This document shows, piece after piece, positions 1-64,000 of a stretch of 64,000 bases of DNA. The stretch comes from Acidobacteriota bacterium (GTDB taxonomy: Bacteria; Acidobacteriota; Terriglobia; UBA7540): contig SCRD01000017.1 of the NCBI GenBank assembly GCA_004298155.1, forward strand, positions 248,001 to 312,000, given 5' to 3'. Both the position numbers and the translations under genes were made by a program. Every line of letters starts with the position of its first letter. The stretch's first letter is position 1. The notes under the pieces are model-generated. The model was not told where the DNA came from. It did not search any database and saw nothing but the letters and a program-made list of their open reading frames with translations.

Positions 1-1590
1 ATTTTGAACGTGAACGGGCACGTCGGGCCACAGGGCAAGGCGGTGGAATGGAAACAGAAGCGCTGCATCAACTATGCCCTCAGAGGCATGCTGGCCCTCA
101 ACATCGAATACGTCAACATGGGCGAACTCTTCCGTCCGGAAAATGACCATGGTTATCTTGGCCATCTTGACCTGGTGGGCACGAGCGGCGTGGGCTTGTT
201 TTATCTGGTCATGCGAAAAGCGCTGGACTACCTTTACCAGGACCCGCAGGTTGACCGGGAGCGCATTGGAATGACAGGGCTTTCAGGCGGTGGCTGGCAG
301 AGCATCGTGCTGGGATCCCTTGATAAGCGCGTCAGCGTGGACATTCCCGTCGCAGGCTACTGCGCCTTTGCCAACCAGCTTGCCCGTATCGCCGACATGG
401 GCGACAACGAGCAGGATGCCACCAACTTTTTTGATGGACAGGATTATGTTTTCCTCACCGCGATGCGGGCTCCCAGGCCGACCTTGCTGATCAATAACGC
501 GGAAGACAGTTGCTGCTTTCGCGCCCCGCTGGTCAAGCCCTACATCTACGATCAGGTAAAACCTTACTTTGCGTTGTACGGTGCGCAAGAAGACTTTCAG
601 TTCCACCAAAACACCGATCCCGGCTATCACAACTACAAACTTGATAATCGGCAGCAGTCTTACCGATTCTTTGACAAGTATTTTCATCTTTCCGCAAGCG
701 ACAAGGAGATACCCGTCGATTCGCAGATCAGAACCTATCAGCAGCTCCTGGTGGGACTGCCTGCGAATAATCAGACCATTCTTGGCTTGGCAACGGAACT
801 TGCGGGCAGGACCAGGCGGGACCCTATTCCAGCGCCAGGCAGCAGGGAGGAGTGGGCCCGGGCTGAACGGGAAAAACTGAAACGGGTGGTTCGCTACAAG
901 CCCGTGACGATGAAGCATGTCTGGGCTGTGGCCAATACGTTCAATCGTGGATTGGCGTCCATTTCCTACCGTTTCGAACTCAGCAACGGCCTCAGCGCCA
1001 CAGGAGTGTGGTTCAAGGAAACGGACACGCCCGAAGGCGCTCCTGTTGACATCGTTCTGGATGACAAGGGCAGGAAGGGCGCGGCCGGCAAAGTGTGGAA
1101 TCGCGGGGAGGAAGTGGCTTATCTGTTGGACAGGGGGGACCAGGTCGTCCTGGTCAATCTGCTGTTTACCGGCGACGACTCCCCGGCGCTGGAATCACCG
1201 CCCTATGTCCCGTCGCTGTTTGCGAGCGCTGTTGCGGCGGTGGGCGACCGCCCGTTGGGCCTGGAGTCGGGAGAGCTTATCGCGGTGGCCCGCTGGGCAC
1301 AGCAGAAATTAAATCCGCGTCCGGTTCACGTGGAACTGACAGGCATCCGCACCCAGATGGCCGCGCTCATTTCCGCAGCCATCGAGCCCGATTTGTTCTC
1401 CAGCATTACTGTCCATCGGGCCATGAGGAGCCTGGATTACCTTCTGCAACGCCCTGTTGAATTTGACGACGCCCCCGACCTTTTCTGTCTCGATCTTTAT
1501 AAGGACTTTGACGTCGACCGTCTGGTCGCGGTCGCAGGGCCCACAAAAGTCACGCTGGAGGGTTCGGTTGAAAATGGGCCCTCGAAATGA
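1..1590 (+). CDS. Alpha/beta hydrolase, acetyl xylan esterase-like (5' truncated)
   Basis: The reading frame is open from the first base, and its opening residues (ILNVNGH) fall inside the first beta strands of an alpha/beta hydrolase, so the true start lies outside the window. The nucleophile elbow GLSGGGW is clear (Ser about residue 97 of the visible part), and a later His in PGYHNY is a plausible catalytic His. The early block QKRCINYALRGMLALN resembles acetyl xylan esterase / dienelactone hydrolase-like proteins that deacylate plant or microbial polysaccharides. About 200 C-terminal residues have no recognised domain. The substrate is unknown; a carbohydrate ester is a family-based guess, supported by a fucosidase a few genes downstream. 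Confidence 0.72.
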   Translation: MLNVNGHVGPQGKAVEWKQKRCINYALRGMLALNIEYVNMGELFRPENDHGYLGHLDLVGTSGVGLFYLVMRKALDYLYQDPQVDRERIGMTGLSGGGWQSIVLGSLDKRVSVDIPVAGYCAFANQLARIADMGDNEQDATNFFDGQDYVFLTAMRAPRPTLLINNAEDSCCFRAPLVKPYIYDQVKPYFALYGAQEDFQFHQNTDPGYHNYKLDNRQQSYRFFDKYFHLSASDKEIPVDSQIRTYQQLLVGLPANNQTILGLATELAGRTRRDPIPAPGSREEWARAEREKLKRVVRYKPVTMKHVWAVANTFNRGLASISYRFELSNGLSATGVWFKETDTPEGAPVDIVLDDKGRKGAAGKVWNRGEEVAYLLDRGDQVVLVNLLFTGDDSPALESPPYVPSLFASAVAAVGDRPLGLESGELIAVARWAQQKLNPRPVHVELTGIRTQMAALISAAIEPDLFSSITVHRAMRSLDYLLQRPVEFDDAPDLFCLDLYKDFDVDRLVAVAGPTKVTLEGSVENGPSK

Positions 1591-1902
1591 GGTGTGCCGA
1601 CCAGGTTGAGGTTCCTTTACGAAAGATTCGAGCGGACCGAACCTTCTCGAATGTGGCTTTATGCATTAACATAGAAGGGTGGAGTTGCAACAGTATTTCA
1701 CCCCTCACGGGACGGTCCTTCGGCAGTCCATACCTGCCTGAGAATTGAACGGTCTGTGGCTCGAGGTCGCTGCTCCAGTAAGCTTGTCAGCTTTCTACCC
1801 CGTCGCATGATGCGGTGGGTGTTCCCTGGCCGCTGGCACGGGGCGCGGCTGTGACGTATGAAGGTCCGTAAAATCCAGGCCGGAAATTTGAGTCTGTAAA
1901 TC
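1591..1902. other. Intergenic region upstream of typA with one inverted repeat
   Basis: No convincing gene is seen in these 312 bases. A 7-bp inverted repeat (ATTCGAG at 1626-1632, CTCGAAT at 1646-1652, 13-base loop) follows the hydrolase stop. It has no T-run, so it could be a weak terminator or an operator. No clear -35/-10 pair for typA was recognised. Confidence 0.4.
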
Positions 1903-3723
1903 ATGAACGAATCGATTCGCAACATCGCCATCATCGCCCATGTCGATCATGGCAAGACCACGCTTGTCGACGGGATGCTCCGGCAGAGCGGAATTTTCAA
2001 GGCCAACCAGGAAATCGTGGAGCGCGTGATGGACTCCAACGAGCTGGAGCGCGAACGCGGCATCACCATTCTGGCCAAGAATACTGCCGTCTTTTATCAC
2101 GACATCAAGATCAACATCGTGGACACGCCGGGCCACAGCGATTTCGGCGGCGAAGTCGAACGCGCGCTGAAACTGGTTGACGGCGTGCTGTTGCTGGTTG
2201 ACGCCAGCGAAGGTCCATTACCGCAGACGCGATACGTGCTTCGCAAGGCGCTCGAGGCCAAACTGCCTCCCATTGTGGTGATCAATAAGATTGACCGCTC
2301 CGATGCGCGGTCACAGGAAGTCATCAACGAGATTTACGACCTCTTCATCGACCTCGACGCAACCGAGCAGCAGCTTGAGTTTCCAATTCTGTATGCGATT
2401 GCCCGTGACGGCATTGCCAAAGCTTCTCTTGACGACACGTCGGAAAACCTCAAACCGCTCTTTGAAGCAATCCTGATGCACATTCCACCTCCGGGCGGTG
2501 ACCCGGCCGACGTGCTGCAATTGCTGGTGGTCAACCTGGACTACAGCGAGTATCACGGCCGCCTGGCAATCGGCCGCATCTTTTCGGGCACTCTTAATCG
2601 CGGAGACGAGGTTGCCATCGTCAAGCTGGACGGAACTACTCAGAAAACACGCATCACCAAGCTCTATGGTTTTGAAGGGCTCGATCGCATAGACGTGGAA
2701 CACGCCGGAGCAGGTGAGATCGTAGCCATTGCCGGTGTTGAGGGTATTACGATCGGCGAAACCGTGACCAGCGCCGAGACGCCGCGGGCGCTGGTCCATG
2801 TGCCAGTGGATGAACCGACCATCTCGATGGTCTTTACCATCAACACATCTCCGTTTTCAGGCCGCGAAGGGGCCTATGTGACATCTCGCCACCTGCGCGA
2901 GAGACTTGATAAAGAGTTGCTGACCAACGTGGCGCTTCGCGTTGAAGAGGGGGGACACACCGACTCCTTCAAGGTGCTTGGGCGCGGCGAGCTGCAACTT
3001 GCCATTCTGATAGAAACCATGCGGCGCGAGGGCTATGAACTGGCAGTTGGCAAGCCGGAAATCGTCACTCGCCAGGCGAACGGTAAAGTGCAGGAACCGA
3101 TGGAACTGCTCATTATTGATTGCCCTGCGGAATTCGTCGGAGTTCTCATGCAGAAAATCGGCACCCGCAAGGGCGTTAATACCAGGATGTCCGGTCACGG
3201 GACAACGGGAGGACGCGTACGCCTGGAATTCGTAATTCCGTCGCGGGGCCTGATCGGGCTGCGCGGCGAGCTGCTGAGAGACACCCGAGGAACTGCGGTA
3301 ATGAATACCCTTTTCGAGGGGTACAGCGACTGGCAGGGGGACATTCCGAGCCGCCTCACGGGCTCGCTGATTGCAGACCGCCCAGGACGCACGACGGCGT
3401 ATGCACTCTATAACTTGCAGGAGCGCGGTGAACTTTTTGTGGGGCCAGGTGTGGACGTTTATGAGGGCATGGTCATCGGAGAAAACGCGCGCTGGGACGA
3501 CATGGACGTGAACGCCGTCAAAGAGAAGAAGCTGACCAATATGCGCTCTTCAACCGCCGATGAAGCCATCCGGTTGGTTCCCGCCAAGCCGATCTCGCTT
3601 GAACAGGCGCTGGAATTTATCGCCGAGGACGAATACGTTGAAGTGACGCCACATGCAATCCGCGTCCGCAAGAAGATCCTGGAACCCAACAAGCGGCCGC
3701 GGCGGTCACGGCCCGGCGAATAA
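1903..3723 (+). CDS. typA: GTP-binding translation factor TypA/BipA
   Basis: This is a ribosome-associated translational GTPase of the EF-G/LepA superfamily, important for ribosome assembly and stress or low-temperature growth. Near the N-terminus are G1 [10 protein letters not shown], switch [11 protein letters not shown]3 [14 protein letters not shown] and G4 NKIDR. They are followed by the beta-barrel domain, two EF-G-like alpha/beta domains and the BipA-specific C-terminal domain ([20 protein letters not shown]). The 606-residue length is typical. The ATG at 1903 directly precedes the usual [17 protein letters not shown] start. It stands alone between intergenic stretches and precedes a tRNA gene. 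Confidence 0.97.
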
Positions 3724-3842
3724 ACGCGTCCCGCGCTGGAAAGGTATCAAACGCCCATTCGCTGGCTGCTCGTCCCTGCGGGGTGGTAAGATTTTACCGG
3801 AACCCGCGGCGCGCGTCTCGCGCTGCATCCACCCGTGCACGC

Positions 3843-3916
3843 GGGCCCATAGCTCAGTCGGTTAGAGCGGCGGACTCATAATCCGTTGGTCGCAGGTTCG
3901 AGTCCTGCTGGGCCCA
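3843..3916 (+). tRNA. tRNA with CAU anticodon, probably tRNA-Ile2 (lysidine type)
   Basis: A full cloverleaf can be drawn. The acceptor GGGCCCA/TGGGCCC encloses a D arm, an anticodon arm GCGGA-CTCATAA-TCCGT with CAT at 3877-3879, and a T arm GCAGG-TTCGAGT-CCTGC. The discriminator is A3916 and is followed by CTA, so CCA is not encoded. CAU could be elongator Met or Ile2. The acceptor pairs C4-G69 and C5-G68, used by TilS to recognise Ile2 in E. coli, and the Ile2-like variable region TTGGTC both favour tRNA-Ile2. It is not an initiator, since 1-72 is a G-C pair. Confidence 0.93.
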
Positions 3917-4008
3917 CTAACAACCCGCCTCTAGTGAATGAAACTTCTCGCAGCACCCCGCCGGTGGTATCCTCTTCATCCGTTTCGAATTTTGGGGCGT
4001 CTCCATTC

Positions 4009-5292
4009 ATGAACAAAGACAGGTACAAGTGGTATGTAGTCGGGATGCTCTGGTGCATCTCATTTTTCAACTATGCCGACCGGGAGGCGGTCTTCTCACT
4101 ATTTCCTCTGCTCCAGAAGGAAATGCACCTGACGCCGGTCCAGCTTGGCCTGCTGGGGTCAGCTTTTGCGTGGGTGTATGGCCTGACGGCGCCCTTTGCA
4201 GGCAGCATCGTGGACCGTGTTCGCCGCAAGACCGCCATTCTGGGTGGGCTCTATGCCTGGAGCACGATTACTATCCTGACGCCGGTTTCACGCACATTCC
4301 ACCAGTTGTTCTCCTTTATGGCGGCCGAAGGCCTGGGTGAAACTTTTTATTATCCCGCCTCCATGTCGATGATCAGCGATTACCACGGAAAGAAGACCCG
4401 GTCGCGCGCCATGGGCAGCCATCAGACCAGTGTCTATCTGGGGACCATCGGCGGAGGATTTTTTGCCGGCTTTATCGGAGAGCATTACGGCTGGCGATGG
4501 TCCTTTATCGTCTTCGGAGCCCTGGGTTTTCTGCTCGGTTTCGTTCTGGTCAGGCTGCTGCGCGAACCCGAACGCGGCGCGGCCGACCTGGCTGAGCAGG
4601 CTCCGGGAGCTGACGCGCACGTCGGGAAGCGAATTCCCAGCAGAGAATTTCTTGGAATTATCCTCGAAACGCCCAGCGCCGCGCTGTTGATGGCGGGCTT
4701 TGCCTGTGCCAATTTTGTTGCTCTGGTGCTTCTCTCCTGGATGCCAAAGTTTCTCTATGACAAATTTCATATGGGCCTGGCGATGGCGGGCCTTTCTGCC
4801 ACGCTATTCGTCCAATTGGCGAGCATGGCAGGTTCGCCGCTTGGCGGCTGGTTTGCAGATCTGCTGAGGAGAAAGCTGGCCGGCGGAAGAATGCTGGTCC
4901 AGGCTATTGCCTTGTTCTGCGGCGCGCCGTTCGTGTTCCTGTGCGGGGCTACGAAATCCATCGGGCTCGTAGTTGTGGCGCTCACGGCCTGGGGGCTTTT
5001 CAAGGGCCTGTATGATGCCAACATCTTCGCCTCCATATTTGACGTAGTCCCTGCGGAAGCCCGTGGCACCGCGGCAGGATTCATGAACATGGTAGGGTGG
5101 CTCGGTGGTGGAGGCATCGCGCCGGTCGCCATTGGCATCCTTTCGGTGCATTACAGTCTGGGTATTGCGATTTCCCTTGCCGGACTCATTTATGTGGCTG
5201 CCGGTATTCTTCTGCTGACAGCAGGCGTACGTTTCGCGCCGGGCGACGTGGCCCGATACGAAAGTTTGCTTCAAGCTGAGGGCAAGGTTTGA
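4009..5292 (+). CDS. MFS transporter
   Basis: This is a 427-residue major facilitator superfamily permease with about 12 hydrophobic segments. The signature between helices 2 and 3 is present in the form GSIVDRVRRKTAI, and a second copy (GGWFADLLRRK) lies between helices 8 and 9. The start at 4009 (MNKDRYKWYVV) was chosen because the frame upstream runs through the tRNA. The following helix (MLWCISFFNYADREAVFSL) matches the start of anion:cation symporter (ACS)-type sugar-acid transporters, which import hexuronates and related acids. The next genes (aldolase, lipoprotein, fucosidase) fit a carbohydrate-catabolic setting. The substrate cannot be read from sequence. Confidence 0.88.
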   Translation: MNKDRYKWYVVGMLWCISFFNYADREAVFSLFPLLQKEMHLTPVQLGLLGSAFAWVYGLTAPFAGSIVDRVRRKTAILGGLYAWSTITILTPVSRTFHQLFSFMAAEGLGETFYYPASMSMISDYHGKKTRSRAMGSHQTSVYLGTIGGGFFAGFIGEHYGWRWSFIVFGALGFLLGFVLVRLLREPERGAADLAEQAPGADAHVGKRIPSREFLGIILETPSAALLMAGFACANFVALVLLSWMPKFLYDKFHMGLAMAGLSATLFVQLASMAGSPLGGWFADLLRRKLAGGRMLVQAIALFCGAPFVFLCGATKSIGLVVVALTAWGLFKGLYDANIFASIFDVVPAEARGTAAGFMNMVGWLGGGGIAPVAIGILSVHYSLGIAISLAGLIYVAAGILLLTAGVRFAPGDVARYESLLQAEGKV

Positions 5293-5562
5293 ACAACTCT
5301 TCCCGAGGGAGCCGTATGCAGGAGGCAGGTCGCCAAATCCATCCGGCGGGCCTGACTCTGAAGACGGATGCACCTTGTGTTTTAAGGAGGCGGCCCGTGC
5401 AAAGTTGCCAGCGCTTCCTTCTGCTCATATCCTGCCTTGGAGGCTGGAGGTCGGCGTCCATCGACGGACCGACAGCCGTAATATAGTTGAGACTTGTGAT
5501 CGCGGAGCGATAAGTGGCGAGGCTATAGCAAAATTTCGTGGTACAGCAAAGGAGTTTGGTTC

Positions 5563-6537
5563 ATGGAAAAAGCGGAGATAAAGCACGCGACAGTCCAGCT
5601 TGAAGGCGTTGTTCCCATTATTCCGACTCCGTTTTTGGAGAATCAGGAAGTTGACTGGGAAAGCCTGCGTGCGCTGGTTGACTTTGCCTGCGCCAGCGGA
5701 GCATGTGCCATGTGCCTCCCTGCCTACGCCAGCGAGTTTTATAAGCTTTCAGAAGACGAGCGGCGCCGGGCCGTATCGGAAGCAGCGCAGCTAGCCTCCG
5801 GACGCATCCCGGTGATCGGGCAGGTGAATGCCTTCTCCGCGATGCAGGCAAAAGAGACCGCTCTTGATGTCCAACGGGCCGGAGCAAGTGCAGTTTCCGT
5901 TTCAGTCCCGCGATTATTCTCGCTGGGTGAGCGTGATCTTCTCCGCTACTTCGATCGAATTCTGAGCGCGATTGATGTTCCGCTGCTTATTCAGGACTTC
6001 AATCCCGGCGGACCAACGGTCAGCCTGGATTTCATATCGACCCTTCACCGTACCCATCCGCACTTCCGTTACATCAAGCTGGAGGAACCGATGATGGCCT
6101 CCAAGGTTGAAGCCATTGTTCAGAAAACTTCTGGTGAAGTTGGAGTCATGGAAGGCTGGGGTGGAATGTACATGCTTGAGCTGATTCCGGCAGGAATTTG
6201 CGGCGTCATGCCCAGCCTGGGCGCAGCAGATATCCTTGCCCTGGTTTTCCGGCTCGTGAAGCAAGGCAAGAAGGACAAGGCTTTCGAGGCCTTCCGGGAT
6301 GTGTTGCCCCAGGTTGTTTTCAGTCTGCAGAATCTTGAGTTACTCCACCATGTGGAGAAGTCGCTCCTGGCGGCCCGGGGGGTCATCAAGGAATCCGGCG
6401 TCAGGGATGCCAGTCTGGATCCCAATCCTCATGACCGGCAGCACATGCTTTTCATCAACGGCAAGGTGCTTGAAGCGCTTGACCGTCTTGGCCTGCCGCG
6501 AAACCCGAATGCAGCGTCCGGAGCGTCACCGTCCTAA
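5563..6537 (+). CDS. Dihydrodipicolinate synthase / N-acetylneuraminate lyase family aldolase
   Basis: This is a 324-residue class I TIM-barrel aldolase of the DapA/NanA family. It opens with GVVPIIPTPF, and the Schiff-base lysine is K172 in RYIKLEEP. The family's activating tyrosine (Tyr133 in E. coli DapA) appears to be Phe146 (QDFNP), and the T-T-G pocket is replaced by AYASE. Canonical lysine-pathway DHDPS activity is therefore unlikely; a 2-keto-3-deoxy sugar acid aldolase or dehydratase is more plausible. The ATG at 5563 has AAGGAG eight bases upstream. A possible promoter (TTGAGA 5487-5492, GATAAG 5509-5514) precedes it. It lies beside an MFS transporter and a fucosidase. Confidence 0.86.
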   Translation: MEKAEIKHATVQLEGVVPIIPTPFLENQEVDWESLRALVDFACASGACAMCLPAYASEFYKLSEDERRRAVSEAAQLASGRIPVIGQVNAFSAMQAKETALDVQRAGASAVSVSVPRLFSLGERDLLRYFDRILSAIDVPLLIQDFNPGGPTVSLDFISTLHRTHPHFRYIKLEEPMMASKVEAIVQKTSGEVGVMEGWGGMYMLELIPAGICGVMPSLGAADILALVFRLVKQGKKDKAFEAFRDVLPQVVFSLQNLELLHHVEKSLLAARGVIKESGVRDASLDPNPHDRQHMLFINGKVLEALDRLGLPRNPNAASGASPS

Positions 6538-6622
6538 GACTGGATCTGCTTTCTGAGGGCGGAAACACGGGTCTTGAGATGTGCTCGCGGCATAAAGCCC
6601 GTGTTCGGAAGGCTACGCCCTG

Positions 6623-8002
6623 CTACTGGAGCGGGTTCGGGAAGCTGAGAAGGTCTACTCGAAGATGCCCCTCTTTATTTCTGGTCTTGGCGATTGTATA
6701 GATGTTCTTGCTTCCAACGGCTATTGACTCGGCGAAGAAAGGCCGCAAGCCATCCTCCAGCTGCAGAAGGCCGTGGTCCACGCGCTTCCCAGAGGTAATG
6801 TCATAGGTCACAAAGTGGATATCTTCGTCCTCGTTTACGGCGGCAGGCTTGTCGGCCGGATTGCTAGTGGCGTGAGCACTGCCGGTGGCGGTGAGAGGAG
6901 CGCCAGTCAGATAGTAGATCGTATGACCATCGGGGCCAAGGGCAAATCCCAGGTAACCATAGGCAAAGCGGTCGTACATGCCGCTCTTAAGAGTGACATC
7001 AGAAACCAGCCGAGTCACCACCTCGACCTGGCGTGCACGCGGGTCGAACTTGAACAGAAAGCCGGAGCGACCATGCATGCCGTAGAAGGCTTTTTGGGGC
7101 GGAAACCATAAAGTCTGCCGCCAGTTATAGCCCATCGTGCCCGGCCTGCTTGGGTCAATCTGACCGAAAATATCCCTCCGGAGGTTGCACTCCTGCAGCT
7201 TCTGGAGCGAGTCGGCGCTGTAGTCGTAATGGAAAATGTCTCCATCGGCCGTGGTGAAGTAGACGGAGCCGTCATCAGGATCGAGCGCAAGAGAGCGGCA
7301 AATCACGCGGAACGTCTTTCCTGGAATTCCTTTCTCGCCTCCCAGTGTGTAAGCGCCGAAATTCTTGAGTTGATGCGTGTGCATGTCGTACCTGAGGAAC
7401 AATCCTGACGGCCAGGTGATGCCGTAAAGCCGCCCGCGCGCTGGGTCCATCATAAAGGATATGATGCCCTCTCCTTCCGGGGCCTTTGCGAGACTCTCAA
7501 AATGGCCTGTCGCCAGGTCATATGAAAGGAAGTGGCCTCCCGGATAGGGCCGGTAGCCCCGCGGCGGACTGCCCGCCAGTTCCTGCCCGGAGGCGGTTGC
7601 AGGGTTGTAGTATCCGATGTGCGTGGCAAAATAGAGCTTCCCTTTGTATTCCACGAAGAGGCTGTGCCCTTTCCCCTGCGGGACAGCGTGCAATCCCTTT
7701 TCACCAGCGGCCTCCGTCAGGTCCGCGACGTGATCGATTTTTCCCGTGGTCGGATCGAACGCGTACATCTGTGCGCCCGTGTCCACGGATCCCGAGCACA
7801 GGACGTAATAAACCTTTCCATTGCTGGCGCGAAAACAGGCATTGTAATTGTCGTCGGCCAGGCTGAAACCGGAGTCATAAAAATGCGCCTGCAGGATTTG
7901 CTGGGAAGTGTCCACCGGTGCCGCTTCCTTCTTCGGGGCCTGGCAAGCGATTATGGTCGTCATCGCTGCGAAAAGCAGCAGCCTCCATCCAGAGCTTTTC
8001 AT
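6623..8002 (-). CDS. Secreted lipoprotein, predicted beta-propeller
   Basis: The protein has an N-terminal signal peptide ending in a lipobox (TTIIAC, Cys20 from the chosen start), so it should be lipid-anchored outside the inner membrane. The rest is a succession of repeats of the type 'GKVYYV..G..YAFDPTTGKIDHVADL', 'GRLYGITWPSGLFLRYD', 'GSVYFTTADGDIFHYD' and 'FKFDPRARQVEVV', typical of a six- to eight-bladed propeller. No catalytic motif is recognised. ATG 8002 is preferred over ATG 8008, because GGGAGG sits eight bases before the former and only two before the latter. It is convergent with the aldolase and divergent from the fucosidase. Confidence 0.72.
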   Translation of the reverse strand: MKSSGWRLLLFAAMTTIIACQAPKKEAAPVDTSQQILQAHFYDSGFSLADDNYNACFRASNGKVYYVLCSGSVDTGAQMYAFDPTTGKIDHVADLTEAAGEKGLHAVPQGKGHSLFVEYKGKLYFATHIGYYNPATASGQELAGSPPRGYRPYPGGHFLSYDLATGHFESLAKAPEGEGIISFMMDPARGRLYGITWPSGLFLRYDMHTHQLKNFGAYTLGGEKGIPGKTFRVICRSLALDPDDGSVYFTTADGDIFHYDYSADSLQKLQECNLRRDIFGQIDPSRPGTMGYNWRQTLWFPPQKAFYGMHGRSGFLFKFDPRARQVEVVTRLVSDVTLKSGMYDRFAYGYLGFALGPDGHTIYYLTGAPLTATGSAHATSNPADKPAAVNEDEDIHFVTYDITSGKRVDHGLLQLEDGLRPFFAESIAVGSKNIYTIAKTRNKEGHLRVDLLSFPNPLQ

Positions 8003-8227
8003 TTTCATATATCCTCCCGGACAACTTTACACTCGGTGACGGTGCGGATCAGGCGGCCCGCTTGTTGGACGGCTAGTAATAACACACGGCGCACTGCCGG
8101 TTCAACTTCATAATTTGAATCCGGCGCCAGGACAAACCAGCGTGATTAGAAACGGTTTGCGCTGCTTGAGGAGGTGAGATATTTTAGGGGGCGCATCCGA
8201 AGCCAATGAGAGGGGAGTTTCATAACA

Positions 8228-9754
8228 ATGACTTGCTCACGCAGGAATTTTCTTAAGACGGCGGTTGCCGGCGGCGCTGGATTATCGGCATTAGGCGCGC
8301 CCTCGCGTATTGTGCGGGCCATCACCTCTCCCTTTCCCGGACATTTCTCGCCCACCTGGGACTCTCTCTCGAAATATAACGTGCCCGACTGGTACCGGGA
8401 CGCCAAACTGGGCGTGTTCATGCACTGGGGCGTTTATTCCGTTCCCGCGCACGGCAACGAATGGTACCCGCGGCTGATGTATCGCAAGGAGAGCCCTGTC
8501 TTTGAATGGCATCAGCAGCACTGGGGGCCGCAGTCGATGTTTGGCTACAAGGATTTCATTCCCATGTTCCGCGGAGAGAATTGGAAGCCCGACGAGCTTG
8601 TGGCCCTTTATAAGAAGGCCGGCGCAAAATACATTGTTCCGGTGGGCGAACACCACGACGGCTTCCCCATGTACGATTCGCACCTGACAGAGTGGTGCGC
8701 AGCAAAGATGGGCCCGCGCCGCGACACTATCGCGGGCTGGGAGCGCGAAGTCCGCAACCAAAGGTTGAAACTCGGCGTCTCTTCACACCGCGCCTTCCAC
8801 TTCTCTTATTACACTTTCGAGCAGGGATATGATACCGACAATCCGCTGTTTGCGGGCCTTTATGGACCCATCCACGCGCCGGCTCCGCTGATCGATCGTC
8901 ACCCGGGCCAGTTGGTTCAGCAGCCGTCAACGAAATTTATGCAGGACTGGTTCGCCCGCTGCGTGGAGATTGTGGACCTTTATCAGCCTGATCTGGTTTA
9001 TTTTGACTGGGCAAACATCGCGCCAGGCCTGGAACCCTACCGCAAGCAGTTTGCCGCCTACTACTACAACGTGGCCGCGGAGCGCGGACAGGATGTGGTG
9101 ATGACCTATAAGGGTGAGGCCTATCCCGAACACGCTGCGGTGCTGGACATCGAGCGCGGGCTGGCGGGCGGCATTCGCGGACTGCCCTGGCAGACGGACA
9201 CTTCCGTCAGTTGGAAATCCTGGGGGTATATCGATGGCGATACCTTCAAGTCGCCGAGGGAACTGGTGCTTGAATTTGTTGATATCGTCAGCAAGAACGG
9301 CAACCTGCTGCTGAACGTGGGGCCCAAACCTGACGGCACCCTCCCTGCCGACGCGGAAGAGATATTCCGGGGTATCGGCCGATGGATGGACGTGAACGGA
9401 GAAGCCATTTATGCCACGCGGCCCTGGAAGGTTTACGGCGAAGGACCGACCACGCTCGCCAGCGGATCTTTCGGCGAGCAGAAGCTAAAGGAGATGAACT
9501 TCACTCCGCAGGACATCCGCTTTACGGCCAAGGGAGACGTGATTTACGCGATTCTCATGGAATGGCCGGAACGCGAAGCAAGGATCAAGGCCCTGGGAAA
9601 AAATTCAAAGGACGCTCCGGGCAGAATTTCAAACGTCAGTTTGCTGGGGAGCGACGCCCGCCTCAAATGGCGGCAGGATCCCGATGCCCTTGTCGTCGGC
9701 ATGCCCGGCGAAAAACCGGGCGATTTCGCCTATCCCTTGAAGGTCACGACGTAG
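8228..9754 (+). CDS. Alpha-L-fucosidase family glycoside hydrolase (GH29), Tat-exported
   Basis: The N-terminus is a twin-arginine signal (CSRRNFLKTAVAGG), so the enzyme should be exported folded. The catalytic barrel follows with GH29 landmarks: W-Y-RDAKLGVFMHWG, a HHDGFPMYDS block, and LVYFDW, in which Asp260 is the expected nucleophile. The segment NLLLNVGPKPDGTLP closes the barrel and a small beta domain follows. GH29 enzymes remove terminal alpha-L-fucose with retention; the substrate is presumably extracellular glycan. The 508-residue length is normal. The linkage preferred cannot be read from sequence. Confidence 0.9.
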   Translation: MTCSRRNFLKTAVAGGAGLSALGAPSRIVRAITSPFPGHFSPTWDSLSKYNVPDWYRDAKLGVFMHWGVYSVPAHGNEWYPRLMYRKESPVFEWHQQHWGPQSMFGYKDFIPMFRGENWKPDELVALYKKAGAKYIVPVGEHHDGFPMYDSHLTEWCAAKMGPRRDTIAGWEREVRNQRLKLGVSSHRAFHFSYYTFEQGYDTDNPLFAGLYGPIHAPAPLIDRHPGQLVQQPSTKFMQDWFARCVEIVDLYQPDLVYFDWANIAPGLEPYRKQFAAYYYNVAAERGQDVVMTYKGEAYPEHAAVLDIERGLAGGIRGLPWQTDTSVSWKSWGYIDGDTFKSPRELVLEFVDIVSKNGNLLLNVGPKPDGTLPADAEEIFRGIGRWMDVNGEAIYATRPWKVYGEGPTTLASGSFGEQKLKEMNFTPQDIRFTAKGDVIYAILMEWPEREARIKALGKNSKDAPGRISNVSLLGSDARLKWRQDPDALVVGMPGEKPGDFAYPLKVTT

Positions 9755-9987
9755 ACCGAAAGGGCGGTGATCGCGCCGCGCGCAATATTATCTTGCAGTT
9801 CGGACCGAAAACCAGGCAATCCCTGGCCATCCGGGCTACATATCCCATTCCTCCGCTGGGAAAGCGCCCGAGTCACTGGTACAATCGGACCAGCGCGAGT
9901 CTTCTGCCCACATCCGAATTCATAATAAGGAATGTCACTTTTCGGCGTCCGGAAGCGTTTCACTAATGTAGACTCGGGAGGCTTCGA

Positions 9988-10569
9988 GTGGATATTCCAG
10001 TGATGGCGCGCCTCAGCGAGGCCGGGTTGAGCGACGCAAATCGGGTGGATCGAGAGAGTTCGTGCTGGACCGAAGAAGCCTTTCAGGGCTTCTTCCTGGA
10101 AAACTATGCACGGCTGGTGGGTGTGATCTTCCGCATTGTCGGCGACTACCCTCGAGCTGAAGGCCTTACCGACGAAGCCTTTTGGAGACTGTACCGCCAG
10201 CCCTGCGGCGGCAACAAATTTAACCCCAGCGGCTGGATCTACCGGACCGCCAGCCGCCTTGCGATTGACAGCTTGCGGGCCGAGGCCCGGCGTGGACGAA
10301 TTGAACAGGAGGCAGGGCCTTTACTGAGTGCAGGCCCGAGGCCGGACCCGTTGGATGCTGTTCTGGAAGCAGAGCGTTGCGCGCAAGTACGCAACGCCCT
10401 GGCTTTCCTTCGACCTCTTCAGGCACAGCTTTTGATTCTGCGAGCGAGCGGTTTCTCATATCAGGAACTGGCCGAGACCTTGAAAGTGAAGGCCGGGTCA
10501 GTTGGCACCCGGCTGATTCGTGCGGAAGCGGCCTTTCGCAAATCCTATTTGAAACTTTATGGGAAATAA
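9988..10569 (+). CDS. ECF-type RNA polymerase sigma factor
   Basis: The 193-residue protein has sigma region 2 (residues 30-90, with ARLVGVIFRIVGD and GWIYRTASRLAIDSLR) and region 4 with a helix-turn-helix (FSYQELAETLKVKAGSVGTRL) near the C-terminus. The GTG at 9988 is chosen because GGGAGG (9976-9981) lies six bases upstream; an in-frame ATG at 10003 has no such site. It is followed after nine bases by a zinc anti-sigma gene and then an ABC exporter, which suggests one stress-responsive operon. Region 2 is somewhat divergent. Confidence 0.86.
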   Translation: MDIPVMARLSEAGLSDANRVDRESSCWTEEAFQGFFLENYARLVGVIFRIVGDYPRAEGLTDEAFWRLYRQPCGGNKFNPSGWIYRTASRLAIDSLRAEARRGRIEQEAGPLLSAGPRPDPLDAVLEAERCAQVRNALAFLRPLQAQLLILRASGFSYQELAETLKVKAGSVGTRLIRAEAAFRKSYLKLYGK

Positions 10570-10578
10570 GGAGGAGTT

Positions 10579-11760
10579 ATGAAATGCCTTACTGACCAGA
10601 CTCTTCGAGCCTTGATCGACCAGGAGGCGCCGGAACTGGAACGAGAAGGCGCAAACCGGCACCTCACGGAATGCGCGGATTGCCGCGCCCGGTTGGAACG
10701 TATGTCGCGGGAGGCCGCGGAAACAGGGAGCGCCCTGGCGTCGCTGGCGCCTGGAAAACTTACCGAGCCGACGCAGGCGTTGGAGAGGTTTCAAGCGCAT
10801 CTCGTCGCCGAAGGCGATGTGTCCGCCCGGCGCGGCTTCCTGAGGGGACTCTTCGCGGTGCATCCTCTTCCGGCTTGGGGCGCCTTGACCACGACGGCGC
10901 TGGCTATCGTGCTCGTCACGCTTGCCCCGGCGCGAAGCTGGACACAGCGCGTCCTGGCGATGCTGCGAGTGGAGAAAGTGACCGTTGTTCCCCTGGACCT
11001 GAAATTCGACCAGAGCAGTGACACTCAGCAACTGGTTCGGAAGGTCATTTCTGATGAAGTGACAGTCACGCTCTCCGCCGGCAAGCCGCAGTTTGTTGCC
11101 GATGCTCCACAGGCAACTCAAATGGCGGGTTTCCCGGTGCGCACTTTCACTGACATGAAGGAAGCTCCGAAGATCGGCGTGGTTGGCGAGCAATCCTACA
11201 TCATGAAGTTGGATCAGGGCCGCCTCCAGGCAATTATCAATAGCATTGGCAAGTCGGACTTGCAGGTCCCGAATAGCATAAACGGCCAGGTGATTGCCGT
11301 GCACGTCCCGAAATCCGTTTTTCTCCGCTACGGCAACTGCCCGGACAAGCACTCTGGAACGGAGCCCGGAGCTGCTGACCCTGGCGCGCCATCCGACACC
11401 TCCGGCTGCATTATGTTTGCCGAAGTCCCAAGTCCGGTTGTCAGCGTTCCGCCCGATCTGAATATTGGCCAGCTCTTCCAGATCGCTCTCCAGGCGGGAG
11501 GCATGAGTCCTGAAGAAGCCCAGGCCTTCAGTTCGAAAGTGGACTGGAAATCGACCCTTGTCGTCCCGATACCGAGACAGGCAAGCTCTTATTCTGAAGA
11601 GCAGGTAGACGGCGTGGCGGGAAACCTGATTTTGGGCAAGGGGTTTCGAGGGCAATCGCCGGAATTTACTCTGATCTGGGTGAAGAATGGGATTATCTAT
11701 TCCATACACGGTCCCGGCGGGCCCGATCGGGCCAGAGCGCTTGTAAAAACTTTGAGCTAA
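10579..11760 (+). CDS. Membrane anti-sigma factor with ZAS zinc domain
   Basis: The cytoplasmic N-terminus carries a complete ZAS motif (Cys3, His28, Cys32, Cys35; H-x3-C-x2-C), the usual sigma-binding zinc domain. A single membrane helix follows at residues 98-118. The remaining 270 residues would be periplasmic and contain two cysteines (NCPDK and SGCIMF) that could form a disulfide. The C-terminal part resembles DUF4367-type sensor domains only loosely. The gene lies nine bases after its cognate sigma factor, with GGAGG before the ATG. It presumably holds that sigma factor inactive until an envelope signal arrives. Confidence 0.82.
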   Translation: MKCLTDQTLRALIDQEAPELEREGANRHLTECADCRARLERMSREAAETGSALASLAPGKLTEPTQALERFQAHLVAEGDVSARRGFLRGLFAVHPLPAWGALTTTALAIVLVTLAPARSWTQRVLAMLRVEKVTVVPLDLKFDQSSDTQQLVRKVISDEVTVTLSAGKPQFVADAPQATQMAGFPVRTFTDMKEAPKIGVVGEQSYIMKLDQGRLQAIINSIGKSDLQVPNSINGQVIAVHVPKSVFLRYGNCPDKHSGTEPGAADPGAPSDTSGCIMFAEVPSPVVSVPPDLNIGQLFQIALQAGGMSPEEAQAFSSKVDWKSTLVVPIPRQASSYSEEQVDGVAGNLILGKGFRGQSPEFTLIWVKNGIIYSIHGPGGPDRARALVKTLS

Positions 11761-11826
11761 TATCCTGATATCCCACTTTCTTTTGGGATTTGCAATATGC
11801 GCATCGTAATGAGCGCCAGGCAGTGA

Positions 11827-12777
11827 ATGGGTTCCCAGGGAATGCAACGAGCTCCCGCATCGCCAGACCTCGCGATAGAAACCCGGATGCTGGGCAAAAT
11901 CTTTGGTTCCAAGGTCGCTGTGCGCGGCCTTACCCTTGAGGTGCCCCGCGGCGAAGTGTTCGGTTTCCTTGGCCCCAACGGGGCAGGCAAAAGTACCTCG
12001 ATAAAGATGATGCTTGGGCTGATCGCGCCTACCCGAGGTGAAGCCCTTGTTCTGGGTGTGCCGGCCGGCGATGTTTCAGTACGGCGAAAGATAGGGTTTT
12101 TGCCTGAGCACTTCCGCTTCTATGAATGGCTGACGGCCGCAGAGCTTCTCGGGGTGCACGGGCGTCTTTACGGGATGTCTAAATCGAGATTGCGGGAGCG
12201 CATCCCTGAGCTTCTGAATGATGTCGGCCTCTGGCCGCACCGTGAAAAGCGAGTGCGTGACTTCTCCAAGGGCATGATGCAGCGCCTGGGCCTGGCGCAG
12301 GCGCTCCTCAACGAACCTGATCTGATTTTTCTTGATGAGCCGACCTCAGGGCTTGACCCGGCGGGCCGAAAACTGGTGCGCGACATCATCAGGGCACAGC
12401 GCGACCGTGGAGCCACCGTTTTCCTGAATTCGCACCTGCTGGGCGAGGTTGAAGTCACGTGCGACCGCGTTAGTTTTATCAAGAACGGCGAGGTGCTCGA
12501 GACGCGGCGCCTCGGAGCACGGGTCGAGGATGAAGTCACGGTGACGATGCGGGCCCGGAACCTCAGCCCTGAAACCCTGTCCGCGCTCGAGCAGCTTGTC
12601 TCCTCCCTTAAAGTGGCTGATGACGGGTTGACGTTCTATACGCGCTCGATGGACGCCTTGCCGGGCATCGTGCGCTTTCTTGTGAGCCAGAACGTGGACG
12701 TTTATGAAATCACTCCGCAGCGCCTCTCGCTCGAAGATCTTTTCCTTCGAATTGTGGGCCCGGACGGAGGGCTGTGA
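11827..12777 (+). CDS. ABC transporter ATP-binding protein (ABC-2 exporter type)
   Basis: The 316-residue protein is a nucleotide-binding subunit with Walker A GPNGAGKS, signature FSKGMMQRL and Walker B LIFLDEPTSGLDP, followed by a switch His (NSHLLGEVE). The C-terminal 90 residues are the accessory domain common to exporters of the NatA/CcmA/YhaQ type. A start at 11827 or at the ATG 11842 is possible, since neither has a strong ribosome site. It overlaps the permease gene by one base (TGATG), so the two form one transporter. Substrate unknown. Confidence 0.93.
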   Translation: MGSQGMQRAPASPDLAIETRMLGKIFGSKVAVRGLTLEVPRGEVFGFLGPNGAGKSTSIKMMLGLIAPTRGEALVLGVPAGDVSVRRKIGFLPEHFRFYEWLTAAELLGVHGRLYGMSKSRLRERIPELLNDVGLWPHREKRVRDFSKGMMQRLGLAQALLNEPDLIFLDEPTSGLDPAGRKLVRDIIRAQRDRGATVFLNSHLLGEVEVTCDRVSFIKNGEVLETRRLGARVEDEVTVTMRARNLSPETLSALEQLVSSLKVADDGLTFYTRSMDALPGIVRFLVSQNVDVYEITPQRLSLEDLFLRIVGPDGGL

Positions 12778-13601
12778 TGGGAACGCAGGTGATGGCCGGC
12801 GTGACATTCCGTGAAGCGGCGCGCAAGAAAGTGCTCTGGATGGCATTCATTGCGGGAGCGGGCTTTCTGGCGCTTTTTGCGACAGGCATGCATTTTCAGG
12901 CGCGAGGCATCCATCTGAACAGTGAGGCCATCCGCCGCCAGATTCTCAATACGTCGCTCATGATGGGGCTCTATGCGGCGGACCTGCTGACGGTGTTGAT
13001 GACCATCCTCATCGCTGCCGACACACTTTCGGGCGAAATCGCTTCCGGCACCATTCACGCCATAGCCACCAAGCCTATAACGCGCCGCGAGATTCTCCTC
13101 GGCAAGTGGTTCGGATTCGTTGGCATGCTGACGGTCTACATTCTTTTCCTGTTGGGTGGAGTTGCTTTGCTCGGCTACCTTATCGGCGGGGCGACTGTCG
13201 AGCATCTCTGGCGTGGTCTTGGACTGGTGTGGCTGGAAAGCATCCTGTTGCTGAACATCACTCTCCTTTGTGGCACAGCTTTTTCCACCCTCGCCAGCGG
13301 AGTCATCGTGCTGGGCATGCACGGGGTTGCCTTCCTGGGGGGCTGGATCGAGCAGATTGGCGCTGTTACACACAGTCAGGGCGCCGTCAATGTTGGCATT
13401 GTTGCGAGTATCCTGATGCCGAGTGAAGCATTGTGGCGCCGCGCGGCTTTCGAGATGCAGACGCCCCTGATGAGTGTTCTGAACATGTCCCCGTTCAGCA
13501 GCTTTTCGGTGCCGAGCAGAATCATGGTTGCCTATGCCACCGTCTATCTGCTCGTGGCGCTGGGGCTGGCCCTGCGCCAGTTCCGGCTGAAAGATCTATA
13601 G
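12777..13601 (+). CDS. ABC-2 type transporter permease
   Basis: This is a 274-residue integral membrane protein with about six hydrophobic helices and the ABC-2 hallmark LSGEIASGTIHAIATKPITRREILLGK near residue 80-105. Such proteins pair with the upstream ATPase to export drugs, lipids or peptides. ATG 12777 is preferred over an overlapping GTG at 12774 because GGAGG lies about six bases before it. This is the last gene of the sigma/anti-sigma/ABC group; the following gene is on the other strand and convergent. Confidence 0.87.
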   Translation: MGTQVMAGVTFREAARKKVLWMAFIAGAGFLALFATGMHFQARGIHLNSEAIRRQILNTSLMMGLYAADLLTVLMTILIAADTLSGEIASGTIHAIATKPITRREILLGKWFGFVGMLTVYILFLLGGVALLGYLIGGATVEHLWRGLGLVWLESILLLNITLLCGTAFSTLASGVIVLGMHGVAFLGGWIEQIGAVTHSQGAVNVGIVASILMPSEALWRRAAFEMQTPLMSVLNMSPFSSFSVPSRIMVAYATVYLLVALGLALRQFRLKDL

Positions 13602-13787
13602 GAGCCTCATGGCGCCACCATACGGGCAGGGCCGCGCAGCGGCTAGCGCCATCGTTCACAGCGGCGCCGCGAGGGGGAGAAGTGCTTCAAGATCAGGTTT
13701 CACCATTTTTGGGGCAAGGCCATCTTTCCCGTGTCTTTTGACGGCGGTACGGGCGCGGAAGCCCTTGCCACAAGTCAAAGGGGGTCG

Positions 13788-14660
13788 TTATCCTGCAGCA
13801 TGGCTTTCTCTGCCATTCATGGCTGTTTGCAGCGCAGGTGCGAGCCCCACGGCGAGTTGATCCATTTGGTGCTGGCCGAGGTCTGAAACCACGAATCCGA
13901 AGTAATCGTCCACTTGGAAGCCGGCAACACTCGTTCCCTCAAGCTGCTTTTCGAATATTTTGACATTGCCCGACGACGCCGAAGTTACAAATCTCCCCGA
14001 GGGCAGAGTTACGCCGTCACGTCTGGTAAGAATCACCGAAAGGACCGTGCCTTGCCCGCGAGCGATGAAATGGACATACTTGCGCGGGCTGCCTGGAACG
14101 CTGCAGATGTGAGCTTCGAGGACCTGGAAACCCGGCAGTTTTTGTTCGACGACCGGCACCAATCCGGCGTATTGCGGCCCGAGCTTCTGGCGAAGCACTT
14201 CGGGCGGGTTTGCTACATTCGGATAGTTGTGACCCCGGATGGCGCAATGAAGATGATCTGAAACGCCAAGCTGCAGGACGCTGGCCACCATTTGCCTGGC
14301 GTGTTCCAGCCTTATCCACTGCTGCCCGGCAATCCCCACAATCACGATCATTGCAGCGCCTGCGAGCGCCAGCGCCCATGCAGGTGCGCGAGCCGTCCAG
14401 GAAGCACGTGATTGGGCCTTCTTCAGACGCTGGTGAATGGCATCGCCGAGTTCCTCCGGTGTTGATTCCCGCGCGGCGGCGCGTTGCAAAGCTTCTCGAA
14501 TCCGCATGCGCGATTCCAATTCGCGTGAGCAAAACCCGCAATTTTCCAGGTGCCGCAACATTTCGGCTGTTGTTTCCACCAGCAATTCATTGCTGAGGTA
14601 GGCATCCATCTGCCGGCGAGTTCGGTCGCACTGTCTGGAACCCAAATTCAGCGCGCTCAT
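13788..14660 (-). CDS. Membrane anti-sigma factor with ZAS zinc domain (second pair)
   Basis: The N-terminus has Cys11, His37, Cys41 and Cys44 (HLENCGFC), a full ZAS zinc motif. A membrane helix follows at about residues 92-113 (ALALAGAAMIVIVGIAG). The 175-residue outer domain contains isolated His and Cys residues (HLHCAIRGHNY, HICSVPGS) that could sense redox or metal. The ATG overlaps the stop of the sigma gene upstream by four bases (ATGA), so the two are translationally coupled. By position it should hold the 14657-15217 sigma factor inactive. It differs from the DUF1109 protein NrsF that does this job in the Azospira hypochlorite system. Confidence 0.84.
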   Translation of the reverse strand: MSALNLGSRQCDRTRRQMDAYLSNELLVETTAEMLRHLENCGFCSRELESRMRIREALQRAAARESTPEELGDAIHQRLKKAQSRASWTARAPAWALALAGAAMIVIVGIAGQQWIRLEHARQMVASVLQLGVSDHLHCAIRGHNYPNVANPPEVLRQKLGPQYAGLVPVVEQKLPGFQVLEAHICSVPGSPRKYVHFIARGQGTVLSVILTRRDGVTLPSGRFVTSASSGNVKIFEKQLEGTSVAGFQVDDYFGFVVSDLGQHQMDQLAVGLAPALQTAMNGRESHAAG

Positions 14661-15217
14661 GCAAGTTCTCCCCTGGCGGAGTCATTCGCGATATTTCCGA
14701 TGCCATAAGATTTCGCGACCTCGGCCAGCTCTTCGCGCAGCAGTTTCCTTCCCCGGCTCAGTCGGGACATTACTGTTCCCAGGGGGAGCTTCAAAGTTTC
14801 GGCGATCTCCTTGTATGAAAATTCTTCGACGTCTGCCATGACTACAATCTCGCGAAAAGCCTGAGGGACCTTATCGAGGGCTGCGAGGATGTCCTCGTCC
14901 TTGATTTCCTGTGGTACGGGAGGCTCGGCCGCCATGCTGTCCTGGTCTCGGGGGGTATCTTCAAGTGAAAACTTCAGCACTCGCCTGCGGAGATGGTGGA
15001 GGCGATGGAAGAGAATCCTGAAGAGCCATGCCTTGCAGTTGGTGCCGGGCTGAAAACGGTGGAAGGATTTCAACGCTTCCAGATAAACTTCCTGCACAAG
15101 GTCCTCCGCCTCCGCCGGGTTATGAACCAGGAATTTTGCGGTCCTGTACAGGGCCGCGAGATGGGGCATGGCGGCGGCTTCAAAGTCTTCTAAACCGGCT
15201 GTAGATCTAAAGAACAA
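14657..15217 (-). CDS. ECF-type RNA polymerase sigma factor (second pair)
   Basis: The 186-residue sigma-70 family protein has region 2 (PAEAEDLVQEVYLEALKSF), the core-binding segment NCKAWLFRILFHRLHHLRRR, and region 4 with a helix-turn-helix (EFSYKEIAETLKLPLGTVMSRL). It appears to start with TTG at 15217, with GGTGAG five bases upstream; an internal ATG at 15169 would cut into region 2. It lies downstream of a methionine-rich secreted peptide and MsrP-like genes on the same strand and overlaps the anti-sigma gene. It is likely to drive that locus. Confidence 0.92.
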   Translation of the reverse strand: MFFRSTAGLEDFEAAAMPHLAALYRTAKFLVHNPAEAEDLVQEVYLEALKSFHRFQPGTNCKAWLFRILFHRLHHLRRRVLKFSLEDTPRDQDSMAAEPPVPQEIKDEDILAALDKVPQAFREIVVMADVEEFSYKEIAETLKLPLGTVMSRLSRGRKLLREELAEVAKSYGIGNIANDSARGELA

Positions 15218-15248
15218 TTCTACTCACCGCCGCGGCAGCTCTGAAAGA

Positions 15249-15275
15249 AAAGGTGGAACGCAGGGCCCCACCTTT
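15249..15275 (-). terminator. Hairpin between the Met-rich peptide and sigma genes
   Basis: An 8-bp stem (AAAGGTGG / CCACCTTT, arms 15249-15256 and 15268-15275) is followed on the minus strand by TTCTTTC. This is a weak intrinsic terminator or attenuator that could let the small peptide gene be expressed far above the sigma gene. Confidence 0.5.
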
Positions 15276-15296
15276 CCAGGCTTTGGAGTCTCTCGA

Positions 15297-15554
15297 TTAC
15301 TCCTTCGGTTGGTCCATCTTATCCTGGGTCTGCATCTTGTCGTGCTTCATTTTGTCTTTAGCCATTTTGCCTTTCTTGTGTTTCTTTTCCTTCTTCGCCA
15401 TCTTGTCGTGGCTGGCCATCTTTTCATCGCTCATCTTGTCGCCGGACTGCATTTTGTCATCCTGAGGTTGTGCCAGGGCCACACTCGTCAGCCTGTTAGC
15501 CACCACCATGCTCATACCAATGGCCATTGCCAGAATTACAATCCGTTTGATCAT
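15297..15554 (-). CDS. Secreted methionine/lysine-rich MXKDX-type repeat peptide (MrpX-like)
   Basis: The 85-residue protein has a signal peptide (residues 1-29, cleavage near ALA-QPQ) and a mature tail built from irregular repeats of D/E-K-M plus two to four residues. This gives eight Met and many Lys, Asp and His in under 60 residues, with a strongly basic core KKEKKHKKGK. The pattern matches the pentapeptide MXKDX repeat family. In Azospira a similar peptide (MrpX) is a sacrificial hypochlorite scavenger whose oxidised methionines are re-reduced by a YedY-type enzyme. The gene has a strong ribosome site (AAGGAGAGG). It sits directly after an MsrP-like gene and before an ECF sigma factor. 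Confidence 0.82.
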   Translation of the reverse strand: MIKRIVILAMAIGMSMVVANRLTSVALAQPQDDKMQSGDKMSDEKMASHDKMAKKEKKHKKGKMAKDKMKHDKMQTQDKMDQPKE

Positions 15555-15591
15555 GCTTGCCTCTCCTTTTTATTTTCTTGAATTTCAGAAC

Positions 15592-16533
15592 CTAGAGCCC
15601 CACATACCAGTCATATCCACGCTCCGCCCAGTAATCCGCGGGCCGCTTGTTGGAATACCGAATCGACCCAATGCGCTTGATATTCTTAACGCCGTACTTC
15701 AACGTCGCAACCAGCCGCAAGGGCGCGCCGTGCTCCTGCGAAAGCGGCGCTCCGTTTCGCTCGTAGCAGAGCAGCGTCTGCGGGTGCAGCATGCTTTCCA
15801 TGTCCAGCCCCACGTAGTAGCCTTCGTCCGGCGTCGCCATGCTGACGTAAGCGGGCAGGTCTTCCGTCCGGCTGAGGCTGAACGCGCCCCCGCTTCGAGT
15901 CAGCGGCGGATAGGTCTTCATGAAATCGGTAAAGCGCGCGCCGGCCCATTGCACGATCACGCTCCAGCCCTCGATGCATTTGAATTCTGTGGTCATCTCC
16001 ACGCGCGGAAGCTTCCGGATGGCGCCGAGGCCGAGCATCAACGGACCGCTTCCGGAAGCGAGGCCTTCGACGCGCAGTTTCCAGGCCGCAAAATCCACGT
16101 CTTCATCAAGACCGATATCTCCGTTCACGCGGTCCGGTCCCACCTGTTTCGGGTCAAAGGTCCGTGAAAGCCTGTGCTCACTAAAAAGTCCGCGGGCCAG
16201 CCGCTCGTTCAATTCCAGGGTCTTGCGAAGAGGCCAGGGAACACCACCTGTTGCAGGGCGGGTCGTCAGCCACTCGAAGGCTCCGGCTCCGGCAGCCAGT
16301 CCGGCCCCCCACAGCAGAAAGCTGCGTCGTGATTGATGCCGCATGCGGCGGCGTACCTGGCAATTCCACTCTTCCAACTCGGAGGGGTCCGGAGCAGTCG
16401 GCACCTCCGGCGCAGAGACCATTGGAGCCTGTTCCGTCTTGCCTGCTTCAGATTCGGCCGTGGCTGCAGCATCGGCGTGAATCATTTCGGGTTCAACCAC
16501 CTGGCCTTCAGGTTGTTCCTTACCGTTATTCAT
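15592..16533 (-). CDS. MsrP/YedY-like molybdopterin-dependent oxidoreductase
   Basis: This is a 313-residue sulfite-oxidase-fold protein. The block FKCIEGWSVIVQW corresponds to the molybdenum-ligating Cys region of YedY/MsrP (C-V-E-A-W-S), rather than to the C-A-G-N motif of sulfite oxidases. A twin-arginine signal (SRRSFLLWGAG, arginines 69-70) is preceded by an unusual acidic, Pro/Ala-rich 60-residue extension. A shorter start at Met64 would make a textbook Tat signal, but the ATG at 16533 has AAGGAA upstream and overlaps the cytochrome gene by eight bases. Probable role: periplasmic reduction of methionine sulfoxide, fed electrons by the adjacent cytochrome b. Molybdate uptake genes lie 4 kb away. 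Confidence 0.86.
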   Translation of the reverse strand: MNNGKEQPEGQVVEPEMIHADAAATAESEAGKTEQAPMVSAPEVPTAPDPSELEEWNCQVRRRMRHQSRRSFLLWGAGLAAGAGAFEWLTTRPATGGVPWPLRKTLELNERLARGLFSEHRLSRTFDPKQVGPDRVNGDIGLDEDVDFAAWKLRVEGLASGSGPLMLGLGAIRKLPRVEMTTEFKCIEGWSVIVQWAGARFTDFMKTYPPLTRSGGAFSLSRTEDLPAYVSMATPDEGYYVGLDMESMLHPQTLLCYERNGAPLSQEHGAPLRLVATLKYGVKNIKRIGSIRYSNKRPADYWAERGYDWYVGL

Positions 16534-17224
16534 AGGTGGCTTCCTTTGAAGAAACCAGCTCGTATCCGCTCACCATAGCGCGGAAATTGTTCCAGCCCGC
16601 CCGGACCACTTGGGCGATGTGGACGACGAAGAAAATCACGTAGCCGGCGGCCAGCAGAAAATGCTCGAAACGCGCCGCAGAGTAGCCTCCCAGCAAATCA
16701 GTCAGCCAGCCGATCTGCACGGGTTTGTAAATCGCCAGCCCGGTGACAACAGACCCGAAGCCCATCAGGATGACGCCGGTGTAGGCAATCTGCTGCGCTC
16801 CGTTAAATTTGCGTGCGGGAAGTTGGCCCTTCCAGAGACGGAGGTCGTGGAGCGCGACGAGGACGGCTTCACGGAAGGAGTGCCTGCTCGGGACCAGTTG
16901 GCGCCATTCTCCCGTAAATACCGTATAGGCTACGTACAGGGCCCCGTTGAGGACAAAAAACCACATGAAGAAGAAGTGCCAGGCCATGCCCTTCGCCAGT
17001 TGGTAACTGACGCCAAACGCGCGATAGAAACCGGCTGGAAAAAATTTGAAGAGCGTGAAGGAGCCGACACCGGCGCGATAAACGTCATTGGCCCAGTAAA
17101 TCCAGAGCCCGCTCCAGATCATCAGGGCCAGCAGGGGAAAATTGACCCAGTGGCACCATCGGATGGCCAGCGGATGTTTTGGTCTAATCTCCAGTCGCTC
17201 CACACTTTCCTTCATTGAGGGCAT
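16526..17224 (-). CDS. Membrane cytochrome b (b561 / hydrogenase b-type family)
   Basis: The protein has four membrane helices with conserved histidines in the first (RWCHWVNF), second (GMAWHFFFM) and fourth (FEHFLLAAGYVIFFVVHIA), the arrangement of di-haem b-type quinol-oxidising subunits. It immediately precedes and overlaps the MsrP-like gene, so it is the likely electron donor from the quinone pool, a role played by YedZ/MsrQ elsewhere. Start codons at 17224, 17215 (both ATG) and 17251 (GTG) are possible; 17224 is used here because GGGGTGAA precedes it. This is the first gene of the minus-strand group running to 13788. Confidence 0.83.
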   Translation of the reverse strand: MPSMKESVERLEIRPKHPLAIRWCHWVNFPLLALMIWSGLWIYWANDVYRAGVGSFTLFKFFPAGFYRAFGVSYQLAKGMAWHFFFMWFFVLNGALYVAYTVFTGEWRQLVPSRHSFREAVLVALHDLRLWKGQLPARKFNGAQQIAYTGVILMGFGSVVTGLAIYKPVQIGWLTDLLGGYSAARFEHFLLAAGYVIFFVVHIAQVVRAGWNNFRAMVSGYELVSSKEATYE

Positions 17225-17441
17225 TTCACCCCAATTGTTCCCCGCTCCCACACTTCTGTAATACCGGGCCCTGGCCAGAATATTCCCGGCAAGGATGAAT
17301 TTTCTGCTGTCGCTGTTTTTCCTGCCTCAGCGCCAGGACGCGGCGCTTCCAGAAGCGCCAGTGCCGGGCCTGGGCAACGTTCGTTGACTCACCTTGGTCG
17401 CTGTGCTAAACATGGTACCAAAGGGGAAAGGTGGTGCCGCC

Positions 17442-18338
17442 ATGGGGCAAGAGGCCGATCTGCGAATTCAACAGGGTCCGTTGAAAGATTTGGAAGAGTG
17501 GGACGACTTTGTCAAGACACGATATCCCGAGGGGGCTCCGCCCGCTCCGGCGGAACTGTCTGACAAGAAGCAGGAAGAGTTCCGGAATTATACCGATACT
17601 ACGCCGCCGCGCGTCCGCGAATTTTACCGCCAGAACCATATGAACCAGACGCGGGATTTCGTGCTCGGCAAGAAGCGGGAATTCCTGGCCAGGAATCGGG
17701 CGAAGATGGGTATCTGGGAAGCCATGGAATATCTGAATACGCTGGTGGATGAAAGCGATCCGGACACCGAGCTTTCCCAGATTGAGCACCTGCTTCAGAC
17801 CTCGGAAGCGGCTCGGCGCGACGGCCGCCCCGACTGGTTCATTCTGACCGGCCTGATTCACGACCTGGGCAAAATCCTCTGCCTCTGGGGCGAACCGCAA
17901 TGGGCCGTGGTGGGCGACACATTTCCGGTGGGTTGCGCGTGGTCGCCGAAGATTGTTTTCCATGAATTTTTCTCGCTGAATGCCGATTCAGCGGTGCCGG
18001 AATATCAGGCGCGCCTGGGCGTCTATGAGGAGAACGGCGGGCTCGACAAGGTGGACATGTCGTGGGGGCACGACGAGTATCTCTATCATGTGGCGAAAGA
18101 TTATCTGCCCGAGGAAGCCCTCTACATGATCCGTTATCACTCGTTCTATCCCGCGCACCGCGAGGGCGCGTACGATTACCTGATGGACGACCATGACCGG
18201 GCAATGTTCCACTGGGTGCGCGAGTTCAATCCGTACGATCTGTATTCGAAAGCGGAGACCCGCCCGGACGTAACAAAACTTCGCCCTTATTACGATGGCT
18301 TGATTTCGAAGTATTTTCCTTCCCGGATCCAGTGGTAA
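17442..18338 (+). CDS. Inositol oxygenase (MIOX)
   Basis: This is a di-iron HD-fold oxygenase converting myo-inositol to D-glucuronate. All six iron ligands of animal MIOX are present. His116 is in QIEHLLQT, His140-Asp141 in LIHDLGK, His210 in WGHDEYLY, His233 in RYHSFYPAH and Asp266 in FNPYDLY. The stretch GEPQWAVVGDTFPVGC is also typical. With the ATG at 17442 (AGGTGG seven bases upstream) the length is 298, close to the 285 of human MIOX. It is followed by a small membrane peptide and a GRP-type sugar transporter, which may supply inositol or move the product. Confidence 0.93.
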   Translation: MGQEADLRIQQGPLKDLEEWDDFVKTRYPEGAPPAPAELSDKKQEEFRNYTDTTPPRVREFYRQNHMNQTRDFVLGKKREFLARNRAKMGIWEAMEYLNTLVDESDPDTELSQIEHLLQTSEAARRDGRPDWFILTGLIHDLGKILCLWGEPQWAVVGDTFPVGCAWSPKIVFHEFFSLNADSAVPEYQARLGVYEENGGLDKVDMSWGHDEYLYHVAKDYLPEEALYMIRYHSFYPAHREGAYDYLMDDHDRAMFHWVREFNPYDLYSKAETRPDVTKLRPYYDGLISKYFPSRIQW

Positions 18339-18394
18339 AATCTCCTCCGCTACGCGGCAGGATTTTCTTTGCGACAACAGCATAGAGGTGTGGT

Positions 18395-18496
18395 GTGAAC
18401 CGATCGATGGTGAAAGCTATTCTCACCGACAGCCAGTTCTGGGTTCCCATAGCGGTACTGGCCACGGGAATTCTGTTGCTGGTTTACGTTCGCTGA
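18395..18496 (+). CDS. Small 33-residue single-helix membrane peptide
   Basis: A short frame starts with GTG at 18395 (AGAGGTG four bases upstream) or ATG at 18407. It encodes a short polar head (VKAILTDSQFW) and one membrane helix (VPIAVLATGILLLVYVR), ending at TGA 18494-18496. It lies between the inositol oxygenase and sugar transporter genes, in the same frame as the transporter. A GGAG follows its stop immediately. It could be an accessory subunit of the transporter; no homologue can be named from sequence alone. Confidence 0.5.
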   Translation: MNRSMVKAILTDSQFWVPIAVLATGILLLVYVR

Positions 18497-18562
18497 GGAG
18501 CAAACCGACTGGCCCGGCGACTCCATTCTTCAGACGTTTCGCGCTCGCTGCATACTCTGGGC

Positions 18563-19798
18563 GTGCTCTGCGGGCTTGCCGCGGGCGCCTGGCTCGGGGC
18601 CGCTGAGGCACCCACCAAACTGGTCACGCTGGGCATTTCACCCTTCATCATATCTCTCGGAATGGTGGCCGGAGTTTTCGTTGCCCGCTGGACCGTCCCC
18701 ACCATCATGAAAGGCACGGAATATGTCTTTGCCGACCTGCGGGACAAAGCCCACCTGATTGTCTGGGCCATTCTGGCTGGAGCGCTTTGGGCGGTGGCCA
18801 ACACGCTCACTGTGTTTGCCATCCGTGACGTAGGGCTCTCGATCGCCTTCCCGATGTGGAACACCAACTGCCTGGTGGGTCTGTTCTGGGGCTGGTTCTT
18901 TTTCCGGGAATTGCGCGGGGCGGGGAAGAAAGCGCAAGGTAAAGTCCTGGGCGGCGCCATCGGGATTGCCGGTGGTGCGGTCATTCTGGCCTATGCCTCG
19001 GCCAGCGCTCCGCTCACCACGGCGGCTCACGCCACGGCGGGAATCCTGGCTGCGCTTGGCGCGGGCCTGCTGTGGGGCACCATGTACATTCCCTACCGCA
19101 AGGCTTACCTGAGCGGCATGAACCCGCTTTCGTTTGTCACGGTCTTCACGGTGGGCGAGCTTGGGACTGTGGCGGCACTGGCCCTGGCGTTTCGCGGCGG
19201 GCTTCAGCCTGTGCTGGCGGACCTCGCGGCGGCGCGCCCGGCGCTGTTCTGGCTCTTCCTGGGAGGCTTCTGCTGGGTGTTGGGCGATCTGTTCCAGCAA
19301 TATGCCGCGAAGTATATCGGCATCGGGCGCGGAATCCCGCTCTCGAATACCAACCAGCTTTGGGGGTTGGCGTGGGGTGCACTGGTCTTCGGCGAACTTA
19401 CTGGCCGCGGCCCGGCAACCCAGATGATGGTGGTGGCCGGGTCGGTGGTGATGATTCTCGGCGCGCTCGCCATCAGCAGCGCCGCAGCGCCCGAAACCGA
19501 ACACGCCTCATGGAGCGAGGCGATTGAACGCGAGTGCGACCGCTACGGTCTCAACCACGATGAGGTGTTCCGCGCTCAGGCGGGCGAGGATGTCCTGGCG
19601 CACCGGTCGAGCGGCTGGCGGTGGTGGGACGTTGCAATCGTCGTCGCCGCCGTTGGAATCTTTATCTGGCTCGCCCACGGAACTACCCGTCCGCCCATCG
19701 CGCTCCATCCGGCCTGGATTGTTGTCCTGCTCGCTGCCACCCTCGGCCTGCTTGCCGCCGGCGCCGTGCTGCTCTGGAAACGGACGCGGTTTTCGTAA
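18563..19798 (+). CDS. GRP-type (DMT superfamily) sugar transporter
   Basis: A 411-residue protein with about ten membrane helices resembles the glucose/ribose porter (GRP/RhaT-like) family. Characteristic are SIAFPMWNTNCLVGLFWGWFF in the first half, LLWGTMYIPYRKAYLSGMNP in the middle and GRGIPLSNTNQLWGLAWGAL in the second half. A 60-residue cytoplasmic linker and two further helices follow. The only standard start is GTG 18563, which cuts close to helix 1 and lacks a ribosome site. An in-frame CTG at 18509, eight bases after GGAG, would give a fuller N-terminus. The partner MIOX gene suggests inositol or glucuronate as substrate (inference). Confidence 0.85.
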   Translation: MLCGLAAGAWLGAAEAPTKLVTLGISPFIISLGMVAGVFVARWTVPTIMKGTEYVFADLRDKAHLIVWAILAGALWAVANTLTVFAIRDVGLSIAFPMWNTNCLVGLFWGWFFFRELRGAGKKAQGKVLGGAIGIAGGAVILAYASASAPLTTAAHATAGILAALGAGLLWGTMYIPYRKAYLSGMNPLSFVTVFTVGELGTVAALALAFRGGLQPVLADLAAARPALFWLFLGGFCWVLGDLFQQYAAKYIGIGRGIPLSNTNQLWGLAWGALVFGELTGRGPATQMMVVAGSVVMILGALAISSAAAPETEHASWSEAIERECDRYGLNHDEVFRAQAGEDVLAHRSSGWRWWDVAIVVAAVGIFIWLAHGTTRPPIALHPAWIVVLLAATLGLLAAGAVLLWKRTRFS

Positions 19799-19800
19799 TT

Positions 19801-19818
19801 AAAGGAAGATCTTCCTTT
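19801..19818. promoter_or_regulatory. Perfect 18-bp palindrome
   Basis: AAAGGAAGATCTTCCTTT reads identically on both strands. It starts two bases after the transporter stop and lies 76 bases before a ribbon-helix-helix gene. It is not GC-rich and has no loop, so an operator fits better than a terminator. Confidence 0.45.
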
Positions 19819-19866
19819 CAAAAATCTTCGCTCAGCGGGCCTTGAGCTTTCAAGCCTTGCTGCATT

Positions 19867-19890
19867 ATGGTGCAAAATGGTGTAATATGG
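19867..19890 (+). promoter_or_regulatory. Three ATGG direct repeats at 10-bp spacing, possible RHH operator
   Basis: ATGG occurs at 19867, 19877 and 19887, exactly one helical turn apart; the first two copies extend to ATGGTG. The array ends four bases before the ATG of the ribbon-helix-helix gene and overlaps TAATAT (19883-19888), a possible -10 element. Helically phased short repeats are typical binding sites for RHH dimers. Confidence 0.45.
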
Positions 19891-19894
19891 ATCT

Positions 19895-20152
19895 ATGAGT
19901 AAAGCACAGAAGTCAATCCGGCAGAGTGTGTCCCTCCCGATCAGAATTGCGAGAGACGTCCGGGCCATGGCGCGGGCGCGAAAGACTAGCGCTAACCGCA
20001 TTCTTGTGGACCTGATAGAGACTGGCCTCGAGTCCAGAGAATCCGAAAAGAAGCAATTTTTGGCGCTTGCGAGTCGACTCGCCGAAACTTCCGATCCGCA
20101 TGAACGGGAGCAGATCAAAGAACAACTTGCGCGCATGACTTTCGGTGAGTGA
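19895..20152 (+). CDS. Ribbon-helix-helix domain protein (antitoxin-like)
   Basis: The 85-residue protein begins with a basic strand (KSIRQSVSLPIRIARDVRAMAR) followed by two helices (KTSANRILVDLIETGLESRE), the layout of MetJ/Arc-type DNA-binding antitoxins. The C-terminal third is a charged helix that could bind a partner. Its stop overlaps the start of the next gene by one base (TGATG), so the pair is coupled. It has no visible ribosome site; phased repeats directly upstream may be its own operator. Role as an antitoxin is inference from size and arrangement. Confidence 0.68.
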   Translation: MSKAQKSIRQSVSLPIRIARDVRAMARARKTSANRILVDLIETGLESRESEKKQFLALASRLAETSDPHEREQIKEQLARMTFGE

Positions 20153-20394
20153 TGCCGAAAATCCAATGGACTAACCTTCCTCCCGCGCTCCGACAGCACC
20201 TTTTTGACCGACTCGAAGAAAGACAGATCAACGTGGAGGATCTCTATAGGCTCAAAAGCTGGCGCGAGTCGGAGCCGGAAGCTCCCGACGGACCCTGGTA
20301 CAAAGATTTCGGCTCGTTCAAGATTTGTGGCGAGGGCCGATTTCCCAAGACATTTCTTCTCAAGGGCCAGGCCGCCAAAGGCAAGCCGCTTTAG
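20152..20394 (+). CDS. Small protein of unknown function, partner of the RHH gene
   Basis: This 80-residue acidic/basic protein starts at ATG 20152, overlapping the RHH stop. It has a predicted helical N-terminus (PPALRQHLFDRLEERQINVEDLYRL) and a compact second half with FGSFKICGEGRFPKTFLL. No known toxin motif (RelE, MazF, PIN or HicA) is recognised. Some residues (WYKDFG, K-T-F-L-L-K-G-Q) suggest a small alpha/beta fold. The coupling to an RHH gene makes a toxin-antitoxin-like pair possible, but this is not shown. It is convergent with modC. Confidence 0.55.
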   Translation: MPKIQWTNLPPALRQHLFDRLEERQINVEDLYRLKSWRESEPEAPDGPWYKDFGSFKICGEGRFPKTFLLKGQAAKGKPL

Positions 20395-20441
20395 CCTGCT
20401 CTTCGTTTCCTCTGTAACGAGTTAGGACGAGGTTAGTTTCT

Positions 20442-21527
20442 TCAAGGCAAGATATGGCATGAGCTTGCTTTGATGAGCAGATAAATTTCCACTCCGGGGG
20501 CGAGTTCGAGCGCCTCCCCGGCCTGCGGCGTGATGCGCACCTTGAGATTGACGCCGCAATCCGCCACCAGTTCGGTACTCCCCTCGTCACGCAGCAGATG
20601 TCGAACTGTCCCCGCCAGCAGGTTCCGGGCGCTAGTGCGGCCGATGCGTTCCCGGGAAATGATGATATCTTCCGCGCGGATGCCGAGCGTGACGCGGCTG
20701 CCTTCCGCGAGGTGGCTTTGCGGAATAACCATCCGGCACCCGCCAAGGTCAACGATGCTGATCCCGTCTTCCGGCTGATGCCTGGCTATGCGTCCGACCA
20801 GGACATTTTCCGTCCCCACCACGCGGGCTGCCGGAACGTTGAGCGGCGCGTTAAAAACCTCCAGCGGCGCGCCCTGCTGGACAATGCTGCCCGCCGCCAT
20901 CACCAGCAGCGAGTCGCCAATGCGCACGGCATCCGCCGGGCTGTGCGTGACGTAGAGAAACGGGATGGCAGTTTTCCGCTGCACCTCGATGATTTCATCT
21001 AAAAGCCGCGAGCGGGTTACTACGTCCACGGCGGAGAGCGGTTCATCCAGCAGCAGGACGGCCGGGTCTGATGCTATGGCGCGGGCGAGCGCCACGCGCT
21101 GCTGTTCGCCGCCGGAAAGTTGATCGGGCCGGCGTCCGGCGGCATAATCCACCCCAACCAGATTGAGCACTTCTTCGACGCGCCTCCGGTGGGCGTGCTC
21201 GTGCCGGCCCTTGACCCCGTAGGCGACGTTCTCAGCCGCTGTCAGGTGCGGGAACAGCAGGTAGTCCTGAAAAACAAAGCCCACGCGGCGCTTCTGCATG
21301 GCGAGGTTAATGCGGGCGGCAGAATCAAAATAGGCCACATCGCCCAGTGAAATCCTTCCAGCGTCCGGCGTCACCATTCCGGCAATCGAGCGCAAAGTGG
21401 TTGTTTTGCCCGATCCCGACGCGCCAAACAGCACCGTGATGCCCCGATTGGCCGTGAAGGCGGCATCGAGCGCAAAACAGGGGCGTCCGTTTGAGGCAAA
21501 TTGCTTCTTGATGGCGACGTCCAGCAT
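20442..21527 (-). CDS. modC: Molybdate ABC transporter ATP-binding protein ModC
   Basis: This 361-residue ATPase has Walker A FGASGSGKTT, Q-loop FQDYLLFPHL, signature LSGGEQQRVALARA and Walker B VLLLDEPLSAVD. A C-terminal TOBE/mop domain (residues 290-355, SARNLLAGTVRHLLRDEG) marks ModC. It energises molybdate import through ModB. It starts three bases after the modB stop, last in the modE-like-modA-modB-modC order, and is convergent with the small RHH partner gene. Confidence 0.94.
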   Translation of the reverse strand: MLDVAIKKQFASNGRPCFALDAAFTANRGITVLFGASGSGKTTTLRSIAGMVTPDAGRISLGDVAYFDSAARINLAMQKRRVGFVFQDYLLFPHLTAAENVAYGVKGRHEHAHRRRVEEVLNLVGVDYAAGRRPDQLSGGEQQRVALARAIASDPAVLLLDEPLSAVDVVTRSRLLDEIIEVQRKTAIPFLYVTHSPADAVRIGDSLLVMAAGSIVQQGAPLEVFNAPLNVPAARVVGTENVLVGRIARHQPEDGISIVDLGGCRMVIPQSHLAEGSRVTLGIRAEDIIISRERIGRTSARNLLAGTVRHLLRDEGSTELVADCGVNLKVRITPQAGEALELAPGVEIYLLIKASSCHILP

Positions 21528-21530
21528 GGA

Positions 21531-22193
21531 TTATGCGGCCTTCGGCGGCCGGGACAGGACGTTGGTCAGGTAGATTACCGAAATCGACGTCAACGTGAGA
21601 ACCACCGCCATGATCTGGGCCTTCTGGTCCTCGCCCGAAATAAACGCTTCGTAAATGGCCAAAGGCATGGTCTGCGTTTTGCCGCGGATGTTTCCGGCCA
21701 GCATCAGCGTGGCGCCGAATTCTCCGAGCGCCCGCGCAAAGCTGAGGACCACTCCGGCCAGAATGCCGCGCGAAGCCAGCGGCAGCGTGACGCGGAAGAA
21801 TGTCTCAAGCTCGCTTTTGCCCAGACTGAAGCTTACCAGCTCATAGCGCCGGTCGATGGATTCCAGCGCCGCCCGCGCCGATTTCACCATCAGCGGCAGC
21901 GCCATCACACCAGCGGCAATTGCCGCCGCTTCCCAGGTAAAAGCCACCGTCCAACCCGTGAGGGCAAAAAGGTATTGGCCCAGCAGGCCGCGCCGGCCGA
22001 GCAGGAGAATCAGATAATAGCCGGTCACCGTGGGCGGCAGCACCATGGGCAAAGTCACCAGCGAATCCAGCGCCTCCTTGCCGCGGAACTCGCGCCGCGC
22101 GAGGAGGAATGCCAGCGCCGTGCCTGCCAGCGTGACCGCCGCCGTCGCTACGCTCACCACCAGAAACGATAATTTGAAAGCCGACCAGATCAT
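21531..22193 (-). CDS. modB: Molybdate ABC transporter permease ModB
   Basis: This 220-residue protein has five or six membrane helices and the permease EAA loop (YELVSSFSLGKSELETFFRVTLP-like, here LVSFSLGKSELETF followed by RVTLPLASRGILAG) that docks ModC. The segments FLLARREFRGKEALD, MVLPPTVTGYYLILLLG and RALGEFGATLMLAGNI are characteristic of ModB. It sits three bases after modA and three bases before modC, so the three are one transcript. Confidence 0.94.
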   Translation of the reverse strand: MIWSAFKLSFLVVSVATAAVTLAGTALAFLLARREFRGKEALDSLVTLPMVLPPTVTGYYLILLLGRRGLLGQYLFALTGWTVAFTWEAAAIAAGVMALPLMVKSARAALESIDRRYELVSFSLGKSELETFFRVTLPLASRGILAGVVLSFARALGEFGATLMLAGNIRGKTQTMPLAIYEAFISGEDQKAQIMAVVLTLTSISVIYLTNVLSRPPKAA

Positions 22194-22196
22194 TAG

Positions 22197-23003
22197 TTAT
22201 TTCACCGGCAGGAATCCGAATTTTTGGAGCACGCGCTGCCCGTCGGCGCCCAGAACGAAACGCATGAACTGCCCCGCCGCGCCCGGGTGCGGGCTTCCTT
22301 TGATCGTGGCGATGGGATAGAGGATCGGGCCATAAGCCCCTTCCGGGGCGCGCATCGCCACCTGCACTTGGCCATGTGCGATGCCCACATCGGTGGAGTA
22401 AACAATTCCCGCGCTGACTTCTCCGCGCTCTACATAATCCAGCACCTGGCGGACGTTTTCCGCAAAAATCAGGCGGGGCTGAAGCGCTTTCCACAATTGC
22501 GCGTGGACCAGCAACTGCTGTGCGTACATCCCTGCCGGAACAGTCGCGGGATTCCCGATGGATATCCTTTTCAAGCCCGGCTGCGTGAGGTCGGCGACAG
22601 CCTTCAAATTGAGTGTGGATCCCGCGGGCGTCACAATCACCAGCGAGTTGCGTGCGAAGTCGGCGCGGGTAGCGGCTTCCACCAAGCCTTTGGACTGCAG
22701 ATCGTCCATCTCGCTTTGTCCCGCGCTGGCAAAGACGTCCACGGGTGCCCCGGCTTCAATCTGCCGCATCAGCTCGCCGGAAGCGCCAAAGCTGAAATTG
22801 ACCTTCTCGCCGGTGCGTTCCTGGTAGATTTGCGCCACGGAGAGAAAAGCGTCTTTCAGGCTGATGGCAGCGGCAACGGTGATTTGTCCTTCATCCTTTC
22901 CACCCGGCCGGGAATCCTCGAGGCTGCAGGAAAGGCTCGCGCACACAAAAGCCAGTGCGAGTAGCGTGACGAATTTCTTAATGCAACTAAGCATTGATTT
23001 CAT
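22197..23003 (-). CDS. modA: Molybdate-binding lipoprotein ModA
   Basis: This periplasmic solute-binding protein has a signal peptide with a lipobox (ASLSC, Cys26), so it is membrane-tethered. Domain landmarks are ITVAAAISLKDAF, FSFGASGELMRQIEAGAPVD, DVFASAG and KALQPRLIFAENVRQVLDYV, all typical of molybdate/tungstate binders. Length is 268 residues. A second ATG at 22994 is better placed (AGGA eight bases upstream) and may be the true start. It is preceded by the ModE-like gene and followed by modB. Confidence 0.93.
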   Translation of the reverse strand: MKSMLSCIKKFVTLLALAFVCASLSCSLEDSRPGGKDEGQITVAAAISLKDAFLSVAQIYQERTGEKVNFSFGASGELMRQIEAGAPVDVFASAGQSEMDDLQSKGLVEAATRADFARNSLVIVTPAGSTLNLKAVADLTQPGLKRISIGNPATVPAGMYAQQLLVHAQLWKALQPRLIFAENVRQVLDYVERGEVSAGIVYSTDVGIAHGQVQVAMRAPEGAYGPILYPIATIKGSPHPGAAGQFMRFVLGADGQRVLQKFGFLPVK

Positions 23004-23042
23004 CCTGGGGCCGCAAGAGCTGTGACCGGGGCGAGCGAATGC

Positions 23043-23501
23043 TCAGGAGGCTTTCCAGTTGGGGCGGATGATCATCACTTCGGTGGCCTTAATCAGCGCC
23101 GCAGCCGTTTCGCCCACTTTCAGTTTCAGGTCGAGGCAGGCGTCGCGCGTGATGACGGAAGTGACGATCTGCCCGCCGACGTCGAGCGAGACTTTGGTGA
23201 GCAGGCCGATGGTCTTGAGCCCGACAATCCGGCCCACGAGCTGGTTCCTTCCGCTGATGAATTCCTCAAGGCCGGTTCCCGATGCGGGCCGCGCTTTGGG
23301 AAGCGGAGACTGCGAACGAGGGATAGCCGGCGTCTGGCTGCCTTGGCGGAACAACAGGCGGTCAATCTCTGACTGCGCGATGCGATGATGCCCGCCTACG
23401 GTCTTCACTGTGCGGATTTTGCCGTGGTAGATCCACTGCTTCACGGTGGGATAACTGACGCCCAGCCTCCGGGCCGCTTCTCGAACGCCTAAATATTCCA
23501 T
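23043..23501 (-). CDS. ModE-like molybdate-responsive regulator (excisionase-type HTH plus mop domain)
   Basis: The first 50 residues are a MerR/excisionase-type helix-turn-helix (LGVREAARRLGVSYPTVKQW, followed by VGGHHRIAQSEIDRLL). Residues 82-148 form a single TOBE/mop domain (RNQLVGRIVGLKTIGLLTKV... TRDACLDLKLKVGETAAALI) that binds molybdate. This differs from E. coli ModE, which uses a winged helix and two mop repeats. The gene leads the modABC cluster and a palindrome overlaps its promoter, consistent with autoregulation and repression at high molybdate. Confidence 0.87.
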   Translation of the reverse strand: MEYLGVREAARRLGVSYPTVKQWIYHGKIRTVKTVGGHHRIAQSEIDRLLFRQGSQTPAIPRSQSPLPKARPASGTGLEEFISGRNQLVGRIVGLKTIGLLTKVSLDVGGQIVTSVITRDACLDLKLKVGETAAALIKATEVMIIRPNWKAS

Positions 23502-23532
23502 GCTTGAAATTATCCACTCCTATATGATTCCA

Positions 23533-23568
23533 GATGGATAATATAAATGAATTTATATCATTAATCAA
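23533..23568 (-). promoter_or_regulatory. Promoter of the mod operon with overlapping palindromic operator
   Basis: On the minus strand, -35 TTGATT (23568-23563) and -10 TATATT (23545-23540) are separated by 17 bases. The spacer is occupied by the palindrome ATATAAAT-GA-ATTTATAT (23541-23558), which extends imperfectly to 23533-23566 (13 of 16 positions per arm match). A dimer bound there would block RNA polymerase. It lies about 40 bases upstream of the ModE-like gene. Confidence 0.68.
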
Positions 23569-23581
23569 TAGGGAAGGGGTA

Positions 23582-23603
23582 GCACAGGCACTCCTGCCTG
23601 TGC
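23582..23603. repeat. REP-like hairpin, 9-bp perfect stem
   Basis: GCACAGGCA (23582-23590) and TGCCTGTGC (23595-23603) form a perfect 9-bp stem with a four-base loop CTCC. It has no T-run on either side. Its form, and the flanking GGGTAG context, suggest a dispersed intergenic repeat. Confidence 0.5.
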
Positions 23604-23810
23604 AGGCGGCGCGCTTGCACAGCGTATGGCTCAGCCCATTGGTGGCGCATACATCGCGACTTTAGGGATGTGTGTGGAAGGAACAAGCAATCGGAGTGCG
23701 GATTGGATCCAATGAAGTCCGTGCCGCGCCTACAGAAGTCACTCCGGCTCGTATACCAGCTTCCGTACGCATGGCACAGTACGCCAGACACACGACGAAG
23801 CGGCTAAAGC

Positions 23811-23836
23811 AGATCCTTCGCTGCGCTCAGGATGAC
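23811..23836. repeat. Intergenic repeat-like segment
   Basis: The segment from AGATCCTTCG (23811) to GATGAC (23836) has the form of a widely dispersed bacterial intergenic sequence; on the other strand it begins GTCATCCTGAGCGCAGCGAA. Recognition is from memory; only one copy is present in this window. Confidence 0.4.
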
Positions 23837-23858
23837 GATCGTGGAGCGAAGTGCTTTC

Positions 23859-26800
23859 CTACGCTCCCGGCCCGGGCGGATAAGCAGGCAAATCCGGCGG
23901 GCGCGGCGGCAGCTTCTTCGGGTGCTCCTGGATTTCCTTCATCAGGATCTGTATGGCCCGTTCGAGCTGGGGGTCCTGGCCTTTCATCACCAGATCGGGA
24001 CGGTTGTCCACCTCGATGTCAGGCGCTACGCCATGGTTTTCAACAATCCATTGACTGTCGAGCCCGTAGAGTGAAAATTCCGGCCGCGTGAAGTATCCGC
24101 CGTCGATTTCAGGAATGTAGCCGCGGATGCCGCGCACGCCGCCCCAGGTGCGCTCTCCGATCACCGGGCCCAGCTTGTATTTCTTGAAGAAGTAAGTGAA
24201 GAAATCGCCGTCGGAGGCGCTGTAGCGGTTGCTCAGATCGGCCATGTATCCATGGAATACGTTGTCGGGGATGGTATTGCTCTCAAAGTTGCGGGCGGAT
24301 TCCATGGCCGCCAGGATGCGGCGCAGGTGTTCCAGGATGATCTGGTCCACAAACCCTCCGCCGTTGTAACGCACGTCGAAGATGATGCCTTGCTTGCGGA
24401 TCTGCGGGAAGTACTGCCGGACAAACTCATTCAGGCCCGTGTCTTCCATATCGGGAAGGTAAACGTAACCCACCTTGCCGCCGGTTGCCTTGTCAACCTT
24501 TTCGCGGTTGGTTTCAATCCAGTCGAGTTCACGAAGCTTGAATTCGCTCCCGATGGGCTTTACCAGTACGTCCCATGAACCTTCGGTAGCAGGTTTGCTG
24601 TTGATGGTCAGGTCGACGTCCTCGCCCGCGGTATTCACGAAAGGCTTGTAAGGATTTTCAGGCAGATGCAAGGGCCTGCCATTTACGGCCAGCAGGTAAT
24701 CGCCTTCTTTCACCTTCACGCCGGGTTCGGTAAGCGGTGAACGGACGGCAGGGTCCCAGTTCTCCCCGGGATAGATCTTTTTGAAGCGATAATAGCCGCT
24801 GGCGGTGTCCGCATCAAAATCCACGCCCAGCAGGCCGACGTTCACGGGATGGAGATCGGGCGAGTCGCCGCCGCCCACATAAGTGTGCGAATTTGATAGC
24901 TCGCCCACCATTTCGCCGAGGACGTAATTCAGATCAAAGCGGTCGGCCACATAAGGCAGCAGCGCCGCGTATTTGTTCTTTATTTTGGCCCAGTCCACAC
25001 CATTCATCGACTTTTCAAAGAAGTAGTCGCGTTCCTGTCGCCAGAGATCGTCGAATATCTCCTTCCATTCGGCCGGCGGGTCCACGTCCATCTGCATCGA
25101 GGCCAGGTTCAGGGCCCCGGCGCCAACGTGCTGCGGTCCTCTTTCCGGCGGCTTGGCGTCAATAATGCCGAAGGTCTGCGAACTGCCGCCTTCCTCGAAC
25201 AGGGCTGCTGCGGCGCCGCCGCCGGGGGCCCTGGGCGCCGAATAGAGTAGCTTATTGCCATCGAAAGAGAGCGTGTAGTTGTTTGTGCCGTCCATCAACA
25301 CGCTGTCTTTGCGCTTCTCCATATCAAAAACATGGATTGAAGTAGGCTCGTCGGGCAGAGGGCCGCTCAGCCCCATGGTTGGCGTAGACACGTAGAAAAC
25401 GTTGCCCTTGTTGGCCTGGAGGTTCCTGTAATTGCCGGGAGGAACCGGCAGGCCCACCACGCGGCCTTCGATCCCTCCGAGATCGATCTTGAAATTCTTT
25501 AGAGCTTCTTCCTCAGCCTTCTCCTTCTTCTTGGTCTCGGCTTCTGATTCTGCGGGCGATTTGGGCTTTCCGACAGCGGTTTCATCGCTGCGGGGAGCGA
25601 AGGGAGAAGGCAGATCGGCGCGCAGCGTGACGGCGTAAATCCCCGTGGCTTTGGGATTTGAGAACTCGATGTCATAGGGTCCCAGGACTTCGTTGTAGGT
25701 GCGGTTGGAGAGGAAGTAGAGATACTTCCCACCGGGATCGAAGGCGGGGTTCGAGCTCTCGGTAAAGCTTGAGGTGATTGCAGTGATCTTCTTATCCGCC
25801 AGCGAGTAGAGATCGATTGCATTGTTATTGTTGCTGTCGGCCTTGGCATAAGCCACCCACTTGCTGTCAGGCGACCAGAGGTAGTCGGTGAGGTCGGCGT
25901 ATTTGCCCTGGTCGATCAGGACGGGCTTCTTGTCGTGAATGTCCACGTAATAAAGGTGCAGAGTCGAGTCGGCATAGAGCAGCTTGGAGCTGTCAGGCGA
26001 CCAGACAGGCTGCAGCAGGAACACCTTGTTGTCGGTGGTGATCTGTGTTTCTTCGCCGGACTGCTTCTGCGGCCGGATATAGAGCTGGTTCTCGCCAGTG
26101 CGGTCTGAGACGTAAGCCACCCACTGGCCATCAGGCGACCAGGCGGCGTCCCTTTCCTGAATGCCCGGGGTCTGGGTCAAATTGCGGATGCTGCCGTGTT
26201 CGGCGGGAACCGTAAAAACGTCGCCGCGCGCTGTGAAAAGCGCCCGCTTGCCGTCCGGCGAAAGATCGAAAGCGGTGATCAGCTTGCCGACATTGGCCCA
26301 GTGCCGGCGCATCTGGTCGCGATCGCCGGGCAGCGTGATGGCCATCTTCCGGTCTTTGTGGTTCTTCAGGTCGAAGATATAAAGGTAGCCGCCGTTCTCA
26401 AAGATAATGGAATCCGGTCCCAGGCTTGGCCACATCACGTCGAAATCGGTGTAATGCGTAAGCTGGGCGACCTTCTTGCTGCCGAGGTCATAGCTGTAAA
26501 GGTTAAGGCGCTTGTCGGGACCGCGGTCGGAAGTGAAGTAAATAGTGTTGCCGTGCCACATGGGGAAGGTGTCGGTTCCCGGATAATGGGTGAGCTGCTC
26601 AATGGTATTGGCCTTCAGATCGTAGAGCCACAGGTCCTGTGCCATGCCGCCCGTGTAGCGCTTCCAGGTGCGGAAGTTGCGAAAGATGCGGTTATAGACG
26701 ATTTTGGTTCCGTCGGGAGAGAAGGTGGTGAGGCCGCCTTTCGGCAGTGGAAAACGCTCGGGGAGGCCGCCGTCAATGCTGACCGTGTAAAGCTGCCCGA

Positions 26801-27239
26801 ACCAGGTGTTGAAAGTCGAGCGGCGTGAGAGGAACAGGATGCGCTTGCTGTCAGGATACCAGGAGATCACCTCGTTGTTCGGTCCCATGCGCTCGGGAAT
26901 GCTGGCGACGTCCGGCAGATAAGTCAACTGGCGTGGCTGGCCGCCCTCGCTCGGCATCACGTAGACGTTGAAGTTGCCGTCGTATTGCGCCGTGAAGGCA
27001 ATCCATTTGCCGTCGGGAGAAAACTTGGGGAAAAGTTCCAGGCCCGGGCTCGTCGTAATTCTCCGCGCCTCTCCTCCGGAAGCGGACACGAGCCACAGGT
27101 CGCCAGCGTAGCTGAAGACTACCTTATCCTTATAAACGTCAGGAAAGCGCAGCAGGCGGCCTTCAGGCAACTGCTGCCCGAACGAGACCGAAGTGAATCC
27201 CAGGAGCGCGATAACAACGCAAGAGCGGAACAAGCGCAT
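23859..27239 (-). CDS. Tricorn protease homologue (S41 family, beta-propeller plus PDZ)
   Basis: The 1126-residue protein has a signal peptide (MRLFRSCVVIALLGFTSVSF, then GQQ), so it is secreted or periplasmic. Residues 30-650 carry PD40/WD-like repeats with recurrent SPDGKWIAF and SPDSKLLYA motifs, forming one or two propellers. A PDZ domain follows near residue 850 (VKEGDYLLAVNGRPL), then the S41 core. Tricorn catalytic residues are recognisable as Ser-His in NSHTYVG (about 785), Ser in SASDGDFF (about 1006) and Glu in VENHGVAPD (about 1066). It probably trims oligopeptides. The start at 27239 is supported by GGGAGGG seven bases upstream. Confidence 0.9.
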   Translation of the reverse strand: MRLFRSCVVIALLGFTSVSFGQQLPEGRLLRFPDVYKDKVVFSYAGDLWLVSASGGEARRITTSPGLELFPKFSPDGKWIAFTAQYDGNFNVYVMPSEGGQPRQLTYLPDVASIPERMGPNNEVISWYPDSKRILFLSRRSTFNTWFGQLYTVSIDGGLPERFPLPKGGLTTFSPDGTKIVYNRIFRNFRTWKRYTGGMAQDLWLYDLKANTIEQLTHYPGTDTFPMWHGNTIYFTSDRGPDKRLNLYSYDLGSKKVAQLTHYTDFDVMWPSLGPDSIIFENGGYLYIFDLKNHKDRKMAITLPGDRDQMRRHWANVGKLITAFDLSPDGKRALFTARGDVFTVPAEHGSIRNLTQTPGIQERDAAWSPDGQWVAYVSDRTGENQLYIRPQKQSGEETQITTDNKVFLLQPVWSPDSSKLLYADSTLHLYYVDIHDKKPVLIDQGKYADLTDYLWSPDSKWVAYAKADSNNNNAIDLYSLADKKITAITSSFTESSNPAFDPGGKYLYFLSNRTYNEVLGPYDIEFSNPKATGIYAVTLRADLPSPFAPRSDETAVGKPKSPAESEAETKKKEKAEEEALKNFKIDLGGIEGRVVGLPVPPGNYRNLQANKGNVFYVSTPTMGLSGPLPDEPTSIHVFDMEKRKDSVLMDGTNNYTLSFDGNKLLYSAPRAPGGGAAAALFEEGGSSQTFGIIDAKPPERGPQHVGAGALNLASMQMDVDPPAEWKEIFDDLWRQERDYFFEKSMNGVDWAKIKNKYAALLPYVADRFDLNYVLGEMVGELSNSHTYVGGGDSPDLHPVNVGLLGVDFDADTASGYYRFKKIYPGENWDPAVRSPLTEPGVKVKEGDYLLAVNGRPLHLPENPYKPFVNTAGEDVDLTINSKPATEGSWDVLVKPIGSEFKLRELDWIETNREKVDKATGGKVGYVYLPDMEDTGLNEFVRQYFPQIRKQGIIFDVRYNGGGFVDQIILEHLRRILAAMESARNFESNTIPDNVFHGYMADLSNRYSASDGDFFTYFFKKYKLGPVIGERTWGGVRGIRGYIPEIDGGYFTRPEFSLYGLDSQWIVENHGVAPDIEVDNRPDLVMKGQDPQLERAIQILMKEIQEHPKKLPPRPPDLPAYPPGPGA

Positions 27240-27256
27240 CAGTATTCCCTCCCCCA

Positions 27257-27661
27257 TCATTGTGATTCCGTGCCGGCGTAGTGCAGATTGCTGCTCCCGC
27301 GACAATTTGCGGATTTTCGTCGTTTCACAGACCAGCAACTCCAGGCCGTGAAGGCCACAGACTCCGCGCCAGCGATTCCCAAAACGGCGAACAGCCATTT
27401 TAATCCCTTTTGGTCGAATTGTAGATTCACCTCGCCTTGATTCGCAACGCCGGGGCAATTCGCCGGACCTTGAATCTCCAGAATCCTCCCGCTGCTCAGC
27501 CTTGAAAAGGTCCACGAACTGCTTTCGCCTAAATAAGAACGACGAGGCATAAATTCGCAGTAAGAGCCTATCTTGCTAGCGTAGTCATCGAGTTCAGGCC
27601 CCGTCCGATTTTGGCGACTGAACAACCAGACGGAGACCACGAGAAATGTGATTATGATCAC
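27257..27661 (-). CDS. Small protein with two membrane helices, unknown function
   Basis: A 134-residue protein begins with GTG at 27661 and has one N-terminal membrane helix (ITFLVVSVWLFS) and a second near residues 87-110 (LKWLFAVLGIAGAESVAFTA). The 65-residue segment between contains two Cys (YCEFMP, ANCPG) and would be extracytoplasmic. It ends 18 bases before the tricorn start, so the two are probably co-transcribed. The ribosome site is weak (GGGAGCGG, 14 bases upstream). No family was recognised. Confidence 0.5.
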   Translation of the reverse strand: MIIITFLVVSVWLFSRQNRTGPELDDYASKIGSYCEFMPRRSYLGESSSWTFSRLSSGRILEIQGPANCPGVANQGEVNLQFDQKGLKWLFAVLGIAGAESVAFTAWSCWSVKRRKSANCRGSSNLHYAGTESQ

Positions 27662-27836
27662 AAATTAAGGGCCGCTCCCAGATTGCCAATGCTGGGGCAC
27701 ATGGGCTGGCAAGGCCTGAAGGTCGGGCTATGGAAAATCTTCAGCCAGAGCAACCGATTGTTGCAAATAGTGGCTTTTGCGGTAATATGGCACGGTCATC
27801 CAGGGTTTGAATTCTTACCTTGTGGAAGGAGCATCA

Positions 27837-28787
27837 ATGGGAAATAAATGGACACGCCGGACCTTTATGGGCGCTACGCTTGCGGCCTTGCCGAGTGTGG
27901 CATACTTGAAGGCTGCGGCGGCTTCGAGGGCTATGGGCTGGAAACTTGGAATCATCACAGACGAAATCACCCAGAACTTTGAAGAGGCGCTGGACTTTAT
28001 CTCGCACTACGATCTTGGCTACTGCGAATTGCGCGAAATGTGGGGCAAGAACATTATGAACATGTCGCAGCCTGATCTGGAGCGGGCCAAGGCCCTGGTG
28101 GAGAAGCACAACCTGAAAGTGACCGATATCGGCTCGCCGGTTTTTAAGTACAACCTTCCGCAAATGCCTGCGCGCAAGGAGAAGCGGGACACGTTCCGGG
28201 CTGATTTCGCGGAGCAGGATTCAGACAACCTGCTGCGCCAGTCGTTCAAGCTGGCCAGATTGTTCGGCACGCGCAAGGTGCGCATTTTCAGCTACTGGCG
28301 CGTAGCCGAGCCTGAAAAAGCATATCCTTTCGTCCGCGACCGGCTGGCCAAGGCGGCAAAATTAGCGGGTGAAAATGATATCGTCCTGATCCTTGAGAAC
28401 GAGCATGAGTGCAACATTGGGACAGGGCAGGAGCTGGGGAAGATTCTCCGCGATGTCAAATCCCCTTACCTGCGCGGAAACTGGGATCCGGGCAACGCCG
28501 CCATGTTGAAGGAGATTCCTTTTCCCAACGGGTACAATCATGTGAAGGGCATGTTTCCGCACATGCACATCAAGGACGTCAGGAAGGGCCCCAATGGCAA
28601 GCTGCAGTGGGCACCCGTTGGTGGCGGCTTTATCGACTGGAAAGGGCAATTTGAGGCGCTTCGCCGCGACAAATATCAGGGAGACATGTCGCTGGAGACG
28701 CACTATCGGCGTCCTGACGGAAACAAGGTGGAAAGCACTCGAGAGTCACTGATGGGCCTGTTTAAGGTGATTAAGGAAACGGCCTGA
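27837..28787 (+). CDS. Sugar phosphate isomerase/epimerase family TIM-barrel protein, Tat-exported
   Basis: The N-terminus is a twin-arginine signal (KWTRRTFMGATLAALP). The mature part is a xylose-isomerase-like (AP endonuclease family 2) barrel: LGIITDEITQNFEEAL, GYCELREMWG, VLILENEHECNIGTGQELG, RGNWDPGNAAM and MHIKDVRKG hold the metal-binding Glu, Asp and His. The ATG at 27837 has AAGGAG six bases upstream; the frame is open to 27807 but without a ribosome site. Such exported members usually act on free sugars or inositols. No substrate can be deduced. Confidence 0.86.
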   Translation: MGNKWTRRTFMGATLAALPSVAYLKAAAASRAMGWKLGIITDEITQNFEEALDFISHYDLGYCELREMWGKNIMNMSQPDLERAKALVEKHNLKVTDIGSPVFKYNLPQMPARKEKRDTFRADFAEQDSDNLLRQSFKLARLFGTRKVRIFSYWRVAEPEKAYPFVRDRLAKAAKLAGENDIVLILENEHECNIGTGQELGKILRDVKSPYLRGNWDPGNAAMLKEIPFPNGYNHVKGMFPHMHIKDVRKGPNGKLQWAPVGGGFIDWKGQFEALRRDKYQGDMSLETHYRRPDGNKVESTRESLMGLFKVIKETA

Positions 28788-28950
28788 CCGGATGCGCCGC
28801 CCGGCGAAGTCTGGCGGCATCCAGAGGTGCAGGGAATAGCGGAGCGGCCCCGTCGGTCGCGGCTCCTGGGAGGGGGTCGTCAGCTGCTGGCGAGGGGTGA
28901 CGGGGAGCCAGGGGTTGCTTCATTCTTCGTGAAACCGCGACCAACAGACA

Positions 28951-30123
28951 ATGTTCTCATCGCGCACGGACTGGCTTCTGGCGCCGAACCGCCTCACCTG
29001 GCAGCTTGAAGAGCGCCGCCGACGGGGCCTGCCTGTACTTGATCTTACCGAATCGAATCCCACCCGCTGCGGTTTTGCGCCTGATCCGAAAATCCTGAAT
29101 TTGCTCCAGGATCCGCGGTCCCTCACCTACGAGCCTGACCCGCGCGGCCCTCTCTCCGCGCGCCGGGCTGTGTGCGAATATTACGCGGCCCGCGGCGCCA
29201 GCGTCACGCCGGAGCAGGTATTCCTCACCACCAGCACCAGCGAAGCTTACACCTACGCATTCCGTCTGCTGGCGGACCCGGGTGACAAGGTACTTGTGCC
29301 GCAGCCGAGCTACCCTCTTTTTGATTTCCTGGCCGGCATCAATGACCTTGAGGTTGTTTCTTACCCGATCCGTTATTCACACGGTTGGCGCATTGACCTG
29401 GATGGTGTGCAAGATCTCCGGCTGCCTGGGGCCAAGGCCATGATTGTGGTGCATCCCAACAACCCCACCGGGTCATACGTCAAGCCACGTGAGCTCGAAA
29501 TTCTGACCGAGTGTTGCCGCCATGTCCAGGGCGCTTTGATTGCGGATGAAGTTTTTGCTGATTATTCTCTCGAAGCCGGTGAAGACCGTGTTCCTTCGCA
29601 TGCAGCCGTGTCTGATGTGCTCACATTTACGTTGAGCGGATTGTCAAAAGTTTCGGCGCTTCCTCAGATGAAGCTTGGATGGGTTGTGGTGAATGGTCCG
29701 AAGGGTGAATTAGAGACAGCGCTGGAACGCCTTGAAGTGATCGCTGACACCTACCTCTCCGTGAGCCCGCCGCTCGCCCTCGCCCTGCCGGCCCTCCTGG
29801 AGCTTCGAAAGATGGTCCAACCCAGAATTACGGAACGGCTGCGTTCCAATCTTCGCTGGCTGGACCAGCAGATGGCCTCCTGCCGGAATATAAAACGACT
29901 GGAAGCAGAGGGCGGCTGGTATGCGGTATTGAAGGTCCCTGAAACTGCAAGCGATGAGGATTGGGCAGTGAACTTGCTGACGGCCGACGGTGTACTGGTT
30001 CACCCCGGGCATTTTTACGAATTTCCGGACGAAGGTCACCTTGTAATCAGTCTACTGACGGATGAGCGGGTCTTCAGGGAAGGGGCCGCGAGGGTTATAG
30101 CGCGACTGTCAAAAAGCAGTTAG
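28951..30123 (+). CDS. Class I/II PLP-dependent aminotransferase
   Basis: This 390-residue fold-type I enzyme has the expected order of motifs: LDLTESNPTRCG near the start, YEPDPRGPLSARRAVCEYY, TTSTSEAY for cofactor phosphate contact, HPNNPTGSY, DEVFADY, and Lys233 in LSGLSKVSALPQMKLGW as the Schiff-base lysine. It is close to alanine/aspartate aminotransferases but with a shortened C-terminus. It is followed 46 bases later by the haem gene set. The substrate pair is not predictable. Confidence 0.9.
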   Translation: MFSSRTDWLLAPNRLTWQLEERRRRGLPVLDLTESNPTRCGFAPDPKILNLLQDPRSLTYEPDPRGPLSARRAVCEYYAARGASVTPEQVFLTTSTSEAYTYAFRLLADPGDKVLVPQPSYPLFDFLAGINDLEVVSYPIRYSHGWRIDLDGVQDLRLPGAKAMIVVHPNNPTGSYVKPRELEILTECCRHVQGALIADEVFADYSLEAGEDRVPSHAAVSDVLTFTLSGLSKVSALPQMKLGWVVVNGPKGELETALERLEVIADTYLSVSPPLALALPALLELRKMVQPRITERLRSNLRWLDQQMASCRNIKRLEAEGGWYAVLKVPETASDEDWAVNLLTADGVLVHPGHFYEFPDEGHLVISLLTDERVFREGAARVIARLSKSS

Positions 30124-30169
30124 ACTGATAACGAGTTGAAGCCCGGCACGGGAAGAAATCAAGAAAATT

Positions 30170-32176
30170 ATGGCTAACGAAAAAGGCTCGAAGCCGAATT
30201 TTGGAGGCCTTGGGGTCGCAGCCTTTGAAAGCCGCAGGGCCGATGAGATCGCGACGCTCATCTCGCGCTTCGGAGGCGTTCCGCACGTCGGGCCCAGCAT
30301 GAGGGAAGTCCCATTGGGAGACAATCCGGCGGTTTTCGAATTTGGTGAACAGCTCCTGGCTGGCAAAATCCAGGGCGTGGTCTTTACGACTGGCGTCGGC
30401 ACGCGGACTCTGTTTGAGGCCCTTCAGTCGCGCTACGCCATTGAAGAGATCGTTCACGGCCTCACCTCCACAACGGTTGTGGCGCGAGGTCCCAAGCCTG
30501 CTCAAGCGCTTCGCGAATTCGGTGTGCCGATCACCATCACTGCGCCGGAGCCAAACACCTGGCAGGAAGTCCTCCAGGAACTGGATGAGAATCCTCGTAG
30601 CTTCACCCTGAAAGGCAGCACCGTGGCTGTTCAGGAATATGGGGAGCCCAACGAGGCCTTTCTTGGCGAGCTGAGATCGCGTGGCGCCGTGCCATTACGA
30701 GTGCCGGTTTACCGCTGGGCGCTTCCCGAAAACCTTGGCCCGCTGAAGGAGACCATTAATACCATTATCGCGGGGCGTGCAAGAGTCGCGCTTTTTACCA
30801 GCAGAAACCAGGTGGCGAACGTCCTTCATGTTGCGGCTGAAGAAGCGGCGCAAGACGCTCTTCTGAAGGCCCTGCGACAGTCGATTGTCTGCTCGATCGG
30901 CCCCACCTGCAGCGGGACGCTGGTGGCGGCAGGAATTCCGGTTGACGTTGAGGCGTTGCCACCCAGGATGGGAGTCCTGGTGCTTGAAGCTGCGCGCCAG
31001 GCCCCGGATCTGCTGCGCCGTAAGCAGCCCGTGGCAGGGCCTTCGGGCGGCGTTCCTGACGGCGAGCGGTTCAACGTCGCCGCCGGAGCAGCCGTGACTG
31101 AGGCGGCGCGTGTTGCGTCGCCGTACGTTGCGAGTGGCGCATTGGAAAATTCGCGCTTCATGAAGGCCTGCCGCCGCGAACCGGTTGACGCGACTCCGGT
31201 TTGGCTGATGAGGCAGGCTGGCCGCTTCATGAAGGAATATCGCGAGCTTCGGGCGCGCGTCCCCTTTCTGGAACTCTGCAAGAGCCCCGATCTGGTGGCT
31301 GAAGTTACGGTCAGCGCGGCCCGCAAACTTGGAGTGGACGCAGCGATAATTTTTGCCGACCTGCTCCTCATAATCGAACCGCTTGGGCTCGAACTCGAAT
31401 ACGGTAAAGGCGAAGGCCCGATTATCAGCCCGGCGTTTCGTAAATCGGGCGATTTGGACCGATTGCGGACGGTGAACCCGGAGGAGTCGCTCGGCTACCT
31501 TTACGAAGCCATCCGGCGGACGCGCGCCGCCCTGCCTCCTGACCTGCCGCTGATCGGCTTTGCTGGCGCTCCGTTTACCGTGGCTTCCTACATGATCGAG
31601 GGTGGAGCTTCCAAGACTTTCCGCCATACGAAGACCCTGATGTACCGTGACGAAGGGGCCTGGCGCGCACTGATGGAAAGGCTGAGCCGCGAAATGGCCA
31701 AATATGTCAATGCCCAGATCACGGCCGGCGTACAGGCAGTCCAGATTTTTGACTCCTGGGTCGGCTGCCTTGGGCCCGAAGACTATCGGAGGTTCGTTTT
31801 ACCCTACACGCGCCTTCTACTGCAGGGAATTACCCCCGGCACGCCCGTGATTCATTTCGGGACGGGTACAGGGATGTTTCTGGAAGAGATGCGAGACGCC
31901 GGCGGTGATATCATCGGGCTCGATTTCCATGTGGAACTTGGCAAGGCTTGGGACCGCCTGGGAGACAGAGTGGGCGTGCAGGGGAACCTGGATCCAGTGG
32001 CCCTCTATGTAGACCTGCCTTTCATCAAGGAGCGGGTTCGAGAGATTCTGGACCAGGCAGCGGGGCGTCCCGGACATATCTTCAACCTGGGCCATGGAAT
32101 CCTGCCGGACACTCCCGAAGAAAATGTCATCGCGCTGGTGAAGTTGGTCCATGAGTTGAGCACACGCCGGAATTGA
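30170..32176 (+). CDS. hemDE: Fused uroporphyrinogen-III synthase / uroporphyrinogen decarboxylase (HemD-HemE)
   Basis: A single 668-codon frame contains two consecutive haem-pathway enzymes. Residues 1-290 match HemD (VAAFESRRADEIATLISRFG, GVVFTTGVGTRTLFEAL, LFTSRNQVANVL, SIGPTCSGTLVAAGI), which cyclises hydroxymethylbilane. A 35-residue Ala/Gly-rich linker leads to a full-length HemE (residues 328-668: TPVWLMRQAGRFMKEYRELR, FADLLLIIEPLGLE, GFAGAPFTVASYMIEGG), which decarboxylates uroporphyrinogen III to coproporphyrinogen III. No stop, start or ribosome site interrupts the joint. It is followed by hemH and hemG, so the order matches the pathway. Confidence 0.93.
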   Translation: MANEKGSKPNFGGLGVAAFESRRADEIATLISRFGGVPHVGPSMREVPLGDNPAVFEFGEQLLAGKIQGVVFTTGVGTRTLFEALQSRYAIEEIVHGLTSTTVVARGPKPAQALREFGVPITITAPEPNTWQEVLQELDENPRSFTLKGSTVAVQEYGEPNEAFLGELRSRGAVPLRVPVYRWALPENLGPLKETINTIIAGRARVALFTSRNQVANVLHVAAEEAAQDALLKALRQSIVCSIGPTCSGTLVAAGIPVDVEALPPRMGVLVLEAARQAPDLLRRKQPVAGPSGGVPDGERFNVAAGAAVTEAARVASPYVASGALENSRFMKACRREPVDATPVWLMRQAGRFMKEYRELRARVPFLELCKSPDLVAEVTVSAARKLGVDAAIIFADLLLIIEPLGLELEYGKGEGPIISPAFRKSGDLDRLRTVNPEESLGYLYEAIRRTRAALPPDLPLIGFAGAPFTVASYMIEGGASKTFRHTKTLMYRDEGAWRALMERLSREMAKYVNAQITAGVQAVQIFDSWVGCLGPEDYRRFVLPYTRLLLQGITPGTPVIHFGTGTGMFLEEMRDAGGDIIGLDFHVELGKAWDRLGDRVGVQGNLDPVALYVDLPFIKERVREILDQAAGRPGHIFNLGHGILPDTPEENVIALVKLVHELSTRRN

Positions 32177-32215
32177 ACCGTGGTGCCGGGTCGCGCCTGA
32201 GGGATTGAGGTCGCT

Positions 32216-33160
32216 TTGCTGACTGGGTCTACAGATCATTCGCGGTGGGCGGTTCTGCTGCTGGCTCACGGCGCTCCGGACCGCCTTGGCGATATTCCGG
32301 AATTCCTTCTGAATGTGCGCTCCGGGCGCGGACTGTCGGAAATCGCCGTGCACGAGATTATCGAGCGCTACGCCAGGATTGGCGGCAGTTCGCCGCTGTT
32401 GCGAGTCACAACGCAACAGGCTGAGGAACTGGCAAGAGTTCTTGGGCTGCCGGTGTACGTCGGGATGCGCAACTGGACGCCCTATATCGAAGACGCCGTT
32501 CGGAGGGTGACGGAGAACGGGGCTGGGCGGGTTGTGGCCGTCTGCCTTGCACCGCAGAATTCGCGCACCAGCATCGAGCTGTATCGCAGCCACCTCTCAA
32601 GAGCCGTCGACAAGGTTGCGCCGGGGCTCCACGTGGAATTCGTGGAAAACTGGCATGACCATGCCGGCCTGATTGCTGCTTTCCGTGAGAAAGTTTCAGC
32701 CGCGCTCGCCGGTGCTGAAGCGAAATCCGGGCGGCCTGTCCCGGTGGTTTTCACCGCCCACAGCGTCCCTCAAAGGACCATCACGGACGGTGATCCTTAT
32801 GAAACTCAGGTGAGGGAGACTGCGAAACTATTGGCGCAGGCAATGGGCTTGGCGGAATACACGGTGGCCTTCCAGAGCCAGGGCATGACCTCTGAACCGT
32901 GGTTGGGGCCCACCGTTGAATCCGTGATTGACGAGTTTGCAGAAAAGAGTATCCGGCGAGTGTTGTTGGCGCCTATCGGTTTTGTTTCTGACCACGTCGA
33001 AATCCTCTATGATATCGATATCGCTTTCCGTGAATATGCGCAAAAGAAGGGTATTTGTGTCGTGAGGCCGGAATCGCTCAACACCAGTCATCTCTTTATC
33101 CAGTGCCTGGCTTCGATTGTTTCAGAGCGAATCGAGATTGCTGCTGGCAGGTCACTATGA
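32216..33160 (+). CDS. hemH: Ferrochelatase
   Basis: This 314-residue protein has the ferrochelatase motifs VLLLAHGAPD at the N-terminus, RIGGSSPLLRVTTQQA, VGMRNWTPYIEDAV, the metal-site His in FTAHSVPQRTI, and the acidic face FVSDHVEILYDID. It inserts a metal, usually iron, into porphyrin. It may work on coproporphyrin or protoporphyrin, and the neighbouring HemG suggests the latter or the coproporphyrin-dependent variant. The start is TTG 32216 with TGAGG upstream. Its stop overlaps the next start (ATGA). Confidence 0.92.
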   Translation: MLTGSTDHSRWAVLLLAHGAPDRLGDIPEFLLNVRSGRGLSEIAVHEIIERYARIGGSSPLLRVTTQQAEELARVLGLPVYVGMRNWTPYIEDAVRRVTENGAGRVVAVCLAPQNSRTSIELYRSHLSRAVDKVAPGLHVEFVENWHDHAGLIAAFREKVSAALAGAEAKSGRPVPVVFTAHSVPQRTITDGDPYETQVRETAKLLAQAMGLAEYTVAFQSQGMTSEPWLGPTVESVIDEFAEKSIRRVLLAPIGFVSDHVEILYDIDIAFREYAQKKGICVVRPESLNTSHLFIQCLASIVSERIEIAAGRSL

Positions 33161-34605
33161 ATAAAGACGTAGGATCATTTCGTCGCGTTGCTATTGTAGG
33201 CGGCGGTATCTCAGGTCTAACGGCCGCCTACACGCTTGCCCAAGCCCGGGTGCGGGGGGTTCCCGTGTCAGAATTTCTGATCGAGGCGGAAAACCGGCTG
33301 GGCGGAGTTGTGCGCACAGACCACCTTGAGGGATTTGTCCTCGAGGGCGGGCCGGACAGTTTTATTTCCGAGAAGCCGGAGGCAGCGGAGCTTTGCCATG
33401 AATTGGGCCTCGGAGATTCACTGATTGGTTCGAACGATGACGAACGGCAAACCTATATTCTGCACAACGGGAGCCTGGTTCCTCTTCCTGAGGGCCTGAT
33501 GCTGCTGGCTCCAACTCAAATCAAGCCGTTCCTGAAATCGCCTTTGCTTCCGCTCTCCAGCAAGGTGATGATTGCCACGGAGTGGTTCGTCACGCCCACG
33601 AAACCGCGGGAATTCGACGAATCGATCGCGACATTCGTCCGCCGTCATTTTGGAAAGGCGATGCTGGAGAATATTGTAGACCCGCTGCTGGCCGGTGTTT
33701 ATGGGGGCGATGCCAGATCGTTGAGCGTGGATTCTGTTATACCCCGGTTTCGGGAGATGGAGAATCAGTACGGAAGTCTCATCCGAGGCGCCATGGCAAC
33801 GACCAAGAGGATGAAGAAGGGTACAAGAATTAACGGGTACGGAGAAAACAGCTCCAACTCACTTTTTGTGACCCTGAAAAACGGGCTGGGAGACCTCACT
33901 AATGCCTTGGAATCCCGCCTGGATGCTTCCCGGATACACCTGGGGCAGCGGGTCGTGTCCGTCGAGAGGATTGACCGCAATTGGAAGAGCCCTTATAGGA
34001 TTCGGTGTGAGGGAAATCAGGATTACGAGGCGGATGCTGTCATTCTCGCCTTGCCTGTTCATGTCTGCGCCACGTTCTTTCCTACTCTCCCGGAGGAAGT
34101 GGCGGAAGCCTTTCGTACTATCCCTTACAGTTCGGCGATGACTGTCAACCTGGGGTTTGATGAACACGTAGCAGCCGTGCTGCCGCCGGGGTTTGGCTTC
34201 CTGGTTCCTGCAAAGGAGAGCAGCCGTCTGCTCGCCTGTACCTTTGTGCACAGGAAATTTCCATACCGAGCGCCGCGAGGCAAAGCGTTGTTGCGTTGTT
34301 TCTTTGGAGGGACTCGCGACCCGGAAGTCATGAATCTTTCCAACAATGAGGTCATTCCTCTGGTCAGGCAGGAGATTCGGAACATCCTGGGGTTGGAAGT
34401 AGCGCCATTATTTTCTTTCATCTCGCGCTGGCCTTCTGCGATGGCGCAATACACCGTAGGGCACGAGGACCACATTAATCGGATCGCAAGCGTGCTCCAG
34501 AAATATCCAAGGCTGTATCTGGCTGGAAATGCTTATTCCGGAATCGGGATTTCGGACTGTATTCGCACCGGAAGAGCAGCGGCGCAGCAGGCCATCGATA
34601 TGTGA
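33157..34605 (+). CDS. hemG: Protoporphyrinogen/coproporphyrinogen oxidase (HemY/CgoX type)
   Basis: This 482-residue FAD-dependent oxidase has the dinucleotide motif VAIVGGGISGLTAAYTL, the substrate loop RLGGVVRTDHLEGFVLEGGPDSF and the C-terminal FAD contact RLYLAGNAYSGIGISDCI. It oxidises protoporphyrinogen IX or coproporphyrinogen III with oxygen. The ATG at 33157 overlaps the hemH stop by four bases, indicating coupled translation. Symbol hemG is used for the HemY-type enzyme, as is common in such operons. It closes the haem cluster before complex I. Confidence 0.92.
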   Translation: MNKDVGSFRRVAIVGGGISGLTAAYTLAQARVRGVPVSEFLIEAENRLGGVVRTDHLEGFVLEGGPDSFISEKPEAAELCHELGLGDSLIGSNDDERQTYILHNGSLVPLPEGLMLLAPTQIKPFLKSPLLPLSSKVMIATEWFVTPTKPREFDESIATFVRRHFGKAMLENIVDPLLAGVYGGDARSLSVDSVIPRFREMENQYGSLIRGAMATTKRMKKGTRINGYGENSSNSLFVTLKNGLGDLTNALESRLDASRIHLGQRVVSVERIDRNWKSPYRIRCEGNQDYEADAVILALPVHVCATFFPTLPEEVAEAFRTIPYSSAMTVNLGFDEHVAAVLPPGFGFLVPAKESSRLLACTFVHRKFPYRAPRGKALLRCFFGGTRDPEVMNLSNNEVIPLVRQEIRNILGLEVAPLFSFISRWPSAMAQYTVGHEDHINRIASVLQKYPRLYLAGNAYSGIGISDCIRTGRAAAQQAIDM

Positions 34606-34684
34606 ACCTATCTCGAATCAACCGTACGTGCAATTGGGGCGGCGCAGCAACTCCGTCTGGTTAAATCAGAGCCCAGGCAAATGT

Positions 34685-34700
34685 GGACCGCGGCCGGTCC
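34685..34700 (+). terminator. Possible terminator of the haem operon
   Basis: GGACCG-CGGC-CGGTCC forms a perfect 6-bp stem 80 bases after the hemG stop. The downstream sequence is T-rich (CTTTCCTTTGGGTTTTAATT) but lacks an immediate T-run, so it is a weak intrinsic terminator. Confidence 0.4.
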
Positions 34701-34753
34701 GGAAGCTTTACACCTTTCCTTTGGGTTTTAATTCCGACAAAAGAAAACGATTG

Positions 34754-34762
34754 TGCTATAAT
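34754..34762 (+). promoter_or_regulatory. Extended -10 promoter upstream of the nuo operon
   Basis: TGCTATAAT is a perfect extended -10 (TGn plus TATAAT, 34757-34762). The -35 region at about 34733-34738 is poor, which extended -10 promoters tolerate. It is the only strong promoter-like element before nuoA, 275 bases away. Confidence 0.62.
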
Positions 34763-35036
34763 CTCCGGTTCAATTATTCCGGTAGTATTGATCAGGGCCA
34801 TCATAGAAGCCCTTTAGGATGCTCGGCGCAGGAACGGGAAGAGCTGTATGCCGCCGGGCGGAAAAATCTGCCGGGTCGGGAAAAGGTTAACGGTTGTCAG
34901 AAGCACGGTTGTGCTGCGAGTTTTGCGGGCGACGATTGCCGCCACGATTTATGAGAGCGGCAGGGCTGGAATTCTGATTTCTGTCCTTCGGGAACCTGTT
35001 TGACGGATCTTAAGGAAGACGGAGATTTGAGTCGGA

Positions 35037-35411
35037 ATGGTGCTTTGGCCTTTTGTTATTTTCTTTATCGTCGTCCTTCTGGTTCCCGCGGGAATGATTG
35101 CTCTCTCCTTTCTTCTGGGCCAGCGTCACAGCGAGCACGCGACCGGCTCCCCCTACGAAGGGGGCATCATCTCTGAAGGTTCTGCAGAAGCCCGTTTTTC
35201 CATAAAGTTTTATCTGATTGCAATGTTTTTTGTGGTGTTTGATCTGGAAGCAGTTTTCATCATTTCCTGGGCAGTCGCGGCACGAGAGGTTGGATGGGCC
35301 GGATACCTGGAAATATTGATCTTCACCGTTATTCTGGTTGCCACCCTTGCCTATCTGTGGCGCCTGGGCGCGCTCGACTGGGGGCCCAGGACGCGGCGCA
35401 AGGGACCTTAG
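35037..35411 (+). CDS. nuoA: NADH-quinone oxidoreductase subunit A
   Basis: This 124-residue membrane protein with three helices is the small complex I subunit A. It shows the conserved Y-E-G-G (SPYEGGIISEGSAEARFSIK-like loop, shorter here) and FDLEAVFI motif in helix 2. It helps couple quinone reduction to proton pumping. It is the first gene of the nuo operon, 22 bases before nuoB. Confidence 0.95.
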   Translation: MVLWPFVIFFIVVLLVPAGMIALSFLLGQRHSEHATGSPYEGGIISEGSAEARFSIKFYLIAMFFVVFDLEAVFIISWAVAAREVGWAGYLEILIFTVILVATLAYLWRLGALDWGPRTRRKGP

Positions 35412-35432
35412 GATCTGTCGGGAATCAGCCTT

Positions 35433-36074
35433 ATGAAATGGTCAATTACAAAGCCGCAACTGGCCATGCCGTTGACGAACACGGCTCCGGAACCCTTTGA
35501 GGAGCATGTCCGCAAGAGCCTGATCATGACCCGCCTTCAAGACCTTGTGGCCTGGGGCCGTAAGAATTCAATCTGGCCTTTTGCGTTCGGCCTTTCGTGC
35601 TGCTTTGTTGAAATGGCTACCAGTATTACCAGTCGCTACGATATCTCCCGCTTCGGAGCTGAAGTCATCCGCGGAACTCCGCGGGAGGCTGATCTGATGG
35701 TGATTGCGGGAACCCCATTCATCAAAATGGCGCCCATTATTCAGCGCTTGTATGAGCAGATGATGGAGCCGCGCTGGGTTATTTCAATGGGCTCCTGCGC
35801 CAACTCGGGAGGCATGTACGACATTTACAGCGTTGTCCAGGGCGTGGACAAGTTTCTTCCCGTGGATGTTTACGTTCCCGGATGTCCTCCTCGTCCTGAC
35901 GCCTTCCTGGAAGGCGTTGTTTTATTGACCAAGCTTGTGGGCACGGAACGGCGCCCGTTGAGCTGGGTGGTGGGGCCGCAGGGCGTTGAACGCGCTCCCA
36001 TGCCGTCCCAGCGTGATTTGAAGCGGAGCGAAAGGCAGAAGGCAACTCTCTTGCGCCCGCCGAGCGAGATCTGA
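35433..36074 (+). CDS. nuoB: NADH-quinone oxidoreductase subunit B
   Basis: This 213-residue subunit carries the N2 iron-sulfur cluster next to the quinone site. The ligands are the tandem Cys in [19 protein letters not shown] and VPGCPPRPD. The N-terminal extension (about 40 residues) and the C-terminal tail after LSWVVGPQG are longer than in E. coli. It is followed after 12 bases by the fused nuoCD. Confidence 0.96.
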
Positions 36075-36086
36075 ACTGCGCGCCTT

Positions 36087-37835
36087 ATGATCGCTAACGC
36101 AACTATTTTACAAGACCTGCAGGAGAAGTTTGGCGAAGCGTCGATTGCTCCGCAACAGGTCCGCGACGAGATACCGACCTTTTGGACCTCAAGAGAGAAG
36201 GTTCACGACGTCGTTCGATATCTCAAGGACGAGGTTGCCAGGCCCTACCGGATGCTTTATGACATCACGGCCACCGATGACCGTGTTCGCCAGAATCGCC
36301 AGGGCCTGCCGGCGAGCGATTTTACGGTCATCTACCATCTCCTGTCCTTCGAACGAAACGAATACATCCGCATCAAGGTTCCGCTGAAGGAAGACTCCCT
36401 CAACCTGCCTACCATCACAGACGTATGGCCCGCGGCCAATTGGTACGAGCGGGAAGTCTGGGACATGTTCGGAATCAAGTTTGACGGGCATCCTTTCCTG
36501 GTCCGCATCCTGATGCCGAGAACCTGGGTGGGACATCCGCTACGCAAAGACCATCCTGCGCGCGGAACCGAAATAGGCCCGTTCAGTCAGAATGAGGAAA
36601 AGGTGGATGTTGAGCAGGAAGCCTTGAGGTTCCGGCCGGAAGAATGGGGCATGAAGCGGGGCGAGGACGGGACAGACTTTATTTTCCTGAACGTCGGCCC
36701 GCAACATCCTGGGACCCACGGCGTCATTCGCGTTGCAGTGCAGCTTGACGGAGAAGTCATTGTTGATTGCGTTCCGGAGATCGGGTTCCACCACCGGGGC
36801 GCGGAAAAGATGGGCGAGCGCCAGACGTGGCACAAATTTATTCCTTACACCGACCGCATCGACTATCTGGGCGGTGTCATCAATGAACTGGCCTACCTGG
36901 TGGCGTTTGAAAAACTGGCGGGAATCAAAGTTCCGCCGCGCGGGCAGATGATTCGGGTGATGATGTGTGAGCTGTTCCGGATCATCAGCCACCTCGTGTG
37001 GTACGGAACGTTCGCCCAGGACGTGGGCCAGATGTCGCCCGTGTTTTATTGCTTCAATGACCGTGAACGCGCCTTTGACATCATCGAAGCGGTTTGCGGC
37101 GCGCGGATGCATCCGGTCTGGTTTCGTATTGGTGGCACCGCGCAGGACCTGCCCGATGGCTGGGCAGGCATGTTCCGCGATTTCCTTAAATACATGCCTC
37201 CGCGTCTGGATGAATATGACAGGACGGTGATGAAAAACAGAATCTTCAAGGCGCGGACCCAGGGCGTGGGGGTGATGACCGTGGAGCAGGCCATTGAATG
37301 GGGCGTGACCGGTCCCATGCTCCGGGCCGCCGGCATGGAATGGGACTTCCGTAAGAAGCAGCCCTATTCCGGTTATGAGAATTTCGAGTTTGATATTCCG
37401 ACTGGCACGCACGGCGATTGTTATGACCGTGCCGCGGTCCGCGTCGAGGAAATGCGCCAGAGCCTGCGCATCATCGAACAGTGCGTGAACAACATGCCGG
37501 AAGGACCTTTCGTAGCGGACCACCCGCGGGTGGCTCCACCCAGGAAAGAACGAACGATGCACGACATTGAAACCCTGATTACGCATTTTTTGGGCGTAAG
37601 CTGGGGGCCTGTGGTCCCGCCGGGCGAGGCGCTAGGAGCGATCGAGGCCGCCAAAGGGAACAACGGCTATTATCTGACCAGCGATGGCAGCACATATTCT
37701 TACCGGACTCGAATTCGTGCTCCTTCTTTTGCCCACATCCAGACGCTTCCTTTACAGTGCCGGGGATTGCTGGTTCCGGACCTGCTCGCCATTCTGGGGA
37801 GCATTGACTTTGTGCTGGCGGACATCGACCGATAA
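36087..37835 (+). CDS. nuoCD: NADH-quinone oxidoreductase subunits C and D, fused
   Basis: This 582-residue protein joins NuoC (residues 1-170: [56 protein letters not shown]) and NuoD (about 190-582: [40 protein letters not shown] and the C-terminal [12 protein letters not shown]). The NuoD quinone-site His (QHPGTH) is present. NuoCD fusion is known from E. coli and several other phyla, so it is not in itself unusual. Confidence 0.96.
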
Positions 37836-37849
37836 GGAGCTTGAAAAGC

Positions 37850-38314
37850 GTGTTAAGTCCTGAGGAGCGACGGGAGATCGAAGCCGAGTTCGAACACTAT
37901 CCCCACAAGCACGCCCTTACCATTGACGCCATGAAGGTCGTCCAGAAACACCGGGGATGGGTTTCCGACGAGGCGCTCAAGGACATTTCGGAGCTTCTGG
38001 GCGTTTCGGTGGACGAACTGGACAGCGTGGCCACGTTCTATAACCTGATCTTCCGCAAGCCGGTGGGCCGCCATGTGATCATGGTTTGCGACAGCATCAG
38101 TTGCTGGATGATGGGTTATGACCGGCTGCGCGATCACCTGGTGAAGCGCCTGGGCGTCAAGATGGGTGAGACCACGCCGGACGGCCGGTTTACGTTGTTG
38201 CCCATCGTGTGCCTCGGCACCTGTGACCACGCTCCGGCCATGATGGTGGACGAGGACTTGCACCGGGACCTTGATACGGAAAAGATCGACAGCATACTCG
38301 AACAGTACACGTAG
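37850..38314 (+). CDS. nuoE: NADH-quinone oxidoreductase subunit E
   Basis: This thioredoxin-fold subunit carries the 2Fe-2S cluster N1a, ligated by Cys in VCDSISCWMMG and CLGTCDHAP. It works with NuoF in NADH oxidation. The start at GTG 37850 (AAGGAG ten bases upstream) is preferred to the TTG 37841, which lies only one base from that site. The length is then 154 residues. Confidence 0.95.
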   Translation: MLSPEERREIEAEFEHYPHKHALTIDAMKVVQKHRGWVSDEALKDISELLGVSVDELDSVATFYNLIFRKPVGRHVIMVCDSISCWMMGYDRLRDHLVKRLGVKMGETTPDGRFTLLPIVCLGTCDHAPAMMVDEDLHRDLDTEKIDSILEQYT

Positions 38315-38321
38315 AACCAAA

Positions 38322-39593
38322 ATGGAGAAAGTTCTCACAAGAGATGTTCCGGCTGACGGCTCGGCTTTTGATATCAAGAGGTACGAGCTGGCAGGCGGAT
38401 ATCAGGGCGCGCGCAAGGCGTTGAAGATGACGCCCAAAGAAGTCACCGAGATCATCAAGCAGTCGGGTTTGCGCGGCCGCGGAGGCGCAGGCTTTCCGAC
38501 TGGGCTGAAGTGGAGCTTTGTGCCCGGCGGGCCGCATGCTCCTCATCCCAAGTATCTGTGCTGCAATGCCGATGAAATGGAGCCGGGCACCTTTAAAGAC
38601 CGCCTGCTCATGGAATCGACCCCGCACCAGTTGATTGAAGGAATGGTATGTGCTGCGTATGCGATTGAGGCGGACGTTGCCTATATTTTCCTTCGCGGCG
38701 AGTATTTCCTGTCGGCAGAGCGCCTGAGGATAGCGCTGGCCGAAGCCTACGAGCACGGATATCTGGGCAAAAACATTCTGGGCTCAGGCTACAACCTGGA
38801 AATGCACCTGCACCTGAGCGGCGGGCGTTACATGTGCGGCGAGGAAACAGGGTTGCTGAATGCGCTCGAAGGCAAACGCGCCAACCCGCGCACCAAACCT
38901 CCATTTCCTCAGATTTCAGGACTCTTCGGCAAGCCCACCATCGTGCAAAACGTCGAAACGCTTTGCAACGTACACCACATCATCAACAAGGGGCCCGAAT
39001 GGTTCAAGGGTCTGAGCAGGTCTGAAGATGGCGGCACGAAACTTTACGGAGCGAGCGGCAAGGTGAAGCGCCCGGGGCTTTGGGAACTGCCGATGGGAAC
39101 AACCATCCGCGAAATTCTGGAGGAGCACGCCGGCGGGATGAAAGAAGGTTTGAAATTCCGCGGGTTGCTTCCCGGCGGCGCCTCCACGGATTTTTTGGTT
39201 GAAGAGCACCTGGACGTAAAGATGGACTTCACTGAAGTTCAGAAGGCCGGCAGCCGCATGGGCACAGGGACCATGATCGTTATGGATGACCGTACGTGCC
39301 CAGTCGGATTTGTGAAGAACCTCGAGCATTTTTTTGCGCAGGAATCCTGCGGTTGGTGCACGCCATGTTGGAGCGGACTTTCGTGGGCGGAGAAAATGCT
39401 GGCCAGCATCGAGTGTGGCGAGGCGCAGGAAGCGGACCTCGAGAGGCTGGCATATATTTGCAGGTTTTGCGCGCCCGGCAATACCTTCTGCGCCCTGGCT
39501 CCCGGGGCCGTCGAGCCTTTGCAGAGCGCCTTGAAATACTTCCGTGAGGACTTTGAGCGGCACATCCGTGAGAAGCGGTGTCCTTGGAGATAG
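38322..39593 (+). CDS. nuoF: NADH-quinone oxidoreductase subunit F
   Basis: This 423-residue flavoprotein binds NADH and FMN (GLRGRGGAGFPTGLKWSF, and GRYMCGEETGLLNALEG). It carries the 4Fe-4S cluster N3 with ligands in ESCGWCTPC plus a downstream Cys (CRFCAPGNTFC). The ATG at 38322 begins the conventional N-terminus. NuoG follows, with two bases between. Confidence 0.96.
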   Translation: MEKVLTRDVPADGSAFDIKRYELAGGYQGARKALKMTPKEVTEIIKQSGLRGRGGAGFPTGLKWSFVPGGPHAPHPKYLCCNADEMEPGTFKDRLLMESTPHQLIEGMVCAAYAIEADVAYIFLRGEYFLSAERLRIALAEAYEHGYLGKNILGSGYNLEMHLHLSGGRYMCGEETGLLNALEGKRANPRTKPPFPQISGLFGKPTIVQNVETLCNVHHIINKGPEWFKGLSRSEDGGTKLYGASGKVKRPGLWELPMGTTIREILEEHAGGMKEGLKFRGLLPGGASTDFLVEEHLDVKMDFTEVQKAGSRMGTGTMIVMDDRTCPVGFVKNLEHFFAQESCGWCTPCWSGLSWAEKMLASIECGEAQEADLERLAYICRFCAPGNTFCALAPGAVEPLQSALKYFREDFERHIREKRCPWR

Positions 39594-39595
39594 CG

Positions 39596-42301
39596 GTGGC
39601 GAAGATCTGGGTCGATGACAATTGGTACGAGGTAAGGCCGGACCAGAGCCTTCTTCAGGTGTGCCTGGAGCTTGGGTTTGATCTGCCGTACTTCTGCTGG
39701 CACCCTGCGCTCGGCTCGGTCGGGGCCTGCCGTCAGTGTGCCGTCAAACAATTCAAGGATGAGAATGATACCCAGGGGCGGCTGGTGATGTCCTGCATGA
39801 CGCCGGCCACCGAAGGCACCAGGATCTCGATCAAGAACCCTGACGCTGTGGCTTTCCGCGCGGGCGTGATTGAAGGCCTGATGATGAACCACCCGCACGA
39901 CTGTCCAGTGTGTGATGAAGGGGGCCATTGCCATCTGCAGGACATGACGGTAATGACGGGCCATAATTACCGCCGCTACCGTTACAACAAGCGCACTTTT
40001 CGCAACCAATACCTTGGTCCTCTGCTCAATCACGAAATGAACCGTTGTATCCAGTGTTATCGCTGCGTGCGATATTACCAGGATTATGCCGGCGGAAATG
40101 ACTTACAGGCTTTCGTCCTGAGGGACATCGTGTTCTTCGGCAGGCATGAAGACGGCGTATTGCAAAATGAGTTTGCTGGCAACCTCGACGAAGTCTGCCC
40201 GACGGGAGTATTCACCGACAAGACGGTTAAGGGACACTACACACGCAAGTGGGATTTGCAGATGTCTCCCTCTGTATGTGTCCATTGCGGCGTCGGATGC
40301 AGCACATCGGCGGGCGAGCGTTATGGGATGCTCCGGCGTATCGTGAACCGCTACAACGGCGAAGTAAACGGTTATTTCCTATGCGACCGTGGCCGCTTCG
40401 GATACGAATTTGTCAACAGCGGACAAAGGGTGCGGCAGACGCTCTCCCGCCAGGATGGCAAGCTGAAGGCGGTGCCGAAAGCCCGGGCGATTGAACAGCT
40501 GGGCGACATTCTGAAAGGCAACAGCAAAGCAATAGGGATTGGCTCGTCGAGGGCGTCGCTTGAATCCAATTTCGCCTTGCGCACTCTGGTTGGGCCTGGC
40601 CGCTTTTTCAACGGAATGTCCGATGAATCTTCCTGTCTGGTTTCCCTGATGGCGGAGATCATGTTGCAGGGGCCGGCGCGTTCACCGTCGCTTCGCGAAA
40701 TCGAGCAGTCCGACGCAATTTTCGTCATCGGCGAAGATGTCAACAATACGGCTCCCAGAGTGGCTTTGGCGCTCAGGCAGGCGGTCCGGCAGCAGCCAAT
40801 GGAAACGACCGACAAGATTAAAATCCCCCGCTGGCTTGACCACGCGGTCCGCGAGGCGGCCCAGCACGACACCGGCCCGTTGTTCATTGCTACTCCCAAT
40901 GCGACGCGGCTGGATGACGTGGCCGCCGATACTTATCGCGCCGCTCCGGTTGATATTGCGCGCCTCGGCTTTGCCGTGGCCCATGCGCTTGATTTTGAAG
41001 CTCCCTCGACGCCCGAACTCCCTGAAGACGCTCAAAGGTTGGCGGAGCGGATCGCTCAGGCCCTCAAGGCTGCAAAGCGGCCGCTGATTATTGCCGGATC
41101 CAGCCTGAACAGCGAGGCGGTGATCCAGGCCGCAGCGAACGTGGCAAGGGCGCTCGCGAAGGGTGGCAAGGCAGCCGCGCTGAGCTTTACTATGCCGGAG
41201 GCGAACAGCCTTGGTGTTGCCCTGTTGGGCGGTGAAAATTTGAGCGCGGCCTTCAAAGCGGTCGAGGAAGGGAAAGCGGACACCGTCATTATCCTCGAGA
41301 ACGATCTCTACCGTCGCGCTCCGGCCAGGTTGGTGGACAACCTGATGCAGGCGGTCCGGCACATGATTGTTCTCGACCATCTTGTAACGCCGACCTCTTC
41401 CAAGGCAGAGTTTGTGCTGCCTGCGGGCGCTTTTGCTGAATCCGACGGGACCTTCGTGAACAACGAGGGGCGCGCTCAGCGGTTTTTTCAGGCGTACCTT
41501 CCGAAGGACGATATTCAGGAGAGCTGGCGCTGGCTGATCGATTTGATGAAGGCGGCCGGGAGTGCTGCGGCAAGCTCCTGGAACTTGCTGGACGATCTGG
41601 TTTCCGCCACGGCAGGCGCTGTACCCGCGCTCGCAAAGATTACCGAAGCAGCTCCGTCTTCGAAATTCCGCATCGTGAATGAAAAGGTCCCGCGTTCTCC
41701 GCTCCGTTACAGCGGCCGTACGGCGATGGTGGCCAATATCAGTGTCAGCGAGCCGAAACCACCGCAAGACCCGGATTCCGCCCTGGCCTTTTCTATGGAA
41801 GGCACACCGACCCAGCCCCCTGGCTCTCTGACTCCTTTCTTCTGGTCGCCTGGCTGGAATTCCATTCAATCAGTGAACAAGTTTCAGAGCGAGATCAACG
41901 GCGCGCTTCGCGGAGGCGACCCGGGAGTGCGGTTGATTGAACCGCCCCAGGGCGGCAGCGCGTTGTATTTTTCGGGACCACAAAAGGCTTACCAGGCTCG
42001 GGCTGAAGAATGGCTGCTGGTGCCGCTCTATCACGTATTCGGCTCGGAAGAATTGAGCGCGCAGGCGCCTTCAATCACCCAGCTTGCGCCGAAACCCTAT
42101 GTCGCGCTGAACCCCACCGACGCCGAGCGCTTGCAGGTGGGGGAAGGTGTGCAGGTTGAATTGAGTCTGGCCGGGACCGTACAGAAGCTTCCGGTTGTCG
42201 TTCAGGCTGATCTGCCGAATGGGATCGCCGGGCTTCCGGCAGGGCTGGTTCTGACGGAAGGGGCCGGTCTGCCGGCCTGGAGCAGGATTTCGCGTTCATG
42301 A
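39596..42301 (+). CDS. nuoG: NADH-quinone oxidoreductase subunit G
   Basis: This 901-residue subunit is the iron-sulfur wire. The N-terminus has the 2Fe-2S ligands ([15 protein letters not shown]), the His-Cys3 4Fe-4S site ([12 protein letters not shown]), the 4Fe-4S site CIQCYRC, and the extra N7-type motif CVHCGVGC plus a downstream Cys, which is present in E. coli and some other bacteria. A molybdopterin-oxidoreductase-like domain without catalytic role fills the rest. GTG 39596 (GGAG seven bases upstream; MAKIWVDD) is preferred to GTG 39578, which would overlap nuoF. Confidence 0.95.
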
Positions 42302-43251
42302 ACGAGACGCTCTACTACATCATCGTTATTTTCGTTGTCCTGATGGTCCCACTGAATCTGGCGGCGCTCCTGATCTGGCTGGAGCGGCGGCTGCTGGCCC
42401 TTTGGCAGGACCGCTACGGCCCGAACCGCGTGGGGCCGTTCGGACTGCTGCAATCTGTGGCAGACATGGTCAAGATCTTTTTCAAGGAAGACTGGGTCCC
42501 TCCTTTTGCGGACAAGGCCGTTTTTGTAACCGCGCCCGCAATCATCGTGGTGACTGTTCTGCTGACGTTTGCAGTAGTCCCGTTTGCGCCGTCGTTTGTG
42601 GTGGCCAATCTGAACATCGGCGTCCTGTTCTTCCTGGGACTTTCGTCGCTGGGAGTCTACAGCGTGGTGCTCGCGGGCTGGTCTTCCGACAATAAGTATT
42701 CCCTGCTGGGGGGGTTGCGGGCTTCGGCCCAGATGCTGAGCTACGAGGTTTTCATGGGACTGGCGATGATGGGAACAGTGCTTATGGCCGGTTCATTCAA
42801 CCTCCAGGACATTGTTGAAGCCCAGCGGCACGTCTGGTTTGTCATTCCGCAGTTTCTGGGTTTTGTTCTTTTCTTCATCGCGGGCGTCGCTGAGACCCGC
42901 CGCCTGCCATTCGATCTGCCGGAAGCGGAAAGCGAGCTGGTGGCCGGGTTCCACTCGGAATATTCCGGCATGAAGTTTGGCATGTTTTTTGTCGGCGAGT
43001 ATATGGGGATCATTCTGATCTCCTGCATGATCACGCTGCTGTACCTGGGCGGCTGGCTGGGTCCCTGGCTCCCGGCCGGGGTCTGGTTCTCCATCAAGGT
43101 TTTCCTGTTGATCTGTTTCTTTATCCTGCTTCGGGCGGCGCTGCCTAGGCCGCGGTTTGACCAGTTAATGGCCTGGGGATGGAAAATCATGTTTCCGCTC
43201 GCGCTCGTGAATCTGCTGGTGACGGGGGCCATTGTGCTTGCCTTCAAATAA
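42298..43251 (+). CDS. nuoH: NADH-quinone oxidoreductase subunit H
   Basis: This 317-residue protein with eight helices forms part of the quinone chamber. Motifs are [66 protein letters not shown] and [13 protein letters not shown]. The ATG overlaps the nuoG stop by four bases. Confidence 0.96.
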
Positions 43252-43289
43252 GGCGGCAGGCTGTGGTTGGTGTGGTTGGGAGTTATTGA

Positions 43290-43805
43290 ATGCTGAGCGT
43301 AATAAGATCGCTTTGGAATGTTCTTCTGCATATGTTCCAACCGCGGGTCACGGTGCAGTACCCCGAGGAGAAGCCGTATCTCCCTCCCCGCCATAAAGCG
43401 CGCATTATTCTCAGCCGCGACCCTGACGGCGGAGAGCGCTGTGTGGCATGCTATCTCTGCGCCGTGGCCTGTCCAGTGGATTGCATCTCCTTGCAGGCGA
43501 CTGAGGACGAAACCGGACGCCGGTATCCGGAATTTTTCCGGATCAACTTTTCACGCTGCATCTTCTGCGGCTACTGTGAGGAGGCCTGCCCGACTTACGC
43601 CATCCAGCTGACGCCGGATTTCGAGTTGGGCGAGTACAACCGGCAGAATCTGGTTTATGAAAAGGAACATCTGCTGATCAGCGGGGAAGGCAAGTATCAC
43701 GGCTATAATTTCTGGCGGGTTGCGGGCGTCAAGATCGGCGGGAAAGACAAGGGAGAGGCCGAAAATGAAGCTCCACCCGCGGACCTCCACAGCCTGATGC
43801 CCTGA
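43290..43805 (+). CDS. nuoI: NADH-quinone oxidoreductase subunit I
   Basis: This 171-residue ferredoxin-type subunit has two 4Fe-4S motifs, [15 protein letters not shown] and [15 protein letters not shown], which carry clusters N6a and N6b between NuoG and NuoB. The C-terminal tail (after [11 protein letters not shown]) is charged. It lies 38 bases after nuoH and ten before nuoJ. Confidence 0.96.
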
Positions 43806-43815
43806 GACCAGGATT

Positions 43816-44322
43816 ATGGAAGTTGTTTTCTACATTGCGGCCATTGTAGCGATCACCTCGACGATTCTGGCGATCACGCGCCTGAATGCCGTGCACGCGC
43901 TGCTCTATCTGATTGTTTCGCTGCTGTCGGTGGCCATCGTCTTTTTTGTCATGGGCGCTCCGTTTATTGCCGCGCTTGAGGTTATTGTTTACGCCGGCGC
44001 CATCATGGTGCTGTTTGTTTTTGTGGTCATGATGCTGAATCTGGGGAAAAAGGCCACGGACAGGGAGCGGCAGTGGCAGCGTGGAAGCATGTGGGTCGGC
44101 CCCTCGGTCCTGGCGGCGATTCTGATCGCTGAAATTGCCTGGCTGGTGTCGGGCCCGGGCAATGCGGTCTACGGCTCGACAGCGATTGAACCAAAGCAGG
44201 TTGGGATCGTACTCTTCGGGCCTTATCTGATTGGAGTGGAGTTGGCGTCCATGTTGCTGCTCGGCGCCCTCGTGGGAGCGTACCACCTGGGCCGGCGCGC
44301 ACCGGAGAAAACGGAGAAGTAG
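43816..44322 (+). CDS. nuoJ: NADH-quinone oxidoreductase subunit J
   Basis: This 168-residue protein has five membrane helices; the characteristic helix 3 ([20 protein letters not shown]) contains the pi-bulge region. It belongs to the proton-pumping arm. It is followed after one base by nuoK. Confidence 0.95.
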
Positions 44323-44323
44323 A

Positions 44324-44632
44324 ATGGCACTCGTACCCATGCATCAAGGACTGCTGCTTGCGGGCATCTTGTTCGCACTGGGACTTGTGGGCCTGCTGGT
44401 GCGGCGCAATGTGATCTTCATGCTGATGTCGCTCGAAATCATGCTGAACGCGGCCGGCCTGGCGTTTGTCGTGGCCGGCGCACGGTGGGGACAGGCGGAC
44501 GGCCAGATTATGTTTCTTTTTATTCTGACCATGGCCGCCGCCGAGGTTTCCGTGGGACTTGCCCTGGTCCTCAAGATCTACCACCGGTTCAAGACACTGG
44601 ATTCTGACGCTGTAAGTGAGATGAGAGGATAA
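44324..44632 (+). CDS. nuoK: NADH-quinone oxidoreductase subunit K
   Basis: This 102-residue three-helix MrpC-like subunit carries the two buried Glu of the proton path ([12 protein letters not shown] and [12 protein letters not shown]). The ATG at 44324 gives the standard length; the open frame upstream belongs to nuoJ coding sequence. Confidence 0.95.
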
Positions 44633-44633
44633 C

Positions 44634-46526
44634 GTGCTCCACCTGTTGTGGTTGATTCCCGCCTTTCCGTTTGCGAGCTTTGTGGTGCTCGCAACCCTCG
44701 GGAAACGCATGCCTCGAAAGATGGTCCCCGTTATTGGCGCGGGCTCGATCGGCTTGTCGGCGGTGGTTTCATTCCTGGTGACGTATAGTTTTCTCACTTC
44801 GCCTCCGCCGGGCAACAGCTTTACGCAGGTCCTCTGGACATGGATTGACGTGGGAGGCTTCCGGCCGGAGATTTCGTTCTATCTGGACGCGCTTTCCCTC
44901 GTCATGGTCCTCGTGGTGACCTTTGTCAGCTTTCTGATCCACTTCTATTCAGCGGAATACATGGGTGAGGACGAGGGTTACAGCCGGTTCTTCGCCTATA
45001 TGAATCTGTTTGTCGCCTCAATGTGTACGCTGCTGCTCGGGGCGAACCTGCTGCTCCTGTTCCTCGGGTGGGAAGGTGTCGGCCTGTGCAGCTACCTGCT
45101 GATCGGCTTCTGGTACAAAGATCCGGCAAACGGCCTCGCGGCCCGCAAAGCTTTCATCGTCACGCGCGTCGGCGACACGGCCATGACCCTTGGCCTCTTC
45201 CTCCTTTTTGACAAGCTGGGCACTCTCAATATTCAGGAACTGATGCACCGGGCGCTGCTGCAATGGCCGGTGGACTCAACACTGCCGGTTGTGGCCGGCC
45301 TGCTGTTGCTGGGCGGCGCCGTGGGAAAATCTGCGCAGCTTCCATTGCAGACCTGGCTGCCCGACGCCATGGCGGGCCCCACACCCACCAGCGCCCTGAT
45401 CCACGCCGCCACCATGGTGACAGCCGGTGTTTATCTGATTGCCCGGACCCATGTGCTGTATTCGATTGCTCCAACCGCGCAGCTTGCTGTCGCCATCGTG
45501 GGCGCGGCAACACTGATCCTGGCGGGCTTCAGCGCCGTGACGCAATCGGACATCAAGCGCGTGCTTGCTTATTCCACCGTCAGCCAGATTGGGTATATGT
45601 TTCTCGCGCTGGGCGTGGGGGCGTGGTCGGCTGCGATCTTCCATTTCATGACGCACGCCTTTTTCAAATCGCTGCTCTTCCTTGGGGCCGGGGTCATTAT
45701 CGAATCCCTCCACCATGAACAGAGCATTTTCAAGATGGGCGGGCTGCGCAAGGAAATGCCGGTGGCCTTTTGGACGTTTCTGGCTGCCGGCTGTTCGCTC
45801 GCCGGCCTGCCGCTGATCACCGCTGGCTTCTACAGCAAGGGTTTGATCATCTGGGGCACGTGGAGCTCAACCCGAGGCAGCACTGCGCTGTGGATAGCGG
45901 GAGTCCTCGGTGTGTTGTTGACCTCGCTTTACACATTCCGCCTGATCTTCCTGGTCTTCTTTGGAGAAATGAAGACCAGGGTACACAAGCGTCCCGGCTT
46001 TGCCATGATGATGCCTTGCGTTGTGCTCGGCGTCCTCTCGGTGGTGGGAGGATTTCTGGATACGCCCGGGTTCCTGGGAAATATCCACACCTTCACCGAT
46101 TTCATGCACCAGGCCCTGCCGCCTGTTACCGAAGGACCTTTGCGCGGGATGTCCGAACTTGGGTCTGAAGGCCTGGTGACGCTGGCCTTTCTGATCGGGC
46201 TTTACGCCGCATATCTTTTCTTTATGCAGAAGCGCGAGCTCGCGGAGGCTATAACGGCCCCGGCAATCTCAAAGGCGCTCCACCGGTTCTGGTTTTCCGA
46301 TTGGGGAATGGACTGGCTGTACGAGAGAGTTTTCGTCCGCCCGGTCGTCTGGATCGCACGGGTTGATAAGAACGACTTTGTTGATTACATTTACTCGGGA
46401 ATTGCGCTCATAACCGAGCTCCTTTACCACGGCGTGCGGAAAACGGAAACCGGGCGCATGCGATGGTACGCGGCAGGCATTGCGGCTGGCTCCATCATCT
46501 TTCTGGCGGTTGTGTTGTTCCTATGA
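44634..46526 (+). CDS. nuoL: NADH-quinone oxidoreductase subunit L
   Basis: This 630-residue antiporter-like subunit, with about 16 helices, includes the lateral helix. Key features are the proton-path segment GWEGVGLCSYLLIGFWY, KSAQLPLQTWLPDAMAGPTPTSALIHAATMV and the C-terminal arm. The start is GTG 44634 with GAGAGG upstream. The stop overlaps nuoM by four bases. Confidence 0.96.
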   Translation: MLHLLWLIPAFPFASFVVLATLGKRMPRKMVPVIGAGSIGLSAVVSFLVTYSFLTSPPPGNSFTQVLWTWIDVGGFRPEISFYLDALSLVMVLVVTFVSFLIHFYSAEYMGEDEGYSRFFAYMNLFVASMCTLLLGANLLLLFLGWEGVGLCSYLLIGFWYKDPANGLAARKAFIVTRVGDTAMTLGLFLLFDKLGTLNIQELMHRALLQWPVDSTLPVVAGLLLLGGAVGKSAQLPLQTWLPDAMAGPTPTSALIHAATMVTAGVYLIARTHVLYSIAPTAQLAVAIVGAATLILAGFSAVTQSDIKRVLAYSTVSQIGYMFLALGVGAWSAAIFHFMTHAFFKSLLFLGAGVIIESLHHEQSIFKMGGLRKEMPVAFWTFLAAGCSLAGLPLITAGFYSKGLIIWGTWSSTRGSTALWIAGVLGVLLTSLYTFRLIFLVFFGEMKTRVHKRPGFAMMMPCVVLGVLSVVGGFLDTPGFLGNIHTFTDFMHQALPPVTEGPLRGMSELGSEGLVTLAFLIGLYAAYLFFMQKRELAEAITAPAISKALHRFWFSDWGMDWLYERVFVRPVVWIARVDKNDFVDYIYSGIALITELLYHGVRKTETGRMRWYAAGIAAGSIIFLAVVLFL

Positions 46527-48082
46527 TTCTAGTCTGGCTCATTGTGATTTTGCTTGTGGCCGGTGTTCTCGCTCTGGTAGCGGGCCGAGTCAACACGCTC
46601 TTGCCGCGTTTTATTTCATTGGCCGCGGTCATTATTGATTTTGTGATTGCCCTGGCCCTGTGGCGGGAGAATTCCGCACAGGTCACGCTCTCCGCTCAGG
46701 CCGAGTGGTTCAGGCAGGTTGACTGGGCATGGGTTCCTCAGTACGGCATCCATTTCCACCTGGCGATGGATGGGTTGAGCCTTCTGATGGTTGTGCTCAC
46801 CTTCCTGCTGGGCATCATGTCGGTGCTGGCTTCATGGAAAGAAATTCAGGAAGGCGTCGGTTTCTTCCACTTCAACCTGATGTGGATCCTCGCCGGCATC
46901 GTGGGCGTCTTCCTCGCGATGGACCTCTTCCTGTTCTACTTTATGTGGGAACTGATGCTCGTGCCCATGTACTTCCTGATTGCGATATGGGGCCACGAGC
47001 GCCGCATCTACGCCGCCGTCAAGTTTTTCATCTTCACTCAGATGAGCGGCCTGCTGATGCTGATTGCTATCCTGACGCTTTACTTCATTCATCACAGCAT
47101 CACTGGCGTCTACAGCTACGAGTATAAGGACCTGCTGGGCACGGCACTGACGCCCCACACGGCCATGCTGCTGATGCTGGGTTTCTTTGTCGCCTTCGCC
47201 GTCAAGCTGCCCATGTTTCCATTCCATACCTGGCTGCCCGACGCGCACACCGAGGCGCCCACAGCAGGCAGCGTTATCCTGGCGGGATTGCTGCTGAAAA
47301 CCGGCGCCTACGGAATGTTGCGCTTTGTTGTGCCTTTGTTCCCCGGCGCGGCCCACCAGTTTGCTCCTATTGCGATGTTGCTGGGAGTGATTGGAATCAT
47401 CTACGGCTCTGTCCTTGCCTTTGGACAGACGGACCTGAAGCGGCTGGTGGCATACACCAGCGTCAGTCACCTGGGATTCGCGCTGGTCGGAATTTTTGCC
47501 TGGAATCCGATTGCCTTGCAGGGCGTACTTATTGTAATGATCGCGCACGGCATCAGCACCGGCGCGCTCTTCATGCTTGTCGGCGCTTTGCAGGAGCGCA
47601 CCCACACGCGCGAAATGGACCGCCTGCGCGGACTGTGGGCCACAGTCCCGGTTATGAGCGGTATCGTTATGTTTTTCGCCCTGGCTTCTATCGGCCTGCC
47701 TGGCCTGGGAGATTTTATTGGCGAGTTCCTGACTCTGTTGGGAACGTACCGGGTCAGCCTTGGTGTGACCGTCGCGGCCACCATCGGAATCCTGATCTCA
47801 ACGCTTTATGCGTTGAAGCTTATCCAGCGCGGGTTTCATGGTCCGAATACGCATGAATGGTCGTTGCCCGACCTTGGAAAACGCGAGCTGCTGATGATGG
47901 TTCCGATGGTGCTGATCCTGCTCTGGATTGGCCTTTATCCGCAGCCGCTCTTCAGGACCTTTGAGCCGGCCATGCGCATGCTGCAACAGCACGCTGCGCC
48001 ACAGCCGGTGATGACCATGTTCCCGGACGCCAGGCGGTTGTCTTACGACCAGAACGGTCTGCCAGGAATGAATCGGAGATGA
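46523..48082 (+). CDS. nuoM: NADH-quinone oxidoreductase subunit M
   Basis: This 519-residue antiporter-like subunit has FMWELMLVPMYFLIAIWGHE, the Lys helix AVKLPMFPFHTWLPDAHTEA and the segment LKTGAYGMLRFVVPLFP, which are typical of NuoM. The ATG at 46523 overlaps the nuoL stop (ATGA). Confidence 0.96.
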   Translation: MILVWLIVILLVAGVLALVAGRVNTLLPRFISLAAVIIDFVIALALWRENSAQVTLSAQAEWFRQVDWAWVPQYGIHFHLAMDGLSLLMVVLTFLLGIMSVLASWKEIQEGVGFFHFNLMWILAGIVGVFLAMDLFLFYFMWELMLVPMYFLIAIWGHERRIYAAVKFFIFTQMSGLLMLIAILTLYFIHHSITGVYSYEYKDLLGTALTPHTAMLLMLGFFVAFAVKLPMFPFHTWLPDAHTEAPTAGSVILAGLLLKTGAYGMLRFVVPLFPGAAHQFAPIAMLLGVIGIIYGSVLAFGQTDLKRLVAYTSVSHLGFALVGIFAWNPIALQGVLIVMIAHGISTGALFMLVGALQERTHTREMDRLRGLWATVPVMSGIVMFFALASIGLPGLGDFIGEFLTLLGTYRVSLGVTVAATIGILISTLYALKLIQRGFHGPNTHEWSLPDLGKRELLMMVPMVLILLWIGLYPQPLFRTFEPAMRMLQQHAAPQPVMTMFPDARRLSYDQNGLPGMNRR

Positions 48083-48085
48083 ACC

Positions 48086-49540
48086 TTGAACGCCACTGAT
48101 CTTACCGCGATACTTCCCCTGCTGGCCCTGACCGTGGCAGCGGTTGTGGTGATGGTGGCGATTTGCATCCACCGGAGCCACCAGCTTGCCGTGTGGCTGA
48201 CCCTGGCGGGACTTGCCGCGGCTTTTGTGTCGCTCTGGAAGGCAGCTTCGATGGCGCCGGCGCAGGTGACCCCCCTGCTGATCATCGACGGCTACGCGCT
48301 CTTCTACATGGGTCTCATCATTGCGGCCACGTTCGTGACCGTCATCCTCTGCTACGGCTACCTGGAAAAACAGCAGGGTTACAGCGAAGAGCTTTATGTC
48401 CTGATCCTCACTGCAGCGCTGGGCTCTTCGGTCATGGTTGCCAGCAACCACTTCGTATCATTCTTCCTGGGGCTGGAAGTCCTGAGCGTTGCGCTCTATG
48501 CGATGAGCGCTTACCTCTGCAATCGCAAGCTTCCGCTTGAGGCCGGAATCAAATACCTGGTGCTGGCCGCCGTTTCCGCCGCATTCCTGCTGTTCGGCAT
48601 GGCACTGATTTACGCACAGCTCGGAACACTTCAGTTCGGCCAGATCGCTTCCATGCTGATCGGCGGCGTCGCATATGAAAAGACGTTGATCTATCCCGGC
48701 CTTGCGCTGATGATCACGGGAATCGGCTTTAAACTTGCTGTTGTGCCGTTCCACATGTGGACGCCCGACGTTTACGAGGGCGCGCCTGCGCCTGTCACGG
48801 CCTTTGTTGCAACCGTCTCGAAGGGCGGCATGGTGGCATTGCTCCTCAGGTATTTTTATGAGACTGGCGCCTACCGCCTGCACTCAGTGTTCGTGGTTTT
48901 CAGCATCATTGCGATAGCTTCCATGATTGCCGGGAACCTGCTGGCGCTGCTCCAGAACAACGTCAAGCGCATCCTGGCCTATTCTTCCATTGCCCACCTC
49001 GGTTACATACTGGTGGCTTTTCTCGCTGGCGGCAACATGGCGGCCGAAGCCGTCACGTTTTATCTGGTTGCCTACTTTGTCACCACGCTTGGCGCGTTTG
49101 GAGTTGTCAGCGTTCTTTCCAGTGGCGAACGTGATGCCGACTCAATGGAGGATTACGAAAGCCTGTTCTGGCATCGACCGGTTCTCGCAGGCGTCTTTAC
49201 GCTGATGCTGCTCTCGCTTGCTGGAATTCCGCTGACCGCCGGCTTCGTCGGAAAGTTCTTCCTGATTGCCTCGGGAACTTCAGCGTCGCTCTATGGGCTG
49301 ATCTTCGTGCTGGTCGTCACCAGCGTCGTGGGCCTCTTTTATTATCTCCGGATCCTCGTCGCCATGTACAAGTCCCCGGCCGAGACGGGAAAAACCGCGC
49401 CTGCCACGCTTCCTTCCCTGTCACGTTCCGGCAGTTTCGCCCTTGCCGCACTCACCGTGCTGCTGATCTGGGTCGGCGTTTACCCCGGGCCATTTCTTGA
49501 CGCCATCCAGCGCGCGGTTTCTACCCTGCGAATTTTCTGA
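48086..49540 (+). CDS. nuoN: NADH-quinone oxidoreductase subunit N
   Basis: This 484-residue antiporter-like subunit, with 13-14 helices, has FKLAVVPFHMWTPDVYEGAPAP and KRILAYSSIAHLGYILVA, signatures of NuoN. The start is TTG 48086, with GGAGAT about eight bases upstream and three bases after nuoM. It is the last nuo gene; the region beyond decays into repeat and Rhs debris. Confidence 0.95.
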   Translation: MNATDLTAILPLLALTVAAVVVMVAICIHRSHQLAVWLTLAGLAAAFVSLWKAASMAPAQVTPLLIIDGYALFYMGLIIAATFVTVILCYGYLEKQQGYSEELYVLILTAALGSSVMVASNHFVSFFLGLEVLSVALYAMSAYLCNRKLPLEAGIKYLVLAAVSAAFLLFGMALIYAQLGTLQFGQIASMLIGGVAYEKTLIYPGLALMITGIGFKLAVVPFHMWTPDVYEGAPAPVTAFVATVSKGGMVALLLRYFYETGAYRLHSVFVVFSIIAIASMIAGNLLALLQNNVKRILAYSSIAHLGYILVAFLAGGNMAAEAVTFYLVAYFVTTLGAFGVVSVLSSGERDADSMEDYESLFWHRPVLAGVFTLMLLSLAGIPLTAGFVGKFFLIASGTSASLYGLIFVLVVTSVVGLFYYLRILVAMYKSPAETGKTAPATLPSLSRSGSFALAALTVLLIWVGVYPGPFLDAIQRAVSTLRIF

Positions 49541-49841
49541 TCCAGCCCAAATCGCAATTTTTACCCACTGTACCCAAATTGAACAGAAATTGCGCAACGG
49601 GGAAGAATCCGAATCCAAAACCAAATAATAAGTTCCGTGATAACAGCAACATACAAATATTGGAATTTTTGAATTCGGAAATCCCAAACGTCCCATTTTC
49701 GGCAACAGGTAAACTGTATATAGCCTAGTTCAAGCAGCCTAGCTAGCGGCCGCCGAGGGCGCAGGACGGTCACGCCGCGCGGACGTATCGAAGCTGAAAC
49801 TACCGGCAATTGGATGTTCCCTGGCCCGCGGTTTGGCCCTG
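49541..49841. other. Non-coding AT-rich stretch after the nuo operon
   Basis: This 300-base interval is markedly more AT-rich than its surroundings. It contains an 8-bp inverted repeat (CGCAATTT at 49553-49560, AAATTGCG at 49587-49594) with a 26-base loop, possibly part of a terminator for nuo. No gene is supported. Confidence 0.45.
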
Positions 49842-49880
49842 GCCGACGCCAAAGCGCCGACGCCGAAGCGCCGACGCTTC
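49842..49880 (+). repeat. 14-bp tandem repeat, 2.8 copies
   Basis: GCCGACGCCAAAGC (49842), GCCGACGCCGAAGC (49856) and a partial GCCGACGCTTC (49870) follow directly one after another. They sit at the left edge of the Rhs debris. Too short and few for a CRISPR. Confidence 0.6.
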
Positions 49881-49949
49881 AATCCTTCAATTTCCTGGCC
49901 AGCCTTCACACGGGCGCAGGACATTTCGCCGCCAATTTGCTCGACTGCA

Positions 49950-50285
49950 ACCCTGACGGATGCAGCCGGAGAGCAGTTGAATGACCAGTATTACAGCTAT
50001 CAGTATGACGCCGAGGGGCGGGTAATCCATTCGGCCTCGACGGGCCAGTGGCAGTACCCGATGTATAATGCGCTGGGGCAGCGGGTGCAGGATTACAGGG
50101 CACTGACCCTATGACGCTGACCTATCCTCGAGACATTTTCGGCCAGCGAACGGGGACGTTCGACCAGCATCCCGGCGCTGGCTGGACGGGCTGGGACGTT
50201 TACTGGTCGCAGGTGGCGGGGCAGCGGCTGAACATGGGCGGGGCGAGCGCCTTCATCGACCACTCGGGGCTGGCGCAGAGGCGGT
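49950..50285 (+). pseudogene. Fragment of an Rhs/YD-repeat protein, frame-disrupted
   Basis: Two consecutive frames carry Rhs-type sequence. The first encodes QYYSYQYDAEGRVIHSAS and MYNALGQRVQDY up to about 50100. The second continues with DIFGQRTGTFDQHPGAGWTG, VYWSQVAGQRLNMGG and FIDHSGLAQR. YD repeats and the N-A-L-G-Q-R motif are hallmarks of Rhs proteins (polymorphic toxins or surface proteins). There is a frameshift near 50100-50110, no N-terminal region and no intact core, so this is debris of a larger gene. Confidence 0.68.
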
Positions 50286-50377
50286 TTCTGTCTTTGCGGA
50301 GGGACCGGTTTGGACGGACGGCAAGGTGTATAGTACGAAGCGATGCCTTAACAGAAGCGACAAGATCGTCCGGGGGC

Positions 50378-50445
50378 GTGGCCCGTGGTCGAGTTGGCGG
50401 TTTTATTTTTTGGCGGACACCTCTCTCATCGCGGGGACCGCGTGG
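50378..50445 (+). pseudogene. RAYT C-terminal remnant, first copy
   Basis: A short frame encodes GPWSSWRFYFLADTSL, matching the end of REP-associated tyrosine transposases (PWSSWGFYFLKDTSL in the second copy 400 bases downstream). The DNA runs 50383-50430 and 50795-50840 are similar. It is an isolated tail without catalytic residues. Confidence 0.6.
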
Positions 50446-50535
50446 AATGAAAACAAGCAAATGCCTCTCGCTTCGCGAGAACGCAGACCCTACAAGGCAA
50501 GCGTATGCGCCAGCCGCGGACGCCAGCACATCCCA

Positions 50536-50863
50536 GATCCTGCAGAAGCTTGAGTGCCGGACGGCGCTGTTCGTCCTGAAGAATCTGAAGGAGAACCCCA
50601 CCCACCGGTGGTGCCGGAAGATGCTCAAGCAGGTGGGGCTTCCCGCAAGCGTTCATCATCATGCTCATTTCCGGGTTTGGCAGCGGCGCGGCTATGACCT
50701 GAATGTCTGGAGCTCAAAGAAAATCGATGAGAAATTGGATTATATGCACAACAATCCGGTTACAAGGAAGCTGGTGGATCAGCCTGGAGACTGGCCGTGG
50801 TCAAGCTGGGGGTTTTATTTTCTGAAAGATACTTCGCTGCTGCCCATGGACCCTATTCTGTGA
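50536..50863 (+). pseudogene. RAYT (REP-associated Y1 transposase) remnant, second copy
   Basis: The frame to 50863 encodes a C-terminal half of a Y1/HUH-type REP-associated transposase: LVLKNLKENP-like region, VWSSKKIDEKLDYMHNNPV with the likely catalytic Tyr, and DWPWSSWGFYFLKDTS. The N-terminal HUH motif (normally a PNHVHLL-type His-x-His) is missing and the start of the frame is Rhs sequence, so it is a non-functional remnant. It lies 120 bases from three REP-like repeats, which such enzymes normally mobilise. Confidence 0.68.
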
Positions 50864-50935
50864 TCGCATACATTCCAAACTGCGGAACGTATGCGCCACC
50901 CGCGAGGCTCGGGTTGCCAGAGTAATGTCGCGGAT

Positions 50936-50968
50936 AAAAACCCACGGTCAGAACAACACTGACCGTGG
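50936..50968 (-). terminator. Intrinsic terminator, minus strand
   Basis: A perfect 10-bp stem (CCACGGTCAG 50942-50951 and CTGACCGTGG 50959-50968) with a seven-base loop is followed on the minus strand by GTTTTTAT. This is a classic intrinsic terminator pointing left, but the nearest minus-strand gene ends 470 bases away at 51441. Confidence 0.72.
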
Positions 50969-50985
50969 CCACCCGCTTCAACAGA

Positions 50986-51036
50986 CCCCCCACCCGTCGC
51001 GCCATGTCGCGACACCCTCTCCCAGCGGGAGAGGGC
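50986..51036. repeat. REP-like unit 1
   Basis: A 51-base unit with head CCCCCCACCCG, an inner hairpin (GTCGCG/CGCGAC) and a tail palindrome CCTCTCCC-AGC-GGGAGAGG. The same layout recurs at 51070 and 51221 with different inner sequence. Confidence 0.68.
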
Positions 51037-51069
51037 TTAAACTCATCGAATCATTTGGCTCGAAAAATA

Positions 51070-51120
51070 CCCCTCACCCGGTTCCGACTTGCGGGACCAT
51101 ACTCTCCCCCTGGAGAGGGC
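51070..51120. repeat. REP-like unit 2
   Basis: A 51-base unit with head CCCCTCACCCG, a variable centre, and a tail palindrome CTCTCC-CCCT-GGAGAG followed by GGC. Head and tail match unit 1 while the centre differs. Confidence 0.68.
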
Positions 51121-51220
51121 GCGGTGCAGCCGCTGTGGCGACACCGCCCGCTACAGAAACATTCGCTTCTGCGATTACTCAATCGCAACAGCTCGATCGA
51201 GCATTCAATCGCTCCAAATA

Positions 51221-51278
51221 CCCCTCACCCGCCGGCGTATCCCGCGAGGCTGGACATCTTCTCCCCACGGGCGAGGGC
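51221..51278. repeat. REP-like unit 3
   Basis: A 58-base unit with head CCCCTCACCCG, a longer centre and a degenerate tail (CTCCCCACGGGCGAGGGC). It is the most diverged of the three. Confidence 0.62.
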
Positions 51279-51440
51279 ATTAGCATTCTGGAGTGCTATC
51301 AACGTTCTCCATCTGGACGCGCACATCGCAGAGAGATCGGCGTATGCAGCGCCCACGGCGTGAACGCCACCGCAATTCTTCAAAGATTATTCAATTCGAG
51401 AGCAGCGAGTGAATTTTTGCGCTGGCGCCGGTGATTGCGC

Positions 51441-52547
51441 TCAACGGAAGGCTTCCTTGTTGACGACGCATGGAACATTGGCCAGGCTGCCCGTGGCTTC
51501 CAGCACGTCGATAAGCGACTGGACCGTGCGCCCGGCCATGCCGCGATTAGGATCAGCGGAGAGGCGCGTGATGCGGCCCCCGCTGGCAAAGTGATGGTAC
51601 AGCCGCACGCGATCTTCAAGCTCCGGGTTGCGCAAGGGCGAATCCGGCGGCAGCGGCTCGCGCTCGAACACATCGAGGGCCGCGCCGGCGATCACACGCT
51701 CGTTCAGCGCGCTCGCCAAAGCTGCTTCATCCACAACCGGGCCGCGCGAAGTGTTCACCAGGTAGGCCGTGGATTTCATCATCCGCAAGGTCTTGTGGTT
51801 GATCAGGTGATAGGTCGGCGATGCGCCTTCGCGCACCAGCGGCACGTGCAGCGAGACAAAGTCGGCTCCGGCCAGAGCATCTTCCATGCTCACCGCGCGG
51901 ATGGTCCGCCGCTCATCCGAGAAGCCATGGCGGTGGCGCACATCCAGCTCTTCCTGAACGCCTTTCAGGAAATCCGCCGGTGTAGAAATCGAGTCGTAGC
52001 AAAGGAAATCCACATCGAACCCGAGCGCCTTCTTGATGAAGGCCTGCCCAATGCGTCCCAGGCCGACCACGCCAATGGTCTTGCCGGTGACCTCGTCGCC
52101 GAGGAAGGGAAGATAAGGATGCCATGCGCCCCAGCGGTTTTCCCTCACCAGGCGTTCGCTGGGATACAGCTTGCGCGCCACCGCGCCCAGCATGAAAAGG
52201 GCGAACTCCGCCGTCGCCTCGGTCAGGACCTCCGGTGTGTTGGTAAAAGGGACCTTATATTCGTTGGCGTCGGCGCGATTGATGTTGTCGAAGCCAACCG
52301 CATCCTGCGCCACTACCCGCAAAGTTCCCTTGCCCGCCTCAAAAACTTCGCGGTCGATAGGATCGCGCAGCGTGGTAATCAGCGCGTCGATTTCCGATTT
52401 CACTTTTTCGATGATCAGGCTTTTCGGCGGCGGTCCAGGCTGGCCGTAGACTTCCACCTGATAGCCGCGCTCACGCAGCCGGTCGAGCGCCTCGCGGCCG
52501 ATGTCGCAAGTGGCAAAAACGCGAAAATGATGACTCTTACTACTCAT
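51441..52547 (-). CDS. NAD-dependent D-2-hydroxyacid dehydrogenase
   Basis: The 368-residue protein has the nucleotide-binding fold GVVGLGRIGQAF and the catalytic triad of D-2-hydroxyacid dehydrogenases: Arg in VNTSRGPVVDE, Glu in ALDVFEREPLP and His in RLYHHFASGG. It is most like glyoxylate/hydroxypyruvate reductases. The ATG at 52547 overlaps the upstream gene by eight bases, so they are co-transcribed. The likely role is reduction of an oxo acid from the aminotransferase that begins the group. Confidence 0.92.
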   Translation of the reverse strand: MSSKSHHFRVFATCDIGREALDRLRERGYQVEVYGQPGPPPKSLIIEKVKSEIDALITTLRDPIDREVFEAGKGTLRVVAQDAVGFDNINRADANEYKVPFTNTPEVLTEATAEFALFMLGAVARKLYPSERLVRENRWGAWHPYLPFLGDEVTGKTIGVVGLGRIGQAFIKKALGFDVDFLCYDSISTPADFLKGVQEELDVRHRHGFSDERRTIRAVSMEDALAGADFVSLHVPLVREGASPTYHLINHKTLRMMKSTAYLVNTSRGPVVDEAALASALNERVIAGAALDVFEREPLPPDSPLRNPELEDRVRLYHHFASGGRITRLSADPNRGMAGRTVQSLIDVLEATGSLANVPCVVNKEAFR

Positions 52548-53244
52548 GGGGATTTAACTCTATGAACAGGTCGGTGGCGTAAGGAACCGACTTGCCACTG
52601 AGGCCCATCTGCCGCTTGACGTCACTGAGAGCATTCTCCCAATCCTGCTTCGTTGCCGGCCCGTTCATAGGGTGATCATTAACGAAGTAAATGTTCACAA
52701 GCCATGCCTGAACGCCGAGGTCCCGGAGAAACAGCAGGTGCGCATAGCGGTTGGCAGATTGATAAAAACTGCCCATCCAGTCATATTCGGGTGCCACGCC
52801 AAGGCGTCTTTTCGTGCATGCGAGGGACGCTTCGATTCTGGCCCGCGAGGCCGGATCCGCTGCCCCACAACTGCTGGCAAGTTCGGCTACGTGGCTCTTC
52901 GCTTCGACAAGGACGACACCACTCGTCCGTGGCCCCGTCACCTTCGCGAGTGCGTCCCAGGATGGGCCGCCCTTAGGCCAGAACTCCTTCAGCGCGCCTG
53001 CGTGCATGCCTAGGTCAAGCTTGTACAGAAACTCTTGATCGCTGTACTCCTTGTAGGTTTCACATTTGAGTGGGGAGACCCAGGTAAGTCCCGCACCAAT
53101 CCCAGGCGAGGATTGGAGCTTTTCGAGCACCATCCCTGAAAGCAACGCTTCGTGTTCGTTCACATATGCCTGAATGTGCTTCTGGCTTCCTTTGTAGGCT
53201 TGCCCGGCCGCATTCACTCGGCTCGCTTCCTCAAATGAGGACAT
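52540..53244 (-). CDS. Unknown protein with PD-(D/E)XK-like motif
   Basis: This 234-residue cytoplasmic protein has a strong ribosome site (AGGAGG) and an internal pattern SWDALAKV then GVVLVEAKSHVAE, resembling the D...E-x-K active site of PD-(D/E)XK nucleases. Later blocks YQSANRYAHLLFLRDLGVQAW and NIYFVNDHPMNGP look conserved. Position 40-60 has a charged coil. It sits between an aminotransferase and a hydroxyacid dehydrogenase and overlaps the latter, an odd place for a nuclease. The fold assignment is tentative. Confidence 0.62.
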   Translation of the reverse strand: MSSFEEASRVNAAGQAYKGSQKHIQAYVNEHEALLSGMVLEKLQSSPGIGAGLTWVSPLKCETYKEYSDQEFLYKLDLGMHAGALKEFWPKGGPSWDALAKVTGPRTSGVVLVEAKSHVAELASSCGAADPASRARIEASLACTKRRLGVAPEYDWMGSFYQSANRYAHLLFLRDLGVQAWLVNIYFVNDHPMNGPATKQDWENALSDVKRQMGLSGKSVPYATDLFIELNPHE

Positions 53245-53260
53245 ATTTACCTCCTGGCAT

Positions 53261-54448
53261 CTAATGCTTCTTATTCATCCAGTCCGAAATACGTTCCAGT
53301 GCATTTTGAATGTTCTCGACGGAGTTGGCAAAAGAAAACCGCAAATAGCCTTCGCCCTGCCGGCCGAATGCCGTGCCGGAGAGGCATGCCACACCGGCTT
53401 CGTTCAGGAGCGCGTCGGCCAGTTCACGCGAGTTTTTTCCGGTCTCCGTGATATTCGGGAACGCGTAAAACGCCCCCTGGGGCATGAGACAATGAAATCC
53501 CCGGATGCGATTCAATCCGTCCACAATCACTTCACGCCGCTGGCGAAACTTCTCGAGCATCGCAGCCACCGAGCTCTGGTCGCCGCGCAAGGCTTCCACG
53601 CCGGCCATCTGGGTGAAGCTGGCCGTGCAGGAATTTGAATTAATCATCAGCAATGCAATCTGCCGGGCCAGGTCACGCCGCATCACGCCGTACCCCAGCC
53701 GCCACCCCGTCATGGCATAGGTCTTGGAAAATCCGTCGAGAATGATGACGCGGTCACGCAGTTCATCGAACGCCGCCGGGCTCACGTGCTCGCCGCTGTA
53801 GATCAAGCGGCTGTATATTTCGTCTGAAAGGACCATCACGTCGCGGCCCTTTAAAGCCTGCGCCAGGGTTTCCATCTCCTGCCGGCTAACCATTCCGCCT
53901 GTCGGATTGTTGGGCGAGTTCAGAATCATCAGCCGCGTGCGATCGCCGATCTTGCCGACGATCTCTTTGACGTCAATATCGAAGCCGCGCGCTTCGGGCG
54001 TTGCATAAGGGACCGGCGTGGCGCCCACAAAGTTGATCATGGAGGAGTAAATGGGAAATCCGGGGTCCGGATAGAGCACCTCGTCGCCGGGCCCCGCCAG
54101 CGCAAGGATGGTGTAAAACATGACGGGCTTGGCGCCGGGCGTGATGACCACCTCCGCAGGATCGACGGAGATCCCGCGCCGCCGGCCGACATCTTCCGCC
54201 ACAGCCTGCCTCAGTTCCGGAAAGCCTGCGGGCGGGCCATAATGCGTCCAGCCATGGTCGAGAGCGCCCTTCGCTGCATCAACAATGTTGGGCGCGGTCG
54301 GGAAATCCGGCTCACCGATTTCAAGATGGATAATTTCCTTGCCCTGCGCCTCGAGTTCCCGCGCGCGTACCAGCACGTCAAAAGCGCCCTCAGTCCCCAG
54401 GCGGGACATGCAATCGGCAAGCCGCAGGTTCCGCGGTCCCATAAGCAT
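53261..54448 (-). CDS. Class I PLP-dependent aminotransferase
   Basis: This 395-residue fold-type I aminotransferase has LEIGEPDFPTAPNIV, THYGPPAGFPELRQA, NSPNNPTGG, SDEIYSRLIY and the Schiff-base Lys (about residue 240) in LDGFSKTYAMTGWRLGYG, with Arg near RFSFANS for the substrate carboxylate. The ATG at 54448 has AGGAG six bases upstream. It leads a three-gene group with the PD-(D/E)XK-like gene and the dehydrogenase. Aspartate or another L-amino acid is the likely donor. Confidence 0.93.
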   Translation of the reverse strand: MLMGPRNLRLADCMSRLGTEGAFDVLVRARELEAQGKEIIHLEIGEPDFPTAPNIVDAAKGALDHGWTHYGPPAGFPELRQAVAEDVGRRRGISVDPAEVVITPGAKPVMFYTILALAGPGDEVLYPDPGFPIYSSMINFVGATPVPYATPEARGFDIDVKEIVGKIGDRTRLMILNSPNNPTGGMVSRQEMETLAQALKGRDVMVLSDEIYSRLIYSGEHVSPAAFDELRDRVIILDGFSKTYAMTGWRLGYGVMRRDLARQIALLMINSNSCTASFTQMAGVEALRGDQSSVAAMLEKFRQRREVIVDGLNRIRGFHCLMPQGAFYAFPNITETGKNSRELADALLNEAGVACLSGTAFGRQGEGYLRFSFANSVENIQNALERISDWMNKKH

Positions 54449-54677
54449 TGAAAACTCCTGAACGGGCAAGTGTAAACCCTTTGCGCCTGGAACGGAAGAA
54501 GGCCGGCAGAATAATCCAACAGGGGAGGGAGAGTCAGGCCGCTCCTATATGACCGGCCCGTCATTCCACATCGCATCCGCAACCATTCCTTGCCGCGGGC
54601 CGCTCGGCAATGTTAACTTTACGGAGGGGCCTAGCGGCACAACTTCTGCTCTGCCCCTGCGTACTAACTTCGAAAAT

Positions 54678-55868
54678 ATGCGTTGGTCCTGGAAAATCGG
54701 CGAGATTGCAGGAATTGGCCTCTACGTTCACTCTACCTTCTGGCTTCTTATTGCCTTTGTTCTCTTCCTGAACTGGTCAGACGGGTCCAGCCTGACAAAG
54801 GCGCTTTACGGGGCAGCCTTTGTGCTGGTCATCTTCGGCTGCATCACCCTGCACGAACTCGGCCACGCCCTCACGGCCCGCCACTTTGGAGTTCGAACGC
54901 GTGACATCACGCTGCTGCCCATCGGAGGACTGGCGCGGCTTGAGCGCATGCCGGACGATCCCATTCAGGAACTCTGGGTGGCCCTTGGAGGCCCGGCAGT
55001 CAACATCGCCATCGCCGGCCTGCTCTACATCGTGCTCCTGGCGTCTGGCGGAGTTATCCTGCCCGGACAATTTCTGTCGCTGGGCGGCAGTTTCCTGGCT
55101 GACCTGCTGGTTGTGAACCTCTGGCTGGTGGCGTTTAACATGATCCCGGCGTTTCCCATGGACGGTGGCCGCGTTTTGCGCGCGCTCCTCGCTATGCGCC
55201 TTGATCTGGAGCGGGCCACCTGGATTTCCGCGCGTGTCGGCCAGGGCATCGCGTTTGCCCTGGGTGTTGGCTGCCTGTTTGGCCTTGCCGGCATCTTCAG
55301 TTCTGCAGGATTCATTCGTCTTGATGGACTTTTTTCTGACCCGTTTCTCATCCTCATCGCCTTGTTTGTGTGGACAGGCGCCAGGCAGGAGGCGGCCGCA
55401 TCCAGAATGCACGTTCCAGCGGGCAACATTGCCGTGCAAAATGTCATGCTGCGCGACGTCCACACGCTGCGGCCTGACGATACGCTGGGGGACGCAGTCA
55501 ACCAGGTTTTGTCAGGATGGCGAGAGGATTTCCCCGTAGTTTTCGGCGATCACGTTCTGGGCATGCTGACGCGGGAGGACATGACGCGCAGCCTCGCTCA
55601 GACCGGGCCTGAAACGCGGGTCCGTGAATCCATGCGGCGTGACATCGCCACCGTCGATCCCCGCCTGAAGCTTGAGCAGGCGCTGGTGATGATTCGCGAA
55701 TGCAATTGCCGGTCACTTCCGGTAATTTACGAGGGACAGCTGGTAGGGTTGCTGACCCTGGACAATGTAGGCGAGTTCCTGTCCATCCACGCGGCCCTGC
55801 GTCAGGCGGGCCGCAAATCGCGTGGAAAAGCGGACGCTGAACCTCCATCTCCTGACACGATGCTTTAA
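54678..55868 (+). CDS. Site-2 protease (M50 family) with C-terminal CBS domains
   Basis: The 396-residue membrane protein has the zinc-binding HELGH (CITLHELGHALTARHFG) and the third ligand in NMIPAFPMDGGRVLR. This is followed by two CBS domains (residues 255-380: VMLRDVHTLRPDDTLGDAV, MRRDIATVDPRLKLEQAL) that usually bind adenine nucleotides. Such enzymes cleave membrane substrates within the bilayer. The ATG at 54678 is used because the 43 residues upstream look non-coding; the frame is open from 54549. It is followed one base later by the flavoenzyme. Confidence 0.9.
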   Translation: MRWSWKIGEIAGIGLYVHSTFWLLIAFVLFLNWSDGSSLTKALYGAAFVLVIFGCITLHELGHALTARHFGVRTRDITLLPIGGLARLERMPDDPIQELWVALGGPAVNIAIAGLLYIVLLASGGVILPGQFLSLGGSFLADLLVVNLWLVAFNMIPAFPMDGGRVLRALLAMRLDLERATWISARVGQGIAFALGVGCLFGLAGIFSSAGFIRLDGLFSDPFLILIALFVWTGARQEAAASRMHVPAGNIAVQNVMLRDVHTLRPDDTLGDAVNQVLSGWREDFPVVFGDHVLGMLTREDMTRSLAQTGPETRVRESMRRDIATVDPRLKLEQALVMIRECNCRSLPVIYEGQLVGLLTLDNVGEFLSIHAALRQAGRKSRGKADAEPPSPDTML

Positions 55869-55869
55869 A

Positions 55870-57351
55870 ATGCCGGTACAATACTTCCATTACAAGAGCC
55901 TTGCTGATCTTCGCAATCACGCCGGGGAACTTGGCGTTGACATTCCTCTCGTCGAGGACAGGGAAGAAATCCGCAGCATCCTTGCGCGGCCGGTTGAACT
56001 CCAAAGCCTGGGTGGCAAGACCTGGCGGATTGGAAATTCTTTCGCCATCCATCCGATGGAAGGCTGCGACGGCAATCCTGACGGCAGCCCCGGCGAACTG
56101 ACTTTCCGTCGTTACCGGCGTTTTGGCTCAGGCGGAGCCAAACTGATCTGGTTTGAAGCCTGTGCGGTGGCGCCTGAAGGCCGCGCCAATCCCCGGCAGC
56201 TCTGGATCCATCCGGGTTCAGCGAAGCAACTGAAAGAGGTTTTGCAGGCCTGCCGCGAAGCGCACCGGGTGGAATTCGGGACCAGCGAAGACCTTATCGC
56301 GGTTTTGCAGCTCACCCACTCCGGCCGCTACTCTTTCGAAAAGCAGAAGGTGGCATCGCGGCATCCCGTTCTTGACCGGTACCCGCTGGTCAACCGCGAG
56401 GGGCTCCCGCCGCGGGACAATGTTCCCGAGCTTGCCTCGGACGATTATCTTGCGGCCCTTGAGGATCGCTTTGTCCAGGCCGCTACGCTGGCCCGCGAGC
56501 TTGGCTTTGACGGCGTCGATATCAAGATGACCCACGGCTATCTGCTCTCCGAACTGATCGGCGCCCGCACTCGCGAAGGAGTTTACGGAGGCCCGCTCGA
56601 GAACCGGGCGCGATTTACCCTGAATGTTGCGGGAAAAATTCGCCGTAAGGTGGGCGACGATTTCCTTCTTGCGGTGCGCCTGGGCGTATACGACGGCGTT
56701 CCTTACGCCGTAGGCAGTGAAAACCCGGTGGGAGTGCCGCGCAATTATCCAACTCCTTACAATTACGGCTTTGGCACAGACCCGAATGATCCCTATCGCA
56801 TGGACCTCTCGGAGCCCATCAGGTTTATCGGCTGGCTGAAGCAGGCCGGCGTACGCCTGCTGAATGTTTCTCTCGGCATTCCCTACGCCAACCCGCACCT
56901 CGGGCGCCCGTTTGACAAGCCGAACGAAGGATATTATGAAACGCCCGAGCATCCGCTGCTGGGAGTCGCGCGGCATTTCTCCGCCACCGCGCAAATCCAG
57001 AACGCCTATCCCGACCTGGCCGTGGTAGGAACGGGCTATACGTGGCTGCGCCACTTGCTCATCCACGCGGCGGCGGCCAACGTGAAACTGCATCGAACCA
57101 CGCTGGCGGGCCTGGGCCGGGCGGCGCTGGCTTATCCTGAGCTGCCGCGTCAAACCCTCGAAAAAGCGGAACTCAATCCACTCCACACCTGCAAAACTCT
57201 TTCCTACTGCACCTACCTCATGCGCTCGAAGAACAATGAGCTTGGGCAATTTCCCACCGGTTGTCCGCCCTTTGATAAAGAAGGCTACGGCGAAATCATG
57301 AAGCAGGCGCGCGCCGCCAATCGCGCGGCCGCCCAGAAAAAACAGGCGTAG
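55870..57351 (+). CDS. Old yellow enzyme-family NADH:flavin oxidoreductase
   Basis: This 493-residue FMN-binding TIM barrel has the phosphate-site helices (NSFAIHPMEGCDGNPDG, ELGFDGVDIKMTHGYLLSELI, GVYGGPLENRARFTLN) typical of the OYE family. The C-terminal 120 residues hold Cys (TCKTLSYC, TGCPPF) that could bind iron-sulfur as in 2,4-dienoyl-CoA reductases, but the spacing is unusual and no second NAD domain follows. It starts one base after the protease stop. Substrate unknown. Confidence 0.86.
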   Translation: MPVQYFHYKSLADLRNHAGELGVDIPLVEDREEIRSILARPVELQSLGGKTWRIGNSFAIHPMEGCDGNPDGSPGELTFRRYRRFGSGGAKLIWFEACAVAPEGRANPRQLWIHPGSAKQLKEVLQACREAHRVEFGTSEDLIAVLQLTHSGRYSFEKQKVASRHPVLDRYPLVNREGLPPRDNVPELASDDYLAALEDRFVQAATLARELGFDGVDIKMTHGYLLSELIGARTREGVYGGPLENRARFTLNVAGKIRRKVGDDFLLAVRLGVYDGVPYAVGSENPVGVPRNYPTPYNYGFGTDPNDPYRMDLSEPIRFIGWLKQAGVRLLNVSLGIPYANPHLGRPFDKPNEGYYETPEHPLLGVARHFSATAQIQNAYPDLAVVGTGYTWLRHLLIHAAAANVKLHRTTLAGLGRAALAYPELPRQTLEKAELNPLHTCKTLSYCTYLMRSKNNELGQFPTGCPPFDKEGYGEIMKQARAANRAAAQKKQA

Positions 57352-57537
57352 CGGGCCGACCTGTTTCGATATCCGGATGTCCCCGCTGGGCCCGGTCAAA
57401 ACGGATTTGGGGCCTCAGGCAAGCCGGAGCCTCTGGCTGCAACCCGGGAGCTATGCGCCCGAGACTCGCGCTCGATACTGGGATACTGGTAAATTAGCTC
57501 CGATGGGCGCAATAATCCCGGTTTGGAGAGGTTTGCT

Positions 57538-58197
57538 ATGAATGACAAAGAATTTGCACGGCGGCTGGAAATCCTCGAGCGCGACAACAGGCGGCTTAAG
57601 CGCGTTGCTGCCGCCGGTATAGCACTGGCCGCGGCCCTGAGCATCATTTATACCATCTCCTGCTCTATGGGCCGGAATTCCCTTGTCGTAAAGCCGGGCG
57701 CGGAGAAGATTGCGGCACGCGAATTCGATGTGGTGGATAGCGCCGGAAAAGTGCGAATCCAGATGGCCGTGACCTGCCTGCCGACGGCCAATTGCCAGCC
57801 CTCGATCAAAATGTTTGACCAGGGCGGAAAGGCGGCCACCTCCTTCGGGGTCGGCTCGCTGACCGTTTCAAGCGGAGACGAGGAGGCCTCGTTGTTGGGC
57901 GGCCATCTGCAATTCAGCGAAGCCGCCAAAGGGAGCGCGCCACGCGTAACAGCGGAACTGGGAAGCGGCGCCGGGGGAGGCGGCCTGCTGTCGCTGGCCG
58001 GCAAGGACGGAGGCTACGTTATTGCCAATGCGGATTCCCCAAATATTGAACTCAAAGACTTCCGAGGCTACCTGATGGACCTGGGGGCCGTCGATCTTAC
58101 GACCGTAGTCTCGGGGCAGTCTTCCCAGACTACCGCTGACTCGATTGTGATGTTCGGCAGCGACAATAAGCACCACTTGATCTGGCGCGCGCCGTGA
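57538..58197 (+). CDS. Membrane-anchored protein of unknown function
   Basis: The 219-residue protein has a charged coiled-coil N-terminus (KEFARRLEILERDNRRLK), a membrane helix at 25-43 (AAGIALAAALSIIYTIS) and a 175-residue outside domain with repeated beta-type motifs (AREFDVVDSAGKVRIQM, IELKDFRGYLMDLG). The domain resembles bacterial beta-rich surface proteins. The ATG at 57538 has GGAGAGG six bases upstream. No catalytic motif was recognised. Confidence 0.65.
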   Translation: MNDKEFARRLEILERDNRRLKRVAAAGIALAAALSIIYTISCSMGRNSLVVKPGAEKIAAREFDVVDSAGKVRIQMAVTCLPTANCQPSIKMFDQGGKAATSFGVGSLTVSSGDEEASLLGGHLQFSEAAKGSAPRVTAELGSGAGGGGLLSLAGKDGGYVIANADSPNIELKDFRGYLMDLGAVDLTTVVSGQSSQTTADSIVMFGSDNKHHLIWRAP

Positions 58198-58240
58198 TAG
58201 CCGCCCGATGTAACGGCAGCAAGCCCTCCGCCGGCGATGC

Positions 58241-59128
58241 CTATTTTTTCCAGGGAGGAGTTTCCGGCAGGAGTTTCTGGAATTCCTCGATCAATCGGAC
58301 CTCGTATACGCCGGCGTACGTCTTGTTGAAGAAGCGGTCGATGGCTTCATCGTGGAAGCGCTGCCAGGATTCCTCCTCGTGGCCCGGGTTGATGGGATAA
58401 AACAGGGCATTGTTGGCGCGGGCGGCGGCCAGGTCGCCAGGAGCATCGCCCACCATCAGGACGCAATCCTTCCCGTATTTCCCTTCCGTGGTCAGCTTCA
58501 GGTGCTCCTTCTTGCTTCCCATTTCCTGGCCGGCAATCACCTCCGCGTATTTCGCAATATCATGCTCGCGCCATTCGCGCTCGAGCGCTTCGCCAGGCGT
58601 TGCGGAAACGCAAATGATGTCTGCTTTGCTTTGAAGCTTTTCCGCGCTCTCCCGGAAAAACGGGAAGGGCGGAACGCCTTCCACCATTTCAGCAATGGAA
58701 CGATTGACGGCAAGGCTCCATTCGAGGGTCTGTTCCAGCACCGGATCGTGCGTCCTGGCAACTTCGGCTTCGAGCGCGGGATTGCCGAGCGCCACCCCGG
58801 AATCAATCCACGCCTGCAGCGTGGGCACCTCGGGAATCTTTATGCCTCGCCGCATTGGTTCCGGCCAGTCGCGCAGGAGCTGGAAGGTTTTGGTCAGCGC
58901 CGGAAAGCGGTTGGTTCCCCGCCACTTTGAATAGAGATTCACAAACTCCGCCGCCTCGCGCGCGTACTTTGAAATGGCCTGAAGCTTCCAATACTTGATG
59001 ATGTTGGGAATAAAACATTCCTTGTGCTTGATCTCCATCGAGTCAAACACGCAGCCGTCAGAGTCAATGCCAACAAAGAACTGGTGCCGCGGCTTGAAGG
59101 CAAGAAGCTGGTCTTTAGGTGAAGTCAT
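58241..59128 (-). CDS. HAD-superfamily hydrolase
   Basis: The 295-residue protein has HAD motif I in FVGIDSDGCVFDS (DSDG), a cap domain of about 130 residues, motif II in ICVSATPGEAL and motif IV in VLMVGDAPGDLAAAR, with a Lys in between (KKEHLK). The start at ATG 59128 matches the family; the open frame upstream is non-coding. It is probably a phosphatase or phosphotransferase; the substrate is not evident. Downstream at 58198-58240 lies the convergent end of another gene. Confidence 0.87.
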   Translation of the reverse strand: MTSPKDQLLAFKPRHQFFVGIDSDGCVFDSMEIKHKECFIPNIIKYWKLQAISKYAREAAEFVNLYSKWRGTNRFPALTKTFQLLRDWPEPMRRGIKIPEVPTLQAWIDSGVALGNPALEAEVARTHDPVLEQTLEWSLAVNRSIAEMVEGVPPFPFFRESAEKLQSKADIICVSATPGEALEREWREHDIAKYAEVIAGQEMGSKKEHLKLTTEGKYGKDCVLMVGDAPGDLAAARANNALFYPINPGHEEESWQRFHDEAIDRFFNKTYAGVYEVRLIEEFQKLLPETPPWKK

Positions 59129-59286
59129 CGTGTCATCTTTCGAGTCTGGAATTTGCCGAATTGTGCATCTTAGCGCAATCACGCTGGAGTGGAAAGGTGA
59201 AACAGTGATGGAACAATTTGAGAGGCGCGGTGCCGAGTCCATCCCTCCGCGTTGTTCTAAATAAAAACGAGTTTACCTTGCCGGAT

Positions 59287-59303
59287 GGCGGCATGAAGCC
59301 GCC
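59287..59303. repeat. REP-like hairpin GGCGGC-ATGAA-GCCGCC
   Basis: A perfect 6-bp GC stem with a five-base loop, in the short gap before the SpdH-like gene; flanked by GCTACGCC. The sequence type is familiar as a dispersed intergenic repeat. It is single-copy in this window. Confidence 0.42.
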
Positions 59304-59369
59304 GCTACGCCAAAAAGGGCTGCTATCGGCAAGTCGCGATCATCGATTGCGCACCCGTATCCGCCTCGG

Positions 59370-61319
59370 CTAAGTCAGCACACGGTTCAGGAGTTGATTG
59401 ACGGCGCGGTTTGATTCCATAAAGGCGTTGCGATGGTCCATCGCTCCGGCCAGGTCAGCGTGCGAGAAAGCGATTCTGCCGAAGGGCCCGTCGCGCAGCG
59501 CGTCGCGGGGCGCCGGCTTTCCTTCAAGCCCGAAGAAAAAGCCCGGCTGAGGATTGATGAAGGCGTGTCCAAACCTGTTCAACACGATCCCGGCGATATC
59601 GCGTTTTGCATCAAAGCCGGAAGCTCCAAACATTTCCATCATCTGCTCACGGATTTGCCGTTCATAGCTGGCGAAGGGAGTGGACAGCAGTTCCGCCCGG
59701 CCCATCTGGCCCTGGGCCAGCGCCGGAAGCCCTGGCTTTGCGAAATCCACGAAGAAGGTCAGGACTGTCGGCAGGTCGGGACCGACGGTGGGCAGATCAA
59801 CGCCAAAGGTCGCGTCTTTGCGAACGTTGACGTAGCGCCCGAAACCTTCAAACCACGATGCACTCGATATGCCGAGATCGTACATGAAGCGCCAGTTGCG
59901 AACGGCCACGTTGGCGGTCATGTAGGGTGAATAGAAGAATTGGTTGTAACTCATGCGGCGCTTTTCGTCCAGGTCGCGAACAACGTGTTTGGTGATCCAC
60001 CCGCCGCCGGCCATCACCACACTCCCGGCTTTCACACGATAGACTTTACCGTCGTTCAGGTACATGACCGAAACAAAGTCCGCCTTGTCAGGCTCTCCCA
60101 TGTGCTCAACACGGACCGCTGTAGACCCAAGCCGGATCCTCACCGGCTGGCCCGGCCGGTCGAGCGCCTGGAAGTTGACGGGGTTGTTGTGGGTGGCGGC
60201 CATAGTCCGTGGGCCGTCGATAGAGTCCGGTATTAGTGTTTTGGCCAGCAATCGGGTCATGCCGGAGTTGCCGCCAGGAAACATCTGGAGCCCGGTTGCC
60301 ATGCTGTCGTCAACCGTCGGAATTACTTTAGACCACATGTACTCAAGAAACGCCGAGAGCGCGTCTGGGCCAAGGCCGAATCCGCCGGAGGTTTCGGGAG
60401 TGACTAGCATTCGAATCGTTTCGCGGCCCACGCCGTAGGTGCGCACGTAATAATCCTCAATCGTCATGCTGTCAAGCTGGCGTGAAACTGCGTCGCCCGG
60501 ATAGTCGTAAACCAGCGGCGGCCTCACGGAGCGTCCTCCGTGAAGCGCCAGCATCTCTTTTCGAACCGATTCAGAAAACGGACAGCCTGCGAGGCCCTTG
60601 CTCCAGGGGTCCTTGATCCAGATTCCGGGCTTCTTTCCGAACTTCGCGCCAAAAAAGAATCCGTCGGCTGGTTTCCCATTGATGTGTCCCACACCGTAAG
60701 GGCTGCGCGGCAAATCGATCTGTGGAGAGGGGCCCTGCCACTTCTGGTAGGACTTAAACGCGTCCCAATCCAGGCCCATGGCATCATAGACGTGCTTAAG
60801 GAAGCTGTCAGGATACGGCGGCTGGAAATGAACGGACGCCTGCGGAGCAAAGAGCCGATGGCCGTCAACGATAAATTCATTTCTCTTTGCGACGCCGCCG
60901 AAAATCGCGGCATTGTCCAGTATCAGGCAGGTGCGGTCAGGAGTCGTCCGCTGGTGAAAGAACAACCCAGCCGAGAGACCCGAAAATCCGCCTCCCACAA
61001 TGACGCAGTCGTATGTTTCGCCCGTATCGGTGACGCCCGCTGGAACTTTGTCGAAGTCTCCGTCACGGACTTCGTGAGCGTCATGGATGACCTGCTCAGT
61101 ATTTCCGGCGGACTCTTTATAGTCGCCCTCGCCCGTGTAGCCGGTCCATGCAGCCCAATCGGCCTGGGTGGTTCCTGGCGCCTGGGCGCCGAGTGGAAAC
61201 GGGCAGGCAGCGGCAAGCAACATACCGGCAGACGCAACCAGCGCTCCATCCAGGAAATCGCGGCGGGTAATAGGCTCGTTCATACCGAGGGCTTTATCGA
61301 GGTGAGGACATTTGCTCAT
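59370..61319 (-). CDS. FAD-dependent oxidoreductase, spermidine dehydrogenase-like
   Basis: The 649-residue protein has a twin-arginine signal (ITRRDFLDGALVASAG) and a Rossmann FAD motif (YDCVIVGGGFSGLSAGLFF). The segment ILDNAAIFGGVAKRNEF and the surrounding arrangement resemble Pseudomonas SpdH. It has a second dinucleotide site near GSVVMAGGGWITKHV. SpdH oxidises polyamines; the substrate here is uncertain. The ATG at 61319 has AAGGAA upstream; the frame is open to 61337 from TTG without a better site. The reading frame is complete. Confidence 0.84.
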   Translation of the reverse strand: MSKCPHLDKALGMNEPITRRDFLDGALVASAGMLLAAACPFPLGAQAPGTTQADWAAWTGYTGEGDYKESAGNTEQVIHDAHEVRDGDFDKVPAGVTDTGETYDCVIVGGGFSGLSAGLFFHQRTTPDRTCLILDNAAIFGGVAKRNEFIVDGHRLFAPQASVHFQPPYPDSFLKHVYDAMGLDWDAFKSYQKWQGPSPQIDLPRSPYGVGHINGKPADGFFFGAKFGKKPGIWIKDPWSKGLAGCPFSESVRKEMLALHGGRSVRPPLVYDYPGDAVSRQLDSMTIEDYYVRTYGVGRETIRMLVTPETSGGFGLGPDALSAFLEYMWSKVIPTVDDSMATGLQMFPGGNSGMTRLLAKTLIPDSIDGPRTMAATHNNPVNFQALDRPGQPVRIRLGSTAVRVEHMGEPDKADFVSVMYLNDGKVYRVKAGSVVMAGGGWITKHVVRDLDEKRRMSYNQFFYSPYMTANVAVRNWRFMYDLGISSASWFEGFGRYVNVRKDATFGVDLPTVGPDLPTVLTFFVDFAKPGLPALAQGQMGRAELLSTPFASYERQIREQMMEMFGASGFDAKRDIAGIVLNRFGHAFINPQPGFFFGLEGKPAPRDALRDGPFGRIAFSHADLAGAMDHRNAFMESNRAVNQLLNRVLT

Positions 61320-61704
61320 GTCGCTGTTCCTTTCCAAAGGCTTTTACTGGACATCCGGAAACACTTGCCGATAATTGCGCGGCAAAGCTCCGGGTCCCTT
61401 CCGTATGGGCTTTCTGTTCCGCCAATCTTCGCCACAGTGTACACCCCGACGCCTGGTTCGCAATCAGAATCTTGTAATCGAGGGGATAGCAACTGCCAGT
61501 AATCTTGCTTCCGTGAACCGCAGGCCCGTTTGCTGTTTATGAGTGTGGCGGTTCCCTGTGTCGCTGGCCTCTGCACTCACCACATGCAGAAACTGCAAAC
61601 GCCGGAATACTCCAGTTGCGGTGGCCTCTTGGCTAGTTTTCCCGTTATGGGTTAGAGTGGTTGCTTTGCAATCCTGCCCGACCATCCACCGGAGGTTCGT
61701 TTCC
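61320..61704. other. Intergenic region between divergent genes
   Basis: These 385 bases separate the SpdH-like gene (minus) from the M28-like gene (plus) and should hold divergent promoters. No promoter pair was strong enough to name. A short palindrome TTGCTTTGCAA lies near 61662. Open frames here lack coding character. Confidence 0.4.
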
Positions 61705-63759
61705 ATGCTGTCAAAATTCTGCCGGGTCCTGGTCCTCATTCTGATATTCGCGCCCCTCGCATTCTCTGCGCCGCCGGCTGGTCCCGCCGTCGAATTGCAG
61801 ACGCTGATTCAGGATGTTCGCGCGGAAATGCTTCCTGAGCAGGCCATGGAGTATATGCGAAACATCTATTCCACTGACCGCTGGTTTAACTTTTCCAAAT
61901 TTCAGCAGACCGCGGACTACCTCAAGCTGCAGATGCAGAATATTGCACTCCAGCAGGTGGAAATCGGCACGCCTCCGGCAGACGGCGTAACCCAGTTTGG
62001 ATTCTGGACCATGCCTCTGGCGTGGGACGTAAAAGAAGCAAAGCTGGAAATCGTTGAACCGCAGGTCCCCGCTGATCTCCGCGTTCTGTGCGACTACCGC
62101 AAAGTCCCTACCTCACTTGGCGAATGGAGCGGACCGACGCCGCCCGGCGGCATCACAGCCGAAGTCGTAGAAGTAAAGGACTGGCCTGCAGAAAAGATCG
62201 CTCAAATGGACCTGCGCGGCAAACTGGCGCTGACCGATGAGAACCCGGCTGGGATCAAGTGGGCGCTGGTGAAAGCACATGCGCTGGGCGCCATCAACAC
62301 AGGGACAGAAAACCCCAGCCTCAGGGACGGCCGCCAGTGGGTGAACGCCTGGGGCGACAACGGGTGGGCTTTCATCAAAGGCAGCACCCCTCTCATCAGC
62401 TTCTCAATAACGCCCCGTGAAGCAGATCTTCTCCGCGGACTTCTGGCCCGTAACGGCAAGGTGCGCGTCAGGGCCGTGGTGGACAGCCGTTACTACAACG
62501 GAGTCTACCCATACACAACCGGCGTGATCCCCGGGACAGGGCCGGAAGAGGTCCTGGCGCTTGGACACACGGCCGAACAGGGAGCCGAAGACAACGCAAC
62601 CGGCGTGGCAGCCTTGATGGAGGCCATGGCGACGCTGAACCGCCTGATCGCTTCCGGAAAGCTGCCCCGGCCCCGGCGCACAATCCGAATTCTGGCTATG
62701 CCCGAGATGTACGGGTCAATGCCCTACATTGCAAATCACCGTGATCGGATCAAGCGCACCATCGCCGCCTGGTGTCTGGATACGCCTGCCGGCGTGTATG
62801 ACATGCAGGGCACGGAATACACTTTCTACATGAATCCGGAAGTCGCCAGTTCTTACACCGACGCTTTTATTCTAAAAGTGGCGGAAGAATATTTTTCCTC
62901 GATCCATCGGCCCTGGCATGAGCACCCATTCATGACGGGCACTGATAGTTACCTCGGAGATCCTACCATCGGAGTTCCCACCGTCTGGGCCTACAGTGGA
63001 AGCGGCGTGGAGACGCACCACAACAGCGAAGATACTCCAGACCGCGTGGATTCCAGGTCTCTTCGGGATATCTCGGGGGTCTCGGCAGCCTATCTCTACT
63101 ACCTGGCGAACGCCGGAACGCCCCAGGCCGTCTGGCTGGCGGGCGTGAGCCAGACGCGCGGCTACCGCCAGATTTTGGACTCTGTTTCTCCTTTCCTTGA
63201 TCAAATTGCCGATGCCGGAAGCCAGGAAGAACTGGGCAGTCTTTTTCAACAGGCGTTTGATGAAATCGACTACAGCGTGGGACGCCAGACCCAGGCCGTC
63301 GGCTCCGTCGTGCGTCTTGTTCCTCCGTCAGAACAGCAGGCGTTGCAGGCTTCCCTGGCTCCCATGTCGAAAGAACTCATCGAGTTTGGAAATCGCCAGG
63401 CCGAGCGCGTTCGCATAGCCGTTGCAGAAAGAGCGCGGCTCGTGGGAATTCGGGGCCCCGTCCAGGCCATTGCCGCCTCGGAGCCCGAAGCCGCTGTTGC
63501 ATCCCGGATCGTCGTTAAGCGCAAGAGCTTTGGGACCATCCCCCTCGATCAGATACCTCCCGATCAGCGCGAAGGGTATCCCTCCGGCGCCTGGGCCGGC
63601 ATTCCTATTTCCGCCCTCTACTGGTGCGATGGGCAGCGGAATCTCGAGCAAGTCATCCACCTGACAAAAATGGAAATGGGCCCGACCCGCTTCGATTTTG
63701 TGGGGTACTTTCGCTTCCTTCGCGATCACGGTTTTGTGGAGTTCGTCAAAGGCAAGTAG
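61705..63759 (+). CDS. Secreted M28-like (DUF4910-type) aminopeptidase
   Basis: The 684-residue protein has a signal peptide (MLSKFCRVLVLILIFAPLAF, then S). The middle part has the di-zinc pattern of M28-like peptidases: His in LALGHTAEQ, Asp in AEDNATGVAAL, Glu in MPEMYGS, Asp in CLDTPAG and His in ETHHNSED. The usual EExG motif is altered to PEMYG. A PA-like insert lies at 190-260 and the C-terminal 90 residues look like a winged helix (YWCDGQRNLEQVIHL). ATG 61705 has GGAGG nine bases upstream. Confidence 0.82.
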   Translation: MLSKFCRVLVLILIFAPLAFSAPPAGPAVELQTLIQDVRAEMLPEQAMEYMRNIYSTDRWFNFSKFQQTADYLKLQMQNIALQQVEIGTPPADGVTQFGFWTMPLAWDVKEAKLEIVEPQVPADLRVLCDYRKVPTSLGEWSGPTPPGGITAEVVEVKDWPAEKIAQMDLRGKLALTDENPAGIKWALVKAHALGAINTGTENPSLRDGRQWVNAWGDNGWAFIKGSTPLISFSITPREADLLRGLLARNGKVRVRAVVDSRYYNGVYPYTTGVIPGTGPEEVLALGHTAEQGAEDNATGVAALMEAMATLNRLIASGKLPRPRRTIRILAMPEMYGSMPYIANHRDRIKRTIAAWCLDTPAGVYDMQGTEYTFYMNPEVASSYTDAFILKVAEEYFSSIHRPWHEHPFMTGTDSYLGDPTIGVPTVWAYSGSGVETHHNSEDTPDRVDSRSLRDISGVSAAYLYYLANAGTPQAVWLAGVSQTRGYRQILDSVSPFLDQIADAGSQEELGSLFQQAFDEIDYSVGRQTQAVGSVVRLVPPSEQQALQASLAPMSKELIEFGNRQAERVRIAVAERARLVGIRGPVQAIAASEPEAAVASRIVVKRKSFGTIPLDQIPPDQREGYPSGAWAGIPISALYWCDGQRNLEQVIHLTKMEMGPTRFDFVGYFRFLRDHGFVEFVKGK

Positions 63760-63905
63760 CCGCGGGTATTATCGCCTCCCGGTAGGAATCGCGGGCAACA
63801 ACCGTTCTTTTCATTCCTGCTAAGGCCTGAATATGCACCGCCAGGCAGCCCCGGCTTTGCAATCCTGCGCTTTCGTAAATTTGTGACAGCTTCCGTAAGG
63901 TTTCA

Positions 63906-63934
63906 TTGACAGACGAAAGCGGCTTATGTATCCT
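63906..63934 (+). promoter_or_regulatory. Sigma-70-like promoter for the last gene
   Basis: TTGACA (63906-63911) is followed after 17 bases by TATCCT (63929-63934), a 4 of 6 match to -10. It lies 46 bases before the ATG at 63980. Confidence 0.62.
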
Positions 63935-63979
63935 GTCGGGGACTCAGCGTCATTTTTCTGCTTTATTTGGGGGAGATTC

Positions 63980-64000
63980 ATGGGCAAGAACGTCTTGCCG
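63980..64000 (+). CDS. Start of an unidentified gene (3' truncated)
   Basis: ATG 63980 begins MGKNVLP, with GGGGGAG four bases upstream and a promoter before it. Only seven codons are visible, so no function can be given. Confidence 0.58.

Follow-up and report, generated by a model that had tools for sequence, protein, structure and literature searches.

Repair of envelope methionine by molybdoenzymes has been studied mainly through MsrPQ of Proteobacteria, which in E. coli is controlled by HprSR. The closest described systems combine an ECF sigma factor and its anti-sigma with an enzyme pair and a peptide. In excerpts of PMC4623255, PMC5748585 and PMC8315932, the SigF/NrsF-MrpX-YedY1/YedZ1 system of Azospira suillum (Melnyk 2015) is presented as a hypochlorite system, and in those of PMC8315932 bcrXQP of Brucella melitensis, from the BcrS/AbcS-BcrXQP system, is HOCl-induced. 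As far as these accounts go, the locus described here shares with Azospira an ECF sigma factor and anti-sigma, a Met-rich peptide gene, a YedYZ-type enzyme pair and the same presumed cycle, and with Brucella an MXKDX peptide, an Msr-type pair and, again, ECF sigma and anti-sigma (PMC8315932). Azospira differs in having NrsF, whereas an RsrA-like zinc anti-sigma with a periplasmic domain is found here and msrBA lies in the predicted regulon. Brucella has an ECF16 sigma, a DUF1109 anti-sigma and the elements -35 TGTAAC and -10 GCGAAA (PMC8315932, in part), unlike the GGGAATA-N16-GGTATT of this locus. A literature search conducted largely outside subscription journals returned no paper joining cytochrome b561, MsrP and methionine sulfoxide, and none joining extracytoplasmic function, molybdopterin and cytochrome b561.

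A conserved five-gene locus

The window is a 64,000-nucleotide stretch of contig SCRD01000017.1 from an Acidobacteriota bacterium; its host is described as a soil-type bacterium. An earlier note on this DNA had proposed a five-gene locus on one strand, and all five ORFs were indeed found on the minus strand of the ORF list (13788-17224), in the order cytochrome, molybdoenzyme, peptide, ECF sigma and anti-sigma, with the cytochrome ATG at 17224 as claimed. Two pairs of genes overlap, cytochrome with enzyme over 8 nt and sigma with anti-sigma over 4 nt. A same-genus genome (L073) carries all five genes in the same order at 79-89% identity, and a same-family contig (L074) carries cytochrome, enzyme, peptide and sigma before the contig ends; a chance neighbourhood was ruled out by this conservation of the block. 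Another locus of the family (L075) has the enzyme-cytochrome pair alone, and a search of the same-genus genome G397 with the enzyme at 1e-25 gave no match. Linkage of the genes elsewhere, which the note had proposed to check, was found in L073, L074, named loci and plasmids of Kozakia and Caballeronia.

An MsrP-like enzyme with a b561-type partner

The molybdoenzyme gene (15592..16533, minus strand) encodes a PF00174 protein (4.1e-23) with a twin-arginine signal. Like E. coli MsrP, it carries the metal-ligand cysteine in C-x-E-[AG]-W-S (TEFKCIEGWS in the window, YRMRCVEAWS in E. coli) and has a membrane haem partner. The ligand cysteine lies in C-[IV]-E-G-W, a pattern missing from both of the annotated sulfite oxidases included in the tree. 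Cys186 was invariant in both alignments A1 (20 rows) and A3 (15 rows), and Glu188 was present in at least 90% of rows.

The enzyme scored 82.3 bits against the MsrP model NF003767, below the cut-off of 207, compared with 504 for E. coli MsrP, and its C-terminus is shorter than that of the E. coli protein, which has a C-terminal extension. Against sulfite oxidase and dehydrogenase models (SorA, SorT, SoxC) it reached 20-30 bits, with cut-offs of 420-600. MsrP and MsrP-like rows formed their own group of six (support 100/100), and the window enzyme fell among the b561-partnered rows, outside a three-row sulfite oxidase group (98/95), in a tree whose root and long branches are unsure. A sulfite dehydrogenase identity was ruled out by the model scores and tree position. 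The comparison with MsrP and sulfite oxidases thus sets the enzyme apart from the latter, as the earlier note expected, but does not place it inside the MsrP group. Judged by sequence, it is an MsrP-like enzyme of a separate group that has a b561-type cytochrome rather than MsrQ as its partner, and it is a predicted periplasmic methionine-sulfoxide reductase.

The partner is encoded at 16526..17224 (minus strand; the ORF is open from 17251) and matches PF01292 (3.8e-16, 59.8 bits), whereas that of E. coli MsrP is of PF01794; an adjacent MsrQ of the latter family was not found for the window enzyme. His 25, 83, 188 and 202, numbered from the 17224 start, were conserved in 17 of 17 aligned proteins, and the cytochrome is predicted to carry electrons from quinol to the enzyme. 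Its supposed difference from the Azospira cytochrome is doubtful, as the PF01292 type also occurs in both of the NrsF-type plasmid loci opened (Kozakia and Caballeronia) and Azospira YedZ1 was compared by description only; the available parts of PMC9751292, PMC7464077, PMC10746228 and PMC12542777 do not settle the type of YedZ1.

A Met-rich exported peptide

The third gene (15297..15554, minus strand) encodes an MXKDX-type peptide of 85 aa that has a Met-, Lys- and Asp-rich composition with three His and no Cys, and appears by eye to bear a signal peptide for export. It is 89% identical to its counterpart in L073 and 46% to that in L074. In the window, an MXKDX peptide is thus linked to a YedY-type enzyme and cytochrome, at a TIGR02953 score of 28 bits, below the cut-off of 41. 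A genome-scale search with TIGR02953 matched 9 of 396 genomes, all of them below the cut-off, and did not pick up the window's own; it is therefore little informative about linkage. The peptide is predicted to act as a sacrificial oxidant sink.

Between the peptide and sigma genes, a hairpin followed by a U-rich run (15248..15275, minus strand) is a possible partial terminator, and its G-U pairs become G-C in L073. Its stability was not above that of shuffles (z -0.73) and it was absent from the terminator scan list, a scan that found five terminators against a shuffle mean of 4.8. A sigma-70-type promoter scan gave little beyond shuffles (three, mean 1.2).

A zinc-type anti-sigma with a periplasmic domain

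The sigma factor (14657..15217, minus strand) contains sigma-70 regions 2 and 4 (PF04542, PF08281), and its nearest model is SigH/SigR-like (TIGR02947, 153 bits, cut-off 251.55). The anti-sigma (13788..14660, minus strand) comprises an RsrA-like zinc domain (zf-HC2, 0.00076, 20 bits, cut-off 22.2), one membrane helix and a periplasmic domain. It scored 39.6 bits against the curated RsrA model, short of the cut-off of 62.5, and also matched NF052375 (below cut-off) and PrgH (15.6 bits); a profile search returned RsiW (1.8e-5) and RsrA (5.2e-5, entry 5frf). C11, H37, C41 and C44, a C-H-x3-C-x2-C arrangement, were present in at least 90% of 24 anti-sigma rows; this pattern, shared with Streptomyces SigR/RsrA, we take to be the RsrA zinc pattern in RsrA numbering. 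No match to NrsF (PF06532) was obtained at E 0.01. The zinc pattern and the RsrA and RsiW matches, together with the lack of a PF06532 match, bear out the claim that the anti-sigma belongs to a different family from NrsF/DUF1109. RsrA is soluble, unlike the window protein with its membrane helix and periplasmic domain.

In that domain, H136, C139, C186 and H197 were invariant in 24 homologues and H184 was present in at least 90%. A structure model built from a 24-row alignment reached pLDDT 87.6, an earlier seven-row model having been poor (59.9). Among the families listed in a second structural alignment, the periplasmic part aligned with the RseB/MucB C-terminal domain in six entries (VIA Z 9.0-9.8, rmsd 2.4-3.1, 96-107 residues) and less well in a seventh (6in8, Z 6.5); Foldseek gave E 2e-4 for RseB/MucB, with a TM-score of 0.23 over the whole model. 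The domain is accordingly predicted to fold like the C-terminal domain of RseB/MucB. RseB itself binds the anti-sigma as an independent protein, whereas in the window protein this fold is built into the anti-sigma. The suggestion that the outer domain may be the sensor is consistent with the conserved periplasmic His and Cys residues; a cytoplasmic, RsrA-like zinc switch is equally possible.

A shared predicted promoter motif

The ECF motif that the earlier note had proposed to look for before 17224 was found: a motif GGGAATA-N16-GNATT precedes the operon, where GGGAATA-N16-GGTATT at 17260..17287 (minus strand) is a predicted promoter for all five genes, and the same motif precedes the cytochrome in L073 and L074. 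The -35 element of SigR promoters is GGGAAT. Within the window no such motif precedes the sigma gene; in other loci it stands directly before the sigma gene itself, so the sigma factor appears to be self-driven where its gene comes first.

Strict sites numbered five in the window genome (5.2 Mb) and three in a same-genus genome (G396), with none for the reversed control in either. When compared by eye, two sites were common to both, one before this operon and one before an exported msrB-msrA operon (MsrB 197 bits, cut-off 113; MsrA 175, cut-off 108), and the other three in the window genome had no counterpart. The motif was tested in genomes of the window's phylum only. There, 22 of 51 matches to the motif fell in upstream windows of module genes (3.5% expected), as did 12 of 39 when the loci from which the motif had been recognised were set aside (3.3% expected); the reversed pattern gave 0 of 10. 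Spacers of 16 (22/51) and 17 (7/19) were enriched, while 12-15, 18 and 19 gave one each and 20 gave 3/13. Of 30 occurrences of the motif inspected in further genomes, only six precede a query-family gene and 13 lie inside long ORFs (L208 included).

Linkage to methionine repair in other genomes

Msr and peptide genes were surveyed in 80 named loci, in 33 of the 53 phylum loci L033-L085, which had been picked for their enzyme-cytochrome pair, and in 33 controls. Among the named loci, all 80 had the cytochrome, 13 had MsrA or MsrB and 19 a Met-rich exported peptide, leaving 52 with neither by the criteria used. The controls, which are not a neutral set, being mostly of this anti-sigma family and including three with MsrP-type enzymes, gave 0/33, 0/33 and 1/33. 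That single match (L168) was fetched for the same anti-sigma family, and its peptide is itself MXKDX-like. A Met-rich peptide was present in four of the 33 phylum loci and MsrA or MsrB in three; a sigma and/or anti-sigma of the same type adjoins the enzyme pair in 7 of 53. A stricter peptide filter used at first (18/80 named, 1/41 phylum, 1/55 controls) missed the window peptide and was hence loosened. A minority of loci, spread over Acidobacteriota, Bacteroidota, Planctomycetota and Armatimonadota, have MsrA/MsrB or Met-rich exported peptides next to the pair. The cassette occurs in named strains, among them members of Mucilaginibacter, Pedobacter, Hymenobacter and Kozakia.

In L148, from another family, a canonical msrP-msrQ operon (MsrP 441 bits, cut-off 207; MsrQ 176, cut-off 130) opens with a sigma/anti-sigma of the same type. 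In L035 an MsrB gene diverges from the sigma operon, in L038 a TlpA-MsrB fusion diverges from cytochrome-enzyme, and MXKDX-thioredoxin fusions precede sigma/anti-sigma in L039 and L167. The b561-enzyme-MXKDX genes lie beside an NrsF-type anti-sigma on two proteobacterial plasmids (Kozakia, Caballeronia); on that of Kozakia, NrsF (PF06532, 137.6 bits)-sigma-msrA-msrB is divergent from cytochrome-enzyme-MXKDX. Away from the enzyme, 1 of 29 anti-sigma homologue loci (20 + 9) has MsrPQ and none the b561 pair. Most adjoin other genes, which indicates that the regulator is not dedicated to the module.

Discussion

The earlier note's central idea, a sigma-controlled module of an MsrP-like enzyme and a Met-rich peptide, is supported by the conserved block and its linkage elsewhere. 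The motif shared with msrBA, the MsrPQ exchange in L148, the recurring Msr and Met-rich peptide genes and the NrsF-plasmid cassettes point to methionine-sulfoxide repair, and on these four lines we infer that the module works like SigF/NrsF-MrpX-YedYZ under a different switch. It is probably a sigma-controlled envelope defence against methionine oxidation, a methionine-sulfoxide defence; that hypochlorite is its main natural inducer is conceivable but somewhat doubtful. An oxidant would inactivate the membrane anti-sigma through its zinc site (C11, H37, C41, C44) or its periplasmic His/Cys domain, and the freed sigma would transcribe its own operon from GGGAATA-N16-GGTATT as well as the distant msrB-msrA operon. 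Methionines of the exported MXKDX peptide may then take up oxidant, to be reduced back from methionine sulfoxide by the MsrP-like enzyme, which would draw electrons from the quinone pool via the b561 cytochrome, and by the exported MsrB and MsrA.

Other explanations were weighed against this one. A general thiol or metal (e.g. copper) stress regulon, with metal bound by the periplasmic domain and chelated by the peptide, would fit the invariant H136, C139, C186 and H197. In the parts available of PMC3511200, Caulobacter SigF responds to stress by heavy metals (dichromate) and has a YedY gene in its regulon, and in Rhizobium CB3060 the enzyme pair and a hypothetical gene are divergent from a two-component pair of annotated heavy-metal type. 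However, the regulon predicted here is one of Msr repair and not of metal export, and the peptide has plenty of Met, Lys and Asp but three His and no Cys, making a metal regulon unlikely. The genes might instead be mere neighbours, the hairpin ending the effector transcript and sigma/anti-sigma being transcribed separately to control other genes. Conservation of the hairpin in L073 agrees with this, but it is no more stable than shuffles, the five genes lie on one strand with two overlaps, and the motif that precedes the sigma gene in other loci is absent before it here; separate transcription is distinctly unlikely.

It is also very unlikely that the enzyme is a b561-linked molybdoenzyme of other function (acting, for instance, on sulfite, further S-oxides or N-oxides) whose operon contains by chance a stress peptide unrelated to it. 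Its place outside the MsrP group, its score below the MsrP cut-off, its shorter C-terminus and the frequent lone pairs without Msr genes would suit that explanation. Yet MsrPQ replaces it under the same regulator type, the operon shares its motif with msrBA in both same-genus genomes, Msr genes and Met-rich peptides are repeatedly its neighbours, and C-[IV]-E-G-W is as in MsrP.

Taken with the other loci, the methionine-repair reading extends to a broader and tentative one, held at just under even weight. The b561-partnered MsrP-like enzymes would form a second family of periplasmic methionine-sulfoxide reductases, widespread and standing alongside MsrPQ, and an effector cassette of cytochrome b561, enzyme, Met-rich peptide and often MsrA/B would be set on at least four unrelated switches: NrsF, an RsrA-like domain fused to an RseB-like sensor, short anti-sigmas of zinc type in Bacteroidota, and histidine kinases. 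The window anti-sigma, an RsrA-type switch joined to an RseB-like periplasmic domain, would be a new one-protein oxidant sensor. If this is true, a second enzyme family does the work of MsrPQ in Acidobacteriota, Bacteroidota and others, and several unrelated sensors have come to control a single effector cassette. The motif defines a regulon that can be tested directly, the anti-sigma is a compact candidate oxidant sensor, and the presence of the cassette in named strains of the four genera listed above makes tests practical.

Gene content and conservation of the module

The five genes proposed in the earlier note were recovered by ORF and domain assignment, all on the minus strand within 13788-17251: a cytochrome b561, an MsrP-like molybdoenzyme, an MXKDX-type peptide, an ECF sigma factor and a zinc anti-sigma factor. 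The window lies on contig C17 of a genome (G000) whose 29 contigs total 5.2 Mb. In a genome of the same genus (G396, locus L073) the whole block is kept together with its neighbours, at identities of 85% (cytochrome), 79% (enzyme), 89% (peptide), 86% (sigma) and 82% (anti-sigma). Two loci from the same family hold part of the block: L074 has the cytochrome, enzyme, peptide and sigma genes as far as the contig end, and L075 has the cytochrome-enzyme pair alone. No enzyme match was found at 1e-25 in another genome of the genus (G397). About 190 bp from the module end lies a second group (9988-13601), in which an ECF sigma gene (9988-10569, +) and a zinc-type anti-sigma gene (10579-11760, +) adjoin two ABC transporter genes (11827-13601, +). 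All four are also found beside the module in L073.

The molybdoenzyme and its cytochrome partner

The enzyme has a PF00174 domain and a twin-arginine motif, the first Arg of which is invariant in 20 aligned rows and both of which are invariant in another alignment of 15. Its ligand Cys lies within C-I-E-G-W-S, which aligns with C-V-E-A-W-S of E. coli MsrP. The enzyme scored 82 bits against the MsrP model (cut-off 207) and 20 to 30 bits against sulfite dehydrogenase models. In a tree of 48 rows, the root and long branches of which are uncertain, MsrP and MsrP-like rows formed a single group of six (100/100), and the window enzyme fell among 29 b561-partnered rows (81/89, under the tree's mark for firm support) that include members from Armatimonadota, Planctomycetota and Bacteroidota. 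A second b561-partnered group of ten rows (99/95) comprised proteobacterial plasmid enzymes and those of L054 and L084. Outside these groups fell the second PF00174 enzyme of the genome (best model SorA, 129 bits) and two proteins annotated as sulfite oxidases. Because its MsrP score is below the cut-off and it is placed outside the MsrP group, the enzyme is, as judged from sequence, a relative of MsrP and not MsrP itself; on this tree it does not cluster with the sulfite oxidases, an outcome that would have told against the earlier note. MsrQ, the partner of MsrP, is a PF01794 protein, whereas the partner here is a PF01292 cytochrome b561, in which four His are kept in 17 of 17 aligned proteins.

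Architecture of the anti-sigma factor

The N-terminal part of the anti-sigma factor matches solved RsiW and RsrA chains. C11, H37, C41 and C44 are kept in at least 90% of 24 homologues, and in RsrA the same positions provide the zinc-binding, redox-active residues. In a model from 24 rows (mean pLDDT 87.6), a long helix (94-142), part of which spans the membrane as judged by eye, is followed by an alpha/beta domain. Residues ~159-283 matched the RseB/MucB C-terminal domain in six entries (VIA Z 9.0-9.8, rmsd 2.4-3.1, 96-107 residues; Foldseek E 2e-4); MucB alone gave a VIA Z of 6.5, and the next unrelated row 7.0. H136, C139, C186 and H197 are invariant in the 24 homologues and H184 is nearly so, and these residues could form a metal site or a disulfide.

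A candidate promoter motif and its predicted regulon

The earlier note suggested a search for an ECF promoter motif before 17224 and 15554. A candidate, GGGAATA-N16-G[TC]ATT, was found; it is common to the operon upstream regions of the window, L073 and L074 and to the region upstream of the sigma gene in L035. Enrichment was assessed in 83 loci (2.2 million strand-bases), which are related, so p-values are only indicative. The pattern GGAATA-N16-GN[AT]T had 22 of its 51 matches in upstream windows of module genes, which make up 3.5% of the bases, and 12 of 39 (against 3.3%) when the eight motif-defining loci were removed. Spacers of 16 (22/51) and 17 (7/19) were enriched; spacers of 12-15, 18 and 19 gave one each and 20 gave three. 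The reversed pattern had none of its ten matches in these windows.

Genome-wide, the strict motif occurs five times in G000 and three times in G396, against no reversed control in either. By sequence and neighbours, compared by eye, two sites are common to both genomes (three in G000 and one in G396 are unshared): that of the operon and G000:C13:105293-105320, which in both precedes an msrB-msrA operon. The products score over all cut-offs (MsrB 197 and 195 bits, MsrA 175 and 174), with a twin-arginine-like start on MsrB and a lipoprotein-like start on MsrA, both by eye. At the level of sequence, the module and msrB-msrA share a predicted promoter. Twelve other genomes had 37 motif sites and nine reversed controls, and no site was found in G114, which carries L148. 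Of 30 sites opened in other genomes, 13 lie inside long ORFs and six precede query-family genes: MsrB (L209), an MXKDX-thioredoxin (L186), a TlpA-like protein (L190), sigma (L201), a lactonase-like protein (L192) and cytochrome (L208).

Linkage within the phylum

Enzyme matches at 1e-15 were obtained in 149 of 396 phylum genomes, many at ~30% identity, and three of the latter (L058, L069, L070) belong to the MsrP group of the tree. Forty phylum loci, picked mainly from the best matches, and 13 from relatives were opened. A separate cytochrome gene was present in 34 of the 40, and in L048 cytochrome and enzyme share one reading frame; the five without a cytochrome are those three MsrP-group loci, L068 (SorA-like enzyme) and L066 (unplaced). 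All 13 loci from relatives have it. Among the 53 loci, a same-type sigma and/or anti-sigma adjoins in seven (L035, L039, L073, L074, L077, L078, L080), a different ECF/zinc anti-sigma pair in two (L054, L084), and an MXKDX-like sequence is present in seven (L039, L054, L073, L074, L078, L082, L084). The linkage posited earlier recurs elsewhere. The second anti-sigma type (L054:9239-9946, L084:4119-4718) is encoded after the b561 pair, close to an MXKDX-like gene. It has a C-terminal Cys motif similar to the metal-binding domain of Ada (in L054, PF02805 at 0.00014, under the cut-off).

MsrB or thioredoxin-type genes adjoin several loci. In L035 the sigma operon is divergent from a gene for MsrB, whose start looks lipoprotein-like by eye; in L038 the pair has a divergent neighbour that encodes a TlpA-MsrB fusion; and a TlpA-type thioredoxin holds first place in L077 and L078 (domain run on L078). 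In L039 and L167 the gene directly before sigma/anti-sigma encodes an exported protein that combines MXKD repeats with a thioredoxin domain (domain run on L039; the L167 protein is 41% identical to it). The repeats, of MXKDD form, lie in the N-terminal part (L039:4315-4827, L167:4691-5209; two families). These fusions join a Met-rich peptide to its possible thiol partner.

The anti-sigma family beyond the module

The anti-sigma profile (A2) matched at 1e-8 in 111 of 396 phylum and 46 of 121 related genomes, mostly over the N-terminal zinc part only. Twenty further A2 loci, none with a known adjoining enzyme, were opened, then nine more. In L148, sigma and anti-sigma genes are followed in the same row by those for a canonical MsrP (441 bits against a cut-off of 207) and MsrQ (176 bits against 130). 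This locus is from the same genus (g47) as L035, L039 and L038, and in L035 and L039 the b561 pair holds the place of MsrPQ. Neither an MsrP-type nor a b561-partnered enzyme was found in the nine later loci. The regulator family is wider than this module, since the remaining loci carry CRP-type regulators, lactonase-like propellers, thioredoxins or unrelated genes.

The CRP-type neighbours (L149:6418-8063, L152, L173, L174; other families, Pfam run on L149) point to a putative second, unrelated regulon. A lactonase-like propeller gene follows the anti-sigma gene in L160:4974-6032 and L147:5467-6645 (Pfam match in L147, sequence relation in L160), and that of L160 has its own copy of the GGGAATA-type motif. 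An exported protein with GMKKDGMKKDGM repeats (L168:2796-3356) is encoded at another locus of the family that is without a molybdoenzyme.

The cassette in other phyla and on plasmids

Among the best 80 of 553 relatives in a named-genome scan with the enzyme profile, where Sphingobacteriaceae recur and are not independent, the cytochrome was present in all 80 (fused with the enzyme in L260 and L267). Within the fetched stretches, MsrA or MsrB was present in 13, a Met-rich exported peptide in 19, and this kind of peptide together with a sigma in 14. The corresponding counts in 33 control loci, mostly of the same anti-sigma family, three with MsrP-type enzymes, and so not neutral, were 0 (cytochrome), 0, 1 and 1.

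The regulators differ. In Mucilaginibacter terrigena (L281:1861-4287) and Pedobacter sp. AK013 (L264:2455-4278), both Sphingobacteriaceae, a row of ECF sigma, short anti-sigma, Met-rich peptide and peroxiredoxin is divergent from a DUF1223 gene, cytochrome and enzyme; the anti-sigma is zinc-type by eye (H-x3-C-x2-C), with no Pfam match in L281. Hymenobacter rigui (L222) has a response regulator (by eye) and histidine kinase before cytochrome, enzyme and Met-rich peptide, and in Gemmataceae L245 a Met-rich lipoprotein-like gene lies ahead of the pair. Five b561-type plasmid loci were opened from one search. In Kozakia, where the anti-sigma is NrsF, and Caballeronia, DUF1109 anti-sigma and sigma genes are divergent from cytochrome-enzyme-MXKDX, and Kozakia also carries msrA-msrB. 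The Rahnella locus combines the same three genes with a two-component pair. All three peptides exceed the TIGR02953 cut-off and all three cytochromes are PF01292. The Rhizobium CB3060 and Methylobacterium plasmid loci lack an MXKDX peptide.

Relation to known systems

Brucella bcrXQP, which encodes an MXKDX peptide together with an Msr-type pair and is controlled by an ECF16 sigma and a DUF1109 anti-sigma, is induced by HOCl and adds to HOCl resistance (PMC8315932); in Azospira, sigF/nrsF, yedYZ and mrpX are presumed to make up a methionine cycle, and msrA/msrB homologues with predicted export are found in addition in two perchlorate islands (PMC4623255, PMC5748585); and EcfF of Bradyrhizobium has three predicted methionine sulfoxide reductase genes under its control (PMC3420878). 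In its component types and predicted regulon the window locus is similar; its switch and promoter differ. The 'different cytochrome' of the earlier note is not established, because both opened NrsF-type loci (Kozakia, Caballeronia) have the same PF01292 type. The hypochlorite label for the window module is carried over from relatives. In our reading, the locus is probably a variant of the known hypochlorite/methionine-sulfoxide systems, new in its switch and promoter.
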